Below, piece by piece: positions 1 to 64,000 of a DNA stretch of 64,000 nucleotides. Each line of letters opens with the position of its first letter. Positions within the stretch are counted from its first letter, which is position 1. The notes beneath the pieces are model-generated. The model saw nothing but the letters and a program-made list of their open reading frames with translations, was not told where the DNA came from and searched no databases. The DNA is from Crocinitomicaceae bacterium (GTDB lineage: Bacteria > Bacteroidota > Bacteroidia > Flavobacteriales_D > Crocinitomicaceae): NCBI GenBank assembly GCA_017984635.1, contig JAGNZC010000010.1, forward strand, positions 1 through 64,000, given 5' to 3'. The translations under genes were made by a program, and so were the position numbers.

Positions 1-1
1 A

Positions 2-2068
2 TATTGTATACCTACTCCAAATGGTAATCAGGATGAAGATTTTACAATGGCTTTATTAAATACATATGGTGGAATAACAAATATTAATTCAAATGGATAT
101 AAACCTTTTACAAATATTAATAATTATTCATATAATGATTCGTTAATTTGTTCTCAAAAAGTTAATAAAACAATTCAATTTACATTGATGTCAAATTCTG
201 AAGAAGGTATTCGAATTTGGATTGATTGGAATATTGATGGTGATTTTAATGATTTTAATGAAAGTGTAATAAGTTTTGAGCCAGGTGTTTACTTAAAATC
301 AGGTCAAATTAAAGTTCCTATAAATGCAATTATCGGAACAACTCGAATGAGAATTATTAGCTCTCATTTTTTAGTTCCAAATGAGTCAGAATCATGTGCG
401 TCAAATATTCAAAGTTTTGAAGTTCTTGATTATAAATTTTCTATTTTGTGTCCAGATTTAGAGCAACCTCAAATTAATGATGCAATTTTTTGTTTGAATT
501 CAAGTGTAACATTGAATTCTAATTCAGATATTGGAAATATTTCTTGGTATAATCAACCAAATGGTGGATTAATTTTATTGAATAATTCAACTTTCACTTC
601 TTCATCATTAACTTCAGATACAATTTTTTATGCCCAAATTGATTTCCCGAATTGCCCTTCCTCACAAAGAGATACAGTTTATGTCAAATTATCATCGATA
701 AATTTAAAATTGACACCTAATTTGATAGAATGTAAAGGAGATACTTTAGGTTCAATATCAATTGATTCAATTTATTGTGGTTCTCCACCTTTTCTATTTT
801 CATTTAACGGAAACAATTTCACAGGATCATTAAATAATTTAAAAGCTGGATTATATTCAGTAGTAATTAAGGATTCTGTGTTAAATACTAGTCCGCCTTT
901 TGAAATTTTTATTAGTGAAAAACCTTCAGCATTTATAGTTGATTCAGACTCACTTATATCAGTTTGTGCATTTGAAACTGATTTAGATAGTTTAAAAGCA
1001 TTCATTCAACCATTAGAAATAATAGATAATAGTTATAGTATTTTTAATAATATAAATTTACAAGGAATTTGTAGTATTGTAAATATATCCTATCCTATTG
1101 TTCCTTTAAATTCGATTGTAAAAAAAACATATTTAGAATTTTATGGTGTAACCAGTTATGGATGGGAATGGCCTACTGATCTTAAAATAACAGTAACTGG
1201 TGCAACAGCATTAAGTCAAAGCCCATTGGCTTATATTCACAATACTGTTCAGAATCAAAAATTTATTCTTGATTTATCTTTGATAAATAATTCTGGGGAT
1301 TCAGTTAAAGTGAAATTTCAAAATACATACATGGATTCTATTCATATAGATTCAGTTAAATTAATTATTTCATATGTAGACACAAGTTCCTCAAATATAT
1401 CGTGGCATTCAGAATTAACTAATGGGAATTTATTAAGTAATTTTAATACTATTTTCCCTATAGGTTCAATCGTTTTGCCAAATACAAACATATCAGGACA
1501 ATATAATTTTTATGCAGAAGGAAAGTATCAAAACTGTATAAATCCGATTCGTAATAAAGTAATTGTATTTGTTAAACCAAAAACTGATGTTAACATCTAT
1601 TTGAATAATAATGCAGAGATTATCGCTAGCCCTTCAAATTTAATATCATATAGTTGGTATGAATACTATGATTCTTTAAATATTTGGTCTTTGTATAGTT
1701 TTGAAAATCATTATATTCCTCATGATAATAGTACTTTTTTTGTTATAGCTACTAATTCTTATAATTGCAAACACACATCTAATTTATTAACAATTTCTAC
1801 TTTATCTTTGAATGATGTAAATTTCTCTAAAATTTCTTTATATCCAAATCCAACAAACGGATTCGTTTACATTACAAATGAAGGTTCTTCAGTAGTTTAC
1901 AACTATACAATTACAGATGCTCAAGGTCGTGTTATTGCGAATGCAAACAACGCAATCAAAGGAGCTGCAAAAACTGAAATCAATTTACAAGGTAAAGAAA
2001 CAGGAATTTACATGATCAGAGTTTTCAATGAAAATTCAGAAAAAGTATTCCGTGTTGTATTACAATAA
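2..2068 (+). CDS. T9SS type A secreted protein with GEVED-like domain, 5' partial
   Basis: The reading frame is open to the left edge, so the start and signal peptide lie outside the window. The visible N-terminus (YCIPTPNGNQDEDF, then about 100 residues with an RIWIDWNIDGDFND stretch) resembles the GEVED domain of Bacteroidota secreted proteins. The middle is low-complexity, Ser/Asn/Ile-rich and beta-type, with a short SprB-like segment near CKGDTLGSISI. The last 75 residues are a type A sorting domain (SLYPNPTNG, then TGIYMIRVF and KVFRVVLQ), which targets the protein through the T9SS to the cell surface or medium. The body is much more AT-rich than its neighbours; the sorting domain is less so. 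A terminator follows. Surface exposure is confident; the function is unknown. Confidence 0.88.
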   Translation, partial: YCIPTPNGNQDEDFTMALLNTYGGITNINSNGYKPFTNINNYSYNDSLICSQKVNKTIQFTLMSNSEEGIRIWIDWNIDGDFNDFNESVISFEPGVYLKSGQIKVPINAIIGTTRMRIISSHFLVPNESESCASNIQSFEVLDYKFSILCPDLEQPQINDAIFCLNSSVTLNSNSDIGNISWYNQPNGGLILLNNSTFTSSSLTSDTIFYAQIDFPNCPSSQRDTVYVKLSSINLKLTPNLIECKGDTLGSISIDSIYCGSPPFLFSFNGNNFTGSLNNLKAGLYSVVIKDSVLNTSPPFEIFISEKPSAFIVDSDSLISVCAFETDLDSLKAFIQPLEIIDNSYSIFNNINLQGICSIVNISYPIVPLNSIVKKTYLEFYGVTSYGWEWPTDLKITVTGATALSQSPLAYIHNTVQNQKFILDLSLINNSGDSVKVKFQNTYMDSIHIDSVKLIISYVDTSSSNISWHSELTNGNLLSNFNTIFPIGSIVLPNTNISGQYNFYAEGKYQNCINPIRNKVIVFVKPKTDVNIYLNNNAEIIASPSNLISYSWYEYYDSLNIWSLYSFENHYIPHDNSTFFVIATNSYNCKHTSNLLTISTLSLNDVNFSKISLYPNPTNGFVYITNEGSSVVYNYTITDAQGRVIANANNAIKGAAKTEINLQGKETGIYMIRVFNENSEKVFRVVLQ

Positions 2069-2087
2069 TTGAATAACACTTTTTAAG

Positions 2088-2116
2088 AAAAGGAGATCTT
2101 CGGGTCTCCTTTTTTT
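2088..2116 (+). terminator. Rho-independent terminator of the first T9SS gene
   Basis: A GGAGATC/GGTCTCC stem is closed by a C(TTCG)G tetraloop and flanked by A and T runs. It starts 19 bases after the stop codon and ends in seven T residues, a classic intrinsic terminator. Confidence 0.9.
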
Positions 2117-2261
2117 GTTTTTATACCGTTCAATCAATACATAGTTCACTTACTATTTTTTTAAATTTAGATTCAATCAATTCAACTAATTTGGATAAAA
2201 GATACAATGAGACATCATTTATCTTGTCTGTTTTTTTTATCTTTAAACAATATTGTGAATT

Positions 2262-5200
2262 ATGAAAAAGGTCCTATTTATTCTTCAGTTGATTTTTGTT
2301 CTTACAACTTTTGCGCAACCCTATGCAGGTTCAGAAAAAGTTGTTTCACAACCTACAATATTAAAAGGAGCGCAATGTACACCACCAAAAACCACCACAT
2401 TTTTAGAAATTAATAATGTACGAGCAATGGTGCATACTGCAGGAAATCTGTGGCAGGTTCCCAATCAGAATTACTCGAAATATGAGATTCCTAAAAACTC
2501 TGGGATTATGGCCCTTTTTACTGCCGCATTGTGGTTAGGTGGAACTGATATTAATGGCCAATTGAAAATTGCTGCGTTACGCTATAGAAATGGCCAAGAT
2601 TATTGGACAGGTCCATTGTCAAAAGTCTTAGCCGAAACAGATGCTGAAACATGTTATCAATACGATAAGCATTTCATTACTACTCAAGACATGATTCGAG
2701 AATTTAATTCTTGGTATGAAGCGGGAGTTCAAGATGCTCAAAACGGAACGCAAACACAAACTAACCTTTTCCCAAATTACAAAATACCAGATATTATTAA
2801 AGAATGGCCCGCACATGGTGATGAATCAAAAGGGCAAGATTTTTATTTAGCGCCTTTTTTTGATCGTGATAATGATGGTTTTTATGATTACAAAAAAGGA
2901 GATTATCCATGGCATGATATTAACAAAACAAAAGATTGTAAATCAGATCGACGCGTTTCTTTGTATGGAGATCTGAATTATTGGTGGATAATGAATGATA
3001 AAGGGAACATTCATACCGAAACCGGGGGACAACCCATTGGAATGGAAATTCGTGCTCAAGCATTTGCTTTTTCGTCGAATGATGAAATAAATAATATGAC
3101 ATTTTATAATTATGAACTCATCAACCGAGGAACTCAAACATTATTTGACACCTATTTTGGTTTCTTTACAGATGGAGCATTAGGAAATCCTACAGATGAT
3201 TATGTCGGTTGTGATGTCAATCGTGGACTAGGATACTACTACAATGGCAATAATTTTGATTCAAATTTTGGAGGTTATAAAGGTTATGGAAATTCGCCAC
3301 CCGCAGTTGGAGTTGATTTTTTTGAAGGACCTTATCAAGATAATGACGGAATTGATAATGCATATGGAATAGGCTTAAATGAAGCGTTAAACGGAATTGG
3401 TTTTGGTGACCAAATAATCGATAACGAACGATTTGGAATGCGACAATTTTTATACTACTCCAATACAACAAATGGAGCGAACCCGAATCAAACCGATCCA
3501 ATTGTCAATTCAGATTATTACAATTACTTAAGAGGATTCTGGAAAGATGGTACGTCATTTTATTATGGTGGGAGTGGTCATGTTTCTGATCCGGATGCAA
3601 ATATTAATGTGCCATGTGATTTCATGTTTCCAGGCGATACAGATCCTCTAGGCTGGGGAACAAATGGAGTTCCACAAGCACCTTGGACGGAAGTTTCATC
3701 TGGTAATGTACCTAATGATAGAAGATTTGTTCAATCGGCGGGGCCTTTTGTGTTAAAACCTGGTGCGGTAAATAATATTACTGTTGGAGTGGTTTGGGCA
3801 AGAGCAACAACGGGTGTTCCAATTGAATCTGTTTCAGTTTTACAACGTGCAGACGATAAAGCACAAGCACTTTTTGAAAATTGTTTCAAAGTGTTAGAAG
3901 GTCCACACGCTCCAGAATTGGCCATTCAAGAATTAGAGAATGAATTAATTTTAACACTATCAAATCCAGTAAATTCAAATAATTACCGTGAAAAATACAA
4001 AGAGTTTGATCCATTTATTGTTGCGAGTAACCCTAATGCAGATAAATACTATCGCTTTCAAGGATATCAAATCTACCAAGTAAAAGATAATAGTGTTGCT
4101 GTGTCAGATTTATCGAATCCTGCAAAAGCTCGTTTGGTAGCCCAATGTGATTTTAAAGATTCCATTGCGCGGTTAGTAAATTTTGAATACGATAACGATT
4201 TACAAGCGAGTATTCCAATTGAACGGGTAAAAGGAGAAAACAAAGGATTGATGCATAGTTTTAAAGTAAACAAAGATCAATTTGCATCAGGGAATAATCA
4301 ACTCATTAATTTTAAACGCTATCACTACATGGCTGTTAGTTATGCTTACAACAATTACAAAACATATACACCTGATGATCCAGATGCATTAGATGGTCAA
4401 AAACGGGTTTATTTATCAAGTAGAAAAGCAGCTTTAGGGGAAGTAAAAGTTATGGAAGCCATTCCCCACAATCCATTGCCAGAAGCAGACGGTACTTATT
4501 TTTCAATGGAATATGGCGATTCACCTGAAATCACTCGACATGATGGGCATGGAAATGGAGGTTTGATTCAACGTTTAACACCAGCTTCTATTCAATCTAT
4601 TTTGGAGAATGGTGAAACGGATCGCCCCACTTACCAAAAAAACAATGGGCCATTTCAGTTAAAAGTGATTGATCCATTGAATTTAGTAGATGGTTATTTT
4701 GAATGTAAATTCAAGCACTACACTCCTACGGCAACGAATGCAACAGATACTGCTTCATGGACTATTTATCGCTATTCAGAAGCAGGCGGTGAATTGTTAG
4801 ACAGTATTGTTTCAGAAGAGTTGATCAATGTTCAATATGAGCAATTGATTCCTCAATGGGGAATTTCTGTTACAATTACTCAAGTTAAATACACCCAAGT
4901 TTTACCAGGTAATGCAACTACAAGTTCAACGGCGGTTTTAGGAAGTAGTATTTCTTTTAAAGATTCTTCGTTACAATGGTTGACATTTGTCAATGACAAT
5001 GATGTGTTTTTCCCAACCAATTGGATTCGTTCTGGTTTCTATACTTCAACCCCAACGGATTGTTTGCCATTATTACCACCGTATTTGAATCCTTGTAATT
5101 ACAATGATGAAAATGGATATGATAATGATAAATTTTTCTCAAAACTCTTGAATGGGGGTATTGCACCACATCGATTAACGGGTTATCAAGCTGATTATAT

Positions 5201-6299
5201 GCCGCTTTGTTATTACAAAATGACTAATCCAGGGAATGCAAGAAATTATGCAAGTTTAAGTTTCTTGCCAAGTGTACGAATTGTTTTGACAGCTGATAAA
5301 TCTAAGTGGACTCGTTGCCCAGTTCTTGAAATGGGAAGAACTGCGACATTAAATGTTGGTAATGCTGAGCCAGGTGGACTTCGTAAAAGTCAAAGTGTCG
5401 ATAAAGAAGGCAATCCTGATGGAACCGGAAATGGTATGGGTTGGTTTCCTGGCTATGCTATTGATGTTGAATCGGGCGCACGTTTGTATATGGCATTTGG
5501 AGAAAATTCTTTTTTAGCGACAGATAAGGGAAGCGATATGATTTGGAATCCAACTTCACGAGTGATTGATCAGACAGGAACTCCAATTATGGGTGGCGTC
5601 CAACCGTTTTATGTATTTGGCTACCGTCAAAAAACAATTAATAAATTTACAGCAGGATTTGATTTCCCAGCTTATAAAAAAAGTGAAGCTGAAGATTTAA
5701 CTAACAACTTTTTATACCAATCTATATTAGATTTCGACGCAACAGATGCATCCATTTCCAATACAGCTAAAAGAAATGTTTATGGAAGTTTAGCTTGGAT
5801 TGCGTATCCTTTGTTGAAACCAGGACAAAAAATCAATGCAACAGATGTGACGATTCATTTAGATGTTGCTAAAGAATACAAAAATTACAGTGGAACAAAT
5901 GAGAATTTAGCGCAGCCAATGTATTCTTGGAATATGTCTAAAAATAGAACGATAACTGCAAGTCAACAAGCATTAAGTGATGCGTTAGCGTTAATAAATG
6001 TTGTTCCTAATCCATACTATGCGTTTTCAGAATATGAAACAAGTAAACTAGACAATCGGGTTAAAATCACAAATTTACCTGAACGTTGTACCATTCGGAT
6101 TTATTCGTCACAGGGAAAATTAGTGAAAACAATTTCTAAAGATAGTGAGGCTACTTTCCAAGATTGGACGCTGATGAATGAAAAGGGTATTCCAGTAGCT
6201 TCAGGTATTTATTTGATTCATGTTGATGTGCCGGGTATCGGAGAGAAAGTGGTAAAAGTACTATTGTCAATGCGCTCTGTGGATTTACACGGCTATTAA
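2262..6299 (+). CDS. Large secreted protein with T9SS type A sorting domain
   Basis: This 1345-residue protein starts with a clear Sec signal peptide (MKKVLFILQLIFVLTTFAQ). It continues as a long soluble region rich in Asn, Gly and aromatic residues, with acidic DRDNDGFYDYKKGD-type loops that could bind calcium. The C-terminus has sorting-domain features: VVPNPYYAFSEYE, then RIYSSQGKLVKTI, GIPVASGIYLIHV and EKVVKVLLS. It carries about ten residues beyond the usual end of such a domain. I recognise no enzymatic domain. Large proteins of this look are common in Flavobacteriales, where they are exported through the T9SS. A second frame opens at 2207, but only this frame gives a signal peptide and a full-length protein. 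Confidence 0.87.
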   Translation: MKKVLFILQLIFVLTTFAQPYAGSEKVVSQPTILKGAQCTPPKTTTFLEINNVRAMVHTAGNLWQVPNQNYSKYEIPKNSGIMALFTAALWLGGTDINGQLKIAALRYRNGQDYWTGPLSKVLAETDAETCYQYDKHFITTQDMIREFNSWYEAGVQDAQNGTQTQTNLFPNYKIPDIIKEWPAHGDESKGQDFYLAPFFDRDNDGFYDYKKGDYPWHDINKTKDCKSDRRVSLYGDLNYWWIMNDKGNIHTETGGQPIGMEIRAQAFAFSSNDEINNMTFYNYELINRGTQTLFDTYFGFFTDGALGNPTDDYVGCDVNRGLGYYYNGNNFDSNFGGYKGYGNSPPAVGVDFFEGPYQDNDGIDNAYGIGLNEALNGIGFGDQIIDNERFGMRQFLYYSNTTNGANPNQTDPIVNSDYYNYLRGFWKDGTSFYYGGSGHVSDPDANINVPCDFMFPGDTDPLGWGTNGVPQAPWTEVSSGNVPNDRRFVQSAGPFVLKPGAVNNITVGVVWARATTGVPIESVSVLQRADDKAQALFENCFKVLEGPHAPELAIQELENELILTLSNPVNSNNYREKYKEFDPFIVASNPNADKYYRFQGYQIYQVKDNSVAVSDLSNPAKARLVAQCDFKDSIARLVNFEYDNDLQASIPIERVKGENKGLMHSFKVNKDQFASGNNQLINFKRYHYMAVSYAYNNYKTYTPDDPDALDGQKRVYLSSRKAALGEVKVMEAIPHNPLPEADGTYFSMEYGDSPEITRHDGHGNGGLIQRLTPASIQSILENGETDRPTYQKNNGPFQLKVIDPLNLVDGYFECKFKHYTPTATNATDTASWTIYRYSEAGGELLDSIVSEELINVQYEQLIPQWGISVTITQVKYTQVLPGNATTSSTAVLGSSISFKDSSLQWLTFVNDNDVFFPTNWIRSGFYTSTPTDCLPLLPPYLNPCNYNDENGYDNDKFFSKLLNGGIAPHRLTGYQADYMPLCYYKMTNPGNARNYASLSFLPSVRIVLTADKSKWTRCPVLEMGRTATLNVGNAEPGGLRKSQSVDKEGNPDGTGNGMGWFPGYAIDVESGARLYMAFGENSFLATDKGSDMIWNPTSRVIDQTGTPIMGGVQPFYVFGYRQKTINKFTAGFDFPAYKKSEAEDLTNNFLYQSILDFDATDASISNTAKRNVYGSLAWIAYPLLKPGQKINATDVTIHLDVAKEYKNYSGTNENLAQPMYSWNMSKNRTITASQQALSDALALINVVPNPYYAFSEYETSKLDNRVKITNLPERCTIRIYSSQGKLVKTISKDSEATFQDWTLMNEKGIPVASGIYLIHVDVPGIGEKVVKVLLSMRSVDLHGY

Positions 6300-6302
6300 A
6301 GA

Positions 6303-7856
6303 TTAAAGCGGTAAACTTACTCGGAACGTTGTGCCATTTTCTAATTGAGAATCTAGCACAAAGACTTTACCCTTGTGGTATTCAGTTACGATTCTTTTAA
6401 CAAGAGAGAGTCCTAATCCCCAACCGCGTTTTTTAGTAGAAAATCCAGGTTGAAAAATTGCTTTTAGCTGTTTTGGATCGATTCCTTTTCCAGAATCTTT
6501 AATATCGATATGTGCCCATTCAGGAGTTGAATGAATGTGAATGTCTAACGTGCCATTATTTTCCATGGCATCAACCGCATTTTTACAAATATTTTCAATA
6601 ACCCATTCCATTAAAGGCGCATTGTGACTTAGATAAATATCCGATTCAGCAGTGAAAGTAATTGAAATTTTATCTGAAATTCGCGGTCGTAGGTAATCTA
6701 CTAAATTTTTAACCGTTTCTACAAGTGAACTTTCCGTCAGTTTCGCTCCTGAACCAATTTTAGAGAAACGGTCTGTTACTTTTTCAAGACGATCAATGTC
6801 TTTTTGCATTTCTCGAGGAATCATCGGATCAATTTCTTGCGCATCTAATAATTGGACCCACGCCATCAACGAAGAAAGAGGCGTTCCTAGTTGGTGTGCT
6901 GTTTCTTTTGCCATTCCAGCCCATACCTGATTTTGTTCTGCCTTTCTGAACGTACTAAAAATCAAATAGCCAATTAAAATGAATAAGCCAATAATGAAGA
7001 AGATAATGTATGGGAAATACTGTAATAATTTTAATTCAGGACTATCATCAAAATAGAGAATGTTTTTTTGTCCATTTTTAAAATCGATGATTAAAGGTTC
7101 ATTTTCAAGTTTTAAAGTGGCAATTGTTTTTTTGAAATTGGATGTATTGATGCGATCTTTCTCAAGGTTACTTCCAATAATTTCACCCGACTCATCGTCA
7201 ATTAGTAAAACAGGAACCAATCCTTTATTTTCAATGAGTTCGTTGTTAAAAGAATTCAATAGTGAATCCCGACTTGTTTCTAAAAGCTGAATTTCTTTCG
7301 TGTCGTTGTAGACATAAGTCATGAATAAACCTTTATATACTTCGATTGTAAATGGCTTATTTTTTTTCGACCATTGCTTTGCCAAAACTTTCAAAGAATC
7401 TTCAAAACGAAGTTGTAATTCACTTGAACTCGCTGTTGGATTTAATTTACGTAGATTAGTTGTGTCAAAATCAATATTGATACTTCCAGAAATTTGTTCT
7501 TTATCATCTAATAAAATAACAGGAATGTCTTTATTATTGTTGATTATTTTTAATGGAAAAGTGAAATCAGGAATGAAATCTAGTGGAGTAGCTTTTGAAA
7601 CTTCTTTCGTTGCTTCAATCCACCACATCATTTTTTCGCGTTCTTTCGTTCTTAATTTCGAAAACGTCTGATCAGTTAATCGGACTAATTCTAGTTTCTT
7701 TTTTATTGCATCAGCCCATTGCTTGGCTCTTGTTCGTTCTTGATCTCCAACTTTACTCACGATGGAATTTGAAATAAACAAAGAAATACCCACCATCAGT
7801 AGTGCTACTGCAATTAGTGCAACTTTCCATTTTTGTTTATTTGAATATAAGTTCAT
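6303..7856 (-). CDS. Membrane sensor histidine kinase
   Basis: The 517-residue protein has a transmembrane segment at about 12-32, a periplasmic sensor region of roughly 250 residues and a second membrane segment at about 283-305. The cytoplasmic kinase core follows. The H box is AKETAHQLGTPLSSL with His321 as likely phosphoacceptor. The N box is ENICKNAVDAMENNG, and the G boxes are DSGKGID and GWGLGLSLVKRI. The sensor region matches no domain I know. No response regulator gene is adjacent, so this is an orphan kinase. Its 3' end faces the large T9SS gene with a 3-base gap. Confidence 0.92.
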   Translation of the reverse strand: MNLYSNKQKWKVALIAVALLMVGISLFISNSIVSKVGDQERTRAKQWADAIKKKLELVRLTDQTFSKLRTKEREKMMWWIEATKEVSKATPLDFIPDFTFPLKIINNNKDIPVILLDDKEQISGSINIDFDTTNLRKLNPTASSSELQLRFEDSLKVLAKQWSKKNKPFTIEVYKGLFMTYVYNDTKEIQLLETSRDSLLNSFNNELIENKGLVPVLLIDDESGEIIGSNLEKDRINTSNFKKTIATLKLENEPLIIDFKNGQKNILYFDDSPELKLLQYFPYIIFFIIGLFILIGYLIFSTFRKAEQNQVWAGMAKETAHQLGTPLSSLMAWVQLLDAQEIDPMIPREMQKDIDRLEKVTDRFSKIGSGAKLTESSLVETVKNLVDYLRPRISDKISITFTAESDIYLSHNAPLMEWVIENICKNAVDAMENNGTLDIHIHSTPEWAHIDIKDSGKGIDPKQLKAIFQPGFSTKKRGWGLGLSLVKRIVTEYHKGKVFVLDSQLENGTTFRVSLPL

Positions 7857-7885
7857 CGTGTTGCTAATTTAAAGAGAATTTTCAT

Positions 7886-7893
7886 CAAAGCTA
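7886..7893 (-). promoter_or_regulatory. Putative -7 element (TAGCTTTG) for the sensor kinase
   Basis: Read on the minus strand this is an exact match to the Bacteroidota -7 consensus TAnnTTTG, 29 bases before the kinase start codon. I see no TTTG at the expected upstream distance, so support is only partial. Confidence 0.4.
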
Positions 7894-7913
7894 GTTTTTG
7901 ATTGGTAATTCAT

Positions 7914-7921
7914 TAAATTTG
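7914..7921 (+). promoter_or_regulatory. Putative -7 element (TAAATTTG) for the small membrane protein gene
   Basis: Exact TAnnTTTG match, 22 bases before the start at 7944 and divergent from the kinase element 20 bases away. No well-spaced -33 element is visible. Confidence 0.4.
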
Positions 7922-7943
7922 TGATTCAAAAAAAATCAATCAA

Positions 7944-8246
7944 ATGCGCACGCAATTAAAAAAACCAATCGTAATTTTCTTTTTAAGTTTTGTTTTGATT
8001 GCATTACCTTTATTTCTATTGCCCTTGAATTTATTTAAAGGTGAGATTGTATACAAACAGGCTTTGGTCGAACAAAAAGTTGCTGCTCCATTGAGTTTGT
8101 CCTATTTTATTGGTTTGGGATATGATAAAGCTGATATGGTTGGAGTAAAAGACTTTTACTTAGTAAAAGATGGAATTATCTTAGCACTTATTGTGTTATT
8201 AGGTATTCCTGGAATTATTGCTTACCGTTTCCATTTGAAACGATAA
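7944..8246 (+). CDS. Small two-helix membrane protein
   Basis: The 100-residue product has hydrophobic helices at about 9-30 and 76-93, joined by a loop of about 45 residues, and a basic C-terminal tail (YRFHLKR). The layout fits an inner-membrane protein with an extracytoplasmic loop. I do not recognise the family. It is transcribed divergently from the sensor kinase and convergently with glyS. A TAnnTTTG element before the start and a regular reading frame support a real gene. Confidence 0.7.
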   Translation: MRTQLKKPIVIFFLSFVLIALPLFLLPLNLFKGEIVYKQALVEQKVAAPLSLSYFIGLGYDKADMVGVKDFYLVKDGIILALIVLLGIPGIIAYRFHLKR

Positions 8247-8269
8247 GCAATTTTTTATAGTGTTACAGA

Positions 8270-9805
8270 TTAATGTAACAATGTTCTCATATTTACTTTT
8301 TGATCGATGATGCCATACAATTCTGAAATGGCTACTCGAATTTGTTCCATCGTGTCGCGATCGCGGATAGTAACAGTATTATCTTCCATTGTTTGGTGGT
8401 CAATCATAATGCAATAAGGCGTTCCAATGGCATCTTGTCGACGGTAACGTTTTCCAGGAGAATCTTTTTCATCGTATTGACAATTGTAGTCGAATTTCAA
8501 TAAATTCAATACTTCCATTGCTTTTTCCGGCAGACCATCTTTTTTAGTTAAGGGCATCACTGCTACTTTTATTGGAGCAAGAGCTGCAGGAATACTCAAA
8601 ACAGCGCGTTCAGAACCGTCTTCTAACTTTTCATTTTTGTAAGAAGCACTCAATACAGCTAAGAACATTCTGTCTAAACCTACGGATGTTTCCACAACGT
8701 AAGGTACATAATTTTGGTTCAATTCAGGATCGAAATACTGTAATTTTTTACCAGAAAAGTGCTCGTGTTGTTTTAAATCAAAATCTGTTCTAGAATGAAT
8801 TCCTTCTAATTCTTTGAATCCCATTGGGAAATTAAATTCAATATCTGCAGCAGCATTGGCATAATGCGCCAATTTAATATGATCGTGGAATCGGTAATTT
8901 TGATCACCCAACCCTAAATTTTTATGCCATTTAGAACGTGTATCTTTCCAGTATTCGTACCATTTCATTTCTTCGCCTGGACGAACAAAAAATTGCATTT
9001 CCATCTGTTCAAATTCACGCATTCTAAAGATAAATTGACGTGCAACAATCTCATTTCTAAATGCTTTTCCAATTTGAGCGATACCAAATGGAATTTTCAT
9101 TCTACCAGATTTCTGTACATTCAAGAAATTAACAAAAATTCCTTGTGCTGTTTCTGGACGCAAGTAAATCGTTGAAGCATCACCTGCAACAGAACCTAAT
9201 TCTGTTGAGAACATTAAATTGAATTGTCTAACTTCTGTCCAGTTTTTAGAACCTGAAATAGGACAAACGATTTCTAAATCAACGATTAAATTATAAACGC
9301 CTTCCAAATCATTGTTTTCCAATGTTTGGCGCATTCTGTTTTCAATTTCAGTTATTTTTTGAGCATTCCGCAATACATTTGGATTCGTTGCTCTAAATTG
9401 TGTCTCGTCAAAAGTCTCTCCAAATTTCTTACTTCCTTTCTCAACTTCTTTTTCTATTTTTTGACGAATTTTTTCAATGTGATCTTCAATTAAAACGTCA
9501 GCTCTATAGCGTTTTTTAGAATCTTTGTTGTCAATCAATGGGTCGTTAAACGCATCAACGTGTCCAGAAGCTTTCCAAGTTGTTGGATGCATAAAAATAG
9601 AAGCATCAATCCCAACAATATTGTCGTGCATTTGCACCATTGATTTCCACCAATATGATTTGATATTGTTTTTAAGTTCTGACCCTAATTGACCGTAATC
9701 ATAGGTTGCAGCCAATCCATCATATATTTCTGATGAAGGGAATACAAAACCATATTCTTTAGCGTGAGAAATAACTTCTTTTAATTTATCTTCTTTTTGT
9801 TCCAT
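8270..9805 (-). CDS. glyS: Glycine--tRNA ligase
   Basis: This is the single-chain, dimeric class II glycyl-tRNA synthetase, which charges tRNA-Gly with glycine in the cytoplasm. The 511 residues are a normal length. Recognisable blocks include the N-terminal YGFVFPSSEIYDG, the motif 2 region RNEIVARQFIFRMREFEQME, the motif 3 region VVETSVGLDRMFLAVL and the C-terminal anticodon-binding domain from about residue 410. An upstream GTG at 9811 would add two residues; I prefer the ATG at 9805. It sits 43 bases downstream of engB on the same strand. Confidence 0.97.
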   Translation of the reverse strand: MEQKEDKLKEVISHAKEYGFVFPSSEIYDGLAATYDYGQLGSELKNNIKSYWWKSMVQMHDNIVGIDASIFMHPTTWKASGHVDAFNDPLIDNKDSKKRYRADVLIEDHIEKIRQKIEKEVEKGSKKFGETFDETQFRATNPNVLRNAQKITEIENRMRQTLENNDLEGVYNLIVDLEIVCPISGSKNWTEVRQFNLMFSTELGSVAGDASTIYLRPETAQGIFVNFLNVQKSGRMKIPFGIAQIGKAFRNEIVARQFIFRMREFEQMEMQFFVRPGEEMKWYEYWKDTRSKWHKNLGLGDQNYRFHDHIKLAHYANAAADIEFNFPMGFKELEGIHSRTDFDLKQHEHFSGKKLQYFDPELNQNYVPYVVETSVGLDRMFLAVLSASYKNEKLEDGSERAVLSIPAALAPIKVAVMPLTKKDGLPEKAMEVLNLLKFDYNCQYDEKDSPGKRYRRQDAIGTPYCIMIDHQTMEDNTVTIRDRDTMEQIRVAISELYGIIDQKVNMRTLLH

Positions 9806-9848
9806 GTTCACAACGATTCTATTCGTACTGTATTCATCTGAAAATGAA

Positions 9849-10448
9849 TTATTTTACATTTTCAAGTATTTGTTCTATGTAATTTAATATTTTTTCTTTT
9901 CCAAAAGCAGAATCTGCTGAAGATGTAAATACCGGTGGCAATGCTTCCCAATACTTCAACATTTCTTTTTTGTATTTAGCCAAATTCTTTTGCAATGCAG
10001 AAGAGGACAATTTATCAATTTTTGTGAATACCATTGAAAATGGAATTTGCTTTTCACCACACCAATTCATGAATTCCAAATCGATTTGTTGAGGTTCTAA
10101 ACGACAATCCAACAATACAAATACATTCAGCAATTGTTTTCGTTTCGTAAGGTATTCAGCAATAAACTTTTCCCATTTTTCGCGTTGCACTTTGGATGCT
10201 TTTGCATAACCGTATCCTGGCAAATCGACCAAAAACCAATGGTTATTAATGATGAAATGATTGATAAGCTGTGTTTTACCGGGTCTGCCAGATGTTTTAG
10301 CTAGATTTTTATTATTCACCAACATGTTGATCAAGGAAGATTTCCCCACATTTGAACGACCAATAAAGGCAAATTCAGGACGGTCTTCATCCGGACATTG
10401 CTTGTAGTCTGTGTTGGAAATAACAAATGTTGCTTCTTTGATTTTCAT
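9849..10448 (-). CDS. engB: Ribosome biogenesis GTP-binding protein EngB (YsxC/YihA)
   Basis: This is a small TRAFAC GTPase needed for large ribosomal subunit assembly. The P-loop is GRSNVGKSS at residues 30-38. Switch II is [11 protein letters not shown], and the NKxD-type motif appears as FTKIDKL. The frame is open further upstream to 10529, but family alignment and the ATG at 10448 ([12 protein letters not shown]) give 199 residues, the usual length. A TATATTTG element lies 16 bases before this start, inside the longer frame, which supports the shorter version. Confidence 0.96.
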
Positions 10449-10463
10449 GCGTTGATTTTTGTG

Positions 10464-10471
10464 CAAATATA
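10464..10471 (-). promoter_or_regulatory. Putative -7 element (TATATTTG) for engB
   Basis: Exact TAnnTTTG match on the minus strand, 15 bases before the engB ATG. No clear -33 TTG at N19-23. Confidence 0.45.
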
Positions 10472-10517
10472 CGGTTTTGTTCCTATTTCTTTGGCTAATT
10501 CTGTTAAATATTAGCTT

Positions 10518-10552
10518 TTTGAACTCCAATTTCTTGAGATGTCGTAACTTTG
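10518..10552 (+). promoter_or_regulatory. Putative promoter of the HMA lipoprotein gene
   Basis: TTTG at 10518-10521 is followed after 23 bases by TAACTTTG at 10545-10552, matching the Bacteroidota -33/-7 pattern with a slightly long spacer. The start codon is 18 bases downstream. Confidence 0.5.
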
Positions 10553-10570
10553 TGAATTAAAATTCTTATA

Positions 10571-10951
10571 ATGATTAGAACATCCTTGTTATTCTGTTTA
10601 CTAGGTTTATTTGTTGCGTGTAATTCAACACCTGAAACAATTGTATTGCGTCGTGAAAAAGTTGTGAAAACAACTAAAACAAAAGTTATTGGAAACAAAA
10701 AAATGACCGTTGAAATCGAAGGGATGACATGCGAAATGGGTTGCGGTGGAAGTATTCGAAAAGCGTTAAAAGAAACAGGTGGAGTTGAACGCGTTCAATA
10801 CGATTTTGTTGAAGGAAGAAAAAAGCAAGTGGCAATAGTTACCTACAATGATCAACAAGTTTCACCAAAAGAAGCATTAAAATTGATTGAAACAATCAAT
10901 GAAAAACAATTTACGGCGAAATTAATAAGCGACGAAGCGCTCAACAATTAA
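10571..10951 (+). CDS. Lipoprotein with heavy-metal-associated (HMA) domain
   Basis: The 126-residue precursor has a lipoprotein signal (LLGLFVAC, lipidated Cys17), a short basic linker and one HMA-type ferredoxin-like fold from about residue 43. The metal site reads GMTCEMGCGGSI, with Cys54 and Cys58, so the classic GMTCxxC has one extra residue between the cysteines. HMA domains usually act in cytoplasmic copper chaperones and P-type ATPases; here the signal places it in the periplasm, tethered to a membrane. A role in periplasmic Cu or Zn binding is inference. No metal transporter is adjacent. Its stop overlaps the end of the convergent kinase gene by 4 bases. Confidence 0.85.
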   Translation: MIRTSLLFCLLGLFVACNSTPETIVLRREKVVKTTKTKVIGNKKMTVEIEGMTCEMGCGGSIRKALKETGGVERVQYDFVEGRKKQVAIVTYNDQQVSPKEALKLIETINEKQFTAKLISDEALNN

Positions 10952-11307
10952 AAAAGCAACTGATAAATTGGTGGTATAAAAATAAAACCGCCAATTATTA
11001 ATGCAATAAGCGCAGCAATTAATACGGCACCCGCAGCCATGTCTTTTACTGATTTTATTAGAGAATGTTGGTCTGGAGTAACGTGATCACACAGTTTTTC
11101 TAGCGCAGAATTGATTGCTTCCATTCCTAAAACAAGCGCGGATGTTAATAAAATAACTATCCATTCAAGGACTGTGATGCTCAATAAAAACCCAAAAAGT
11201 ATTGCAATCAAAAATAGGACAAAATGTATTTTGAAATTTCGTTCATTTTTTAGTGAAATTCGAATTCCATTCAACGCAAAACCAACACTATTTATAAATT
11301 GCTTCAT
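10948..11307 (-). CDS. Diacylglycerol kinase-like membrane protein (DagK family)
   Basis: The 119-residue product has the small prokaryotic DagK/undecaprenol kinase layout: an N-terminal amphipathic helix with basic residues (FALNGIRISLKNERNFKIH), then three membrane helices. The signature EAINSALEKLCDHV contains the conserved Glu and Asn. It phosphorylates a lipid alcohol, either diacylglycerol or undecaprenol; the sequence does not decide which. A longer in-frame start at 11472 would run through the SAM riboswitch on the opposite strand and has no family support, so I chose the ATG at 11307. Confidence 0.88.
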   Translation of the reverse strand: MKQFINSVGFALNGIRISLKNERNFKIHFVLFLIAILFGFLLSITVLEWIVILLTSALVLGMEAINSALEKLCDHVTPDQHSLIKSVKDMAAGAVLIAALIALIIGGFIFIPPIYQLLF

Positions 11308-11332
11308 TTTTCTTGTAAAAGTATAAAAACAC

Positions 11333-11363
11333 TTTGATTTTCTTATTTTTCCCCTTAATTTTG
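11333..11363 (+). promoter_or_regulatory. Promoter of the SAM riboswitch-metH operon
   Basis: TTTG at 11333-11336, 19 bases, then TAATTTTG at 11356-11363: an exact match to the Bacteroidota TTTG-N19-TAnnTTTG promoter. Transcription would begin near 11368, about 20 bases before the riboswitch. Confidence 0.75.
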
Positions 11364-11388
11364 TACCTCGTTCATTATTTGATAGAAA

Positions 11389-11490
11389 ACTTATGAAGAA
11401 AGGTGGAGGGACAGGCCCTACGAAACCTTGGCAACCCTCAAATTTGAGAAGGTGCCAAATCCAATCAGTCAATTGACTGAAAAGATAAGT
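11389..11490 (+). promoter_or_regulatory. SAM-I (S-box) riboswitch upstream of metH
   Basis: The S-box core is present in order: a P1 5' strand ACTTAT at 11389-11394, GAAAGGTGGAGGGA-type bases, GGCCCTACGAAACC, GGCAACC, a P3 hairpin, GGTGCCAAATCC, a P4 hairpin made of the palindrome CAGTCAATTGACTG, GAAAAGAT and a P1 3' strand ATAAGT at 11485-11490. S-box RNAs bind S-adenosylmethionine and reduce expression of methionine genes. Here it precedes metH, matching that logic. No strong terminator hairpin follows; there is a pyrimidine run ending in seven T residues at 11515-11521, so the switching mechanism is unclear. Confidence 0.93.
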
Positions 11491-11537
11491 AGATTTAGTC
11501 GTTTGACTCCTCTCTTTTTTTCATAGTACATTACACT

Positions 11538-12539
11538 ATGGAAGCAATACAAGACATTTTAAAACAACGAATTCTCATTCTCGACGGAGCAATGGGAACA
11601 ATGATTCAACGTCATAAACTCGAAGAACAAGATTTTCGAAAAGGTTGGTTTGAAAACCATGAAAAGCCTTTAAAGGGAAACAATGATTTATTGTCATTGA
11701 CTCGTCCAGAAATCATCAAAGAAATTCATGCACTATATTTTGAAGCCGGAGCTGATATTGCTGAAACCAATACCTTTTCAGGCACATGGATTGCTCAGGC
11801 AGATTATGGATTAGAAAATTATGTGTACGATATTAATTTTCAATCTGCTAAAATTGCGCGAGAAGTTGCAGATGAATTCACAAAATTAAATCCATCAAAA
11901 CCACGTTTTGTAGCTGGTTCTATTGGGCCAACCAATCGCACGGCTTCTATTTCTCCAGATGTAAATGATCCCGGTTTTAGAGGTATATCTTTTGATGAAT
12001 TAGTGAATGCTTATTCCGAACAAGTAAATGCATTGATGGATGGCGGAGTAGATTTGTTGTTGGTCGAAACAATTTTTGATACACTCAATGCGAAAGCTGC
12101 TTTATTTGCTATTGATGAAGTGTTTGAACAACGAGGGAAACGTCTTCCAATCATGGTTTCTGGAACAATCACCGATCAAAGTGGGCGAACATTAACCGGT
12201 CAAACAACCGAAGCATTTTTAATTTCAATTGCACATATTCCATTATTAACGGTGGGATTAAATTGTGCGCTTGGTGCTTCTATGATGCGTCCTTATTTAC
12301 AAATACTAAAACAAAAATCACCGTTTGGTGTCAGCGCGCATCCAAATGCAGGATTACCGAATGAATTTGGGAAATACGACGAATCACCGGAAATGATGGC
12401 TGAACAAATCAAGTCCTTTTTAGAAGAAGGATTAGTGAATATTATTGGTGGTTGTTGTGGAACAACTCCAGCTCATATTAAAGCAATCGCTGATCTAGCA
12501 GCACATTACCAACCAACAATTTCTTCATCAAATTTATGA
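11538..12539 (+). CDS. metH: Methionine synthase, homocysteine-binding module (split MetH part 1)
   Basis: This 333-residue protein matches the N-terminal homocysteine S-methyltransferase barrel of cobalamin-dependent methionine synthase. It begins [16 protein letters not shown]. The zinc-binding cysteines are Cys243 (GLNCALG), Cys306 and Cys307 (GGCCGTT). It lacks the pterin, cobalamin and activation domains, which are encoded by the next gene; the two overlap by 4 bases (ATGA), so translation is probably coupled and the products should form one enzyme. Such a split is known in Bacteroidota. Expression is under the SAM-I riboswitch. Confidence 0.95.
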
Positions 12540-15202
12540 AAGCAACACTTCAGTTAGCAGGACTTGAGCCATTAATTGTTACTGCAGAAAGTAACTTTGT
12601 AAACATTGGTGAACGAACAAATGTAACAGGATCGCGTGCTTTTTTGCGTATGATCAAAGAAGGAGATTTTGAAGCAGCACTAGCTGTAGCAAGAGATCAA
12701 GTGGAAGGAGGAGCTCAAATCATTGACATCAACATGGATGAAGGAATGATTGACGGAAAAGAAGCCATGGTTAAATTTTTAAATTTAATTGCTTCAGAAC
12801 CTGAAATTGCGCGTGTTCCAATCATGATTGATAGTTCTAAATGGGAGATAATTGAGGCAGGATTAAAATGTATTCAAGGAAAAGGGGTGGTGAATTCCAT
12901 TTCATTAAAAGAAGGTGTTGAAAATTTCATTGCACAAGCAAAAAAGATCAAGCGATATGGCGCAGCAGTGATTGTAATGGCATTTGATGAAAATGGCCAA
13001 GCTGATAGCTTTGAGCGAAGAATTGAAATCTGTGAACGCTCGTATCGAATTTTAAGAGATGAAGTTCAGTTTCCAGCAAACGATATCATCTTTGATCCTA
13101 ATATTTTTCCTGTTGCAACGGGAATGGCTGAACACAATAATAATGCGCTTGATTTTTTCCGTGCAACAAAATGGATTCGCCAAAATTTAACAGGTGCGCA
13201 CGTTAGTGGTGGAGTTTCCAATGTTTCTTTTTCTTTTCGTGGAAATGACAAAGTGAGAGAAGCGATGCACGCTGCGTTTTTATACCATGCCATTCAACAT
13301 GGAATGGATATGGGAATTGTGAATCCAACCATGTTGGAGATTTATTCAAATGTCGACAAAGAACTATTAGAATTTGTAGAAGATGTTTTATTGAATCGCA
13401 GAGAAGATGCAACTGAACGCTTATTAGAATATGCCGAAACAGTAAAAGGGGATGGTAAAAAAAGAGAAATTGATTTAAGTTGGAGAGATGTTTCTGTCCA
13501 AGAAAGATTGGCACATGCATTAGTGAAAGGAATCGTTGATTTTATTGATGAAGATGTAGAAGAATGTCGCCAGCTGTTTGAACGACCAATAGAAGTGATC
13601 GAAGGGCCATTGATGGATGGAATGAACATTGTTGGCGATTTGTTTGGCAGTGGTCAAATGTTTTTACCGCAAGTAGTTAAGTCTGCCCGGGTAATGAAAA
13701 AAGCGGTTGCTTATTTGTTGCCATTTATTGAAGCTGAAAAAAATGGAGTGCGCCAAGCTGCAGGTAAAATTATCATGGCAACGGTTAAAGGCGATGTACA
13801 CGATATCGGTAAAAACATCGTTGGTGTTGTTTTGGGTTGTAACAATTACGATGTCGTCGATTTGGGAGTCATGGTTCCTTTTGAAAAAATAATTCAAGCG
13901 GCTATTGATGAAAACGCGGATGCCATTGGATTAAGTGGATTGATTACTCCATCTTTAGATGAAATGGTGACAGTTGCCAAAGAAATGGAGCGTGCAAATT
14001 TGTCAATTCCCTTATTGATCGGTGGCGCAACAACTTCAAAAGTGCATACAGCAGTTAAAATTGACCAACATTACACCAAAGGTCAAACCATACATGTGTT
14101 AGATGCTTCGAGAGCTGTAACGGTGGTTGAAAGTATGCTGGGAAATAAAAAAGAAGCATATGTTAGCGCGTTAAAAGAAGAATATACACGCGTTCGTGAA
14201 CACCACGAAAAACACCGAGGAGCGAAGCAGTTATTATCTTTAGCAGCTGCAAGAGCTAATCAATTGAAGATAGATTTTCAGCAGAAAGATTGTTTTCAGC
14301 CAAAAAAATTAGGGATTACAAGCTTTGAAGATTTTCCGTTCGAAGATTTAATTTCATACATTGATTGGACGCCATTTTTCCAAACATGGGAATTGCATGG
14401 CAAATTTCCAGCTATCTTAACGGATGAAGTGGTGGGTATTGAAGCAACGAAATTGTTTCAAGATGCACAAGCTATGTTGACGACCATTGTTAAAGAAAAA
14501 TGGTTGAAAGCAGCAGCAGTGGTGGGATTATTTCCGGCAAATTCAAATGGAGATGATATTGAAATTTACCAGGACAATACACGAATGAATCTTCTTCATG
14601 TGCAACATTCTTTGCGTCAACAAACAAAAAAAGCAGCGGGCCAACCCAATGTTGCATTAGCTGATTTTATTGCACCAAAAGAAAGTGGAATTGAAGATTA
14701 CATTGGTGGATTTGTTGTTACGACAGGTTTAGGAATTGATGAACACATTGAGCGTTTTGAAAAAGAGCACGATGACTACAATTCAATTCTGTTAAAAGCT
14801 TTAGCAGATCGTTTGGCAGAAGCATTTGCAGAATGCTTACATGCACATGTTCGTATAGAATATTGGGGATATGCTTCAGACGAGCAATTGAATGCAGAAG
14901 AAATCATTAAAGAAAAATACCGTGGAATTCGACCAGCGCCAGGTTATCCAGCTTGTCCAGATCATACTGAAAAAATCGGCTTATTTGAACTATTAAATGC
15001 GACAGAGTTGACAGGTGTAACATTAACTGAAAGTTTAGCGATGTTCCCAACAGCAGCTGTTTCTGGCTGGTATTTTGGTCATCCAGAAGCTACTTATTTT
15101 GGATTAGGAAAAATTACGGAAGAACAAGTAGAAGATATTGCGAATCGCAAAAAGATGCCATTCGAACAAATGCAACGTTGGTTGGGAAGTGTCCTAAATT
15201 AA
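12536..15202 (+). CDS. metH: Methionine synthase, folate/cobalamin/activation modules (split MetH part 2)
   Basis: The 888-residue product carries the remaining MetH domains. A pterin-binding barrel comes first ([13 protein letters not shown] near residue 20). A cobalamin-binding module has the cap region and DVHDIG at 420-425, with His422 as the axial cobalt ligand. The C-terminal AdoMet-binding activation domain has [15 protein letters not shown] near residue 800. It transfers the methyl group of methyltetrahydrofolate to homocysteine via methylcobalamin, using the part 1 protein for homocysteine. No frameshift explains the split: part 1 ends in its own stop after a complete domain. Confidence 0.96.
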
Positions 15203-15212
15203 GTTTACATTT
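15181..15212 (+). promoter_or_regulatory. Putative rnhA promoter
   Basis: TTG at 15181-15183, 21 bases, then TACATTTG at 15205-15212, overlapping the end of metH. The rnhA ATG is 13 bases after the -7 element, implying a leader of under 10 bases. Confidence 0.55.
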
Positions 15213-15225
15213 GTTCAATTGAATT

Positions 15226-15702
15226 ATGAAAGTTAAAATTTATACCGACGGCTCTGCAAAGGGGAATCCTGGTCCTGGTGGCTATGGAATTGTTATGAAA
15301 TTTAATGATTCAGTAAAAGAATTTGCCAAAGGTTATCGCTTAACCACCAACAATAGAATGGAATTATTGGCTGTCATTACAGCTTTGGAAAACATGAAAA
15401 CGAATCAATATTCGATTGAGATTTTTTCAGATTCTAAATACGTCATTGATTCAATCACCAAAGGGTGGGTTTTTGGCTGGAAAACGAAAGGTTTTAAAGG
15501 CAAGAAAAACGCAGATTTGTGGTTGCGTTATTTAAACTTGCATTCCAAGTTCAATCTAACATTTCATTGGGTAAAAGGTCACGCTGGACATCCAGAAAAT
15601 GAGCGTTGTGACCTATTGGCAACGACAGCTGCAGACAATCCTCCTCATTTAATAGATGAGCAATTTGAGAAAAACCAAGAAAACAACGAAGCTTTATTTT
15701 AA
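15226..15702 (+). CDS. rnhA: Ribonuclease HI
   Basis: The enzyme cuts the RNA strand of RNA-DNA hybrids, for example R-loops and Okazaki primers. The catalytic carboxylates are visible: Asp8 (IYTDGSAKGNPGPGGYG), Glu46 (NNRMELLAV), Asp69 (IFSDSKYV) and Asp129 (ERCDLLA), and the basic protrusion region (KGWVFGWKTKGFKGKKN) is retained. The length of 158 residues is typical. It lies 23 bases after metH but has its own promoter-like sequence. The last 9 bases overlap the convergent next gene. Confidence 0.96.
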   Translation: MKVKIYTDGSAKGNPGPGGYGIVMKFNDSVKEFAKGYRLTTNNRMELLAVITALENMKTNQYSIEIFSDSKYVIDSITKGWVFGWKTKGFKGKKNADLWLRYLNLHSKFNLTFHWVKGHAGHPENERCDLLATTAADNPPHLIDEQFEKNQENNEALF

Positions 15703-16389
15703 TAGCTCTGTATTTCCATTCTTGATTAAACATGCTTTAGTAAATGTGTAAATTAATGGGTGAGGAATCTCACGTGTTGAAGATATTTGAGGGGTAAAAG
15801 CACATGCTAAAAAGAAATCATGTTTTTTTAAACTCACAACTTCAGGTTCTTCAAATTGATTATAGGCTTCAACATCAATGATTTCATCTTGAAGAGAATG
15901 GATGAGTTGTGGGTAAAGGCTGTAGCGCGATGAGGTTAATTCATCTGTACTGCGATTTTCATATAAGTGAATAAACTCTTTTGAATTTGGAACAATATGA
16001 ATCCGCTCAAAATGATTTCCTTCAATTAAATTTTCAGATATTAATTTTTCACCTTGCGTATTTAACTGAAACGAATTGATCAACACTTCGATGAATTGTT
16101 TGTATCCTTCACCTGTAATCAATACAGGAGTTTTTAGTTGCATTAAATGTTTGATGATTCCATTCAGGAAAAAAGCATTTAAAATAATTCCAGGTGCAAT
16201 CCAAATACCATCGTACTGTTCAAAATATGAGGGCTTTTGTTGTGCTGCCTCATTGATTTTAACCCAATAGTAATTGACATCAACTTCTAAAAAATGCTCC
16301 GCATGATCCAATGCTAAGTTAGTCGCTTGGTGCGAATTAAAGGTGAAATTGTAATCACCAATGATTGCTATTTTGAGCCTGTGACTCAT
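15694..16389 (-). CDS. CTP-synthase-like glutamine amidotransferase without catalytic cysteine
   Basis: The 231 residues resemble the class I glutamine amidotransferase half of CTP synthase: KIAIIGDYNFTFNSHQATN at the start, YDGIWIAPGIILNAFFLNG in the oxyanion region and a C-terminal PHPLIYTFTKACL resembling the P-P-LF--F-A end. Where active enzymes have GICLGMQ with the nucleophilic Cys, this protein reads ITGEGYK (residues 91-97), so glutamine hydrolysis looks impossible. Databases contain a family named CTP synthase C-terminal region-related protein, and this is probably a member. Its role is unknown. It converges on rnhA with a 9-base overlap. Confidence 0.72.
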   Translation of the reverse strand: MSHRLKIAIIGDYNFTFNSHQATNLALDHAEHFLEVDVNYYWVKINEAAQQKPSYFEQYDGIWIAPGIILNAFFLNGIIKHLMQLKTPVLITGEGYKQFIEVLINSFQLNTQGEKLISENLIEGNHFERIHIVPNSKEFIHLYENRSTDELTSSRYSLYPQLIHSLQDEIIDVEAYNQFEEPEVVSLKKHDFFLACAFTPQISSTREIPHPLIYTFTKACLIKNGNTELLK

Positions 16390-16400
16390 GTTGGGCTAAT

Positions 16401-16425
16401 AAAAAAAGCTGAATTATTCAGTTTT
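16401..16425 (-). terminator. Terminator of the downstream lipoprotein gene
   Basis: On the minus strand AAAACTGAA, TAA loop, TTCAGC, then a run of T residues, beginning 5 bases after the stop of the lipoprotein gene. The stem is short, so strength is uncertain. Confidence 0.6.
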
Positions 16426-16429
16426 AATA

Positions 16430-17071
16430 TTATCGTTTGAACCATCCTTGGAATTTCGCGTTTTCAAATCTCAATGATTGTAAAACCGGATTAGCTGGGT
16501 CAGTTGTATCTAAATGGTAGACATAACAATTGAAGTCACACACATATTTAGAATAATCACCAGTTGCGTCAGATGCTTGTTTTACTTGTGTAAAATCAAC
16601 ATTTTGAGCATTTGGTGAAAGGCCATCTGATTTCCAAATATTACCATTAATATCTCTGTAAGTTACCTCAAATCCAGCACCTCCTAAATTAGAATATGCT
16701 GGAGTTAAATTGGTCAAAAAGAAATTATTGAAAATAGAAAGTGTTGGATCTGTAGTTGTACTTTGGTCCCATAAAACATTCCCTACACCAATTTGAATCA
16801 TTACAGGAGAATCACCAGAAATCATTGCTGCATAATACGTTGCACTCGATAATTGTGGGGGAGGCAATAATAATTTTGCTTTCGATTGGTTACAATAATA
16901 ACCATTAACATTTTCAGTTATCTCAACATCTGTGTTATTAATCGTTCCTTTAAAATGGCTATACAACTCAACCGTTGAAGTAGGAGCAGGTATTATTTCA
17001 TGATCAATACAAGATGATAAGCTAAAAACAGCTACCATTAATGCAATAATTCCAAGTTTCATTTTTTTCAT
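16430..17071 (-). CDS. Putative lipoprotein of unknown function
   Basis: The 213-residue product starts MKKMKLGIIALMVAVFSLSSC, a lipoprotein signal with the lipidated Cys at residue 21. The mature part is Asp/Asn/Thr-rich and predicted beta-type, with one internal Cys pair (YVCDFNCYVY) that could form a disulfide. I do not recognise a domain. The open frame extends to 17110, but the ATG at 17071 gives the best signal peptide; a second ATG at 17062 is also possible. It is monocistronic, ending in its own terminator. Confidence 0.78.
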   Translation of the reverse strand: MKKMKLGIIALMVAVFSLSSCIDHEIIPAPTSTVELYSHFKGTINNTDVEITENVNGYYCNQSKAKLLLPPPQLSSATYYAAMISGDSPVMIQIGVGNVLWDQSTTTDPTLSIFNNFFLTNLTPAYSNLGGAGFEVTYRDINGNIWKSDGLSPNAQNVDFTQVKQASDATGDYSKYVCDFNCYVYHLDTTDPANPVLQSLRFENAKFQGWFKR

Positions 17072-17377
17072 GTGTATACTTTTTTTTAAGTTTTTAGCTT
17101 TAGAAAACAAAAACTAACTACGAATATACGTTTAAAAGTTATAAAAAGTTGCTGCAGATTAAAAATCTTTAAAAAAATGGATTTATTTTTAGATGATTCG
17201 CTAAAATTCTAACTTTATTCGAAAGCATAATTTTATAAATAAGTATATTTACAGCCATATATAATAGATAAAAAACGGGATGAATTTGATACCTTTTTAT
17301 TTATACCAATTAAACAAATCAGACTTTGTTGCTGTTGTTTTTTTGAAAAACGGAATAACAAATTTAATTAATTCAAC
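17072..17377. other. Intergenic region between divergent lipoprotein gene and lipB
   Basis: About 300 AT-rich bases separate the two divergent starts. They must contain both promoters, but I found no exact TAnnTTTG at a proper distance; the nearest are TAACTTTA near 17210 and a TAGTTTTTG variant on the minus strand near 17110. I see no RNA gene or repeat here. Confidence 0.5.
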
Positions 17378-18082
17378 ATGCGGCCTCTCGTACATTTTAA
17401 AGATTTAGGACTTATTGATTACAAAGAGGCTTGGGATTTTCAAGAATCTGTCTTTCAAAACACGATTCAAGAAAAAATTCAAATTCGCAATGGCGACTCA
17501 ACGCTAACAACTAAAAATTATTTATTGTTTTGCGAGCATCCTCATGTATTTACATTGGGTAAAAGTGGTAGCGAATCTAATTTATTACTCAATGAATTAG
17601 AGTTAGAAAAAGAAGAAGCAACTTTTTATAAAATTAATCGAGGTGGTGACATAACTTATCATGGACCTGGACAATTAGTAGCTTACCCAATTTTTGATTT
17701 GGATCACTTTTTCACAGACATTCACAAATACATGCGATTTCTAGAAGAAGCGGTTATACAAACGTTAGCGACTTTTGGAATTGAAAGTGGAAGAGTAGAA
17801 GGTTTAACAGGTGTTTGGTTGGATGGCAATACGTCAAAGGCGCGAAAAATATGTGCATTAGGGGTCAAAAGTTCACGCTGGGTAACCATGCACGGAATAG
17901 GCTTTAATGTTAATGCTGATTTGAATTATTTCTCACACATCATTCCATGTGGCATTAATGATAAAGCGGTTACTTCTATGCAACACGAATTAGGAAGAAA
18001 GTTGGATATGTTAGAAGTAGCGAATGTATTGAAAACAAAATTAAGTCAACTATTTGAGTTTGATTTACAAGATTGGAAATAG
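17378..18082 (+). CDS. lipB: Octanoyl-[acyl-carrier-protein]--protein octanoyltransferase LipB
   Basis: LipB moves octanoate from acyl carrier protein to the lipoyl domains of 2-oxoacid dehydrogenases and the glycine cleavage H protein, before LipA adds sulfur. The RGGDITYHGPGQLVAYPIFDL signature is at about 88-108. The catalytic pair is Lys157 (ARKICALGVK) and Cys191 (IIPCGI). At 234 residues it is normal length. lipA is not in the window. The next gene starts 9 bases downstream and is probably co-transcribed. Confidence 0.96.
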   Translation: MRPLVHFKDLGLIDYKEAWDFQESVFQNTIQEKIQIRNGDSTLTTKNYLLFCEHPHVFTLGKSGSESNLLLNELELEKEEATFYKINRGGDITYHGPGQLVAYPIFDLDHFFTDIHKYMRFLEEAVIQTLATFGIESGRVEGLTGVWLDGNTSKARKICALGVKSSRWVTMHGIGFNVNADLNYFSHIIPCGINDKAVTSMQHELGRKLDMLEVANVLKTKLSQLFEFDLQDWK

Positions 18083-18091
18083 TACAAGAAT

Positions 18092-18502
18092 ATGAAAGAA
18101 GGATTAACAGGGCCAATAGTTGAGCAAGTAGCAGTTGCTATTGTGCAAGAATTATCAGAAAAGAAAGAATTTATCTATAACGCTTATCTCTTGAATTTAA
18201 GAGACGATATTATGGAGGGAATCATTATTTCTGTTACAGGTTATGGAGAAAACCCAACAACGGGTGAAGCGATTAAAACGGCTACTTTACGCCATTCATT
18301 GGAAGTTTTATTACCAAATGAAGCCGCTAAAATTGAACCATTAATGGAAGAGGTTTTTGCTATAAACAACGAATTTTGGATTAGTTTCTGGGTCAATGAT
18401 GATTTATTTGACAAAAAATTTGTTTTTCCAGCTGGAACGATTCAACCTGAAAAAATGGAATTGATTCCACTGTTAGGATTTAAAGGAATGCTTATTCAAT
18501 AA
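18092..18502 (+). CDS. Conserved-looking hypothetical protein downstream of lipB
   Basis: This 136-residue protein is soluble and acidic, with no signal peptide or membrane segment. A mixed alpha/beta pattern is suggested by FIYNAYLLNLRDDIMEGIIISVTGYG and FWISFWVNDDLFDKKFVF. I do not recognise the family. The 9-base gap after lipB suggests co-transcription, so a link to lipoylation is possible but not shown. The stop is followed in the same frame, after one codon, by the start of the next gene. Confidence 0.75.
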   Translation: MKEGLTGPIVEQVAVAIVQELSEKKEFIYNAYLLNLRDDIMEGIIISVTGYGENPTTGEAIKTATLRHSLEVLLPNEAAKIEPLMEEVFAINNEFWISFWVNDDLFDKKFVFPAGTIQPEKMELIPLLGFKGMLIQ

Positions 18503-18505
18503 GGA

Positions 18506-19597
18506 GTGAATTATTGTTCTAACATAGTATTTTTTCTCGCAACGATGTTCATACCATTTGGGAACATTGCACAAGTAGATTCAATTCCTCCTTCAAATGA
18601 TTCGATCAATAAGTTTCATTTCACATTCATTGCAGATGCTTATTTTAGTTATGATTTAACACAATCGAGTGAACACCAGAAAGCTGATTTCTTATACAAT
18701 TACAAGCGCAATAAAGAACTAAATTTCAATTTTTTATATTTCAAAACAGCTTATTCAAATCGCAATAAGCGAGCAAATTTAGCTTTTCATACAGGCAATT
18801 ATGCGCAATACAATTATGCAAATGAACCAACACTTTTTCAATTTATAAACGAAGCATCTGTTGGAATTCAACTCTCAAAAAAATACAATCTTTGGATCGA
18901 CGGAGGAATTATGCCTTCACACATAGGTTTCGAAAGCGCTATTAATACAGATTGCGCGAACTTGACAAGAAGCGTTTTAGCTGAAAATTCACCTTATTTT
19001 GAAACTGGTATAAAATTAAGTTATGTTTCAACTTCAGAAAAATGGGCGTTTAATTTATTAGGGCTTAACGGTTGGCAAAGAATTGCTGCTCAATCTCCTT
19101 CCTTTTCACCTTCAATGGGATTACAAATTACGTTCACACCTTCAAAAAAATGGTTGATAAATTACAGTAATTTTGTTGGAGTAATAAAAAGTGATGTGCC
19201 GTTTAATCGGATGTATCATAATTTTTATGCGCATTATAAAACGACTAAAAAAATAAATTTTACTGCAGGGATCGATCTTGGGATGGATACACATCAATCG
19301 GTTTCTTCAAATTGGTTAGCAGCGGTATTTATTCTTCAAAAAGAACAGACTAAAAAGTTGAAATATGCTGCTCGCGTTGAATTGATCAAAGATCCTCACA
19401 CTAAAATAGTTCAATTTGAAAGCAATGACAAGCAAAGGATGTTGATTGGTTCTTCACTAAATTTAGACTATTGGATTAGAAAAAATTTGGTAATTAGAAT
19501 AGAAGGGAAATATTTCAATGCGTCCTCATTACTTTTTACAGGTATAAAAAGTCAACAATTCACAATTACATCGAATTTAACTTTTTTACTTAACTGA
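18506..19597 (+). CDS. Outer-membrane beta-barrel protein (BBP2/OmpL-like porin)
   Basis: The 363 residues alternate polar and hydrophobic residues in beta-hairpin style and end in the aromatic-rich strand FTITSNLTFLLN. The block LWIDGGIMPSHIGFESAI, then NLTRSVLAENSPYFETGIKLSY, is characteristic of the putative beta-barrel porin-2 family. The start is uncertain: the frame opens at a GTG 3 bases after the previous stop, directly abutting an AAGGA sequence, and gives a plausible signal peptide ending near NIAQ; the first ATG (18545) would destroy that signal. It is likely co-transcribed with the two genes before it. What it transports is unknown. Confidence 0.82.
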   Translation: MNYCSNIVFFLATMFIPFGNIAQVDSIPPSNDSINKFHFTFIADAYFSYDLTQSSEHQKADFLYNYKRNKELNFNFLYFKTAYSNRNKRANLAFHTGNYAQYNYANEPTLFQFINEASVGIQLSKKYNLWIDGGIMPSHIGFESAINTDCANLTRSVLAENSPYFETGIKLSYVSTSEKWAFNLLGLNGWQRIAAQSPSFSPSMGLQITFTPSKKWLINYSNFVGVIKSDVPFNRMYHNFYAHYKTTKKINFTAGIDLGMDTHQSVSSNWLAAVFILQKEQTKKLKYAARVELIKDPHTKIVQFESNDKQRMLIGSSLNLDYWIRKNLVIRIEGKYFNASSLLFTGIKSQQFTITSNLTFLLN

Positions 19598-20456
19598 TAC
19601 TTAAAATTAAATCATCTAAAGATTTAATTTGAGTAACATGGTCTTTGATTTTATCGTGAAATAGATTGATTTGATATCCACCAGCAATAATGGGTGTTGT
19701 TCCAACAACTGTTTTAAGTTGTTTGAAATAATCAATAATAAATTGTTCTTCAATTGCTGTTAACCAAGATGTAAGTAGCGCTTTTGGTTGTATTGTATTT
19801 ACGCTTTCAATCAGTGAGTCAAAAGGAAGACTTTGCCCAAAATACAGTGTATGTTTACCTTTTTTTCGAAGTATAAACTGATAAAATAGCAAGCTTAATT
19901 CATGCCATTCATGTTCTGGAAGAAACAATAAAATAGGCGCTTCATTTTTTTCTGGAATGGGAAGTTTATCTATTTCTGAAATGATTTTTTGACGAATCAG
20001 AGTGGAAATAAAATGTTCTTGTGCAGGATTGATAGTGCCTACTATATACATCACTCCAATACGGTCTAGAAAAGGAATCAAAATAGTTGTAAACGTTTCT
20101 TCTAATCCAATCTGTTCAATACTAGTTTGTATTGTTGCTTTAAAACCAATTTCATCCAATTCAATCAAGGCTAATATTAACTTTTGCGCACTATCGTTGA
20201 TTGTTTTGGTCGTTAACTCCATCACTTTTGAATGCCTTTGTTCAGGATTCATATCAGCGATTTTAGAAATTTTTACCTCGTTATTGTAAAGTATTGAAAT
20301 GGTTAATAATTCACGAAGCTCTTCGTCGGTATATTTTCTGATTTGAGTTTCGGTTCTTGTTGGAGCAATTAGATTATAACGTTTTTCCCAAATACGTATC
20401 GTATGAGCTTTGATTCCCGTTAGGATTTCTAAATCTTTAATACCGTATTCTGCCAT
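19590..20456 (-). CDS. MerR-family regulator with cobalamin-binding-type C-terminal domain (CarH/LitR-like)
   Basis: An N-terminal MerR winged helix-turn-helix (residues 1-70: GIKDLEILTGIKAHTIRIWEKRY) is followed by a helical B12-binding cap (about 85-165, with GTINPAQEHFIS) and a Rossmann-like domain with EHEWHELSLL at 181-190, in the place of the cobalamin-binding E/DxHxxG. Relatives such as CarH use adenosylcobalamin as a light sensor and repress carotenoid genes; others act without B12. His185 is retained, but the motif ends in Ser rather than Gly. No pigment genes are nearby. It is divergent from a lipoprotein gene and converges on the porin gene with an 8-base overlap. Confidence 0.88.
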   Translation of the reverse strand: MAEYGIKDLEILTGIKAHTIRIWEKRYNLIAPTRTETQIRKYTDEELRELLTISILYNNEVKISKIADMNPEQRHSKVMELTTKTINDSAQKLILALIELDEIGFKATIQTSIEQIGLEETFTTILIPFLDRIGVMYIVGTINPAQEHFISTLIRQKIISEIDKLPIPEKNEAPILLFLPEHEWHELSLLFYQFILRKKGKHTLYFGQSLPFDSLIESVNTIQPKALLTSWLTAIEEQFIIDYFKQLKTVVGTTPIIAGGYQINLFHDKIKDHVTQIKSLDDLILSIS

Positions 20457-20578
20457 TTCTAAAAGTGAATTATTCTAAAAGAACTAAAACAAATAAAAAC
20501 ATAAAATGTTTAAGTATCCTGTAACTTTTTATACATTTATACGTATTTGAATTCGAACTTCTCTATTGATTATTGGAC

Positions 20579-21163
20579 ATGAAATTAAAACTCCATCTTT
20601 TTTTAGCTATCTTTTTTTTAATATCTGCTGCTTGCTCGCATAAAAAAGAAACTACTAATTCTTCCTTCGTTGATGCGGATTATTATGAATACAAAGGCTT
20701 GAATTTTCATAAACATATGATTCCAGCAATGATGATGGTTCCAGATGAAACAGCAGATATTGGCTCTTCAACTGATCCAGAAATCACACACACAGAAAAT
20801 GATTTCAGATGGGAATTAAAAATGGGAGATAAATTCATCATTCACATTGAAGATTTTGGCAATACTAAAAACTTGGTTTCACTCAAAAAGAAGGAACTAA
20901 ACGACAAAGATTGGTTTACAATTTCTTATTTAGTCAATGAAAAAAATTTAATCGTTTATCAGAAAAAATTAAAAGTGAAAGGAGTAAACAATGCCTCTCC
21001 AAAAGTTGGATTTGATCACATAAGTTATCATGTTTACGCCGAAAAAGTAATAGACGGTATTACGTATGAACTCAGAAATTCAGACGAAGGGAATGATAAA
21101 CAATTAATTCGATGGATTGCAAAGTCAATTAAATCATTTAAACCATTAAAAACGAAGCAATAA
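20579..21163 (+). CDS. Putative lipoprotein, divergent from the MerR regulator
   Basis: The 194-residue precursor has a lipoprotein signal, MKLKLHLFLAIFFLISAAC, with Cys19 lipidated. The mature protein is hydrophilic with strands alternating with Lys-rich loops. I see no known domain. The frame opens at a TTG two codons earlier (20573); the ATG at 20579 is the better start. It shares a 122-base intergenic region with the MerR/B12-type regulator, so it is the most obvious candidate target of that regulator, which is inference from position only. Confidence 0.78.
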   Translation: MKLKLHLFLAIFFLISAACSHKKETTNSSFVDADYYEYKGLNFHKHMIPAMMMVPDETADIGSSTDPEITHTENDFRWELKMGDKFIIHIEDFGNTKNLVSLKKKELNDKDWFTISYLVNEKNLIVYQKKLKVKGVNNASPKVGFDHISYHVYAEKVIDGITYELRNSDEGNDKQLIRWIAKSIKSFKPLKTKQ

Positions 21164-21189
21164 TTTCTCTGTTGTTTCTTTCTTTTGAT

Positions 21190-21197
21190 TAATTTTG
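21190..21197 (+). promoter_or_regulatory. Putative -7 element (TAATTTTG) for mrp
   Basis: Exact TAnnTTTG match ending only 5 bases before the mrp ATG, which would give a leaderless or nearly leaderless transcript. No -33 TTTG at N19 is visible; a TTG sits at 15 bases. Confidence 0.4.
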
Positions 21198-21202
21198 TTG
21201 CG

Positions 21203-22267
21203 ATGATAATAGATCGTGAACAAATAATAACAGTCTTAGGTACTATTCTAGAACCAGATTTAAAAAAAGACATCGTTTCACTAAATTTAGTGGAAGACAT
21301 TCAATTTTCACCTACTTCAATTGAGCTTGTAGTCAATGTTTCAAACCCCGCTTTACATGCAAGAAAACGCATGCAAGAAGCCATTGAATTCAACTTGAAA
21401 AGAGTTTTTGGAAAAGAAATGAATATCACCTGCAATGTAAAAGGCATACCTGCAGAATCTCAAAAAGTTAGGCGTAAAATTTTACCTGATGTTAAAAACA
21501 TCGTGGCAATTGCTTCTGGAAAAGGAGGAGTAGGAAAGTCTACTGTTACTGCAAATTTAGCGGGTGGATTGGCAAAAGCTGGATATAGAGTTGGGATTGT
21601 GGATGCGGATATTTATGGTCCATCAATGCCGACAATGTTTGACGTGGTGAAAGAGCGACCTGAAATGATTGATGTAGAAGGCACGCCAATGATCAATCCT
21701 GTTATCAGTTATGGAATTAAAATACTATCGATAGGATTTTTTACAGAACAAGACAATGCTGTAGTATGGAGAGGCCCAATGGCAGCTAAAGCATTAACGC
21801 AATTGTTTACTGATGCTTATTGGGGAGAATTGGATTATTTATTGATTGATTTACCACCTGGTACAGGTGATATTCACCTTTCATTGGTTCAAACTGTTCC
21901 TTTGGATTGTGTAGTGATTGTTTCCACTCCACAAGAAGTAGCTTTAGCAGATGCTAGAAGAGGTGTTAATATGTTCCAAATGGAATCGATCAATGTTCCT
22001 GTAGCTGGAATCGTTGAAAACATGGCATGGTTTACTCCTTTGGAATTACCGGAAAACAAATATTATATTTTTGGTCGTGATGGTGCTAAAAATTTAGCAG
22101 AAGGCATGAATGTTCCTTTTTTAGGCCATCTCCCTTTAGTACAAAGTGTGAGGGAAGCAGGAGATTTAGGCCGACCAGCAGTTTTTCAAGAGAATACACC
22201 AATTGCTCAAGCATTTGAAGAATTAGTTACTACTTTTGTAGAGAAAGTTAAAGCAGTTAAAAAATAA
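21203..22267 (+). CDS. mrp: Mrp/NBP35-family iron-sulfur cluster carrier ATPase
   Basis: An N-terminal DUF59/MIP18-like domain (about 1-80) precedes a P-loop NTPase with the deviant Walker A GKGGVGKST near residues 107-115, DADIYGPSMPTMF and DYLLIDLPPGTGD. Such proteins carry or insert Fe-S clusters. The CxxC found near the C-terminus of many Mrp proteins is replaced here by MAWFTPLELPENKYYIFG; I believe this is usual in Bacteroidota. An upstream TTG at 21185 would add six residues; the ATG at 21203 aligns better. The NifU-like gene 4 bases downstream supports an Fe-S role. Confidence 0.93.
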   Translation: MIIDREQIITVLGTILEPDLKKDIVSLNLVEDIQFSPTSIELVVNVSNPALHARKRMQEAIEFNLKRVFGKEMNITCNVKGIPAESQKVRRKILPDVKNIVAIASGKGGVGKSTVTANLAGGLAKAGYRVGIVDADIYGPSMPTMFDVVKERPEMIDVEGTPMINPVISYGIKILSIGFFTEQDNAVVWRGPMAAKALTQLFTDAYWGELDYLLIDLPPGTGDIHLSLVQTVPLDCVVIVSTPQEVALADARRGVNMFQMESINVPVAGIVENMAWFTPLELPENKYYIFGRDGAKNLAEGMNVPFLGHLPLVQSVREAGDLGRPAVFQENTPIAQAFEELVTTFVEKVKAVKK

Positions 22268-22271
22268 AATC

Positions 22272-22517
22272 ATGGTTTCAGAAAAAGAAGCATTAACGGA
22301 TAAGGTAAATTTAGCCATAGAACAATTGCGTCCGTTTTTAAATGACGATGGCGGAGACATGGAATTAGTTGAAATCACAGCAGAAGGCATCGTTCGTGTT
22401 CGTTTATTAGGCGCATGTAGTGATTGTTCAATGAGTATGATGACGCTAAAAGCTGGTTTAGAAGAAGCTTTAAAAAGCACGACTCCTGAAATAAAAGGTG
22501 TTGAAGCTGTTGATTAA
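22272..22517 (+). CDS. NifU-like C-terminal domain Fe-S scaffold protein
   Basis: The 81 residues form a single NifU C-terminal domain. The conserved blocks are LRPFLNDDGGDMELVEI and RLLGACSDCSMSMMTLK, with Cys49 and Cys52 as the cluster-binding CxxC. These proteins assemble or carry [4Fe-4S] clusters. It follows mrp after 4 bases and the pair ends in a strong terminator, so they form a two-gene Fe-S operon. Confidence 0.93.
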   Translation: MVSEKEALTDKVNLAIEQLRPFLNDDGGDMELVEITAEGIVRVRLLGACSDCSMSMMTLKAGLEEALKSTTPEIKGVEAVD

Positions 22518-22545
22518 AACGCAACCCATTTAAAATTTAATGCAT

Positions 22546-22576
22546 AAAAAAAGCTTCTCATTGAGAAGCTTTTTTG
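22546..22576 (+). terminator. Rho-independent terminator of the mrp operon
   Basis: GCTTCTC and GAGAAGC pair around a 3-base loop, extended by A and T runs, ending in six T residues. Because of the flanking A run it may also stop transcripts leaving tRNA-Gln on the other strand. Confidence 0.92.
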
Positions 22577-22586
22577 TTTTTAAGAG

Positions 22587-22659
22587 TTGGCCCACTAGGG
22601 CTCGAACCTAGACTCTTCGGTACCAAAAACCGACGTGTTGCCAGTTACACCATGGGCCA
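22587..22659 (-). tRNA. tRNA-Gln (anticodon TTG)
   Basis: On the minus strand the acceptor halves TGGCCCA and TGGGCCA pair fully. The D arm is GTGTAACTGGCAAC. The anticodon arm TCGGT/ACCGA encloses TTTTGGT with anticodon TTG, reading CAA (glutamine) codons. The T arm contains GGTTCGAGCCC. The discriminator base is A and CCA is not encoded. The 73-base length is normal. Confidence 0.97.
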
Positions 22660-22833
22660 TTTTGTGGGTGCAAATATAATAACAAAAATTAATTTGAGAC
22701 AAAAAAGTAAAAAAAGTTTAATTATTTTTTTCGTTCAACAATAAAAAATCATTTTTTTGGCATTTTTTCACACAGATTAAAAGGAAAGGTGCAGATATAT
22801 TTTTAAATTCGCATCGCTACAAAATTTAATAGC

Positions 22834-22847
22834 TGTCATTTTTGACA
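22834..22847. promoter_or_regulatory. Small dyad TGTCA-N4-TGACA before the DUF2723 gene
   Basis: A perfect 5-base inverted repeat lies 21 bases before the start of the DUF2723 gene. It could be an operator half-site pair or chance. The wider 209-base gap (22660-22868) shows nothing else I recognise. Confidence 0.25.
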
Positions 22848-22868
22848 AAAAAATTAAAATAATAGAAC

Positions 22869-25800
22869 ATGAATTACAAAAAATTGAATGTATATCTTGG
22901 TTGGTTGGTCTTTTTAATTGCAACCATTGTTTACTTCATGACAATTGAAGATACAGTAAGTTTATGGGATTGTGGAGAATACATTACTGCGGCTTATAAA
23001 TTAGAAGTTGGACACCCTCCAGGTGCGCCATTATTTATGATATTAGGAAGAATTTTCTCTTTCTTCGCAGCGCCAGAAAACGTTGCCATTTGGATCAATC
23101 GTTTGTCAGCTATATCTAGTTCATTGACTGTTTTGTTTATGTTTTGGTCGATCACATTATTGGTTAAAAAACTAACCGTTAAAGGAAAAGAGGAACCATC
23201 CAATGCAGATACAATAGCCATTTTAGCGAGTGGTTTAATAGGTTCTATGGCATATTGTTTTTCAGAATCATTTTGGTTTTCAGCGGTAGAAGGCGAGGTT
23301 TACGCGATGTCTTCTTTGTTTACGGCAGTTATTTTTTGGGCCATATTAAAATGGGACGAAGAAATGGCAGCAATAAAAAGTGGACTATTATCTGCTGAAT
23401 ATGCAACAAATAGATGGTTATTGTTAATTATGTTCTTGCTTGGTTTAGCAATCGGGGTCCATTTATTGGGTATCTTAGTTGTTCCAGCAATTAGTTTTGT
23501 TATTTATTTCCGTCACAAAGAAGTGACTGATCTGAAAGGAATTCTTTTAACAGGTATTTTATCTGTCTTTATTCTCGGTTTTATTCAAGAAGCGGTTATT
23601 CCAGGTTCTATTTCGTTGGCATCATCATTTGAAATTGCATTTGTGAATTCACTGGGATTGCCTTTCTTTACTGGAACTATTTTCTTTTTTGGAGCATTAA
23701 TTGTTGCTTTGGTTTGGGGAGTTCGTTACGCACGCAAAAAAGGCAAATCAATTCTTTATAATGCAATAATGGGCTTAATCTTTTTATTAATTGGTTACGG
23801 TTCATTTGCTGTTATTGTCATTCGTTCCAATGCGAATACACCTTTAGATGAAAATGATCCTGAAAATTTAGTAACACTCCACGCATATTTAAAAAGAGAG
23901 CAATACGGTTCAGCTCCTTTATTGTACGGTCCAGCTTGGAATTCAACTGAAAATGAGCGTGAATTATGGGATGATCGTTCACCTTTCTTATTGAGAAGAT
24001 TTGTTGTAACTAAGGGAGAGGCTACTTTAAAAGCTTTTAAAGACGAGGCTAAAGCGCGTAAATATGCTGCAGACAATGGTGGGTCTGTAGAAGAAAAGTA
24101 TTTTGAATCAAACGAAACTGAACGTATCAATGCCGTTCCAACCTATGCTCAATCGATGTTCTTCCCAAGAATGTATTGGAATCAAGAGCAGCAAAGAATT
24201 GATGGTTATGCAAAATGGTCAGGATATGATGCAAATGATGGTGAACTTACTGAAAAAGGAAAAGATGGAAAACGATTGCCTACTGCAGGTGAGAACTTCC
24301 GTTTCTTCTTGTCGTATCAAGTAGATTGGATGTATTGGCGTTATTTCATGTGGAATTTTGCTGGTCGTCAAAATGATATTCAAGGACATGGTGATAACAT
24401 GAGAGGAAATTGGATTTCTGGTTTCTCAATGGTTGATAATGATCGTTTGGGCGACCAAGCTGAGAGTCCTAACTTCACAACCAATAATCCAGCTAATAAT
24501 AAATTTTATTTTTTACCTTTAATTCTCGGATTAATAGGATTATTTTTCCATTTTTACAGAGCGCCAAAAGATGCATTTGTTTTGTTTTTAGCTTTCCTAT
24601 TTACAGGTGTTGCAATTATTGTTTACCTCAACCCTAAACCTTTCGAGCCAAGAGAACGTGACTATGCTTTGGCTGGCTCGTTCTACTTTTTCGCTATGTG
24701 GATCGGAATTGGTGTTTATGGGTTATATGATGCTTTCACTCGCTTTAAGAAAGCAGATTTAATGAAGTTCGTTTACATACTGTTAGGCGGCTTAGTGTTA
24801 TTCTTTTTAGCTGATTTAGGTGCTGAAGTTGGAATGCCTACAACTGTTTCTTGGATTATTATTGCGGTTATTTCTCTGGCAGTAGTTGGTGGAATGATGC
24901 TTCTTAAATCCACCTTGAAAAAAGACACATATGGAGCAATATTAGCTGGAGTTTTAGGCTCGTTTATCCCAGTAATTATGGGTATGCAAGGGTTTGATGA
25001 TCATAATCGATCTTTGAAAACATCTGCTCACGATTTAGCTTACAATTATTTAGAGTCATGTGAGAATAATGGAATATTATTTACAAATGGGGATAATGAT
25101 ACTTTCCCATTGTGGTATCTTCAAGAAGTAGAAGAAAAAAGAACAGATGTTCGTGTTTGTAATTTATCTTTAATGCAAACGGATTGGTATACGGATCAAA
25201 TGAAAATGCGCGCCTACGAATCAGATCCTTTGCCGATTCAGTTTACGGAAGATCAAATATTAATGTTTGCCGGGAGTACAGATCAAGTCGTGTTTTCAAA
25301 TTTATTTGAAATGTTCTATTTGAATGCTGGTGAAGAAGTATTGAATAAAGTGATTGCGATGCGTGTTAAAAGCAATCAAGCATTAGTGGCTAATGCTATT
25401 AACAACTTCAATATTCAAGCATCAACAATGTTGTCAGGTGTTACGACAACTCAACCAAGTGTTGCTGGTAGAGTAGAGGAGTTGAAAACGGATTTAGGCA
25501 CCAATACAGGAAAAAATAACATTGAAACAATTTACAAAAAATATGCTGCAGCATTTGAATTGTTATCAAGTGTTCAAAGTGGTGTAGTTACTTTCCCTGA
25601 AGGAAAAGCACAAGAATTTCAAAATTTAATAATGGAATTTGAAAAGCCTTGGGATTTTGCGAATATTCAAGAAGCCATGCGTTTTGTTCGTGATGACAAA
25701 AACATCGTTTCATTTGATGGTCAAAACAAGGTGCGAATTTTCCCTACGACCGGATTTATTCTACCAGTTAATAAAGAAAATGCTGTTAAATCAGGAATTA

Positions 25801-26987
25801 TTACCGCTGCTCAAAAAGGCGCATGTTTAGATGAATTGAAATTCAATTTTGAAGAAAGAGCATTAACAAGAGAGCAAGTAATGATGTTAGATATCCTTGC
25901 TAACAATGATTGGAAACGAGGAATCTATTTCTCAAGTCCTGGTGGTTCAGATGTATCAATCTCCTTGTACATGAAAGGATATGTTAAACAGAATGGATTG
26001 GTTTATGAATTGTCTCCTTTGAAAGACTTAAACAATCATTTCTCTGATAAAATGTACGCTAATTTAATGTCTACTTACCATTATGGTGCAATGTCAAACC
26101 CTAAGGTTTTAACAGATTATTATACGAGAAGACATACATCACAATATAGAATGCATTTTGCTGCTTTAGCTGATTATTATTTATCGAAAGCTGAACAAGA
26201 AACGGCAAGAGTTGAAAACAGTAAAATTAATTTACCGTTAATGCGTAAAGCAGGACAAAGTGAGCGTGCAAATAATGAGGAAAAATCATTGAATGGTTCA
26301 GCAAGTAGAATCGCTAATTACAAAGTAAAAGCAGCTAATTTAATTTTACACTCGTTGAAAGTAATGCCAGCAGATGTTGTGATTGATTACGGAGAACCAC
26401 AAGCTGATAGCAGAACAAAATACAATAACGGAGGAGCTGAGTTAAGTGCATATAAAGATGGAATTTTACATGATTATGTTAAAATTTTATACAAAGCGGG
26501 CAAAAAAGCTGAAGCTGAAAAGTTAGGATTAATTGTAGCTAAACAGTTAGAATCAACGATAAATTATTTTGCGAAATCAAATCCTGCAATTGCTTCAAAT
26601 CCAGACAATACAAAAGATTTATACGCTGCTTTAGATGCTTATTTCAATTTGCATTTAACAGCGATTGATCAAGAATTTGCAAATCAAAATAGTCAATTAG
26701 CGAAACAAACACAAGCAAAAATAAAAGACTTGTACACCTCTGTATTCCCAGCTTTGTATAGCGCAATTGAAGAATTAGCGTCTAATAATGGTGAAAGTAC
26801 AAGACCAGGCTCAAGTGCGGGTAAATATGCGAATCGTTTGTTTGCAATGAAAGATTATTTGGATGCAATAGCTGTACAATATGGATTGAAAAAAGGAAAA
26901 CCAGCACCAGCTTCATCGAATGGCGCGCCCATGAATATGGAGCAAATGATGCAACAAATGCCGACAAGTGATACTGTGATTCAATAA
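22869..26987 (+). CDS. DUF2723 membrane protein, putative protein O-mannosyltransferase-like
   Basis: The N-terminal half is polytopic and begins with the DUF2723 signature: YFMTIEDTVSLWDCGEY, then LEVGHPPGAPLFMILGRIF. Further helices follow to about residue 700, and a large C-terminal region is soluble and probably periplasmic. The DUF2723 family includes TMEM260-type O-mannosyltransferases; the acidic WDCGEY loop fits a GT-C enzyme using a lipid-linked sugar. In T9SS bacteria such an enzyme could glycosylate exported proteins, which is inference. At 1372 residues it is long, as is usual for Bacteroidota members. The next gene begins 8 bases later, so this heads an envelope-glycan operon. 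Confidence 0.9.
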   Translation: MNYKKLNVYLGWLVFLIATIVYFMTIEDTVSLWDCGEYITAAYKLEVGHPPGAPLFMILGRIFSFFAAPENVAIWINRLSAISSSLTVLFMFWSITLLVKKLTVKGKEEPSNADTIAILASGLIGSMAYCFSESFWFSAVEGEVYAMSSLFTAVIFWAILKWDEEMAAIKSGLLSAEYATNRWLLLIMFLLGLAIGVHLLGILVVPAISFVIYFRHKEVTDLKGILLTGILSVFILGFIQEAVIPGSISLASSFEIAFVNSLGLPFFTGTIFFFGALIVALVWGVRYARKKGKSILYNAIMGLIFLLIGYGSFAVIVIRSNANTPLDENDPENLVTLHAYLKREQYGSAPLLYGPAWNSTENERELWDDRSPFLLRRFVVTKGEATLKAFKDEAKARKYAADNGGSVEEKYFESNETERINAVPTYAQSMFFPRMYWNQEQQRIDGYAKWSGYDANDGELTEKGKDGKRLPTAGENFRFFLSYQVDWMYWRYFMWNFAGRQNDIQGHGDNMRGNWISGFSMVDNDRLGDQAESPNFTTNNPANNKFYFLPLILGLIGLFFHFYRAPKDAFVLFLAFLFTGVAIIVYLNPKPFEPRERDYALAGSFYFFAMWIGIGVYGLYDAFTRFKKADLMKFVYILLGGLVLFFLADLGAEVGMPTTVSWIIIAVISLAVVGGMMLLKSTLKKDTYGAILAGVLGSFIPVIMGMQGFDDHNRSLKTSAHDLAYNYLESCENNGILFTNGDNDTFPLWYLQEVEEKRTDVRVCNLSLMQTDWYTDQMKMRAYESDPLPIQFTEDQILMFAGSTDQVVFSNLFEMFYLNAGEEVLNKVIAMRVKSNQALVANAINNFNIQASTMLSGVTTTQPSVAGRVEELKTDLGTNTGKNNIETIYKKYAAAFELLSSVQSGVVTFPEGKAQEFQNLIMEFEKPWDFANIQEAMRFVRDDKNIVSFDGQNKVRIFPTTGFILPVNKENAVKSGIITAAQKGACLDELKFNFEERALTREQVMMLDILANNDWKRGIYFSSPGGSDVSISLYMKGYVKQNGLVYELSPLKDLNNHFSDKMYANLMSTYHYGAMSNPKVLTDYYTRRHTSQYRMHFAALADYYLSKAEQETARVENSKINLPLMRKAGQSERANNEEKSLNGSASRIANYKVKAANLILHSLKVMPADVVIDYGEPQADSRTKYNNGGAELSAYKDGILHDYVKILYKAGKKAEAEKLGLIVAKQLESTINYFAKSNPAIASNPDNTKDLYAALDAYFNLHLTAIDQEFANQNSQLAKQTQAKIKDLYTSVFPALYSAIEELASNNGESTRPGSSAGKYANRLFAMKDYLDAIAVQYGLKKGKPAPASSNGAPMNMEQMMQQMPTSDTVIQ

Positions 26988-26995
26988 GAATCAAC

Positions 26996-27622
26996 ATGAG
27001 AATCTATAAAACCCCACGCTTTTCCAAATGGATATTTCCAAAGAAAACGTGGGGTTTTTCGCGTAAAAAGCCGAATGTTTATTTGACTTTTGATGACGGA
27101 CCCGATCCTGAAATCACACCTTGGGTGCTCGATTTATTGAAAGTGTATAACATACAAGCTACTTTTTTTTGTGTGGGTGAAAACGTCAAAAATTATCCAG
27201 AGCTGTACCAAAGAATACTAATGGAAAGACATCAAGTTGGTAACCACACAATGTATCACAACAAAGGTACAAACACAAGTTTCGAAGCATATTGTTCATC
27301 AATAGAGGCTGCTGCTCAGCTGATTGACTCCAAGTTGTTTCGTCCTCCTTATGGAAGAATTACACCGAAACAAACAGGTTTTGTTAAAAAAAAGTTTCAA
27401 CTGATTATGTGGACATGGCTTTCTTATGATTATGATCAAACGGTTGGGATTGATACAATAATTGATAAAGCACAAAAACAAATCAAAGCAGGTGATATTT
27501 TAGTATTTCACGATAACAAAAAAACAAAAGAAAGGCTTAAAAAATTATTGCCTAATGTAATTGAGATCATTCGTTCAAAAAATTTAAGTTTTCATAAAAT
27601 AAATAACCATGTTGCAAACTAA
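26996..27622 (+). CDS. Polysaccharide deacetylase (NodB domain, CE4)
   Basis: The 208-residue protein has the CE4 motifs: VYLTFDDGPDP with Asp33/Asp34, NHTMYH with metal ligands His84 and His88, RPPYG at 116-120, and a C-terminal ILVFHDNKK. These enzymes remove N- or O-acetyl groups from cell-wall or capsule glycans. There is no signal peptide, so it may act in the cytoplasm, or its short basic N-terminus may be cryptic. It overlaps the next gene by 14 bases. Confidence 0.93.
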   Translation: MRIYKTPRFSKWIFPKKTWGFSRKKPNVYLTFDDGPDPEITPWVLDLLKVYNIQATFFCVGENVKNYPELYQRILMERHQVGNHTMYHNKGTNTSFEAYCSSIEAAAQLIDSKLFRPPYGRITPKQTGFVKKKFQLIMWTWLSYDYDQTVGIDTIIDKAQKQIKAGDILVFHDNKKTKERLKKLLPNVIEIIRSKNLSFHKINNHVAN

Positions 27623-29348
27623 AAAAGAAGGCACGTTATTATTTTCACTCTGCTTTTTGGCATTCATCGTTCGATTCATTTGTTGGCCATTTACTCAAAT
27701 AGTCGATGCAGATTCAGTTTCTCGCATATTTATTGCCTCAGATTTATTGGAAAAATTTTCCATTATATCAGAAGGTGTTTGGTTGCCATTACATCATTAT
27801 CTGAATGCAATTTCCATTTTTTTATTTTCTAATCGTATAGATGGCCCTGTTTTCATACATTTATTGATCTCAGTCTTCACTGCGGTTCCACTTTTTTATT
27901 TCACGAAAAGATTATTTACAGCGAAGGGAGCATTTTTTGCTGCTGCATTATTTTTATTTAATCCATTATTTTTTAGAAATTCTTTTCAAGTATTATCAGA
28001 AATACCTTATTTGTTTTTTTTAGCACTAACGCTTAATTTTATTTCTAAAGCACTTGAAACAAAGCAATTCAAACACGCTATTTATGCTGGTGTTTTCGCA
28101 ACATTAGGAGCTGGTTTCCGTTACGAGTTTTGGTTAATGATTGCTGTTTTTACGCTTATTTTTATTTTGAAAAAACAGTATAAAAATGCTTTTCTATTCA
28201 CATCTATAGCTTTGCTTTTTCCAATTTATTGGATGACTGGAAATTTCATTGCACATGCGCATTTTTTCTATGGTGTTACAGGTGTTTACAACACCCCAGA
28301 CATCTTGCGGTATAATGCTAACTTAACTAATATTGAAGTATTAAAAAGAACTCTATTTTATCCTTTTTCTTATTTTTTTTCTTTTTCTCCCATCTTGTTG
28401 ATAGGATTAATAATTTTATTTTTCAAAAAAATTTATCATCGATCCTATGCTAAAATAATTTGGACTCTTCCATTTTTTGCAATGCTTGCTTTCTATTTTT
28501 ACAAAACAAATAATGGAACCTTATTGCTTCAGCATAGATTTACTCTTTCGTTATTGTTACTTTCTATTCCATTTACTGCTTTGTTCTTTTCTACAACTAA
28601 AAATAAAGTTATAACTACTTACTTTTCAGTGATAGTGGTAGTTATTCAAATTCCGCTTTCCTATTGTTGGATGCAATTAAAAATAGAAAAATTAGTCCCT
28701 TCTAACACTGCTTTACATTTAGCAATTCAAGACATTAGGGTTCAATCACTTTCGGATTTCAATGCAATTCCGCAAATAGAACACAAAGAGTTTAATCGAA
28801 TTAGTGAAGTTATCGTTCAACAGAAATCTGCTGGAATCCTTCTTGATTTTATTGATTGGGAAACTACTTATTTTTTAGCGATCACATCAAAAATACCAAA
28901 CAAACATATTTTTATTGAAAATGTAGATGAAGATAGTTTAGTTCGATTAACGCGAACTGCAGCATTTCTGAAAGCACATCCAAAAGGAGTAATCCAACTA
29001 AAATGCGGCACCAAATTTGATCAATTATTTGAGTATACTGGAAAATATTTATACCTGAAATCGCCTGAAAAGGTTTGTTTACACGTTGAATTAATGCACC
29101 AATTTCTAACAGTAAGTACATTTAATTATAGGGTAGTTAAAAAGTATCCAACACATATAATCGAACAAAGAACTAAATCTAAATGTCCTAAAGAAAACAG
29201 TAGTGATTGGTATTATCAATTGATATATTTTGACAAAAATTGGTACAATCACATTAAAAGCGAATTACCAATTTTCACTATGAATTGTTCGAAAGCAATA
29301 AGAGAAAATGCAGATTGGATGGTGAAAGAAGCACTCAAAGAGAAATAA
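27609..29348 (+). CDS. GT39/ArnT-like membrane glycosyltransferase
   Basis: The 579 residues contain about nine to eleven membrane helices up to residue 340 and then a soluble periplasmic region. The first loop, TQIVDADSVSRIFIASDLL, has the acidic residue typical of GT-C catalytic loops, and the SEGVWLPLHHYLNAI and GAGFRYEFWLM blocks resemble the dolichyl-phosphate-mannose transferase family. It would transfer a lipid-linked sugar to an envelope acceptor. Overlap with the deacetylase gene and the nearby DUF2723 gene support a joint role in envelope glycan synthesis. Donor and acceptor are unknown. Confidence 0.82.
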   Translation: MLQTKKEGTLLFSLCFLAFIVRFICWPFTQIVDADSVSRIFIASDLLEKFSIISEGVWLPLHHYLNAISIFLFSNRIDGPVFIHLLISVFTAVPLFYFTKRLFTAKGAFFAAALFLFNPLFFRNSFQVLSEIPYLFFLALTLNFISKALETKQFKHAIYAGVFATLGAGFRYEFWLMIAVFTLIFILKKQYKNAFLFTSIALLFPIYWMTGNFIAHAHFFYGVTGVYNTPDILRYNANLTNIEVLKRTLFYPFSYFFSFSPILLIGLIILFFKKIYHRSYAKIIWTLPFFAMLAFYFYKTNNGTLLLQHRFTLSLLLLSIPFTALFFSTTKNKVITTYFSVIVVVIQIPLSYCWMQLKIEKLVPSNTALHLAIQDIRVQSLSDFNAIPQIEHKEFNRISEVIVQQKSAGILLDFIDWETTYFLAITSKIPNKHIFIENVDEDSLVRLTRTAAFLKAHPKGVIQLKCGTKFDQLFEYTGKYLYLKSPEKVCLHVELMHQFLTVSTFNYRVVKKYPTHIIEQRTKSKCPKENSSDWYYQLIYFDKNWYNHIKSELPIFTMNCSKAIRENADWMVKEALKEK

Positions 29349-29358
29349 ATTTCACCTT

Positions 29359-29724
29359 TTATTTTGGATTGATTATTTTAGTAATTGTTTTACCTTTTGC
29401 TAGATCATCCACAATTTTATCTAGAATTCGTACTTTTTTAGTAAGTGGATTCAGCAAGTTTTCAATTTTATAGCCACAAACAGTACCTTTGATTTGTTCT
29501 GAACTCTCATTCATCTTAGCTTTTTCAAAAAACGTTTTAAACGTACATTTTTCCTCTATCAATGCATTGATTTTTTCCAAATCAAATCCAGTTAACCAAG
29601 TTATTAAAAAATCTAACTCTTCTTTCGTTCGTCCTTTTCTTTCAATTTTTTTAAGGTATAAAGGATAAACACTTGAGAAAGTGAGTACTTCTATTTTTCG
29701 GTTATGTTCAGGAGTTGTATTCAT
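29359..29724 (-). CDS. DUF2200 family protein
   Basis: The 121 residues match DUF2200: a short N-terminus (MNTTPEHNRKI), SSVYPLYLKKIERKGRTKEE, ITWLTGFD, then NPLTKKVRILDKIVDDLAKG and a Lys-rich end. The family is small, cytoplasmic and of unknown function. It is the last gene of a five-gene minus-strand operon and lies 3 bases from the next gene. It converges on the GT39-like gene with a 10-base gap. Confidence 0.87.
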   Translation of the reverse strand: MNTTPEHNRKIEVLTFSSVYPLYLKKIERKGRTKEELDFLITWLTGFDLEKINALIEEKCTFKTFFEKAKMNESSEQIKGTVCGYKIENLLNPLTKKVRILDKIVDDLAKGKTITKIINPK

Positions 29725-29727
29725 GTG

Positions 29728-30117
29728 TTAAGTCGGAATTTGTTCGATTAAAACTTGACTGCCCTCTAGATCAAAATAGGTACACGTCATCTTATATAGA
29801 TCAATTTTCCATTTCGCAATACCTGTTTCTGAACAATCTTTACAAAATTGAATAAAATCTGTTTCTCCATTTTGATGCGACAATAGACAATTTTTAAAAC
29901 GATCTACTGCTAGCGATGTCTTTATTGGAATTGCTTTGTACTTATGTTGCAATGAAACCTTGTATCCGTTTTTACCAAAATAAATTGCGCTTCCATCTTC
30001 AACAAATGTTTCATAGTATAGCACACCTAGATTTTTACAATCTTGAATGTATTGAGGAAAATCTGCTCCAGATTTGACGCGACTATGAGCATTGGAAATA
30101 GCTTCAGCCGTAAACAT
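29728..30117 (-). CDS. DUF1398 family protein (YbcV-like)
   Basis: The 129 residues fit DUF1398, which includes the E. coli prophage protein YbcV: AHSRVKSGADFPQYIQDCKNLGV, YYETFVEDGSAIYFG, then a C-terminal block ending KMTCTYFDLEGSQVL. Its function is not known. No phage genes are nearby, so the phage link of the family is not informative here. The start overlaps the stop of the DUF2480 gene by one base, indicating an operon. Confidence 0.85.
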   Translation of the reverse strand: MFTAEAISNAHSRVKSGADFPQYIQDCKNLGVLYYETFVEDGSAIYFGKNGYKVSLQHKYKAIPIKTSLAVDRFKNCLLSHQNGETDFIQFCKDCSETGIAKWKIDLYKMTCTYFDLEGSQVLIEQIPT

Positions 30118-30617
30118 TATTTTTTCTTATAAATTGGAACGGTAGAGCAGGGTTCTCCATACATGATACTTTTAACTATTGGTTGAAGAAGTTTCATCAA
30201 TTCAACCATAGCAAATGAAGGCGACGCAATATCGGAACAACCTTTGATGATGATTATACCTTCATTGAATTGATTCAAATCAATGGATTGAATCGCTTTT
30301 TTAATCAATGTTTTTTCAAGTTCTATTCGGCTTCCGATTTCAACAATTTGTGCTATTCCAATTAATTTTGAAGCGACCAACATATATGCCCAGGTAGGAA
30401 TGATTGCATCAACTGAACAATATACACAAACTGCTTTGCCCTCATACAATGTCCAATCATTTGAACCAATCCAAGTTCTGAAATCCTTTTCTTTTAGAAT
30501 TAAACCTTCCCATAATTGAGGAGCTATATCCAGTTCTACAATTTCGATTGAAGGTTTGAAATCTGCTAAATCTAGTTGAATCAGTCCGCTTTCCGCAACT
30601 TTGTTTACAATTTCCAT
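30117..30617 (-). CDS. DUF2480 family protein
   Basis: This 166-residue protein carries the Bacteroidota-specific DUF2480 blocks: VNKVAESGLIQLDLADF, LWEGLILKEKDFRTWI, CSVDAIIPTWAYMLVASKL and the C-terminal VKSIMYGEPCSTVPIYK. Conserved cysteines are seen in GCSDI and EPCSTV. The function is unknown. It sits in the middle of the operon, 2 bases from the M28 peptidase gene. Confidence 0.9.
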   Translation of the reverse strand: MEIVNKVAESGLIQLDLADFKPSIEIVELDIAPQLWEGLILKEKDFRTWIGSNDWTLYEGKAVCVYCSVDAIIPTWAYMLVASKLIGIAQIVEIGSRIELEKTLIKKAIQSIDLNQFNEGIIIIKGCSDIASPSFAMVELMKLLQPIVKSIMYGEPCSTVPIYKKK

Positions 30618-30619
30618 GA

Positions 30620-31888
30620 TTAATTTGTTTTAAAGTGTTGGCAAAATTGAATGAGTAATTGGTGTATATCATTAAATTCATTAAAACTTAAAGCTTCAAA
30701 TGTATCGAATACATCGTGGTAATTTTTATTAGGTCCCATGGTGTACATGAAAAAAGCGGGTACACCTGCTTTTGTGAACCAATAATGATCTGAATTGGCT
30801 GCTGGACCTCTTGATTTAATAGTTTTTAAAAAGTGTTGTTCTTCATTAATTGCTACTAGTTGTTGAAATTCTTTTTCAAATAAAGAAGCATTTACGATGG
30901 TAACGCCTTCCTCTCCGCTACCCATAATGTCAACGTTCATTAAAAAACCAATCATGTTAAGAGGAATTAAAGGATGTGCTACAAAATATTTAGACCCTAA
31001 AAGTCCCGCTTCTTCTCCTGCAAATGCAATAAAATAGATACTTCTTTCTTGTTTATTTTCTTTAAAATAACGCGCTAATTCTAGCAGCATTGCAACACCA
31101 CTCGCATTATCATTTCCACCCGGAAAATAGGTTTCTGATCCCATTTGTCCCAAATGATCGTAATGTGCAGTAAATATAAATGGAGGTAATTTTTTATTTT
31201 TACCCGGTATGAATCCTATGATATTTTTAGAGGTAAAATCTTGAATTTTTAATGCATCTAGTTCAATTTCGACCAAAGAATTTATTTGGAATACTGAATC
31301 TTGAATTTGAATAATTGGAAATTTCAATTGTTCATCTGAAACAGACCAAGTAAATTTCGACTTCACAATCTCAATAACTGGAAAGAATTGCGCTAATTCT
31401 TCTTTTAAACCAGCTACTTTTTTTAAGGTATCAGCTGAAAAATTAGAGAAATTCAAACCAATAGCATTGAATTTTCTTTCGCTTAAGAGCAAACTGATAG
31501 CTGATGCTAATTGTTCTTGATTCAACAAAGTTTCGATCGAAAGAAATTTTGGGTTCAATTCAAATTTCCCACCGCCACTTGAAGGGTCAACAAGATAATG
31601 AATTCCTGATTGAAGTACTTTGTTTTTTTGTTGTACGATTAATTTGCCTGGAAAAGTATTGACAGGATGTTGAAATGCTTGAAAATAACTTTTTTTGATT
31701 GGTTTTACACCTATTTTTTTAAATTCTGAAGCAATAAATTGACTGGCAATTTCAACACCATTGTTTACATAACCTCTTCCGTGAAATTCTTTCGAGCACA
31801 AGGTTTTTGTTATTCTTTTAGCATTTTCTATTTGCCCAAAACTTGCAACTGAAAAACAAATAAAAAAACAACAAATAAGTTTATGCAT
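30620..31888 (-). CDS. Secreted M28 family metallopeptidase
   Basis: A signal peptide (MHKLICCFFICFSVASFGQ) leads a 422-residue co-catalytic zinc aminopeptidase. The ligands and catalytic residues are in order: His242 (FTAHYDHLG), Asp260 (PGGNDNASG), Glu292/Glu293 (AGEEAGLLGS), Asp320 (NVDIMG) and His368 (NSDHYWF). It should release N-terminal residues from peptides in the periplasm or medium. An inserted region at about 75-220 may be a PA-like domain. It overlaps the upstream gene by 8 bases. Confidence 0.93.
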   Translation of the reverse strand: MHKLICCFFICFSVASFGQIENAKRITKTLCSKEFHGRGYVNNGVEIASQFIASEFKKIGVKPIKKSYFQAFQHPVNTFPGKLIVQQKNKVLQSGIHYLVDPSSGGGKFELNPKFLSIETLLNQEQLASAISLLLSERKFNAIGLNFSNFSADTLKKVAGLKEELAQFFPVIEIVKSKFTWSVSDEQLKFPIIQIQDSVFQINSLVEIELDALKIQDFTSKNIIGFIPGKNKKLPPFIFTAHYDHLGQMGSETYFPGGNDNASGVAMLLELARYFKENKQERSIYFIAFAGEEAGLLGSKYFVAHPLIPLNMIGFLMNVDIMGSGEEGVTIVNASLFEKEFQQLVAINEEQHFLKTIKSRGPAANSDHYWFTKAGVPAFFMYTMGPNKNYHDVFDTFEALSFNEFNDIHQLLIQFCQHFKTN

Positions 31889-32852
31889 GACGTCTTTTTA
31901 CTTTTGCAATGAAATCTTCTACCGTTTCACTCTCTAAATCCCAATGATGTTGGTTGGCAAAACCAGCTATTTTATCAATTGCTTGGTTGAAATCTCCTGA
32001 ATGATCGATGGTTTTAATTGCATCAGAGAATCCTTCACTAGAACCTTCAAACAACTCATTGATGTATTGTAAACGCTCATTTAATCCGAATGAACCAATT
32101 AAAGTATCCAATTTCATCATTCCTGCAGGACTTGCAACTTTTGAACTAATTTGAAGCAAAATTGAATGAATGGAGTTAGTATTATTGTTTTCAGACGCTA
32201 TTTCTGTTACTTTTAAATAAGGTTCAGTTGAATATTCTTCAGAACTTACAAACGCTTCAGTTTGTTCTTCTTCATCTAATTCATCCTCCATTTCATTTTC
32301 GAAAATCTCAGGTGTTTCATCAGTTATTTCTGGTGAATTGAATAGGCTAGTTTCTTCTTCGAACGGAAGGGAAGAAGGTGTAATTTCTAATTCTAATTCA
32401 ACTGGTAATTCTGAAACGGGTATTTCTACTTCATTAGCGGCTTCAAATATGGTAGCTTGTTCAAAATTTTCTTCTTCTTCGTTCAATATTTCCTGTTCCA
32501 CTGAAACTTCTTCCTCTACAAGTTCCTCTGATATCTCCTCTTCTGTTGAGGTTTCCATTGTATCAAATAAACCAAATTCAAAAGCTGGCGTTTCTGGTTC
32601 TAATTGAGTTGCGGTTGGAATAATTGTTTCTTCTAGTACTGGTTCAATAATAGCTTCAACAATTGGTTTGGAATAACCAAATACTTTTTCTTCGTAAGCT
32701 TTATAACGCAAAACAACTGCTTTCTCGTAAAGTTCTTTGGTGTTTTCTACAAAATGAGCCAATTCTTCTTCCGTTAATTGACCATTTTTCAAAGCATTTA
32801 TCGCTTCTTCGATTGCTTTTAAGGTTGTTTCCAAGGTATTTAAATTTGTCAT
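31881..32852 (-). CDS. Acidic hypothetical protein with coiled-coil-like N-terminus
   Basis: From the ATG at 32852 the protein is 323 residues. Residues 1-60 are helical (LETTLKAIEEAINALKNGQ, then YEKAVVLRYKAYEEKVFGY). A Glu-rich, low-complexity middle (about 75-210) is probably disordered. The last 110 residues are helical again (FGLNERLQYINELFEGSSE). I know similar proteins in Flavobacteriales only as hypotheticals. It is the first gene of the operon, behind a good promoter. The open frame begins at 32876, but the N-terminal MTNLNTLE start is preferred. Confidence 0.78.
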   Translation of the reverse strand: MTNLNTLETTLKAIEEAINALKNGQLTEEELAHFVENTKELYEKAVVLRYKAYEEKVFGYSKPIVEAIIEPVLEETIIPTATQLEPETPAFEFGLFDTMETSTEEEISEELVEEEVSVEQEILNEEEENFEQATIFEAANEVEIPVSELPVELELEITPSSLPFEEETSLFNSPEITDETPEIFENEMEDELDEEEQTEAFVSSEEYSTEPYLKVTEIASENNNTNSIHSILLQISSKVASPAGMMKLDTLIGSFGLNERLQYINELFEGSSEGFSDAIKTIDHSGDFNQAIDKIAGFANQHHWDLESETVEDFIAKVKRRHA

Positions 32853-32918
32853 ATTTTTGCGTATCAATTTCAACATTCTAACAAAGTTGCTAACTTTATG
32901 AAATTAAACAACTTTTTT

Positions 32919-32948
32919 CAAATTTACAAGTGTAAAGTTACGATACAA
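32919..32948 (-). promoter_or_regulatory. Promoter of the DUF/M28 operon
   Basis: On the minus strand TTG (32946-32948), 19 bases, then TAAATTTG (32919-32926): the full Bacteroidota promoter pattern. The leader to the ATG at 32852 would be about 60 bases. Confidence 0.65.
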
Positions 32949-33022
32949 GTTGAAATGATTAACAAATTAAAAACGTTTTTTCTCTTCGAAAGAATGTTAA
33001 TAACATTAAAGGTAATTAAGGT

Positions 33023-33598
33023 ATGTTTTTAGAACAATTTCCAAGTGAACGACGACAAAACGGTTGGATAGAAGTAATCTGTGGATCGATGTTTTCAGGA
33101 AAAACCGAAGAATTAATTCGGAGAATGAAACGTGCTCAATTTGCGAATCAGAAAATGTTATTATTCAAACCTATCATCGATAATCGTTACCATGAAACAA
33201 ACATTGTAAGTCATCAAGGAACAAGTATTCAAGCAATTTCAGTAACAGATTCATCTGAAATATTAAAAAGTTGGACTGATCAAAAAGTGATAGCAATCGA
33301 TGAAGCTCAATTTTTCGACCACGCTCTAGTTACTGTTTGCAATGAATTAGCTACAAAAGGCGTGCGTGTCATTATTGCTGGTTTGGATATGGATTATTTG
33401 GGAGAACCTTTTGGTCCGATGCCAAAATTATTAGCAATTGCAGAATATGTTACAAAAGTGCACGCTATCTGCGTGTCTTGTGGTAACTTAGCGCACTATT
33501 CTCATCGTATTTCAAATGAAGATGGACAAGTAGTTGTGGGTGCTATTGAAAAATACCAACCGCTTTGTAGAACGTGTTATACAAAATTGAAGGATTGA
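33023..33598 (+). CDS. tdk: Thymidine kinase
   Basis: The type II thymidine kinase phosphorylates thymidine in pyrimidine salvage. The P-loop GSMFSGKTEE is at 21-30, the catalytic region IDEAQFF at 92-98 and the C-terminal lasso zinc site uses CVSC and the later LCRTC pair. At 191 residues it is normal length. Its stop overlaps the alternative start codon of murF-alr, so the two are likely translationally coupled. Confidence 0.96.
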   Translation: MFLEQFPSERRQNGWIEVICGSMFSGKTEELIRRMKRAQFANQKMLLFKPIIDNRYHETNIVSHQGTSIQAISVTDSSEILKSWTDQKVIAIDEAQFFDHALVTVCNELATKGVRVIIAGLDMDYLGEPFGPMPKLLAIAEYVTKVHAICVSCGNLAHYSHRISNEDGQVVVGAIEKYQPLCRTCYTKLKD

Positions 33599-35898
33599 AA
33601 TTAACGTATACATATACTGAACTTACGCAAGTTGTAAAAGGAACAACATCTTCGAACTGTTCGGATACAGTTGTTCAAGTGGCTTACGATTCTCGAAAAA
33701 TTGTTGAAGGTAAAAACACCCTCTTTTTTGCATTAGAGGGTACATTTAGAAATGGACATTCATTCATTCAAGCTGCTTATGACAAAGGAGTTAGAATGTT
33801 TGTGGTTGCAGAAAAAGGATGGCAACAAAAATTACCAAATGCTTGTTTCATTGAAGTAGCTGACACCTTGTTTTCGTTGCAAGAATTAGCGAAATATCAC
33901 CGTTCAAAATACACGTATCCAATTATTGCACTGACAGGAAGTGCTGGTAAAACTACGGTCAAAGAATGGATTTATCATTTATTAAGCCCTACGTTAAGAA
34001 TAATTAGAAGCCCAAAAAGTTACAATTCGCAATTGGGTGTAGCTTTATCTTTGTTAGAATTAAATGATTCTTGTGATTTGGCATTAATAGAGGTTGGAAT
34101 ATCTAAACCAGGAGAAATGGCTCGCTTGAAAGAAATCGTTCAACCAACAATTTCAGTTTTGACATCAATTGGAAGTGCACATTTGGAGAATTTTAATTCC
34201 TCAGATGACTTGTTTCAAGAAAAATTACAGTTATTTCAAGGTGTTTCAGCTTCAGTTTTTTCTTCTACACTATCAATTTCTAAAGATCTGTTAAAAGCGA
34301 CAAACGGTAATCAAGTAGCTTTTGATTCTTCAAGTGAAGAGGCAAAATGGTTTCCGTTTACAGATAAAGTCAACTTAACGAATGGAATGTTGTCCTTGGC
34401 AGTTTCAAGACTTTTCTTAACTGATTCAAATCGTTTAAAAGAACGAGTTTCAAGCCTTCCTCAATTAGCACTTCGCATGGAAATGGTGGAAGGTATTAAC
34501 GGCAATACGATTATCAATGATACGTACAATTTGGATTTGGATGCATTAGCATATTCTTTGGAGTTTCAAGTGCAAAAAGCAGAAAATCGGAAACGAATTG
34601 TCATCATTGGACTGGATGAAGAAAATGAATTCAAACGTTCTCAAATACAACAATTAATCGCTTCTTTTGAACCGGATGAATTTTTTATTCTAAAGCCAAC
34701 TGATGTTATCGAATCGACATTTCAAGATGCAATAATTTTGATAAAAGGTACGCGTAATTCAAATATGCAACGGATTGTCAGACAATTCCGTTTAAAAAAT
34801 CATGCAACAGTTCTCGAAGTAGATTTAAATGCCTTGAAAAGTAACATTCAAGTTTACAAAGCTAAATTAAAGTCAACTACAAAAATGTTGGCAATGGTAA
34901 AAGCACAATCGTATGGTTCTGGCGTTGAAAAAATCGCACAATTTTTAGCATTGAACGGCATAGATTATTTGGGTGTTGCTTATGCAGATGAAGGAGTAGA
35001 ATTAAGAAAGCAAGGGATAGAATTACCCATTTTGGTGATGAATGCAGAAGCTGAAGGTTTTGAAGATTGTATTCATTTTCATTTAGAGCCTGCAATTTAT
35101 TCTATGCAACAATTAGACGCTTTTGTTAAAGAAGTAATTTTTCAAGGTAAATCAGCTTATCCAGTTCATTTAAAAGTGGATACTGGAATGAAGCGTTTGG
35201 GTTTTGAATTAGATGAAATACCTGCCGTTTGTGAAATAATCAATGCCCAACCTGAATTAAAAATTCAATCTGTATACACTCATTTAGCAGATGCCGATAA
35301 TCGAAGAGATAAACGATTTACAGAATACCAATTACAACAATTTTCCACAGCTGTTCAACTTCTGAAACAATCAATTCCGTATCATTTTGATCAACATGCT
35401 TTAAATTCTGAAGGGATAGCTCATTTTTCAGCAGCTCAATTCGATATGGTAAGAATTGGTATTGGGATGTTTGGTGTTACTTCAGATCCTGCAACACAGC
35501 GTAAATTAATGCCTGTTCTTCATTGGAAAAGCGCGCTATCTCAAGTTAAACGAGTACGAAAAGGTGAAAGCGTTGGATACAGTCGTACATATATTGCAAC
35601 ATCCGAAATGCAAATTGGAATTGTACCAATAGGTTATGCAGATGGTTTAAAAAGAAGTTTAAGTAATGGTGTTGGCTGTGTTTTTATCAATAACACCCCT
35701 TGTCCAATTGTTGGAAGGGTTTGTATGGATATGATCATGATTGATTTGGGTAAACTTAATGTTAAAGAAGGAACTGAAGTTGAGATTATTGGGAAAAATC
35801 AAACGTTGCAGCAATTAGCTGAAAAAATGAATACGATTCCATACGAAGTGATGACAAGCATTTCAAAACGCGTTCACAAAATCTACTTAGAATCCTGA
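33595..35898 (+). CDS. Bifunctional UDP-MurNAc-tripeptide:D-Ala-D-Ala ligase / alanine racemase
   Basis: A MurF ligase (about 1-400; ATP loop TGSAGKTTVKEW near 115, NSQLGVALSLLEL, NDTYNLDLDA) is fused to an alanine racemase (about 405-767; PLP lysine Lys436 in MVKAQSYGSG, then VDTGMKRLGF and SVGYSRTY). The fusion is characteristic of Bacteroidota and couples D-alanine supply to its use in peptidoglycan precursors. There is no ATG near the start: a TTG at 33595 overlapping the tdk stop (TTGA) and a GTG at 33574 are both possible; I chose TTG for coupling and for the MurF N-terminus (KLTYTYTEL). Confidence 0.93.
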   Translation: MKLTYTYTELTQVVKGTTSSNCSDTVVQVAYDSRKIVEGKNTLFFALEGTFRNGHSFIQAAYDKGVRMFVVAEKGWQQKLPNACFIEVADTLFSLQELAKYHRSKYTYPIIALTGSAGKTTVKEWIYHLLSPTLRIIRSPKSYNSQLGVALSLLELNDSCDLALIEVGISKPGEMARLKEIVQPTISVLTSIGSAHLENFNSSDDLFQEKLQLFQGVSASVFSSTLSISKDLLKATNGNQVAFDSSSEEAKWFPFTDKVNLTNGMLSLAVSRLFLTDSNRLKERVSSLPQLALRMEMVEGINGNTIINDTYNLDLDALAYSLEFQVQKAENRKRIVIIGLDEENEFKRSQIQQLIASFEPDEFFILKPTDVIESTFQDAIILIKGTRNSNMQRIVRQFRLKNHATVLEVDLNALKSNIQVYKAKLKSTTKMLAMVKAQSYGSGVEKIAQFLALNGIDYLGVAYADEGVELRKQGIELPILVMNAEAEGFEDCIHFHLEPAIYSMQQLDAFVKEVIFQGKSAYPVHLKVDTGMKRLGFELDEIPAVCEIINAQPELKIQSVYTHLADADNRRDKRFTEYQLQQFSTAVQLLKQSIPYHFDQHALNSEGIAHFSAAQFDMVRIGIGMFGVTSDPATQRKLMPVLHWKSALSQVKRVRKGESVGYSRTYIATSEMQIGIVPIGYADGLKRSLSNGVGCVFINNTPCPIVGRVCMDMIMIDLGKLNVKEGTEVEIIGKNQTLQQLAEKMNTIPYEVMTSISKRVHKIYLES

Positions 35899-36483
35899 TT
35901 GGATAAACGCTTTAATACATTCTTCTCGAATTGCCCAAATTTCTGCAGCTTTCTTATTTAGTTGAGGATTCCGTTCTAGCCATGCTTCTATATAGCTTTT
36001 GTGAATTTTCTCTTTCCAATCTCCCACTTGATGCGGTTCAATCCATTGCTCTCGAACGATTTTTGATGCGATACGATCAAACGTTGCATGTGGACTCGTA
36101 AAGTCAAAGCGTTCACCTTTGTACCTAAAATAACAATGCATTTCAGGAATTGAAACTAAATCATGGTTGCTTAAAATAGCTGCAATCACAGGATGTGTTT
36201 CCCCACTCATTAAAAACACTCCCGCTATAAGTTCGATAGTTTGGCACTCATTTTCAAGACACATCTGCGCCAAAAAACCATGTTTTGAAGAGCATGTTCC
36301 ACCATTTTCAATCAGAATGGCAGCTAAATCTCCTCTGTTAGCGATACGTTTGTATGGAAGTTCAGATACAAACGTACATGCCGCGTGAAAAGTGCGAATT
36401 CCTTTTTTTAGTAAAAGCGCTGACAACTCACCTTTTGCCAATTCAAAATCGGGTAATTTATTTTTCCAGTCCAAAAGTTCCAC
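35887..36483 (-). CDS. Transglutaminase-like cysteine hydrolase, putative
   Basis: The 198-residue cytoplasmic protein has an ordered Cys-His-Asp set as in transglutaminase/papain-like folds: Cys64 in ENGGTCSSKHGFL, His116 in EMHCYFRY and Asp127 in ERFDFTSP. The segment RNRGDLAAILIENGGTCS-like (from about residue 50) resembles the helix carrying the nucleophile. Whether it is a peptidase or amidase is unknown. Its 3' end overlaps murF-alr by 12 bases and its 5' part overlaps the lipoprotein gene by 26 bases, so it is the last gene of a three-gene operon. Confidence 0.65.
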   Translation of the reverse strand: MELLDWKNKLPDFELAKGELSALLLKKGIRTFHAACTFVSELPYKRIANRGDLAAILIENGGTCSSKHGFLAQMCLENECQTIELIAGVFLMSGETHPVIAAILSNHDLVSIPEMHCYFRYKGERFDFTSPHATFDRIASKIVREQWIEPHQVGDWKEKIHKSYIEAWLERNPQLNKKAAEIWAIREECIKAFIQSGF

Positions 36484-36955
36484 CTAGTTTTAATTGGTCA
36501 AATTTCAATAAAGAAGTAGGGATTTTCCATTTTTCGTTAACTGAAAAGTTCTTATATACTACAAATACACCGCCTTTTACTTTTCCACTTAAACGCAAAT
36601 TCACCTCTTCTTTTGCTACTAATTTAAATAGCGAAAACAGCGCGCCATCTGCTAATTCAATGCGAGCAGGCACGGTTAATTGACTTGCTTTTTTAGCAGG
36701 GATTTTTACTTTTTCAGTTAAAAATAATTTTCCAACCGTTTTTTCATCAAGGAATACATCAACAGAACTTGGTTTGATTTTAAGCGCATACCAATTCGTG
36801 TTTTCTATTTCGATAGAAAGGGTAAATGATATCTTTTTCCCTTCAAAGTGAGTCAGTTTAAAATCATCACTTTTTTTAATGACTGGTTCCTTGAATGTTC
36901 CACAACCTACGATTAAAAAGGCAAGAATAAAAAAACTACTTAAAAATCCTTTCAT
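36458..36955 (-). CDS. LEA14-like lipoprotein
   Basis: The 165 residues begin with the lipoprotein signal MKGFLSSFFILAFLIVGC (lipidated Cys18). A single LEA type 2 (WHy-like) beta-sandwich follows, with the typical ISFTLSIEIENTNWYALKIKPSSVDVFLD pattern split across two strands, and the closing strands near LRLSGKVKGGVFVV. Such proteins in bacteria are linked to desiccation or stress but rarely characterised. Overlaps of 4 and 26 bases with its neighbours mark an operon. Confidence 0.8.
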   Translation of the reverse strand: MKGFLSSFFILAFLIVGCGTFKEPVIKKSDDFKLTHFEGKKISFTLSIEIENTNWYALKIKPSSVDVFLDEKTVGKLFLTEKVKIPAKKASQLTVPARIELADGALFSLFKLVAKEEVNLRLSGKVKGGVFVVYKNFSVNEKWKIPTSLLKFDQLKLGGTFGLEK

Positions 36956-38343
36956 TTTTTTGTTAGTTCTGTAAAGTGATGATAGAAATAAGGGATTGTT
37001 TCTATTCCTTTATAAAAATTAAATAAGCCAAAATGTTCATTCGGCGAATGAATAGCATCACTATCTAAACCAAAGCCCATCAAAATAGTTTTTAAGCCGA
37101 GTACTTTTTCAAACATGGCAACAATTGGAATACTTCCACCACTTCTTACAGGAATTGGTTTTTTACCAAATGTTTGTTCGTATGCTACTGCTGCTGCTTT
37201 GTAACCAACAGAATCAATTGGTGTAACAGCAGCTTCACCACCATGATGTGGTTTAACAAGTACTTTTACACTATTTGGTGCAATTTTTTCGAAGTGTGTT
37301 TGAAACAACTGAGTGATTTCTACAGGATCTTGATCGGGAACTAAACGCATAGAAATTTTCGCATAAGCTTTCGATGCAATAACTGTTTTAGCACCTTCAC
37401 CAGTATAGCCTCCCCAAATTCCATTGACATCTAAGGTTGGACGAATCGAACCTCTTTCCATCGTTGAATAGCCATTTTCACCCATTACTTCATTGATGTC
37501 AAGTGCTTTGCAGTACTTTTCATTAGAGAAAGGTGCTTTTGCCATTTCTGCTCGTTCTTCTTCAGAAAGTTCAACAACTTTATCGTAAAAACCAGGGATG
37601 GTAATTTTATTGTTTTCATCATGCAATGAGGCTATCATTTTAGCCAATGTATTGATTGGGTTCGCAACACAACCTCCATACAATCCTGAATGTAAATCAC
37701 GGTTAGGTCCAGTTACTTCCACTTCCACATAACTCAATCCTCTCAACCCAGTTGTGATAGAAGGAACATCATTCGCCAACATTCCAGTATCAGAAACTAA
37801 AATAACATCTGCTTTTAATTTTTCGACATTGTTTTTGACAAAAAGGCCCAAATTCTCACTACCAACTTCTTCTTCACCCTCAATCATAAACTTCACGTTG
37901 CAAGGCAGCTCATTTGATGCTAACATTGCTTCAACTGCTTTTACGTGCATAAACATTTGTCCTTTGTCATCGCACGCACCACGTGCAAAAATCGCACCTT
38001 CAGGATGAATTTCAGTTGGCTTTATGATTGGCTCAAATGCAGGATTAGTCCACAAATCAATAGGGTCAGCAGGTTGAACATCGTAATGGCCATATACTAA
38101 AACAGTTGGTAAAGTAGGATCTATAATTTTTTCACCATATACAATTGGGTATCCAGCCGTTTTACATACTTCAACATGGTCTATACCTAAAACTTCAAGA
38201 TGTTGAGCAACCAATGCAGCGGTTCTATTTACATCCGAAGAAAAACTTGGATCTGCCGAAACGGATGGTATTTTTAATAAATCGATTAATTCATTTAGAA
38301 ATTTCTCTTTATTTGCTTGAATATATTGTTGACTATTTTTCAT
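36952..38343 (-). CDS. M20 family dipeptidase
   Basis: The 463-residue metallopeptidase has the M20 zinc sites: VLVYGHYDVQPADP, GACDDKGQ, IEGEEEVGSENL (catalytic Glu), LVSDTGM and the C-terminal HSPNEHF. The lid domain begins at about residue 195 (VEVTGPNRDLHSGLYGG). Length and absence of a signal peptide fit a cytoplasmic carnosinase-like dipeptidase. A second ATG 15 bases upstream (38358) is possible; MKNSQQYIQANKEKFL looks like the family start. It is the first gene of the LEA14/transglutaminase-like operon. Confidence 0.93.
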   Translation of the reverse strand: MKNSQQYIQANKEKFLNELIDLLKIPSVSADPSFSSDVNRTAALVAQHLEVLGIDHVEVCKTAGYPIVYGEKIIDPTLPTVLVYGHYDVQPADPIDLWTNPAFEPIIKPTEIHPEGAIFARGACDDKGQMFMHVKAVEAMLASNELPCNVKFMIEGEEEVGSENLGLFVKNNVEKLKADVILVSDTGMLANDVPSITTGLRGLSYVEVEVTGPNRDLHSGLYGGCVANPINTLAKMIASLHDENNKITIPGFYDKVVELSEEERAEMAKAPFSNEKYCKALDINEVMGENGYSTMERGSIRPTLDVNGIWGGYTGEGAKTVIASKAYAKISMRLVPDQDPVEITQLFQTHFEKIAPNSVKVLVKPHHGGEAAVTPIDSVGYKAAAVAYEQTFGKKPIPVRSGGSIPIVAMFEKVLGLKTILMGFGLDSDAIHSPNEHFGLFNFYKGIETIPYFYHHFTELTKK

Positions 38344-38475
38344 TTTATTATTTTTCATTGAATTCCTGTCAAAATTCGTAATTAAAGTTGGTTATTTCAA
38401 AAAAAATATTCAAATTCGTGCAACTTAAAATGTAACTATCGAGTCTTAATTTTTTAAGCATTCAAAATAACTACC

Positions 38476-40734
38476 ATGAAAAAGAAAATAGTTTTATCTC
38501 TGTCGGCTTTGTTCACAAGTATGTGTCTTTTTGCACAGATTACAGTTTCAAATACTCAAACTGCGACCCAATTAGTTCAGAATGTGTTAATGGGGTTTGG
38601 TGTAACAGCATCTAACATATCTGTTAATGGTGTTCCATTTAGTGCAAATAATGTATATCCAAATGTTACTTATTTCAATGCAGGGACAACTTCTTTTCCT
38701 ATTCAATCAGGAGTTTTATTATCTACAGGAAATGGTTCTGGTGCTGTTGGCCCTAATTCAAGTGGTAGTTTTACAGCAAATACTCCTGCTACACCAAGCG
38801 TAGCATCAGACCCTCATTTAAATGCAATTATTCCAGGAACAACTCCTCTTCCAACAAATGGAGTTGTGTTAGAATTTGATTTTGTACCTGCAGGAGATAC
38901 TATTTCTTTTAAATATATGTTTGGTTCTGATGAATACCCAGAATTTGCAAATTCAAGCTTCAACGACGCATTTGGGTTCTTTTTATGGGGACCAGGAGTA
39001 TCAGGGCCATATGTATTAGCAGGTTATCCAGCTGGTGGTCAAACATTGGCTGTTATTCCAGGAACGACAACTCCAGTAACAATTAATACAGTTAATCCTA
39101 CTCAAAACCCAACCTATTACACTAATAATCAAAATGGTGCTGCTTATGGTTCTGCTATTCAATACGATGGTACAACTGTTTTGTTATCTGCTAATGCATC
39201 CGTACAGTGCGGTCAAACATATCACATCAAATTAGCGATTTGTAATGTGAGTGATCAAGCATATGATTCAGGAGTATTCTTACAAGCAAATTCATTTAGT
39301 TCAGAAGCAGTTCAAGTGAATGTAGCTCCAACTGTTGCAGGTGATACAAATGTTTACGAAGGTTGTACGCAAGCTAACATTTCATTTATTCGTCCTGAAG
39401 CTCAAATTGATGATACTTTAGTAATTAATTATTCAATTGCAGGAACGGCAATTGCAGGAGTTGATTACAATAACTTACCAAATCCACTTACTTTTTTACC
39501 AGGTCAAGATACTATTACATTAAGTATTATTCCAACACAAGATAATATTTCAGATAATAATGAATATGTTGAAATTACGGTTACGACCATTTCTCAATGT
39601 GGTGACACAATTATTTCTATGGGAACGCTTTATATTGTAGATACGATTCCTATTACAATAATAGAAACTGATAAATTGTTAAAATGTATTGATGATTCTG
39701 TTTTGGTAACAGCTTCTGCTTCAGGTTTATTCCCGCCATTTACTTATAATTGGCAAGGTGGTCAAACGGGAAATTCTGCTTATTTCCCAACGGTTCAAAA
39801 TGCGTTAACTGGTACATTAAATTATATTGTAACTGCAACTAATGCTTGTGGATATTCTGCAGTAGATACAGTGACCTTAACTTTGAATCAAACATTGATT
39901 GTAGATTCAATATTAATGGGGCCAGCCACATGTGACCCAACAGGTTATGTGTCTGCAATGATTCAAGGTCAAACAACAACACCTCAACACGGAATTTATT
40001 ACCAATGGTCTAATGCTGCTGGAACAAATGGCCCAACTGCTTCTGTTTGGGATCAAATTCCTTCTGGTTGGTATTTTATTCATGTTGAAGATGCAGTTTG
40101 CTCAGTAGAAGATAGTGTATTCGTAGACATTATGAATCCACCAAATGCAAATTTCACTACGTCTACTACAAGTGGATGTGGTCCACTAGAAGTTACGATT
40201 ACAAATACCAGCCAAAATACAAATACCTATTCTTGGAATTTTGGAAATGGTAATTCTGCAACGGTTACAAATTTAGACCCAATTACTCAGACATATACAA
40301 CTTCAGGTGTTCTTCAATTAATCGCCTCACAAAGTCCTACATGTGCTGATACAATGGAGGTTGTAATTACTGTAAACTCATGTGGATGTACAGACCCAAC
40401 GGCAACAAATTACAATCCATCTGCTACGGTAGACAATGGTTCATGTACTTATCCATATCCATCTGCTGAAGCACCGAATGTATTTACTCCAGATGGAGAT
40501 GGCTTGAATGATGTATTCTTTATTACAACTAAAAATGCAATTAACGTTGAGTTGACAATATTAAATAGATGGGGTCACAAAATGTTTGAAGGATCTAGTT
40601 TAAATCCAGCTTGGAATGGAAAATCACAAAATGGATTGGATGCTTCTGAAGGTATTTATTTTTATAAATTCACAGTTTTTGGTCCAAATAATCAACAAGT
40701 TGAGGGAGAAGGATTCTTACATTTAGTGAGATAA
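38476..40734 (+). CDS. Choice-of-anchor L surface protein with T9SS type B sorting domain
   Basis: After a signal peptide (MKKKIVLSLSALFTSMCLFAQ) comes a choice-of-anchor L domain (about 25-275; VVLEFDFVPAGDTISFKYMFGSDEYPE split over its hallmark). A Calx-beta-like segment (about 300-395), Ig-like regions, a PKD domain (about 560-635) and one CTDPTATNYNPSA repeat ending DNGSC (about 638-656) follow. The C-terminus (NVFTPDGDGLNDVF, LNRWGHKMFEG, EGIYFYKF) is the gliding-motility-associated type B sorting domain. It should be exported by the T9SS and act as a surface adhesin or matrix protein, the latter being inference. A strong terminator follows. Confidence 0.93.
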   Translation: MKKKIVLSLSALFTSMCLFAQITVSNTQTATQLVQNVLMGFGVTASNISVNGVPFSANNVYPNVTYFNAGTTSFPIQSGVLLSTGNGSGAVGPNSSGSFTANTPATPSVASDPHLNAIIPGTTPLPTNGVVLEFDFVPAGDTISFKYMFGSDEYPEFANSSFNDAFGFFLWGPGVSGPYVLAGYPAGGQTLAVIPGTTTPVTINTVNPTQNPTYYTNNQNGAAYGSAIQYDGTTVLLSANASVQCGQTYHIKLAICNVSDQAYDSGVFLQANSFSSEAVQVNVAPTVAGDTNVYEGCTQANISFIRPEAQIDDTLVINYSIAGTAIAGVDYNNLPNPLTFLPGQDTITLSIIPTQDNISDNNEYVEITVTTISQCGDTIISMGTLYIVDTIPITIIETDKLLKCIDDSVLVTASASGLFPPFTYNWQGGQTGNSAYFPTVQNALTGTLNYIVTATNACGYSAVDTVTLTLNQTLIVDSILMGPATCDPTGYVSAMIQGQTTTPQHGIYYQWSNAAGTNGPTASVWDQIPSGWYFIHVEDAVCSVEDSVFVDIMNPPNANFTTSTTSGCGPLEVTITNTSQNTNTYSWNFGNGNSATVTNLDPITQTYTTSGVLQLIASQSPTCADTMEVVITVNSCGCTDPTATNYNPSATVDNGSCTYPYPSAEAPNVFTPDGDGLNDVFFITTKNAINVELTILNRWGHKMFEGSSLNPAWNGKSQNGLDASEGIYFYKFTVFGPNNQQVEGEGFLHLVR

Positions 40735-40756
40735 AAATTGAAATAGATTAAGCAAT

Positions 40757-40789
40757 AAAAAAGGCGAACATTTAATGTTCGCCTTTTTT
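40757..40789. terminator. Bidirectional terminator between the T9SS type B gene and hflX
   Basis: AAAAAAGGCGAACA and TGTTCGCCTTTTTT form a 14-base stem with a 5-base loop, giving T runs on both strands. It serves both convergent genes. Confidence 0.93.
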
Positions 40790-40803
40790 GTAATCAATAG
40801 TTA

Positions 40804-42003
40804 TTAATATAAAAAGTTATTGTAGGGATAACGAATTTTAAAAATACGCTGAACTTCTTTATAGATAACTTCTTTTAATTCTTCAATATTCTCTTTGTCT
40901 TGTGCAGAAATAAAAACACAAGTTGTATCGTTGAGTTTAGACATCCATGTTTTCTTCAACTCCTCTAAAGTATAATGTTCTACTTGCTTTGGATTTGGAT
41001 CATCTTCCATTTGTTCTACAGGAACGTAAGCATCAATTTTGTTGAATACTAAAATAACTGGTTTTTCAGTTTTATCTAGTTCATTCAATGTTTCATTGAC
41101 TACCTCATATTGGTCTTCAAAATTAGAATGCGAAATATCTAATACATGAACTAACAAATCGGCTTCTCTTACTTCATCTAAGGTCGATTTAAATGACTCA
41201 ACTAGTTGATGAGGTAGTTTGCGTATAAAGCCAACAGTATCTGTCAATAAAAAAGGTAAATTTTCGATCACTACTTTTCGAACAGTAGTATCTAATGTAG
41301 CGAATAATTTATTTTCAGCAAATACATCTGATTTCGATAAAAGGTTCATCAACGTGCTTTTCCCAACGTTTGTATATCCTACAAGAGCTACACGAACCAA
41401 TTGTCCGCGATTACCACGTTGTACCGACATTTGTTTGTCAATTTCCTTTAATTTTTCCTTCATTAACGAAATCCGCGTTTGAATGATTCGTCGATCGGAT
41501 TCAATTTGAGATTCACCTGGACCTCTTAATCCAATACCTCCTTTTTGTCGTTCAAGGTGTGTCCACATTCTAGTTAAACGGGGCAACATGTATTGTAACT
41601 GCGCTAATTCAACTTGTGTTTTCGCATGTGATGTTCGCGCTCTACTGGCAAAAATATCTAATATTAAAATGTTGCGATCTACTATTTTACATTCTAATTC
41701 ACGTTCGATATTCCGCAATTGAGACGGGGATAATTCATCGTCAAAAATGACCAATTCAATCCCATTTTCTTTTATGTAATCTTTAATTTCTTGAATTTTA
41801 CCTTTTCCTACATACGTTCTAGGATGAGCCATCGGAAGTTTTTGCAAAAACTTTTTGTGTGTAATTGCTCCAGCTGTTTCTGCTAAAAACTCTAATTCAT
41901 CTAAATATTCTTGTGCAGTGTCTTCTTTTATTTCGGGCGTAATTACTCCTACTAAGACACAGATTTCTTCTACTTCATCAACGGTAACGTGTCCTTCTTG
42001 CAT
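40804..42003 (-). CDS. hflX: GTPase HflX
   Basis: HflX is a ribosome-splitting GTPase that rescues stalled ribosomes under stress. The N-terminal HflX domain (TYVGKGKIQEIKDYI, FDDELSPSQLRNIE), the linker motif GGIGLRGPGESQIESDRR at about 155-172 and the G domain (P-loop GYTNVGKST at 209-217, ATLDTT, DTVGFIRKLP, NKID) are intact. At 399 residues it has a normal size. It follows the cytochrome gene by 2 bases and ends at the shared terminator. Confidence 0.96.
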   Translation of the reverse strand: MQEGHVTVDEVEEICVLVGVITPEIKEDTAQEYLDELEFLAETAGAITHKKFLQKLPMAHPRTYVGKGKIQEIKDYIKENGIELVIFDDELSPSQLRNIERELECKIVDRNILILDIFASRARTSHAKTQVELAQLQYMLPRLTRMWTHLERQKGGIGLRGPGESQIESDRRIIQTRISLMKEKLKEIDKQMSVQRGNRGQLVRVALVGYTNVGKSTLMNLLSKSDVFAENKLFATLDTTVRKVVIENLPFLLTDTVGFIRKLPHQLVESFKSTLDEVREADLLVHVLDISHSNFEDQYEVVNETLNELDKTEKPVILVFNKIDAYVPVEQMEDDPNPKQVEHYTLEELKKTWMSKLNDTTCVFISAQDKENIEELKEVIYKEVQRIFKIRYPYNNFLY

Positions 42004-42005
42004 GT

Positions 42006-42332
42006 TTATTTTTTCAAACTTTTAACGTAGTCTGCAACGGATTGAATGTTTTTTGAAGATCCCAACGCTTCTTTCATAGAAGGCATTGCGTTTTTTCCAT
42101 TAATAATTAATGCGATTCTTTCTTTATCAGATAATGTCGAAACACTCAAATCTTTCGCCCCAGATAGTCCTAATTTACCATCTGCACCATGACATGAACT
42201 ACAGTTTAATGTATATAGATTTTTACCATTTACAACTGCAGATTCATCAGTATCTTGTTTGTTATTTTCAGGAGTAGAACTACACGCTTGCGCTATTAAG
42301 CCTAAAAACAGCAACGATTTTTTTATAACCAT
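42006..42332 (-). CDS. Small c-type cytochrome lipoprotein
   Basis: A short lipoprotein signal (LFLGLIAQAC, Cys17) tethers a class I cytochrome c. The haem motif CSSCH is at 44-48, and the distal ligand is a Met in NAMPSM (Met83 or Met86). The 108 residues hold one haem domain. It likely passes electrons in the periplasm; the neighbouring membrane protein is a candidate partner. The gene overlaps the upstream one by 10 bases and is 2 bases from hflX. Confidence 0.93.
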   Translation of the reverse strand: MVIKKSLLFLGLIAQACSSTPENNKQDTDESAVVNGKNLYTLNCSSCHGADGKLGLSGAKDLSVSTLSDKERIALIINGKNAMPSMKEALGSSKNIQSVADYVKSLKK

Positions 42333-42751
42333 GATCCTCCTAATGCAGTTCTAAATGGCCAAGGAATTCCAGCTAATATTAAAATTAACACAAATGTATA
42401 CCAAAGTGCAATTTTAGAATTACGTTGAGATAAATCTTCTATTTTTTCTGCTTTTTTACGACCAATAGTAACTAACACTGCTGCACAAACCATTAATAAT
42501 ATGTGTTCCATTCCGAAAAAACGGTAAAGTGGATTTTTCATCCAACCAGCGCTGTAATTGATTTTTCCAGACATAAACGCAACTACAATTCCAATCGTTA
42601 CCTGAATATGTAAGGTAACCATTGCGAACAAATTGATCATTTTGTCCTTTTTTGCATAAGTGTTTTTGCTTTTATTACTGATTGCATTTATAATAGCTAC
42701 AACTAAAAGTGCCAATGCTAACCATCTTAATCCTGAATGTGCGTGTAACAT
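42323..42751 (-). CDS. Four-helix membrane protein, cytochrome b-like
   Basis: From the ATG at 42751 (MLHAHSGLRWLALALLVV) the 142 residues form four membrane helices with His3, His5, an internal TLHIQVTIG and MEHILLMV. Histidines within helices could bind haem; relatives in Bacteroidota are often labelled cytochrome B on this basis. The 10-base overlap with a c-type cytochrome gene makes an electron-transfer pair plausible. Haem binding is not proven. The open frame extends to 42775, but a promoter element just upstream favours this start. Confidence 0.75.
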   Translation of the reverse strand: MLHAHSGLRWLALALLVVAIINAISNKSKNTYAKKDKMINLFAMVTLHIQVTIGIVVAFMSGKINYSAGWMKNPLYRFFGMEHILLMVCAAVLVTIGRKKAEKIEDLSQRNSKIALWYTFVLILILAGIPWPFRTALGGSWL

Positions 42752-42764
42752 AATCTTTTTTTTA

Positions 42765-42795
42765 CAAAAATACACTTATTTAGAATTATAACAAA
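42765..42795 (-). promoter_or_regulatory. Promoter of the cytochrome-hflX operon
   Basis: On the minus strand TTTG (42792-42795), exactly 19 bases, TATTTTTG (42765-42772): a full match to TTTG-N19-TAnnTTTG. The -7 element ends 13 bases before the ATG. Confidence 0.75.
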
Positions 42796-42858
42796 CAAAT
42801 ATCTTCTCGTTAAAAGGACTTTAAAAAAATGTGTAAATTCACACTGAATTTTTTTACT

Positions 42859-45858
42859 ATGAAAAACATTTTTATTCTATTTTTTGCGCTACCATTTTCG
42901 TTTTATGCTCAATTAAAACCAGGAAATGGCGTTCAAAATTCTAAGCCTAAATTGATTGCATTAACGCATGCTACAATTTATGTTTCACCAACTGAAGTAT
43001 TGAAAGATGCGAGTATTCTTTTAAAAGATGAGTTGATTGTAGAGGTTAAAAAAAATAACAGTGTTCCTTCTGATGCATATGAAATCAATTGTGAAGGAAA
43101 GTTTATTTTTCCTGCTTTTATCGAAACCAATTCAGCAATTGGAATAACTAAACCTTCAGTTATTAATTCTGAAAAAAGTGGGTATTGGAATCCTGCAATT
43201 CATCCTGAATTGAATGCGTCACACCATTATTCTGTTGATGAAAAAGCAATTACTGAACTACAAAAAATGGGATTTGGTTTTGCAGTTTCACATGTAAATG
43301 ATGGAATCGCCAGAGGAACAGGTGTCCTAGTTTCAACATCACCTTACAAACAGCGCACCACAATTATTGAACCTACTGTAGGTCAATTTTTCTCTTTTCA
43401 AAAGGGTTCATCAACGAATAATTATCCTTCATCTCAAATGGGATCCATTGCTTTGTTGCGCCAGTTTTTTTTAGATGTGAATTGGTATAAAACTGCCAAA
43501 GAAAAAGAATACGTTAGTAGTTTAGATCAATTTAATCTATCGACACCACTTCCCATGTTGTTTCAAACTAAAGATAAATTTGAAATCCTTCGTGCCGCTA
43601 AAATTGCGAAGGAATTTAATTTTTCGTTTAATTATTTGGGTTCTGGAAATGAGTATCAATTGGGAGATGTGCTAAAAACGATTAAAAATACACTCGTAAT
43701 CCCCATTAATTTTCCAGATGCATACGATGTGAAAGACCCATATATTGCAAGACAAATTCCATTGAAAGAGTTGAAAAATTGGGAATTAGCTCCTTCTAAT
43801 CCTGCTATTTTGGTTCAAAACGGGGTGAATATTTGTATTTCAAGCACAGGAATTAAAACACCAGAACAATTTTGGAAAAACATACAATTAGCCATCAAAA
43901 GAGGTTTACCAATTGACGCTGCTATAAATGCGCTAACGCTTCAACCTGCTAAAATGATGAAAATTGATCACTTAGTTGGCTCATTAGAAAAAGGGAAAAA
44001 AGCAAGTTTTTTAGTTTATTCTAAAAATCCTTTTAATGAAAATTCAAGTTTATTAGAAAAATGGGATTTAGGACAACAAACGATTTTAGAGCGTCAGGAA
44101 ACGGTCAAAATTGGAGGGAAATTTAACTTGCTTATTGCTGAGCAGACATTTCCAATTGAAATCATGGAGAAAGAAGGTAACTATTCTGCAACGATCCAAG
44201 TTTCAGATTCTATAACAAAACCAATATTTATTCAAATCAGTGATAAAGATATTACCATTCAATTTAACACCAATGTTTATAAGGAAAAAGGAAGTGTGAA
44301 TCTACATGGGAAAATCAATGAAAAATTAGGTGTTTTAGAGGGAGAAGGTACAATTGCAAATGGATCTTGGATAAAATGGTCAGCAATTCGAAATGAAAAA
44401 CAAAAAAACAAAGAAGAATTAAATCCAAAAACCCAAACTGATTCCCTTAAATCAGGAAAAGTTTGGTTTCCGAACTTAGCATATGGCTTTGAAAATAAAC
44501 CAAATAAAGAAGCAATAATTTTTGAAAATGCTACTGTTTGGACCAATGAAAAAGAAGGGATTCTAAAGAATGCAACGGTTGTTGTCTCAGATGGTAAAAT
44601 CAAATTTGTAGGCAGTGAAACAGCTGCACGATCGTTTGCTCGTCCTTTAAATGCACGTGTTATTCATGCAAAAGGATTACATATTACTGCTGGAATTATT
44701 GACGAACATTCCCACATAGCCATTGACAAAGGCGTAAACGAAGGAGGTCAAGCAATTACAGCCGAAGTGAATATCGGTGAAGTTTTACAACCGGATGACA
44801 TTTCTATTTACCGACAATTGGCTGGAGGAGTAACAAGTGCTCAATTATTACATGGTTCAGCCAATCCAATTGGAGGACAATCAGCGTTGATAAAATTGAA
44901 ATGGGGAGTTAATCCCGACGAATTGTTAATTCCTAATGCGCCAAAATTTATTAAATGTGCGTTGGGTGAGAATGTCAAACAATCTAATTGGGGCGATTAC
45001 AATTCGAACCGATTCCCACAAACAAGAATGGGAGTGGAGCAAGTTTTCATAGATGGCTTCAACCGTGCGAAACAATACCAAAAAGAATGGAATGAGTATT
45101 TGAGTGGAAAAAGTAAAAGAGAACAGCCACGCAAAGATTTAGAATTGGATGTTTTAGTTGAGATTTTAAATGGGCAGCGAAATATTACATGTCATTCGTA
45201 TGTACAATCCGAAATCAATATGTTGATGCATGTAGCGGATTCAATGGGTTTCAAAATCAATACATTTACTCATATTTTAGAAGGATATAAACTAGCTGAT
45301 AAACTATTGAAACATGGCGTTGGAGCTTCTACTTTTTCGGATTGGTGGGCGTATAAATTCGAAGTGAATGATGCGATTCCTTACAATGCATCTATGATGC
45401 AAGAGCAAGGTTTAACAGTTGCAATCAATTCTGATGACGCTGAGATGGGCAGAAGGCTTAATCAAGAAGTAGCAAAATCTGTAAAATATGGAGGGATGTC
45501 AGAGGAAAACGCTTGGAAAATGGTCACTTTGAATCCTGCCAAATTATTGCACTTGGATGATCGAATGGGAAGTTTAAAAGAAGGAAAAGATGCCGATGTT
45601 GTTATTTGGTCCTCGAATCCTTTAAGTATCGAAGCAAAAGTAATTACCACTATTGTAGATGGAATCATTTATTATGATGCAAAAAGAGACCTTGAATTGC
45701 AAGTTCAAAACACACAAGAACGCGCACGTATTATCAACAAATTAGTAGCAGAACAAACTGAAAACAATACAGTTAAGCCTTTTGTAAAAAAGAAAAGCAA
45801 ACATTTTCACTGTGATACACTAGGTGAAGAAGGTTCTGATTCAGAAAACAGTCATTAA
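42859..45858 (+). CDS. Secreted amidohydrolase with fused degenerate amidohydrolase domain
   Basis: After a signal peptide (MKNIFILFFALPFSFYAQ) the 999-residue protein has two amidohydrolase-like halves. The N-half (about 30-420) has the fold's edge motifs (AAINALTLQPAKMMKIDHLVGSLEKGKKASFLVYS) in scattered form but lacks HxH: the site reads FPAFIETNSAIG. The C-half (about 535-960) keeps the metal site: DEHSHI with His617 and His619, NITCHSY, INTFTHILEGY and INSDDAEMGRR. So one active and one inactive domain share a chain, in the periplasm or outside. The substrate is unknown; imidazolonepropionase or dipeptidase-like activity is possible. It is followed after 6 bases by a related gene. Confidence 0.85.
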   Translation: MKNIFILFFALPFSFYAQLKPGNGVQNSKPKLIALTHATIYVSPTEVLKDASILLKDELIVEVKKNNSVPSDAYEINCEGKFIFPAFIETNSAIGITKPSVINSEKSGYWNPAIHPELNASHHYSVDEKAITELQKMGFGFAVSHVNDGIARGTGVLVSTSPYKQRTTIIEPTVGQFFSFQKGSSTNNYPSSQMGSIALLRQFFLDVNWYKTAKEKEYVSSLDQFNLSTPLPMLFQTKDKFEILRAAKIAKEFNFSFNYLGSGNEYQLGDVLKTIKNTLVIPINFPDAYDVKDPYIARQIPLKELKNWELAPSNPAILVQNGVNICISSTGIKTPEQFWKNIQLAIKRGLPIDAAINALTLQPAKMMKIDHLVGSLEKGKKASFLVYSKNPFNENSSLLEKWDLGQQTILERQETVKIGGKFNLLIAEQTFPIEIMEKEGNYSATIQVSDSITKPIFIQISDKDITIQFNTNVYKEKGSVNLHGKINEKLGVLEGEGTIANGSWIKWSAIRNEKQKNKEELNPKTQTDSLKSGKVWFPNLAYGFENKPNKEAIIFENATVWTNEKEGILKNATVVVSDGKIKFVGSETAARSFARPLNARVIHAKGLHITAGIIDEHSHIAIDKGVNEGGQAITAEVNIGEVLQPDDISIYRQLAGGVTSAQLLHGSANPIGGQSALIKLKWGVNPDELLIPNAPKFIKCALGENVKQSNWGDYNSNRFPQTRMGVEQVFIDGFNRAKQYQKEWNEYLSGKSKREQPRKDLELDVLVEILNGQRNITCHSYVQSEINMLMHVADSMGFKINTFTHILEGYKLADKLLKHGVGASTFSDWWAYKFEVNDAIPYNASMMQEQGLTVAINSDDAEMGRRLNQEVAKSVKYGGMSEENAWKMVTLNPAKLLHLDDRMGSLKEGKDADVVIWSSNPLSIEAKVITTIVDGIIYYDAKRDLELQVQNTQERARIINKLVAEQTENNTVKPFVKKKSKHFHCDTLGEEGSDSENSH

Positions 45859-45864
45859 ACGAAT

Positions 45865-47154
45865 ATGAAAAAGTATATTATCATTTTATGTTGCACGTTA
45901 TTAACGTCAGCATATGGTCAAAAAAAGCAAGCAATTTTGCTGTTAAATGGATACCTGCATATTGGAAACGGTTCAGTTATTGAAACTGCAATGATCGGTA
46001 TTCGAAATGGAAAAATTGATTTTGTTAAGAATGCACTTTCTTGCGAGTATAATAAATCAGAATGGGATACCATCATTGATTTAAAGGATCAGCATGTTTA
46101 TCCTTCATTTGTTGCTCCAAATTCAACCTTAGGAATTACAGAAATTGATGCTGTGCGTGCAACACGTGATTTTCAAGAGGTCGGTTATTTAAATCCTCAC
46201 ATCCGTTCTCAAATTGCTTTTAATGCGGAATCAAAAGTGATTAGTACAGTTAGAACGAATGGAGTGCTTTTTGCACAAGTTACTCCAAGAGGTGGAAGAA
46301 TTTCTGGAACATCTTCTTTGATGGCGCTAAGCGGATGGAATTGGGAGGACGCAACGCTCTTTAAAGACGACGGAATTCATTTGAATTGGCCGGAAAGCAT
46401 TCAAGGCACTTGGCAAGATGATGCTGTGACTAAATCAAAAAGTAAAAATTACATCCAACAAAAGGAAGAGATTTATTCTTTTTTTAAATTAGCAAAGGCG
46501 TATCAAAAGAGTGATGCAGTAGAAAAAACAGATTTGAGGCTCAATGCAATGTTGCCATGTTTGTCGCAGGAAAAAAGAATTTATTTTCATGCCAATGAAT
46601 TACAACAATTAAATGATATTATTGAATTTGTTACCTATTTTGACATTCCCTTTCCAGTAATTGTTGGTGGTTACGATAGCTACTTGGTTGCACGCAAATT
46701 AAAAGATGCAAAAATCCCAGTAATGTTAGGGCGAACACATAGTTTACCGGATAATGAAGACGATCCGATTCATCTTCCATTTCAATTGCCAGCGCTTTTA
46801 CAAAAAGAAGGTGTATTATTTTGTTTACAAAATGAAGGTGAAATGGAAGCAATGAATGCTCGAAATCTCCCATTTCAAGCTGGAACAGCAATGGCTTATG
46901 GTTTAACAGAGGAAGAAGCCATTCAAAGTATTTCCTTGAACGCTTGTAAAATCATGGGAGTATCAGAAAACTTTGGAAGCATAGAGCCAGGTAAATCGGC
47001 AAGTTTATTTGTTTCTAAAGGAAATGCATTGGACATGCGCACCAATCAAGTTTCACTGATTTTAATCAATGGTTCATTTGTACCAACATCCAATTTCCAA
47101 TCGGATTTGTACCAACGTTACGAGAAAAAATACCAAGCAATAAAACAACATTAA
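45865..47154 (+). CDS. Amidohydrolase-like protein lacking the metal site
   Basis: A signal peptide (MKKYIIILCCTLLTSAYGQ) precedes 410 residues with the outline of a secreted amidohydrolase: an N-terminal beta-sandwich (LLNGYLHIGNGSVIETAMIGI), a barrel, and the C-terminal ISLNACKIMGVSENFGSIEPGKSASLFVSKG. Where an active enzyme has DxHxH it reads FVAPNSTLGI, and no TCH/THxxE metal histidines replace it. It resembles the inactive N-half of the preceding protein. Six bases separate the two genes, so they are co-transcribed and may form a complex. The inferred role is structural or substrate-binding rather than catalytic. Confidence 0.8.
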   Translation: MKKYIIILCCTLLTSAYGQKKQAILLLNGYLHIGNGSVIETAMIGIRNGKIDFVKNALSCEYNKSEWDTIIDLKDQHVYPSFVAPNSTLGITEIDAVRATRDFQEVGYLNPHIRSQIAFNAESKVISTVRTNGVLFAQVTPRGGRISGTSSLMALSGWNWEDATLFKDDGIHLNWPESIQGTWQDDAVTKSKSKNYIQQKEEIYSFFKLAKAYQKSDAVEKTDLRLNAMLPCLSQEKRIYFHANELQQLNDIIEFVTYFDIPFPVIVGGYDSYLVARKLKDAKIPVMLGRTHSLPDNEDDPIHLPFQLPALLQKEGVLFCLQNEGEMEAMNARNLPFQAGTAMAYGLTEEEAIQSISLNACKIMGVSENFGSIEPGKSASLFVSKGNALDMRTNQVSLILINGSFVPTSNFQSDLYQRYEKKYQAIKQH

Positions 47155-47181
47155 TTAACAATTTAGATTCAGAAAAATTTC

Positions 47182-47189
47182 TAATTTTG
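47182..47189 (+). promoter_or_regulatory. Putative -7 element (TAATTTTG) for the superoxide dismutase gene
   Basis: Exact TAnnTTTG match 36 bases before the ATG; no clear TTG at the -33 distance. Confidence 0.45.
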
Positions 47190-47225
47190 AATCATTCAAA
47201 ATAATAGTAACTAAATACATAAATT

Positions 47226-47825
47226 ATGGCTTTCGAATTACCAAAATTACCGTATGCATATGACGCTTTAGAGCCACATATCGATGCAAGAACAATGGAA
47301 ATCCATCATTCAAAACACCATCAAGCATACATTACAAATCTAAATGCTGCAATTGCAGGAACGGATTTAGAAGGAAAAACAATCGAAGAAATTTTACAAA
47401 ATTGTAAAGATAAACCTGCTGTTAGAAACAACGGTGGTGGTTTTTGGAACCACAATTTATTTTGGGAATGCATGAGCCCAAAAGGTGGTGGCGAACCAAC
47501 AGGTGAATTATTACAAGCAATTAATGATGCTTTTGGAACATTCGAAGCGTTTAAAGCAGAGTTCGCAAAAGCGGGCGCAACACGTTTTGGTTCTGGTTGG
47601 GCATGGTTGTGTGTTACAAATGGTAAATTAGAAGTTTGTTCTACGCCAAATCAAGATAATCCTGTAATGGGTGAAGGTTGCAAAGGAACAGCAATTTTAG
47701 CAATGGATGTTTGGGAACATGCATATTACTTACATTACCAAAATAGAAGACCTGATTATATAAATGCATTTTTCAATGTGATTAATTGGGATTTCGTTGC
47801 TCAAAAGTTTGCAGCAGCAAAATAA
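47226..47825 (+). CDS. Superoxide dismutase (Fe/Mn family)
   Basis: The 199-residue enzyme converts superoxide to oxygen and hydrogen peroxide. Metal ligands are His27 ([10 protein letters not shown]), His76 ([10 protein letters not shown]), Asp161 and His165 ([19 protein letters not shown] region). [16 protein letters not shown] and the FGSGWAWL strand suggest the Mn-preferring or cambialistic group, but metal choice cannot be read safely. No signal peptide: cytoplasmic. It is monocistronic with its own terminator. Confidence 0.96.
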
Positions 47826-47842
47826 GATTTAAGCAATAACAC

Positions 47843-47874
47843 AAAGGTCGTCACGTCTGTAGGCGACCTTTTTT
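47843..47874 (+). terminator. Rho-independent terminator of the superoxide dismutase gene
   Basis: AAAGGTCGTC pairs with GGCGACCTTT (one G-T wobble) around a 9-base loop, followed by T residues. It lies 18 bases after the stop. Confidence 0.88.
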
Positions 47875-47899
47875 AGTTTTATACATTTTAGAATACAAT

Positions 47900-48622
47900 A
47901 TGCAATCCAACGCCTTTAAAGAAATCGTTCAGTTTAGAAGAAGTAACCGCGTATTTGATGAAAACACGTTAGTACCTGACGAAGTTATAGCAACAGCATT
48001 AGAACACGCTCAATTGTCTCCGAATAGCAGTAATATGCAATTGTGGGAATTTTATTGGGTCTCTTCTCCGGAGAAATTAGCAGAAATTGCACCCTTGTGT
48101 TTGAATCAAAGTGCCGCTAAAACTGCGAAACATCTGGTAGTCTTTGTTACACGAAGAGATTTTTATAAAAAAAGAGCCAAGTGGAATTTTGAGCAAGTAC
48201 AAAAAACAGTAGTTGGAGAGCCTAATAAAATGCAGAAAAACCAACTGATGTATTATTCTAAGTTAGTTCCAATGGTTTATGCCAATGATCCTTTTGGTCT
48301 AATCACTTTCGTTAGAAGAACAATTAGTTTTTTTGGAGGTTTGACGAAGCCCTTTTTCAGATTAGGAGGAAAAGCTTCCATTCGAATTGTCACACACAAA
48401 TCTTGTGCGTTGGCTGCTCAAACTTTCATGTTAGGGATCGCTGCCGAGGGATTTCATTCTTGTCCCTTAGAAGGTTTTGATGAATTGCGCTTAAAACGAG
48501 CTTTAAACTTACCACGTAAAGCAGAAATAAACATGGTTGTAGCAGTCGGAAAAGGAACTGAAAAAGGTATTTGGGGCGAACGTTTCCGTGTACCATCAGA
48601 TGAAGTGGTCATTAAATTGTAA
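47900..48622 (+). CDS. Nitroreductase family protein
   Basis: The 240-residue flavoprotein has the FMN-binding RRSNRVFDENTLVPDEVI start, the LSPNSSNMQLWEFYWV block and a C-terminal KAEINMVVAVGKGTEKGIWGERFRVP. Members reduce nitroaromatics, quinones or flavins with NAD(P)H. An insertion (about 110-155: YYSKLVPMVYANDPFGLITFVRRT region) is rather hydrophobic and may touch the membrane. It is followed after 17 bases by a membrane protein gene and then thiL. Confidence 0.9.
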   Translation: MQSNAFKEIVQFRRSNRVFDENTLVPDEVIATALEHAQLSPNSSNMQLWEFYWVSSPEKLAEIAPLCLNQSAAKTAKHLVVFVTRRDFYKKRAKWNFEQVQKTVVGEPNKMQKNQLMYYSKLVPMVYANDPFGLITFVRRTISFFGGLTKPFFRLGGKASIRIVTHKSCALAAQTFMLGIAAEGFHSCPLEGFDELRLKRALNLPRKAEINMVVAVGKGTEKGIWGERFRVPSDEVVIKL

Positions 48623-48639
48623 AAGTAAAAGCTACACGT

Positions 48640-49068
48640 ATGAAAAAAGCAATTATTAATAGTCTAATTTTTGTTGTTGCCATTTTTGTTGGTTCAAATG
48701 TGAACATGGCCTTGATCAACTTAGGCCCCAAACTCATTGCCATGCCAAAAGGGTTTGACCTTACAACCGAAAAAGGATTGATAGCAGCAATGCCATTCAT
48801 GGAAGCAAAACATTTTCTATTTCCCTTTTTAGCGCATGCATTCGGAACTTTTATTGCTGCGTTACTCATTTTTGTTTTAATGAAAGAGAAAAGTAAATAC
48901 TTTAGTTTTTTTGCTGCTGCTTTATTTTTTTTAGGAGGAGCCTACATGGTAAAAGTGCTTCCAGCTCCGCTTTGGTTCAATGTAACGGATTTGGTCCTAG
49001 CTTATTTTCCAATGGTTTTCTTAGCCCAATGGTTGGTTGAGAAACGAAGAGGAATGAAATTGAATTGA
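48640..49068 (+). CDS. Four-helix membrane protein of unknown function
   Basis: The 142 residues form four hydrophobic segments (about 5-27, 60-82, 88-105 and 113-132), with a polar loop at 34-58 and a basic C-terminus (VEKRRGMKLN). The positively charged tail suggests a cytoplasmic C-terminus. I do not recognise the family. It lies between the nitroreductase and thiL genes with gaps of 17 and 33 bases and may be part of that operon. Confidence 0.72.
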   Translation: MKKAIINSLIFVVAIFVGSNVNMALINLGPKLIAMPKGFDLTTEKGLIAAMPFMEAKHFLFPFLAHAFGTFIAALLIFVLMKEKSKYFSFFAAALFFLGGAYMVKVLPAPLWFNVTDLVLAYFPMVFLAQWLVEKRRGMKLN

Positions 49069-49101
49069 TAACTAATTCGTAACTTTACAAAAAAAAATAC
49101 C

Positions 49102-50133
49102 ATGAGCGAAAAAACAACAGATATTAGTGATTTAGGTGAATTTGGATTAATTGATCAATTAACTAAAAACATTGTATTAAAAAACGAAAGTTCGCTCGTT
49201 GGTATAGGTGATGATGCTGCTGTGATTCAAGTTTCGGAAGATACCGTTCAATTGATTTCAACAGATATGTTGGTGGAAGGAATACATTTTAATTTGATGT
49301 ATATGCCTTTAAAACATTTGGGCTACAAAGCAGTTGCAGTAAATGTTTCAGATATCTGTGCGATGAACGGAACGGCGCAACAAATCACCGTTTCATTAGC
49401 TGTTTCGAGTCGTTTTCCATTAGAAGCGTTAGAAGAATTATACGAAGGAATTCAATTGGCTTGTACGAATTACGGCGTTGATTTAGTAGGTGGAGATACC
49501 ACTTCTTCAACTTCAGGTTTGGTGATCAATGTGACTGTTTTAGGAACAGCAAAAAAAGAGGATGTGGTGTATCGTTCAGGTGCAAAAGAATACGATTTGT
49601 TGGTTGTAACAGGTGATTTAGGTGCTGCATACATGGGCTTACAAGTATTGGAGCGCGAAAAAGAAGTGTTTAAAGCAAATCCATCTATTCAGCCAGATTT
49701 AGATGGCCACGACTATATCATTGAACGCCAACTTAAACCGGAAGCGCGCAAAGATATTATTGGTTATTTGAAAGAGTTAGAAGTGAAGCCAACAGCAATG
49801 ATTGATATTTCTGATGGATTGGCCTCTGAAATTTTGCATTTGTGCAAAGCCAGTAAAGTTGGGTGCCACGTTTACGACGAAAAAGTTCCAATCGATGCTA
49901 AAACTTCTATGACTGCAATCGATTTTAATTTGGATCCTAATACCTGCGCACTGAATGGCGGTGAAGATTATGAATTATTATTCACCATTGATCAAAAAGA
50001 TTTTGATAAAATAAAAGGGAATCCACACATGACGGTTATTGGACACATCACGAATGAAAACGATGGCATCTACTATGTCGATAAAAACGGTTCTGCCATC
50101 ACTCTAAAAGCGCAAGGCTGGAAGCATTTTTGA
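49102..50133 (+). CDS. thiL: Thiamine-phosphate kinase
   Basis: ThiL phosphorylates thiamine monophosphate to the cofactor thiamine diphosphate. Motifs: GIGDDAAVI near residue 34, STDMLVEGIHF at 53-63, VNVSDICAMNG, VGGDTTSS, ISDGLASEILHLC and NGGEDYELLFT near the end. Its 343 residues are normal. No other thiamine genes are near. It converges on the next gene with a 1-base gap. Confidence 0.95.
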   Translation: MSEKTTDISDLGEFGLIDQLTKNIVLKNESSLVGIGDDAAVIQVSEDTVQLISTDMLVEGIHFNLMYMPLKHLGYKAVAVNVSDICAMNGTAQQITVSLAVSSRFPLEALEELYEGIQLACTNYGVDLVGGDTTSSTSGLVINVTVLGTAKKEDVVYRSGAKEYDLLVVTGDLGAAYMGLQVLEREKEVFKANPSIQPDLDGHDYIIERQLKPEARKDIIGYLKELEVKPTAMIDISDGLASEILHLCKASKVGCHVYDEKVPIDAKTSMTAIDFNLDPNTCALNGGEDYELLFTIDQKDFDKIKGNPHMTVIGHITNENDGIYYVDKNGSAITLKAQGWKHF

Positions 50134-50134
50134 A

Positions 50135-51661
50135 TTAATAGGTTAACGAACTAAACGCAATTTTCTGTTTTTTTGCTTCGGCCCATTTCAAAAAATCAAA
50201 TAATTCCAATTCATCACTTTCGTAGTTGAGTTTAGACAATTCGTGGAATAATTTTTCCCATCGTTCTTCCGCATCTATTGCATCACTCGCTTTTAGTAGG
50301 TAACTGATGTTTTTTAAAAACACAGTTTCAAAAGCAAATAATCGTTTTCTGGATTTTAAATAACGTTGGGTATTTTTAAGTGAATAGGCAATGAAATCAT
50401 GGTGTTTCAATTCTAAGTGAATTAAAATTGCTAATAATTGGGCATTTGAATAGATTCCTTCAACTTGTTCTATTCCTGGGAGATTTAATACAGCGTTAAT
50501 TTCTTTTAAAGCGATGGAATTATTTCCTTTCATTAAATGTACAACGGCAATTTTAAATAGGATGTAGGCTTTTTTGGGCAAAGCAATTTTGGAGTCAAAA
50601 TAGGATAAATTTTCTTTAATCGCTGGAATTAATAGTTCGGCTTTATTCAATTCACCTCGTTGAATGTAATGGTTCAATTCACTGCTTGCACTAGTTGCAA
50701 AATGCTTTAAACGTAAATCTTCAGAATGGATGACTTGATCTTTAGTTCCTAAACTTTTTAACGTTTGCAAGAAGTTATTCGCTGCCTTTTTATTGTTTAA
50801 TTTTTCTGCTAAGTGGATTGCATTTGATAAAAGGGCAATGTAGCGGTTGGTGTTTTTATCATCAATTTTTGAATGTTGTTGCATCCAATCTAATAGTAAA
50901 CATACATGTTCATAGGATGTTTGAGCTTGTCCAATGGCAAAATAATACGCACTTAAAATATGATGGTACAAATAAATTGTTTCAAATCCAATGAGATCTT
51001 CTCTCTTTGGCATATTCTGAATAAACATTGAAAACAATCCTTTTTCGTCGTCTGTGCGTGCATTTCCTTTTGTTGCAATTTGATAAAAAAGCTTGCTTTT
51101 AATTGACCACAAAGTGGAAAAATGTTCATTTTCTTTTGAAATCTGTAAATCTCTTGCTAAAAGGTGTTCAATCGCAGCAGGTGATGCTGCAGTATTTTTA
51201 CTGGTTTCAAACAGTCGTTTTTGTTGCTTTTGTATCTCAGGTAAAAGGGTAAATAAGCTATGTTTATCTGCTAATTTTTCAGCTTTATGCAATGTTTTTG
51301 CACATTGAGAATAGAGAGATTTATGAAACAAAATTTCGAACGAATGAAGCAACTTGAAAATTTGAGCCTCACCAGATGAATTAGCATAATAACTGTCCAA
51401 AGCACTTAAAATAAAAGTATGTAAGCGATTCTTTGAAATTGAAAATTGTTTCATTTTGATAAAATTGCTACAATATTCAAGTGTTGCTTTGTGCTGATAG
51501 TTTGCTTGTTTTGCTAAATAGTCAAAAAGTAAGATAGATTTTTTTTCTTCTCCGATAATGTGGCGAGAAGCATAGATTTTGAAATAGCGTTTTTCTGTTT
51601 TTGTAAGAGATTGAATCAATTCAAATAAATCATCCTTTACGTATGTTTCTTTGTCTTTCAT
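50135..51661 (-). CDS. Large alpha-helical protein of unknown function
   Basis: From the ATG at 51661 (MKDKETYVKDDLFELIQSL) the protein is 508 residues, almost all helical, with pairs of helices resembling degenerate TPR or SEL1-like solenoid repeats (KLLHSFEILFHKSLYSQCA, ELNKAELLIPAIKENLSYF). There is no signal peptide or membrane segment. The N-terminal SLTKTEKRYFKIYASRH block looks conserved and basic. Function unknown. An upstream in-frame ATG at 51700 would add 13 residues (MSNFLLLSINTTA) and seems less likely. Confidence 0.78.
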   Translation of the reverse strand: MKDKETYVKDDLFELIQSLTKTEKRYFKIYASRHIIGEEKKSILLFDYLAKQANYQHKATLEYCSNFIKMKQFSISKNRLHTFILSALDSYYANSSGEAQIFKLLHSFEILFHKSLYSQCAKTLHKAEKLADKHSLFTLLPEIQKQQKRLFETSKNTAASPAAIEHLLARDLQISKENEHFSTLWSIKSKLFYQIATKGNARTDDEKGLFSMFIQNMPKREDLIGFETIYLYHHILSAYYFAIGQAQTSYEHVCLLLDWMQQHSKIDDKNTNRYIALLSNAIHLAEKLNNKKAANNFLQTLKSLGTKDQVIHSEDLRLKHFATSASSELNHYIQRGELNKAELLIPAIKENLSYFDSKIALPKKAYILFKIAVVHLMKGNNSIALKEINAVLNLPGIEQVEGIYSNAQLLAILIHLELKHHDFIAYSLKNTQRYLKSRKRLFAFETVFLKNISYLLKASDAIDAEERWEKLFHELSKLNYESDELELFDFLKWAEAKKQKIAFSSLTY

Positions 51662-51775
51662 AGCAGTAGTATTAATGCTTAACAAAAGAAAATTACTCAA
51701 ATAATGTGTATGGTTTATTTAAAAATGGTAAGTGGTATGCATCATTTATTGATTGGCTTTTTGATTGATTGTAAA

Positions 51776-51805
51776 GCAAAAAAAAACCTCACATGCGTGA
51801 GGTTT
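51776..51805 (-). terminator. Terminator of the small lipoprotein gene
   Basis: On the minus strand AAACCTCAC and GTGAGGTTT form a 9-base stem with a 4-base loop, followed by about six more T residues. It begins 10 bases after the lipoprotein stop. Confidence 0.9.
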
Positions 51806-51814
51806 AACTATTTA

Positions 51815-52036
51815 TTACATTTTTTTCTTGCGTTTGTAGCGCTCTGGATCGTAGTTAGGATCTGTAATGTCGCCATCAGAAGTTGCATCTGCATTGTTTT
51901 CGTTATTTGTATTTACAAAAACGGCTCCTGACTTCAAGCGATTTGAATCAACTGTATTGGGTACAATTGTTTCTTTTTGGCAACTTGAAACAGTTAAAAC
52001 CAAACCTAATACAACAAAACTTATTAATTTTTTCAT
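51815..52036 (-). CDS. Small lipoprotein
   Basis: The 73-residue precursor MKKLISFVVLGLVLTVSSC is lipidated at Cys19; the remaining 54 residues are hydrophilic, with an Asp/Asn-rich stretch (NTNNENNADATSDGDITDP) and a basic tail (ERYKRKKKM). I know no function. Short lipoproteins like this often lie beside two-component systems. It is 40 bases downstream of the LytS-type kinase gene and ends at its own terminator, so it may be co-transcribed with the two-component genes. Longer upstream starts lack a signal. Confidence 0.75.
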   Translation of the reverse strand: MKKLISFVVLGLVLTVSSCQKETIVPNTVDSNRLKSGAVFVNTNNENNADATSDGDITDPNYDPERYKRKKKM

Positions 52037-52076
52037 GTTTGACACAATTAATCTATACGAAAGTAAAAAATTTAAA

Positions 52077-55058
52077 TTAGTTTTCCAAATGTTCAATATA
52101 GAATTTGAGTGTAACGCGTGTTCCATTGATTAAACGGTTTTCATTCTCTAATTGAACAGGACCAATAAGGTCAAATTTGTTACTAGATATCTTTTTTAAT
52201 AAATCGATCCGTTTGGATGTGATTTCCATGCCTTGCGATTTGTGATCGCCATCGTATTTTACTTTACTATTCATACTGTGTTCAATTCCTACACCATTGT
52301 CATCAATTTGAATGACAAGTGTAGATGGTTGTTCGATCGAAAATTGAACCGTAATTTTCCCTTCTTTTTCTTCGTTGGGTAATATCCCATGAATGATGCT
52401 GTTTTCAATGAAAGGTTGCAGCATCATTGCAGGTATGATAATGATCTCTTGGTCTATTTCTTCTGGACAATTAATCTCATAAACAAAACGCTTATTGAAG
52501 CGCATCTGTTCTAGGCTTAAATACAGATTGATGCGTTCAATTTCTTGAGAAAGTGTAACCATGTTTCCTTCTTCGGAAGAATCCAAGTTTTTTCGAATCA
52601 ATTGCGCAAAATTGGTTAAAAATTGATTGGCTGATTTACGATCTTGTGTATTGATAAAATATTGAATGGAATTCAAGGAATTAAATATGAAATGACGGTT
52701 CATACTGGCGTTCAATGATTTTTGTTCCAAGCTATTTAATTTTGCTTTGTACACGAGTCGTTCATTTTCATTTTTTTCTCGTTCACGTTCTAATCTTAAT
52801 TTCACTAATTTAAAAATAGCAAATCCAATTGCAATTAGTATCAAAGTGATAAACCAATATGTTTTATAGAATGCTTGTTGAATGGTAATTGGAATTGCAA
52901 TCACGTTGGATTTATTCCCGTTTTGATCAATCGTTCGCGCATTAAATACATACTCTCCAGCACTTAGTCCGCTATAGGTGATGGTTGAATTGGGTGTAAG
53001 TGGTGACCAACTTTCATCTTGACCCTCCAAATAAAATTGATAATTTAATTTGGAGTAATTTGTCAATGAAATCCCATCGATTTCAAAAGTAATATTGTTT
53101 TTATTGTAAGCTAAATTTAAACTAATTGGGTTCGTTGTTGAGGTGAAGTTGGATGAAAAATTATTGAATAAATTAGTTTGGTAATTAATTAAAATCGATT
53201 TAAGTGACAGTTGTGGGCGTTCTTTGTTTTTATTGATTTTTTCCAATTTTAAACTGACCAATCCAGAAGGCGTGCCAAACCATAGCATCCCTTTTTTGTC
53301 CACAAAACTGGCATTCATATTTGTCTCAAGATCCACAATTCCTTCAGCTATACCATAGTTTTTCACCAGCATTTTCTGTTGGTCCATCGCTGAAATCACA
53401 AAAACACCATTGTTGGTTCCAATGTATAATTGATGATTGGCAAGATTTATGAAATTGATAAAATTGGATGCTGGTGTTTTAGAAAAATTAAAACGTTTTA
53501 ACTGATTTTTAACGATGTAAAACAAGCCATTTTCTGTCCCAATCCACATTCTGTTTTGAGCATCTACACACAATGAGTAACATGTATTATTCCATTTGTT
53601 CCAACGAATTAACGCATTGTCTTTGATGACAAAAATTCCTTTATCAGTGGCGCAAAAATAGTTGTTTGAAAATTTACAAATCGATCGCACAGTGACTTTT
53701 TCTTTGCAGTTAAGCTGTGTAAATTTCCCGTTTTCATAAAGTGAAACACCATTAAAACCGCCTACAAAGAAAGTATTAAATCCTTTTGAATACAGCACAG
53801 AAATCTTATCACTTTGCAATCCATTTTCTTTAAAATAACTCTGTTGTTTCCCTGATTTTGTAACGGCAATTAGTCCGAAATTAGTACCAAACCAATTTTT
53901 TTGATCGACGTCTAATAAACTAGTCCATACAGTATTACTATTTTCAAAATTATACGCATGTTGAATGTTGTTTTTACTTAAAATATCTACCCCATTTTCT
54001 AATGTACCTATCCAATACTGTTGTTTTTTATCTTTGTTAATGGATAAAATTAAATCAGAAGTTAATCCGTTCGTATGGTTGTAATGCACCATTTTTTCAC
54101 CAATGAATTGAATGATACCTTTCCCTTCTGTCCCAATCCAGATTTTGCCTGCATGGTCTTTGTATAAGGTGCGAATACTTTCTGATTGCAGGCCATTTTC
54201 TTTATTTAAGCTAAACTTCAATCGACCATTTTTCAATTTGTATATACCATTATTGGCTGCAACCCACAAAGTTTTAGTTGGATTATCAGCTATGCAATGA
54301 ACGAGTACGCTTTCAGAATCGATACTTGTAATTTTTTGACTCGTTTTCGATGTGGGATTGAAAAGATACAAGCCGTTCGTGAAAGTTGTTAGTGCGATTT
54401 TTTGGTTGAATTCACAAATACTTGAAATGTCAAATCCAGTATTGATTTTATCAAATTTGCGTAAATTATCCGAAAATATAAGCGCATCATTTGTAGCAAC
54501 AACTAATTGATTATTAACAATTAATAAATCTCTTATTTGTAAATCTTCCGATTTTGAAACGTATAAATTCAACTCATTTTTAAGCTGTATTGCTGAAAAC
54601 TGAAAAGATATCGGTTCAATCGAGGTTCCTTTTAGTTCAAATAATCCTTTGTTATTTGTTGCGATTATTATATGCTTTTTAAAGGTTATAATTTTAATAA
54701 CAGAAGCATTTTTAGCAGGGTCATTGAATTTTATTTTACGAATATTATTCTTTTCAATAATGGATATACCGCCTTCGTGTCCTATCCACAATTTGTTATC
54801 TATGAATTTAACGCAATTAATTCGGTTATTCAACAATCCATTTTGTGAAGTATATGTTGCAAATTCCTTTCCATTGAAACGGGCAACACCTCCCAACGTT
54901 CCAATCCACAAATACCCGTTTTTATCTTGATCAATCGACGTAACTTGTGATTGCGGCAATCCTTGTGCGGTAGAAAAATTCAAAAATGAATAATATTGAC
55001 CATGTGTTTTCAGTGAAAACGTTAGAAGCAAACAAAGAAAACTGAGTCGTTTTATCAT
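52077..55058 (-). CDS. LytS-type sensor histidine kinase with beta-propeller sensor
   Basis: A signal peptide (MIKRLSFLCLLLTFSLKTHG) is followed by two-component-regulator propeller repeats up to about residue 630 (YLWIGTLGGVARFNGKEF; later copies KIWIGTEGKGIIQF, RMWIGTENGLFYI), a Y_Y_Y-type domain (about 650-735), one membrane helix (about 740-760) and a His_kinase/HATPase pair. The phosphoacceptor is His789 in NRHFIFNSLNSIQ. The ATP site includes PAMMLQPFIENSIIHG and DDNGVGI. The periplasmic propeller probably senses an envelope or polymer signal. It overlaps the response regulator gene by 4 bases. Confidence 0.95.
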   Translation of the reverse strand: MIKRLSFLCLLLTFSLKTHGQYYSFLNFSTAQGLPQSQVTSIDQDKNGYLWIGTLGGVARFNGKEFATYTSQNGLLNNRINCVKFIDNKLWIGHEGGISIIEKNNIRKIKFNDPAKNASVIKIITFKKHIIIATNNKGLFELKGTSIEPISFQFSAIQLKNELNLYVSKSEDLQIRDLLIVNNQLVVATNDALIFSDNLRKFDKINTGFDISSICEFNQKIALTTFTNGLYLFNPTSKTSQKITSIDSESVLVHCIADNPTKTLWVAANNGIYKLKNGRLKFSLNKENGLQSESIRTLYKDHAGKIWIGTEGKGIIQFIGEKMVHYNHTNGLTSDLILSINKDKKQQYWIGTLENGVDILSKNNIQHAYNFENSNTVWTSLLDVDQKNWFGTNFGLIAVTKSGKQQSYFKENGLQSDKISVLYSKGFNTFFVGGFNGVSLYENGKFTQLNCKEKVTVRSICKFSNNYFCATDKGIFVIKDNALIRWNKWNNTCYSLCVDAQNRMWIGTENGLFYIVKNQLKRFNFSKTPASNFINFINLANHQLYIGTNNGVFVISAMDQQKMLVKNYGIAEGIVDLETNMNASFVDKKGMLWFGTPSGLVSLKLEKINKNKERPQLSLKSILINYQTNLFNNFSSNFTSTTNPISLNLAYNKNNITFEIDGISLTNYSKLNYQFYLEGQDESWSPLTPNSTITYSGLSAGEYVFNARTIDQNGNKSNVIAIPITIQQAFYKTYWFITLILIAIGFAIFKLVKLRLEREREKNENERLVYKAKLNSLEQKSLNASMNRHFIFNSLNSIQYFINTQDRKSANQFLTNFAQLIRKNLDSSEEGNMVTLSQEIERINLYLSLEQMRFNKRFVYEINCPEEIDQEIIIIPAMMLQPFIENSIIHGILPNEEKEGKITVQFSIEQPSTLVIQIDDNGVGIEHSMNSKVKYDGDHKSQGMEITSKRIDLLKKISSNKFDLIGPVQLENENRLINGTRVTLKFYIEHLEN

Positions 55059-55834
55059 TTTGAATCTTTCAATAATTTCACGAAATCAGCTACACGATTG
55101 CGCGCAACGGGAATGCGCAATCCATTTTTCAACACTGCAAAATGTCCATCTTCGCTCACGTATTCAACTAATAAATTTAAATTGATAATGTGCGATTTAT
55201 GTACTCTGAAAAATTTGGATGGATCTAAAATACTTTCATACGTTTTTAACGTTCGCGTGTCTAAGTATCGGTTCCCTTCTTTGAAATAGATAGTGGTACA
55301 ATTTCCACTTGCCTCTAGATGTGTGATGGTATCGTCTTCTATAATTTTCAGACCTTTTGTGTGACTAATTGCAATGCGATTGGATTGTTTATTGCGCAAT
55401 AGTGCGTCCGATAAATGGCGTAAAGATTGAAAATAAGTCGAGAAATTTTCTGGATCTTCTTCAAAGATTTTTTTGGTGCCCATTACTTTTTCAACTGCCG
55501 TCTGCAATTCCTCAATATCAATTGGTTTTAAAATGTAGTAAACGGCATTCGCATTAAAAGCACGGATAGCGTAATCTTTGAAAGCCGTAACAAATACCAC
55601 TTGAAAATCTTTTTCTTCGATTTCATCCAACAATTCAAAACCTTCAGAACCAGAAGGCATGCGAATGTCTAAAAAAATCACATCAGGTTTGGAAGCTTCA
55701 ATCAATGCTTTGGCTTGACTTTTTTTGGAAGCTTCACCAATTACTTCAACATCTGGACAATATTCTTCCAATAACATGATGAGGTTTTTTCTTGCAAATT
55801 CTTCATCATCAATTACTAAGGCTCTTAATTTCAT
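55055..55834 (-). CDS. LytTR-family response regulator
   Basis: The receiver domain has Asp9/Asp10, phosphoacceptor Asp56 (VIFLDIRMPSG) and Lys in YILKPIDIEEL. The C-terminal LytTR DNA-binding domain (about 155-259) has THLEASGNCTTIYF and FFRVHKSHIINLNLLVEYV. It should be phosphorylated by the overlapping LytS-type kinase and bind direct-repeat promoter sites. An 18-base near-perfect direct repeat lies 152-210 bases upstream of its start and could be an autoregulatory site (inference). Confidence 0.96.
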   Translation of the reverse strand: MKLRALVIDDEEFARKNLIMLLEEYCPDVEVIGEASKKSQAKALIEASKPDVIFLDIRMPSGSEGFELLDEIEEKDFQVVFVTAFKDYAIRAFNANAVYYILKPIDIEELQTAVEKVMGTKKIFEEDPENFSTYFQSLRHLSDALLRNKQSNRIAISHTKGLKIIEDDTITHLEASGNCTTIYFKEGNRYLDTRTLKTYESILDPSKFFRVHKSHIINLNLLVEYVSEDGHFAVLKNGLRIPVARNRVADFVKLLKDSK

Positions 55835-55985
55835 CGTTTTATTTTTTAGTAGTGGAGTTGATTCTCTTCCACTAAATATATACTATTCAATTTTGAATAA
55901 ACCTCAAATTTGTAGCAGTTAAAAGTACAAAATCAACCGTTAATAGCAATTAAATGACAGAAGAATAAATCGATTGAACCATTTA

Positions 55986-56044
55986 AAAAGTAAAAATTTT
56001 CACTTGGCTTAAATCGTTTAAATTCGAAAAATAAAAATTTTCAC
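55986..56044. repeat. Long direct repeat upstream of the LytTR operon
   Basis: AAAAgTAAAAATTTTCAC at 55986-56003 recurs as AAAAaTAAAAATTTTCAC at 56027-56044, 17 of 18 bases identical, 41 bases apart, about four helical turns. Each copy is followed by TTAAATC. It lies in the 290-base gap (55835-56124) between the response regulator and a downstream-oriented hydrolase gene; LytTR proteins bind direct repeats, so it is a candidate operator. Nothing else is recognisable in the gap. Confidence 0.55.
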
Positions 56045-56124
56045 ATTTTAAATCATTCGATATGAATACAAAACTACATCAACCAATTGTTCAATTGTGG
56101 ATTTTCAATGACACGGGCAATTAA

Positions 56125-56874
56125 TCAAACTAAGAAATCGATTAAATAAAACGCTATGTCGGATGGGTTTTCAAGATGAGCCATGTGTCCAGCGTTTTTT
56201 ATTTCTACTGTTTTGATCGCTAAACCGTTCAACTCTTCATTTAATTTTTCGGATGAAACCAATGGGTCATATGCCCCTTGTAGTAGTAAAAAATCAGATG
56301 AAAAAAGAGATAACGTTTGAACATGATTTTTTCTTGAACGCATTGCTAATGCTGCATAGGCAATTGCTTCAGGTTTACATTTCCGGGCAATTTCTCGTAA
56401 TTCAGTAACGGCTTGATCATCGGGTTTATGTCTGTAAAACAACCCAGGAATGGCAACGTTTAAAAATAAATCTTTTGCTTGAAAAACAAGATCGGCAATT
56501 CGAATTCGGTCCGATTTTTTTTCTGGAGAATCTTCCCAAAAGTTAGAATTTAATAAAACAATTTTCTGGCAATCAATTCTGTTTTCTTTAATAAGTAAAG
56601 CAACGTAGCCACCCATTGAATGTCCAACAATATGAAATTCAGATAGTTTCAGATAATCCACAACTTTTAATACTTCATCAGCCATAAATTCTAAGGCAGG
56701 TGTGTCATCTGTTAGTTGCGATAATCCGTGTCCTGGAAGGTCAATGCAAATGGCTTGAAAAGGAATTTGTGGTGTATCTAAAAAATCCCACATGCTTACA
56801 TCTTCTAAGAATCCGTGAAGAAATACAACAGGGTGTCCGTTTCCAAACACCCTGTAATTTAATAAGTCATGCAT
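56125..56874 (-). CDS. Alpha/beta hydrolase
   Basis: The 249-residue protein has the fold's landmarks: HGFLEDVSMWD oxyanion region, DLPGHGLS, nucleophile elbow GHSMGGY with Ser86, an acid in the LLQGAYDPLVS block and His in AGHMAHLENP. It belongs to the large esterase/lactonase-type group; substrate cannot be told. No signal peptide. It follows the aminopeptidase gene by 3 bases, so they are co-transcribed. Confidence 0.92.
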   Translation of the reverse strand: MHDLLNYRVFGNGHPVVFLHGFLEDVSMWDFLDTPQIPFQAICIDLPGHGLSQLTDDTPALEFMADEVLKVVDYLKLSEFHIVGHSMGGYVALLIKENRIDCQKIVLLNSNFWEDSPEKKSDRIRIADLVFQAKDLFLNVAIPGLFYRHKPDDQAVTELREIARKCKPEAIAYAALAMRSRKNHVQTLSLFSSDFLLLQGAYDPLVSSEKLNEELNGLAIKTVEIKNAGHMAHLENPSDIAFYLIDFLV

Positions 56875-56877
56875 TTT

Positions 56878-58173
56878 TTAATGCGTATTCATTAATTCTT
56901 CAATTTCTTCTGCTTCTAATGGAATGTCTTTCATTAAATTAAATGGTTGACCAGATGCTTGAACAACTAAGTCATCTTCCAAGCGAATCCCTAACCCTTC
57001 TTCAGGAATGTAAATACCAGGTTCACAGGTGAATACCATTCCCGCTTGAATTGGTTCGTGCCACAAACCAACGTCGTGTGTATCTAATCCCAAAAAGTGA
57101 GAGGTTCCATGCATAAAGTACTTTTTGTATGCAGGCCACTCAGGATTTTGATTTTTAATATCAGTTTGATCAATTAATTTTAAGTTCAACAGTTGTGCTT
57201 CCATCAATTTACCTACTTCTTTGTGGTATTCAGCCATCATTGTTCCGGGAACCAGTAATTTTTCAGCTTCTTTTTTAACGTGTAATACAGCGTTGTAAAC
57301 TTCTTTTTGTCTCGTGGTAAATTTTCCATTTACCGGAATACAGCGTGTTAAGTCAGACGAATAATTCGCATATTCTGCCCCAACATCTAATAAAATTACA
57401 TCACCATCTTTACATAGTTGGTTGTTTTCAATGTAATGCAATACACACGCATTTTTACCTGAAGCAATGATTGGAGTGTAGGCAAATCCTTTAGAGCGGT
57501 TGCGTAAAAATTCATGAGCAAATTCGGCTTCAATTTCATATTCCCAAACACCAGGTTTGATAAATGGCAAGATGCGTCGAACACCAGCTTCAGTAATTTT
57601 ACACGCACGTTGCATCAAATCAATTTCGATAGCGTCTTTGATTGAACGTATCTTATGCATAATTGGCGCACTCTTCAAATAATTATGCGCTGGATAATCA
57701 ATTTTTAATTTTTTAATGAAACGGTCTTCGCGGGTTTCAACTTCTGTCGAAGCTCTTAAATGTTCATTTGTGTTGATGTAAACGCTTGTTGCTTCAGCCA
57801 TTAACTGCTTAAAAATCGTAGGGAATTGTTGCAACCAATAAACCGTTTGAATACCTGAAGTTTCAAAGGCAGCTTGTTTAGTCAATTTTTCACCTTCCCA
57901 AACAGCTATTGTTTCATTTGTTTCTTTTAAAAATAAAACTTCTCGGTGTGCAGGATTGGAAGCAGATGGAAATAAAACCAATATACTTTCTTCTTGATCA
58001 ACACCTGTTAATGCTAATATATCGCGGTGTTGTTGGAAAGGCATTGTACTGTCTGCGCTAATTGGAAAAATGTCGTTGGAATTGAATACAGCAAGTGCTT
58101 TTTCATTCATTTGTGCTACAAACTTCGCGCGGTTTGAGCAATATAATTGTTTGTCAATTCGATCGTATTTCAT
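56878..58173 (-). CDS. pepP: Xaa-Pro aminopeptidase (aminopeptidase P, M24B)
   Basis: This metallopeptidase removes an N-terminal residue preceding proline. The N-terminal creatinase-like domain (about 1-170) is followed by the pita-bread domain with ligands in LLDVGAEYANYSSDLTR, MHGTSHFLGLDTHDVG, CEPGIYIPEEGLGIRLEDD. The length of 431 is typical. No signal peptide: cytoplasmic. It is the first gene of the pair with the alpha/beta hydrolase. Confidence 0.95.
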   Translation of the reverse strand: MKYDRIDKQLYCSNRAKFVAQMNEKALAVFNSNDIFPISADSTMPFQQHRDILALTGVDQEESILVLFPSASNPAHREVLFLKETNETIAVWEGEKLTKQAAFETSGIQTVYWLQQFPTIFKQLMAEATSVYINTNEHLRASTEVETREDRFIKKLKIDYPAHNYLKSAPIMHKIRSIKDAIEIDLMQRACKITEAGVRRILPFIKPGVWEYEIEAEFAHEFLRNRSKGFAYTPIIASGKNACVLHYIENNQLCKDGDVILLDVGAEYANYSSDLTRCIPVNGKFTTRQKEVYNAVLHVKKEAEKLLVPGTMMAEYHKEVGKLMEAQLLNLKLIDQTDIKNQNPEWPAYKKYFMHGTSHFLGLDTHDVGLWHEPIQAGMVFTCEPGIYIPEEGLGIRLEDDLVVQASGQPFNLMKDIPLEAEEIEELMNTH

Positions 58174-58311
58174 CGTGTGTGTTCTTGTAAATAATTGCGT
58201 TGAAGTTAAGAATTTTGAATGATACTTTAGAAAAAATGGAAAATAAAATCAGAACGTAAATTGTTTACGACCTGATATCGGAACTTTGTCTTGTTCAAAA
58301 AAATAATAGAG

Positions 58312-58632
58312 ATGAAAAGATTTACAGAAACAATGCAATTAAAAGATATTATCGTTTTATCAGCAACGAATGAAATTACATTATCGGGTACAGTGAACCG
58401 TGATCATTTGCATTTTGATACAAAAATGAATCTAACTTCCACGCAATTGAATGTTTTATTGAATCAATTACAAAAATTGAATCCGGGTTTAGAAGTTTCA
58501 GAGTTATTTGAAACCATTCACAGTGCCAATCAATTGAAATTATTTTTATTAGATGGTTCAAATTTAATGGACAGTCAAATTGATTTATCAGTTTTGCAAG
58601 AATTCAATACCTTGAAACAGATACGCGCATAA
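58312..58632 (+). CDS. Short hypothetical protein
   Basis: From the ATG at 58312 (MKRFTETMQLKDIIVLSA) the protein is 106 residues, with alternating strands and then helices (LTSTQLNVLLNQLQKLNPG, ISVLQEF-like C-terminus). No signal peptide or known domain. A near-consensus element GAACTTTG (58281-58288) with TTG 17 bases upstream supports expression. A TTG start seven codons upstream (58291) is possible but less likely. Confidence 0.65.
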   Translation: MKRFTETMQLKDIIVLSATNEITLSGTVNRDHLHFDTKMNLTSTQLNVLLNQLQKLNPGLEVSELFETIHSANQLKLFLLDGSNLMDSQIDLSVLQEFNTLKQIRA

Positions 58633-58635
58633 TAA

Positions 58636-58667
58636 TTGAACAAATTCCGACAATAGTTGTAATTTTG
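58636..58667 (+). promoter_or_regulatory. Putative promoter of the acyl-CoA thioesterase gene
   Basis: TTG at 58636-58638, 21 bases, TAATTTTG at 58660-58667; start codon 15 bases downstream. Confidence 0.6.
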
Positions 58668-58682
58668 TAAAAAATTTAGAGC

Positions 58683-59201
58683 ATGACAAAGAGAAACACA
58701 GCACAACAAACCTTGGCAATCACGACAGAAATTGTATTGCCTAATGATACCAATACATTAGGGAATTTATTTGGCGGACAATTATTGGCATGGATGGATG
58801 TAATTGCAAGTGTTTCTGCTCAACGTCATTCTAAACGTGTCGTTGTTACTGCTTCTGTGAATAATGTTTCTTTTCAAAAGCCAATTAATCATGCGTCGAT
58901 TGTAACCTTAGAAGCAAAAGTTTCACGAGCGTTTAATTCGTCTATGGAAGTTTTTGTAGATGTATTCGTTGAAAATCCGGTTACGGGAAGTCGTGAAAAA
59001 TGCAATGAAGCGATCTATACTTTTGTTGCAGTGGATCAAAATGGTGGACCGATTCAAGTTCCTGAATTAGTGCCAGAAACAGAAGAAGAAATCATGCGCT
59101 ACGAAGGTGCATTGAGAAGAAAACAGTTAGCATTGATCTTAGCTGGAAGAATGAAAGCAAGCGATGCAACTGAATTGAAAAAATTATTCTTGGAGGATTA
59201 A
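58683..59201 (+). CDS. Acyl-CoA thioesterase (hotdog fold)
   Basis: The 172-residue protein has one hotdog domain with the YciA/BACH-type pattern: NDTNTLGNLFGGQLLAWMDVIAS, where Asn24 and Asp39 are the likely catalytic pair, then VVTASVNNVSFQKPINHASIV-like strands. It hydrolyses acyl-CoA to free acid and CoA; chain length is unknown. The last 4 bases overlap the convergent GT9 gene. Confidence 0.93.
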   Translation: MTKRNTAQQTLAITTEIVLPNDTNTLGNLFGGQLLAWMDVIASVSAQRHSKRVVVTASVNNVSFQKPINHASIVTLEAKVSRAFNSSMEVFVDVFVENPVTGSREKCNEAIYTFVAVDQNGGPIQVPELVPETEEEIMRYEGALRRKQLALILAGRMKASDATELKKLFLED

Positions 59202-60190
59202 CCGTTCATTTTTTCTTCAATCGAAGCTAAAATTTCAGCTACATTTTGAGCATTCATACATGAAAAATGTTTTTTAGGACATTGTTGAAAGCCTATTTTT
59301 GAGCAAGGTCGGCATTTTAAATTCTCAACTTCGTGGATGCTGTATGCATTTTGAATTCGAGGAAAATATGGATACATACCCAAAACAGGAACAGTATTTC
59401 CCCAAACACTAATTGTTGGAATTTCAAAACAAGATGCAATGTGCATTAAACCAGTATCATTGGTTAAAATTGCTTTTGCCTGTTGCACAATACTAGCAGA
59501 TTGACTCAATGAAAAATTTCCACAAGCTGAACTAATTGTTTTTTCAGGAAATCGATTTTTTAATTTAAAGGCAAAATTAGCATCAGTTGGACCTCCAACA
59601 AGAACAATTGGAACCGATAAACGGCCAATGATTTTTTCCAATAATTCAAAATTCATTCGTTTTGTTGCGAATTGTGCGCCAATTGCAATCGCTAAATATG
59701 ATTTTGGATGAACGTTCAACATTGTTTCTGTTTGAACCTGTTCTTTTTCTGGTATAAAATAATCACAAGGCAATTGATCATTTTTCACGCCAAGTGCTTC
59801 AACTGCTTTGAAATAGCGATCAACTATGTGAATGTTAGGCATACGATTCCATTTAAACTGAACCAAGAGCCATTTTTCAATGTTTAATTTTGGAAACGTT
59901 AAGTAGGGAACAGCCAATTGTTTTTTTAAGGAAAGCGTTCGCGTGTTTTTATGTAAATCAATTAGATAATCGTATTGCTGAGCTTTTAATTTTTCTACAC
60001 ATTCAGTAATTGATTTTTGAATGGTAAATACTTGGTCAATAAATGGATTGTTCTCTACTATTACTTTGTTGTGTTCTTTTGTAATGTAATGAATCTCAAC
60101 GTTTGGAATTTGTCTTTTTAGCGCGCGAATAATTGGTGTTGTAAGCACAACATCTCCAATAGAACTAAAACGGACAATTAATACTTTCAT
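59198..60190 (-). CDS. Glycosyltransferase family 9 (heptosyltransferase-like)
   Basis: The 330-residue GT-B enzyme starts MKVLIVRFSSIGDVVLTTPII and has the GT9 blocks YDYLIDLHKNTRT, LVGGPTDANFAFKL and ILTNDTGLMHIASCFEIPTISVWG. The C-terminal KCRPCSKIGFQQCPKKHFSCM is Cys-rich. GT9 enzymes add heptose or similar sugars to lipopolysaccharide core. A start at 60244 would run into the upstream gene; the ATG at 60190 lies 1 base after it and fits the family. Third gene of the LtaS-like operon. Confidence 0.92.
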   Translation of the reverse strand: MKVLIVRFSSIGDVVLTTPIIRALKRQIPNVEIHYITKEHNKVIVENNPFIDQVFTIQKSITECVEKLKAQQYDYLIDLHKNTRTLSLKKQLAVPYLTFPKLNIEKWLLVQFKWNRMPNIHIVDRYFKAVEALGVKNDQLPCDYFIPEKEQVQTETMLNVHPKSYLAIAIGAQFATKRMNFELLEKIIGRLSVPIVLVGGPTDANFAFKLKNRFPEKTISSACGNFSLSQSASIVQQAKAILTNDTGLMHIASCFEIPTISVWGNTVPVLGMYPYFPRIQNAYSIHEVENLKCRPCSKIGFQQCPKKHFSCMNAQNVAEILASIEEKMNG

Positions 60191-60191
60191 T

Positions 60192-61682
60192 TCAAGGTGT
60201 TTTGTTTTGTTGAAATTCTGTAGCCCAAATCTCAATGTATTCATTGGTGTTGCGAGGATTTATTTTGTGTAAAAAAGCATCCATAAAACTCGGATAGCAT
60301 TTTTTTACCAAGTGCATTTTAGGAAACAATTTCTTGTAAATATTAATACGTTTTTGAAGTGATTTTTCATCAAAAAAGTAGATAAAATCAAAGGCTGGAT
60401 TATCTTCGAAATCTTTTAATTGGTTTAAATCTGTTAATTCATACACGCCACATTTCCAGTTGTTTGCATAAAATTTCGGCAACATGGATAAATTCCCTGT
60501 AGCACTTCCTTCTGCTAAAATCAATTCATTTGTCGCATTTGTTGTCGTTAAAAAATACATACTTTCTACTCTTGATTGCTTGGAATACATCGTAGAAGCA
60601 ACGAGCAATAAAGGGATGTTTAAAATCCAAAAAATTCGGTAAGAAATGCGTTCTATTTTTTGTTTGAAAGGTTTTTGTTTAAACAATGCAAATCCCATTA
60701 CTCCAAGTAAAATAAAAAATGGTAACACACTTAATACAAAGCGTTCTTGTCTGTTTGGATAAAATGTATGAAAAAGAATAAACAAAAGTGTCGGAACAAA
60801 AAGGATTGAATATTTTTTTGCTGAATTAAAAAACCCAATTAATAGTAAGATCCCTAAAGGAAAGAGCAAGCAACCTGCTAAAACATAGAAATACATGCCA
60901 TAGTTAGAATTAGGTAAATATTGAGTACCTTCTTTCATGTTGTACGTTACATAAGCTAAAAGCTCTGCAAAAGGATAACCCCAAATGAAACCGTCAACTA
61001 CTCCTTGTGTTAAAATAAAGGTGAGACTAGCACCTAAGGAAAACAGTAAAAAAGATTTAAATTCTTTTTTGAACATGTAAACGAAAGCAAGTCCAATAGC
61101 AAAAACACCTATTTGGTAGCGAAAAGAAACTGCCATACCGATGAAAAGTCCACCGATTAATAGATAATATAATTTTGAGCCTTTGACAAGCATCCACATA
61201 CCAAATACTAAAAAAGGTACAGCTGCCATCTCTACTAAGTTTCTAACCGATAAGTTAGGCATGACCCATAGTAAAGCAAGTAACCAACCTACAGTGACAG
61301 CATTTTTTTTAGCACTTAGTTTTTCAGTAATTTTCATCCCATACCACACAACGACTAAAGAGGCTAGTGCATGTAATAAGCGATTCACAAGCATTAAAAA
61401 CTTAGGATTGGAAATCCCCATCAATTTCATGCATGCAAAATAGATGTAATTTAAACCAACATAAGAAAAACTATGTCCTTCAGGATGGCCGTCATTTCCT
61501 TCTGACCAAGGAAGCCAGTCATTATAATCCGTTCCATTGGCCCAAGAAGCAGACGATTCAATGATTAAAAAATGATCATCGTGCATACCATAGCCTTGAG
61601 AAAAAATAACGGCAATTAATCGTGCAATCAATGCTGCGAATAAGATGACTTTATAATTCTCTAAATCTAACTTTTTAAACAT
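60192..61682 (-). CDS. Polytopic mannosyltransferase-like GT-C glycosyltransferase
   Basis: The 496 residues have about ten membrane helices and the GT-C acidic first loop SQGYGMHDDHFLIIESS. The motifs RNLVEMAAVPFLVFGMW and GMAVSFRYQIGVFAIGLAF resemble the GPI/Alg9-type GT22 family, though GT39 assignment is possible. The last 100 residues are soluble. It probably uses a polyprenyl-phosphate sugar. The ATG at 61682 follows the LtaS-like gene by 1 base; the longer start at 61703 would overlap it. Confidence 0.78.
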   Translation of the reverse strand: MFKKLDLENYKVILFAALIARLIAVIFSQGYGMHDDHFLIIESSASWANGTDYNDWLPWSEGNDGHPEGHSFSYVGLNYIYFACMKLMGISNPKFLMLVNRLLHALASLVVVWYGMKITEKLSAKKNAVTVGWLLALLWVMPNLSVRNLVEMAAVPFLVFGMWMLVKGSKLYYLLIGGLFIGMAVSFRYQIGVFAIGLAFVYMFKKEFKSFLLFSLGASLTFILTQGVVDGFIWGYPFAELLAYVTYNMKEGTQYLPNSNYGMYFYVLAGCLLFPLGILLLIGFFNSAKKYSILFVPTLLFILFHTFYPNRQERFVLSVLPFFILLGVMGFALFKQKPFKQKIERISYRIFWILNIPLLLVASTMYSKQSRVESMYFLTTTNATNELILAEGSATGNLSMLPKFYANNWKCGVYELTDLNQLKDFEDNPAFDFIYFFDEKSLQKRINIYKKLFPKMHLVKKCYPSFMDAFLHKINPRNTNEYIEIWATEFQQNKTP

Positions 61683-61683
61683 A

Positions 61684-63558
61684 TTATAATTTTTTATAAG
61701 CATTATAAATCAATGACATATAAGAATGACAACGTTTTTCTTCCTGTTTCAATTGTGCTTTTGAAAAGGTTAAATCAGGATAATTTTTTGCATCCATGTG
61801 ATAGGAGAAATTTCCTTTTGGCGTGATCCAACCATAACCTCGGTTAATTGTATGCAATGCAAACTGAGGACAAGCAGGGTTTAACAAATCTTTTGTCCAG
61901 TTATATTTTTTATAATCACCACCTAGTTGATATAAAAGTGTTCGTACAATATCTGCTTGAGATCCCAATGTTGGAATAACTTGACCACGCATTTCTTTTT
62001 TGATTGGTTCTCCAAAAAATAACAATGGAATATGGAAATAACCGCCTAAATTTGGATTTTCTAATGCAGGTGAAGCGTGCCCATGATCTGCAACCAAAAC
62101 AAAAACGGTGTTTTTGTACCAAGCTTGTTTTTTGCACGCTTTAATAAAGTTATATAGACATTGGTCAGCATAGACCATTGAATTCATGAAATCTGCTTCA
62201 CTTCCTGTCCATTTATCTTTCCCAGATTTTGGATAATCGTATGGAGAATGTGTGCTACCTGTAAATGCACAATGCATAAATGGGCCTTTCGTAGCATTTA
62301 TCTTTTTTATAAGTAGACGAAAGAGGTCTGAATCGTAATAATTTAATTTTCCATGCGGTAAATTTTTTGGAAAATCAGCTTCATCTTCAACAGTATCGAA
62401 TCCATGGTCTGTAAAAAAACCTCCGATGTTTCCATACTTTAAATCACCACTAAACAAATAATGACTCGTATACTTCCATTTTTTCAGTTCTTGATTCAAC
62501 GAAGGGATTTTTCGATGTTTATCTGGTTGCATCGTAATTGAAATTTCAGGTAAAGCTGGGTATCCACTAAAAATACTTGCATTGCCAATTTCAGATGTCC
62601 CACCAGTTGCATATATGTTTGAAAATAGAATGCCTTCTTTTGTTAACGCATCAAAATGTGGCGTTGCACTTTTCGACTTTGAAATCGAACCAATCGCATT
62701 AGCAGTCCAGCTTTCCATAATAATGAAAACAAAATTCGGATGTTTTTCTGTAAACACAAAATTCGAATGTTCAATTGGATAAGTAAATAAATCCTGCAAT
62801 TCTTTTTTGCTTGTTTTCTCATCAATTATAGGGAAATTGATTTTGTTTTCACTTTTTAGATACAAGGAGAAGCTTTTCGCAAAAAAGTAAACTGAATTAA
62901 CAGATAAATCGTTGGAAATGTAATTTTTTGAAAAATAAGCAGCGTCTATATTAATGGGTATTTGTTGTGTCCCACCTCTACCAATTAATACAAAGATTCC
63001 ACTAAATAGAGAAAATAAGAAAACGACTATTGGAATATTCAACCATTTTTTAGCAGGAGGAATCGGTTTAATATCTTTAAAGAATAAACGCATTAATTTA
63101 TATCCAACAAATGATTCAAGCAATGCATAAACTAAAAACCAAATGGTCATACTGTAATCAGCGGTTCTTACAACTTCATCTGGATTCAATAAATGAGTAA
63201 AAACGCGCGTTGTCAATTTATGATTCCATTCTGTATATGCATTGATTTCTCCACCATGAATTAAAGCACAAACTATTATTTCGATGAAGAATAGGGTGTA
63301 AAATAATCTTTTTGTAATTACTGAATTAACGAGTTGATGAAGTGCATATAGTAAAAGTGGAAGTATACTTAATAAAGCTCCAGTTGCTATGTCAAGTCGT
63401 AAAGATGCAACAAAGGTATACAGCCATTCCGAAAAACTAATTTTCCCAATAGAGTTCGAGTTGTGAAACGTAAAAATTAATCGTTCAAAATCAAAAACAA
63501 TCACCCAAAAAATGAGAAATTTTAATGATGTGATGAGCGTGTTTTTTACTGTTTGCAT
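61684..63558 (-). CDS. LTA synthase-like phosphoglycerol transferase (sulfatase superfamily)
   Basis: Five N-terminal membrane helices (to about residue 195) precede an extracellular sulfatase-type domain. The metal site has Glu282 (FIIMESWTAN) and the nucleophile Thr321 in TGGTSEIGNASIFSGYPALP; VLVADHGHASP carries Asp/His ligands. LtaS enzymes move phosphoglycerol from phosphatidylglycerol; in a Gram-negative they may decorate periplasmic glucans or lipopolysaccharide, or transfer phosphoethanolamine. It is followed by two glycosyltransferase genes with 1-base gaps, so a glycan acceptor is likely. 624 residues is a usual length. Confidence 0.9.
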   Translation of the reverse strand: MQTVKNTLITSLKFLIFWVIVFDFERLIFTFHNSNSIGKISFSEWLYTFVASLRLDIATGALLSILPLLLYALHQLVNSVITKRLFYTLFFIEIIVCALIHGGEINAYTEWNHKLTTRVFTHLLNPDEVVRTADYSMTIWFLVYALLESFVGYKLMRLFFKDIKPIPPAKKWLNIPIVVFLFSLFSGIFVLIGRGGTQQIPINIDAAYFSKNYISNDLSVNSVYFFAKSFSLYLKSENKINFPIIDEKTSKKELQDLFTYPIEHSNFVFTEKHPNFVFIIMESWTANAIGSISKSKSATPHFDALTKEGILFSNIYATGGTSEIGNASIFSGYPALPEISITMQPDKHRKIPSLNQELKKWKYTSHYLFSGDLKYGNIGGFFTDHGFDTVEDEADFPKNLPHGKLNYYDSDLFRLLIKKINATKGPFMHCAFTGSTHSPYDYPKSGKDKWTGSEADFMNSMVYADQCLYNFIKACKKQAWYKNTVFVLVADHGHASPALENPNLGGYFHIPLLFFGEPIKKEMRGQVIPTLGSQADIVRTLLYQLGGDYKKYNWTKDLLNPACPQFALHTINRGYGWITPKGNFSYHMDAKNYPDLTFSKAQLKQEEKRCHSYMSLIYNAYKKL

Positions 63559-63562
63559 CTTG

Positions 63563-63570
63563 CAAAGATA
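63563..63570 (-). promoter_or_regulatory. Putative -7 element (TATCTTTG) for the LtaS-like operon
   Basis: Exact TAnnTTTG on the minus strand ending 4 bases before the ATG, implying a leaderless or nearly leaderless transcript; no -33 at N19. Confidence 0.4.
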
Positions 63571-63652
63571 ATAACCTGTATTTGATATTTACATTTATAC
63601 AAGAACAACTTTAAAAGTAACGTGTGTTACAAAGTAAATAAGATTAAAACTC

Positions 63653-63660
63653 TACCTTTG
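63653..63660 (+). promoter_or_regulatory. Putative -7 element (TACCTTTG) for the thioredoxin gene
   Basis: Exact TAnnTTTG match 15 bases before the thioredoxin ATG. The -33 region (GTGTTAC near 63625) is a weak match. Confidence 0.5.
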
Positions 63661-63675
63661 CAAAAATGATTCAAT

Positions 63676-63972
63676 ATGGGAAAATTTAGCGACATCGTAA
63701 AATCAGATACACCGACATTAGTAGATTTCTTTGCTACATGGTGTGGACCTTGTCAAGCAATGAGTCCAGTTTTAGATAAATTAAAAGCTGAAATGGGTTC
63801 TCAAGTTCGCGTTTTAAAAATTGATGTTGACAAAAATCAAGAAGTAGCGGCGAAATTTAAAGTGCGCGGTGTGCCAACATTTGTTTTGTTTAAAAAAGGC
63901 GAGATTTTATGGAGACAAAGTGGTGGAATGGATTTGTCCACACTAAAAAACAAAATAAAGTCAAGTATTTAG
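63676..63972 (+). CDS. trxA: Thioredoxin
   Basis: The 98-residue protein is a single thioredoxin fold: VDFFATWCGPCQAMSPVLDKL with redox Cys23 and Cys26, then VDKNQEVAAKFKVRGVPTFVLF with the cis-proline in GVPTF. It reduces disulfides in cytoplasmic proteins using thioredoxin reductase. There is no signal peptide. It has its own promoter-like element; nothing is visible downstream before the window ends. Confidence 0.95.
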   Translation: MGKFSDIVKSDTPTLVDFFATWCGPCQAMSPVLDKLKAEMGSQVRVLKIDVDKNQEVAAKFKVRGVPTFVLFKKGEILWRQSGGMDLSTLKNKIKSSI

Positions 63973-64000
63973 TATTCAATCTAACTTTAAAAAAAAATAT

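Follow-up and report, generated by a model that had tools for sequence, protein, structure and literature searches.

The glutaminase domain of the Escherichia coli CTP synthase PyrG is taken here to use C379, H515 and E517 as its catalytic triad, and Q383, E403 and R470 presumably make the contacts to glutamine. Stand-alone proteins related to this domain are covered by the curated model NF004836 (PRK06186), the CTP synthase C-terminal region-related (seleno)protein, which carries its nucleophile as Cys or, by prediction, Sec in the motif GxC/UxG. According to the accessible part of one report, a Sec form with the motif GxUxG is listed under NF004836 (PMC13188914), and the available portion of another predicts a Sec form in Desulfosediminicola (PMC12013277). 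As a sample of NF004836-type proteins, we used eight stand-alone proteins from a plasmid collection, which came from Methylobacter, Klebsiella, Enterobacter and five actinobacteria. All eight retain the nucleophile Cys (GTCGG or GTCAG) and Q383, and E403 is Glu in seven of them. The position of the catalytic His is occupied by Gln in seven and by Val in one, while that of E517 is Glu in seven and Gln in one. The superfamily is already known and partly curated. On the branch described here, which is devoid of the triad and accompanied by a lipoprotein gene, and on the gene pair, nothing was found in the titles and abstract starts searched, a literature that takes in few subscription journals and preprints.

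Location of the gene and family matches

The window, as we call the whole analysed stretch of 64,000 nucleotides of a Crocinitomicaceae genome, carries a gene whose product is referred to below as the pseudo-glutaminase. The genes concerned are as follows.

15694-16389, minus strand: pseudo-glutaminase gene, stand-alone and CTP synthase glutaminase-like; open reading frame with ATG start, 231 aa
16430-17071, minus strand: companion lipoprotein gene, 213 aa, with an SSC lipobox followed by HEIIPAP; immediately upstream, with a gap of about 40 bp
15226-15702, plus strand: convergent neighbouring gene for a presumed RNase HI, named by recognition of its sequence rather than by a family search; regarded as a neighbour outside the unit

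The 3' ends of the pseudo-glutaminase gene and of its convergent neighbour overlap by 9 bp (15694-15702).

Among curated models, NF004836 gives the best NCBIfam match of the 231-aa protein (102.4 bits, E 1.9e-29, residues 5-220), a score well under the curated cut-off of 260 bits, and two PyrG models match at 54.3 and 50.9 bits. The protein thus has the stand-alone size of about 230 aa and scores higher with NF004836 than with PyrG (102 vs 54 bits). Zero Pfam matches, GATase included, were obtained at E up to 10, and a PDB sequence search with the same E limit gave 16 matches, every one of them a CTP synthase. The synthetase domain is absent from the chain, the next gene upstream being that of the lipoprotein, and no signal peptide is visible in the sequence. 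The original prediction of a protein that stands alone without a synthetase domain therefore holds for this 231-aa frame.

Predicted fold

An AlphaFold model was built from the window protein together with 61 relatives, out of the 80 from the contig search, and reached a mean pLDDT of 88.9 and a pTM of 0.89. Among the 50 Foldseek matches listed for this model, all are CTP synthases. In a second comparison, run with VIA-align on the matches from Foldseek, CTP synthases occupy ranks 1-39 (Z 20.2-24.4), including 9kao_B with a Z of 24.4 and 2.8 A rmsd over 221 residues at 21% identity, and other class I amidotransferases follow from rank 40 (PuuD at rank 40 with Z 18.8, SpuA with 18.3). The class I glutamine amidotransferase fold is thus predicted to be present in the pseudo-glutaminase. 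A better match to another fold, which had been named as grounds for abandoning the CTP synthase-like assignment, did not occur, since CTP synthases top both comparisons; together with the sequence matches, this bears out the earlier claim of a fold like that of the CTP synthase glutaminase domain. PuuD, SpuA and GMP synthetase subunit A resemble the pseudo-glutaminase in overall fold (Z 17-19), but the latter differs from other class I amidotransferases in being without the catalytic Cys, His and Glu.

Loss of the catalytic triad

Two short segments of the gene correspond to the former catalytic positions.

16108-16116, minus strand: former nucleophile elbow, residues 92-94 (TGE), with G93 at the position of C379
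15787-15795, minus strand: residues 199-201 (TPQ), opposite E. coli H515-P-E517

The pseudo-glutaminase shares with the PyrG glutaminase domain its fold and the arginine R470, retained as R155, but it has neither the synthetase domain, nor the triad, nor the E403 segment. Aligned with E. coli PyrG, it is altered at every position of the triad, C379 being replaced by G93, H515 by T199 and E517 by Q201; in addition, L380 is replaced by E94 and Q383 by K97, the stretch around E403 is deleted, and the wing region is shortened. The elbow reads ITGEGYK, as originally described, and has a glycine opposite E. coli C379. That description was right that the nucleophile is gone, but it missed the replacement of the His and the Glu.

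In comparison with the NF004836-type proteins, the window family has Gly at the nucleophile (ITGEG instead of the GxC/UxG motif), Lys or Arg at Q383 and Gln at E517, and its E403 segment is deleted. The start G[DEN]x...H, a Trp after the second strand and PG(S)PY are common to the pseudo-glutaminase and NF004836, and PHPL near the end is shared with several NF004836-type members.

Two cysteines were considered as possible replacements. C196 was rejected, as its E. coli counterpart is the C of FVACQFHPE, which is not known to be catalytic. A Cys at residue 199, present in most relatives, was rejected for the window protein, which has Thr there, so that the Cys elsewhere in the pocket which could have restored a triad, as the original prediction allowed, is not found in this protein. 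By its sequence, the pseudo-glutaminase is without the Cys-His-Glu triad of a catalytic class I amidotransferase, and, to the extent that a sequence can decide this, the known mechanism of glutamine hydrolysis is ruled out.

Distribution and relatives

In the smaller genome set, copies occur in 37/37 Crocinitomicaceae genomes, one of them partial. An order-wide search found copies, among the matches listed, in 91/91 Crocinitomicaceae genomes, the unmatched rows starting with other families, so that presumably no genome of the family was missed. The family of these genomes was judged to be Crocinitomicaceae from the titles of close relatives, among which are Fluviicola, Taishania, Lishizhenia and Crocinitomicaceae bins. 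As for the other families of the order, a stand-alone copy is present in 2 of the 23 genomes of the smaller set, and the remaining matches in those 23 genomes are PyrG-sized frames, except for a 62-codon frame at a contig edge (G055). Order-wide, five stand-alone copies (G041, G056, G363, G390 and G418) and two PyrG genes were found outside Crocinitomicaceae. A search of 395 genomes of the phylum at E 1e-14, with at most seven candidates scored per genome, gave two matches, both from Crocinitomicaceae. The pseudo-glutaminase is a clean case of an amidotransferase domain without catalytic residues that is kept in every searched genome of one family.

The nucleophile position of the stand-alone relatives outside Crocinitomicaceae is occupied by Ser in G041, by Asp in G056, G363 and G418, and by Gly in G390; G041 has His and Gln at the other two triad positions. 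In an unrooted tree of 30 rows, two of them long, a branch with support 99/96 has the Flavobacteriales proteins on one side and, on the other, the NF004836-type proteins together with PyrG, which forms one group (100/100); two changes are needed in this tree for the NF004836-type proteins to group. The variety of nucleophile residues among the relatives, with Cys (or predicted Sec), Ser, Asp and Gly all represented, would allow the order in which the residues were lost to be studied.

Conservation and selection

Two sets of sequences were compared. The first is an alignment of 87 sequences, consisting of the window protein, 80 contig loci (the best 80 of 194 relatives found) and six more distant family genomes. 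Conservation inside residues 59-68 and 114-122 is partly by construction, because these two regions served as the patterns of the contig scan; for this reason, 56 distinct family copies from whole-genome searches, which are independent of the pattern scan, were checked as a second set. The two sets are not independent of each other, because several species occur in both.

T92, G93 and Q201 are invariant in 87/87 sequences and in 56/56 scan-free copies. At position 199, the 87 sequences have 82 Cys, two Thr, two Leu and one Ser, and the 56 copies have 47 Cys, three Thr, three Leu, two Tyr and one Ile; at position 94, the 87 sequences have 72 Glu, 14 Asp and one Ala. In these alignments, the replacement residues at two of the three triad positions are fixed and the old His position is variable. 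The 87-sequence alignment has 29 invariant positions, 23 of which are still invariant in the scan-free copies, and the conserved residues comprise GDxNF...H..TN, PG, TG, R155-x-S157 and PQ..S..HP. In the copy that diverges most among those seen (L195, G499), D12 is replaced by Asn and N24 by Ile.

The gene has kept open frames of 225-267 codons at 80/80 contig loci. Values of dN/dS, calculated for pairs with dS 0.2-1, are 0.025, 0.037, 0.053 and 0.056 in four of 36 pairs (dS 0.24-0.65), the remaining 32 pairs being saturated or nearly so. These comparisons indicate that the pseudo-glutaminase is under purifying selection.

Conserved residues tend to follow the C-terminal ends of the sheet strands. 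Nine of the 29 invariant positions fall within the 40 of 231 positions that follow five strands (p 0.04), or, with four strands and 32 positions, at p 0.008, and only two of the 29 lie in the 35 positions that precede strands. When the positions of the scan patterns are removed, the count is 7/24 (p 0.09 for five strands, 0.02 for four). Since the strands were chosen by hand, without coordinates, this is only an indication that the former active-site face is still the functional face.

We regard it as moderately probable that the pseudo-glutaminase is a cytosolic protein which does not hydrolyse glutamine by the known mechanism and is retained for binding a ligand or a partner. Binding rather than the cutting of glutamine is suggested because the cutting residues have been lost and yet the gene is well preserved, beside a lipoprotein gene. 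In the proposed course of events, a relative of the CTP synthase glutaminase domain would have retained the fold, lost glutamine hydrolysis and been kept for binding, and the former glutamine site, together with the surface that faced the ligase, may now bind a small molecule or a protein partner; the tendency of conserved residues to follow the strand ends makes such a new binding face probable. That the protein was recruited to some role other than glutamine hydrolysis, as originally suggested, has good support, because the triad is gone, the gene is found in every searched genome of the family and selection is purifying; the different hydrolase that was also named there is no more than possible.

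The companion lipoprotein

A comparison of genome context, which had been proposed along with the original prediction, revealed a near-constant companion that the prediction itself had missed. The lipoprotein gene is adjacent at 18 of 21 loci, the three others being a contig-edge copy (L061) and two relatives outside Crocinitomicaceae, and it lies upstream on the same strand at 78/78 of the contig loci with room for it (of 80). In the smaller set, it was found in 36 of 37 Crocinitomicaceae genomes, the miss being a genome with the locus at a contig edge (G027), and one weak partial match was obtained outside the family (G040, E 5.5e-5). In the order search, the lipoprotein occurs in 91 of 249 genomes, which are the same 91 that hold the pseudo-glutaminase, at a distance of at most 146 bp upstream on the same strand in 90 of them; in the remaining one (G501), a match that is partial only lies at 389 bp. 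It was not found in the other 158 genomes of the order (E 1e-6, with up to 12 candidates per genome scored). The genomes of the five stand-alone relatives outside Crocinitomicaceae gave no lipoprotein match, and none was seen around the gene in three of them (L191-L193).

The model of the lipoprotein has a pLDDT of 93.5. No Pfam or NCBIfam match above cut-off was obtained, and a PDB search gave nothing at E 0.001 or better; the best VIA-align row, LpqH with a Z of 9.0 over 111 residues, is too weak to use. The mean column identity is 41% in the lipoprotein alignment vs 72% in that of the pseudo-glutaminase, and the lipoprotein therefore evolves faster.

A further element lies between the two genes of the window.

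16401-16421, minus strand: weak hairpin with a run of seven T, inside the roughly 40-bp gap that separates the lipoprotein and pseudo-glutaminase genes

Terminator-like hairpins with a stem of at least 6 are present in the gap at 23 of 79 loci, compared with a mean of 0.6 and a maximum of 2 in 20 mononucleotide shuffles, and the median distance from the end of their stems to the beginning of the match is 16 bases; the remaining gaps are short and have no hairpin. Under another rule (a perfect stem of 5), 10 of 79 gaps contain a hairpin, including that of the window, which the stem rule of at least 6 misses, and a scan of the window for consensus terminators gave none in this gap. The hairpins in the 23 gaps argue against simple co-transcription there, so that a simple operon with the lipoprotein, which was considered, is weakened.

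The pairing is a solid genomic fact, which could nevertheless lack functional meaning. That the two genes have unrelated functions and have stayed together by an accident of slow rearrangement is possible, if on the whole unlikely, and would be compatible with a binding role of the pseudo-glutaminase. The hairpins between the genes, the faster evolution of the lipoprotein and the outside relatives without a lipoprotein match are in keeping with such an accident, as is the fairly stable position of other neighbours, for a small upstream gene is kept at 62 of 75 loci and, downstream, the convergent RNase HI gene at 51 of 76 loci with room. Against it, these neighbours, taken as controls, are less constant than the lipoprotein, the pair is kept within 146 bp in nearly all of the genomes though the flanking genes change, the wider neighbourhood varying between genomes, and the lipoprotein was not detected among the candidates scored in the order outside Crocinitomicaceae.

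Under the binding role preferred here, the pairing may be functional, for example if a cytosolic sensor or regulator were tied to the expression of an envelope protein, and this part of the proposal is the weaker one. Direct contact between the two proteins is unlikely, because one has no visible signal peptide and the other has a lipobox. If the link to the lipoprotein were functional, a cytosolic binding protein would be tied to the envelope in little-studied, mostly aquatic bacteria. The broadest version of this proposal, in which a glutaminase domain became a regulator that binds a nucleotide or metabolite and forms with an envelope lipoprotein a two-gene module fixed in the Crocinitomicaceae core genome, by a path from which altered relatives (Ser, Asp or Gly at the nucleophile) survive in sister families, is tentative and rather doubtful.

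The small gene upstream of the lipoprotein (L063-L080, e.g. L070:4677-4991) encodes a protein of about 105 aa, of which 13 of 14 copies have RA, mostly IRA, as their last residues. Two copies of this protein were scanned, with no Pfam match above cut-off, and the gene was not seen around the pair in the window.

Other possible roles and the full-length PyrG

The pseudo-glutaminase could still be an enzyme with a new chemistry, in which H20, T92, S118, E150, R155 and H210 would form a catalytic site that replaces the glutamine pocket. These six residues are invariant in the 87 sequences, H20, E150, R155 and H210 also in 56/56 scan-free copies, and conserved Ser, Thr, His, Asp and Glu could form a different active site; the Ser, Asp and Gly at the nucleophile outside Crocinitomicaceae could likewise mean that the chemistry was changing and not simply lost. 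However, the structure matches are CTP synthases and class I amidotransferases and indicate no other enzyme class, and we consider this role unlikely.

Of the 26 genomes of the genus, 25 have a full-length PyrG in an open frame of 524-566 codons, and in 25/25 of these pyrG and the pseudo-glutaminase gene lie on different contigs. The sole miss is the window's own assembly (G000, 94% complete), in which pyrG was not found, probably because of an assembly gap. A split CTP synthase, in which a free glutaminase serves a lone synthetase, was rejected, because PyrG is complete and on another contig in all 25 genomes.

As a special case of binding, the pseudo-glutaminase might regulate CTP synthase as a mimic of its glutaminase domain, by sitting on the surface of the synthetase or in the GTP site. 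The two proteins have the same fold, nearly all genomes of the genus hold a full PyrG that could be its target, and the conserved GDxNF loop after the first strand takes the place of the GKY loop of PyrG. In the accessible part of a study of the fly CTP synthase, residues 306-310 are among the GTP-interacting regions (PMC8325340), and from the numbering we infer that these belong to the same loop as GKY/GDxNF. On the other hand, the counterparts of the PyrG lid and wing, as these segments are named in the available portions of two sources (PMC9138612, PMC8325340), are shortened or replaced, and pyrG is on another contig in 25/25 genomes; regulation of this kind is quite improbable. Finally, that the gene is a decaying relic of a glutaminase, as the lost catalytic residues might suggest, is hardly credible and in effect refuted by the low dN/dS, the open frames at all 80 loci and the presence in all 91 family genomes.

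Related records and their labels

Some close matches carry the names of other groups (Chitinophaga, Chryseobacterium, Kuenenia and Glaciecola), which are probably wrong labels, and the gene pair also occurs in bins named Chitinophaga, Chryseobacterium and Kuenenia (L090, L098 and L108). In the record CP034120.1 (L158), titled Glaciecola amylolytica, nearly the entire 10.7 kb aligns at about 75-83% with the Fluviicola-type loci L150, L151 and L140, and the record therefore looks mislabelled, at least in that region.

Three NF004836-type stand-alone proteins (L084:3992-4687, L085:3504-4196 and L086:728-1435) are labelled 'CTP synthase' in public plasmid-collection records, a misleading name and a practical trap. 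As well, the NF004836-type gene adjoins a DUF523 gene in the Klebsiella record (L085:2849-4196). According to the accessible part of one report, a glutamine amidotransferase (COG0504) and DUF523 are both included in nine new predicted selenoprotein families (PMC12013277), and this, together with the adjoining genes in Klebsiella, hints at a shared pathway.
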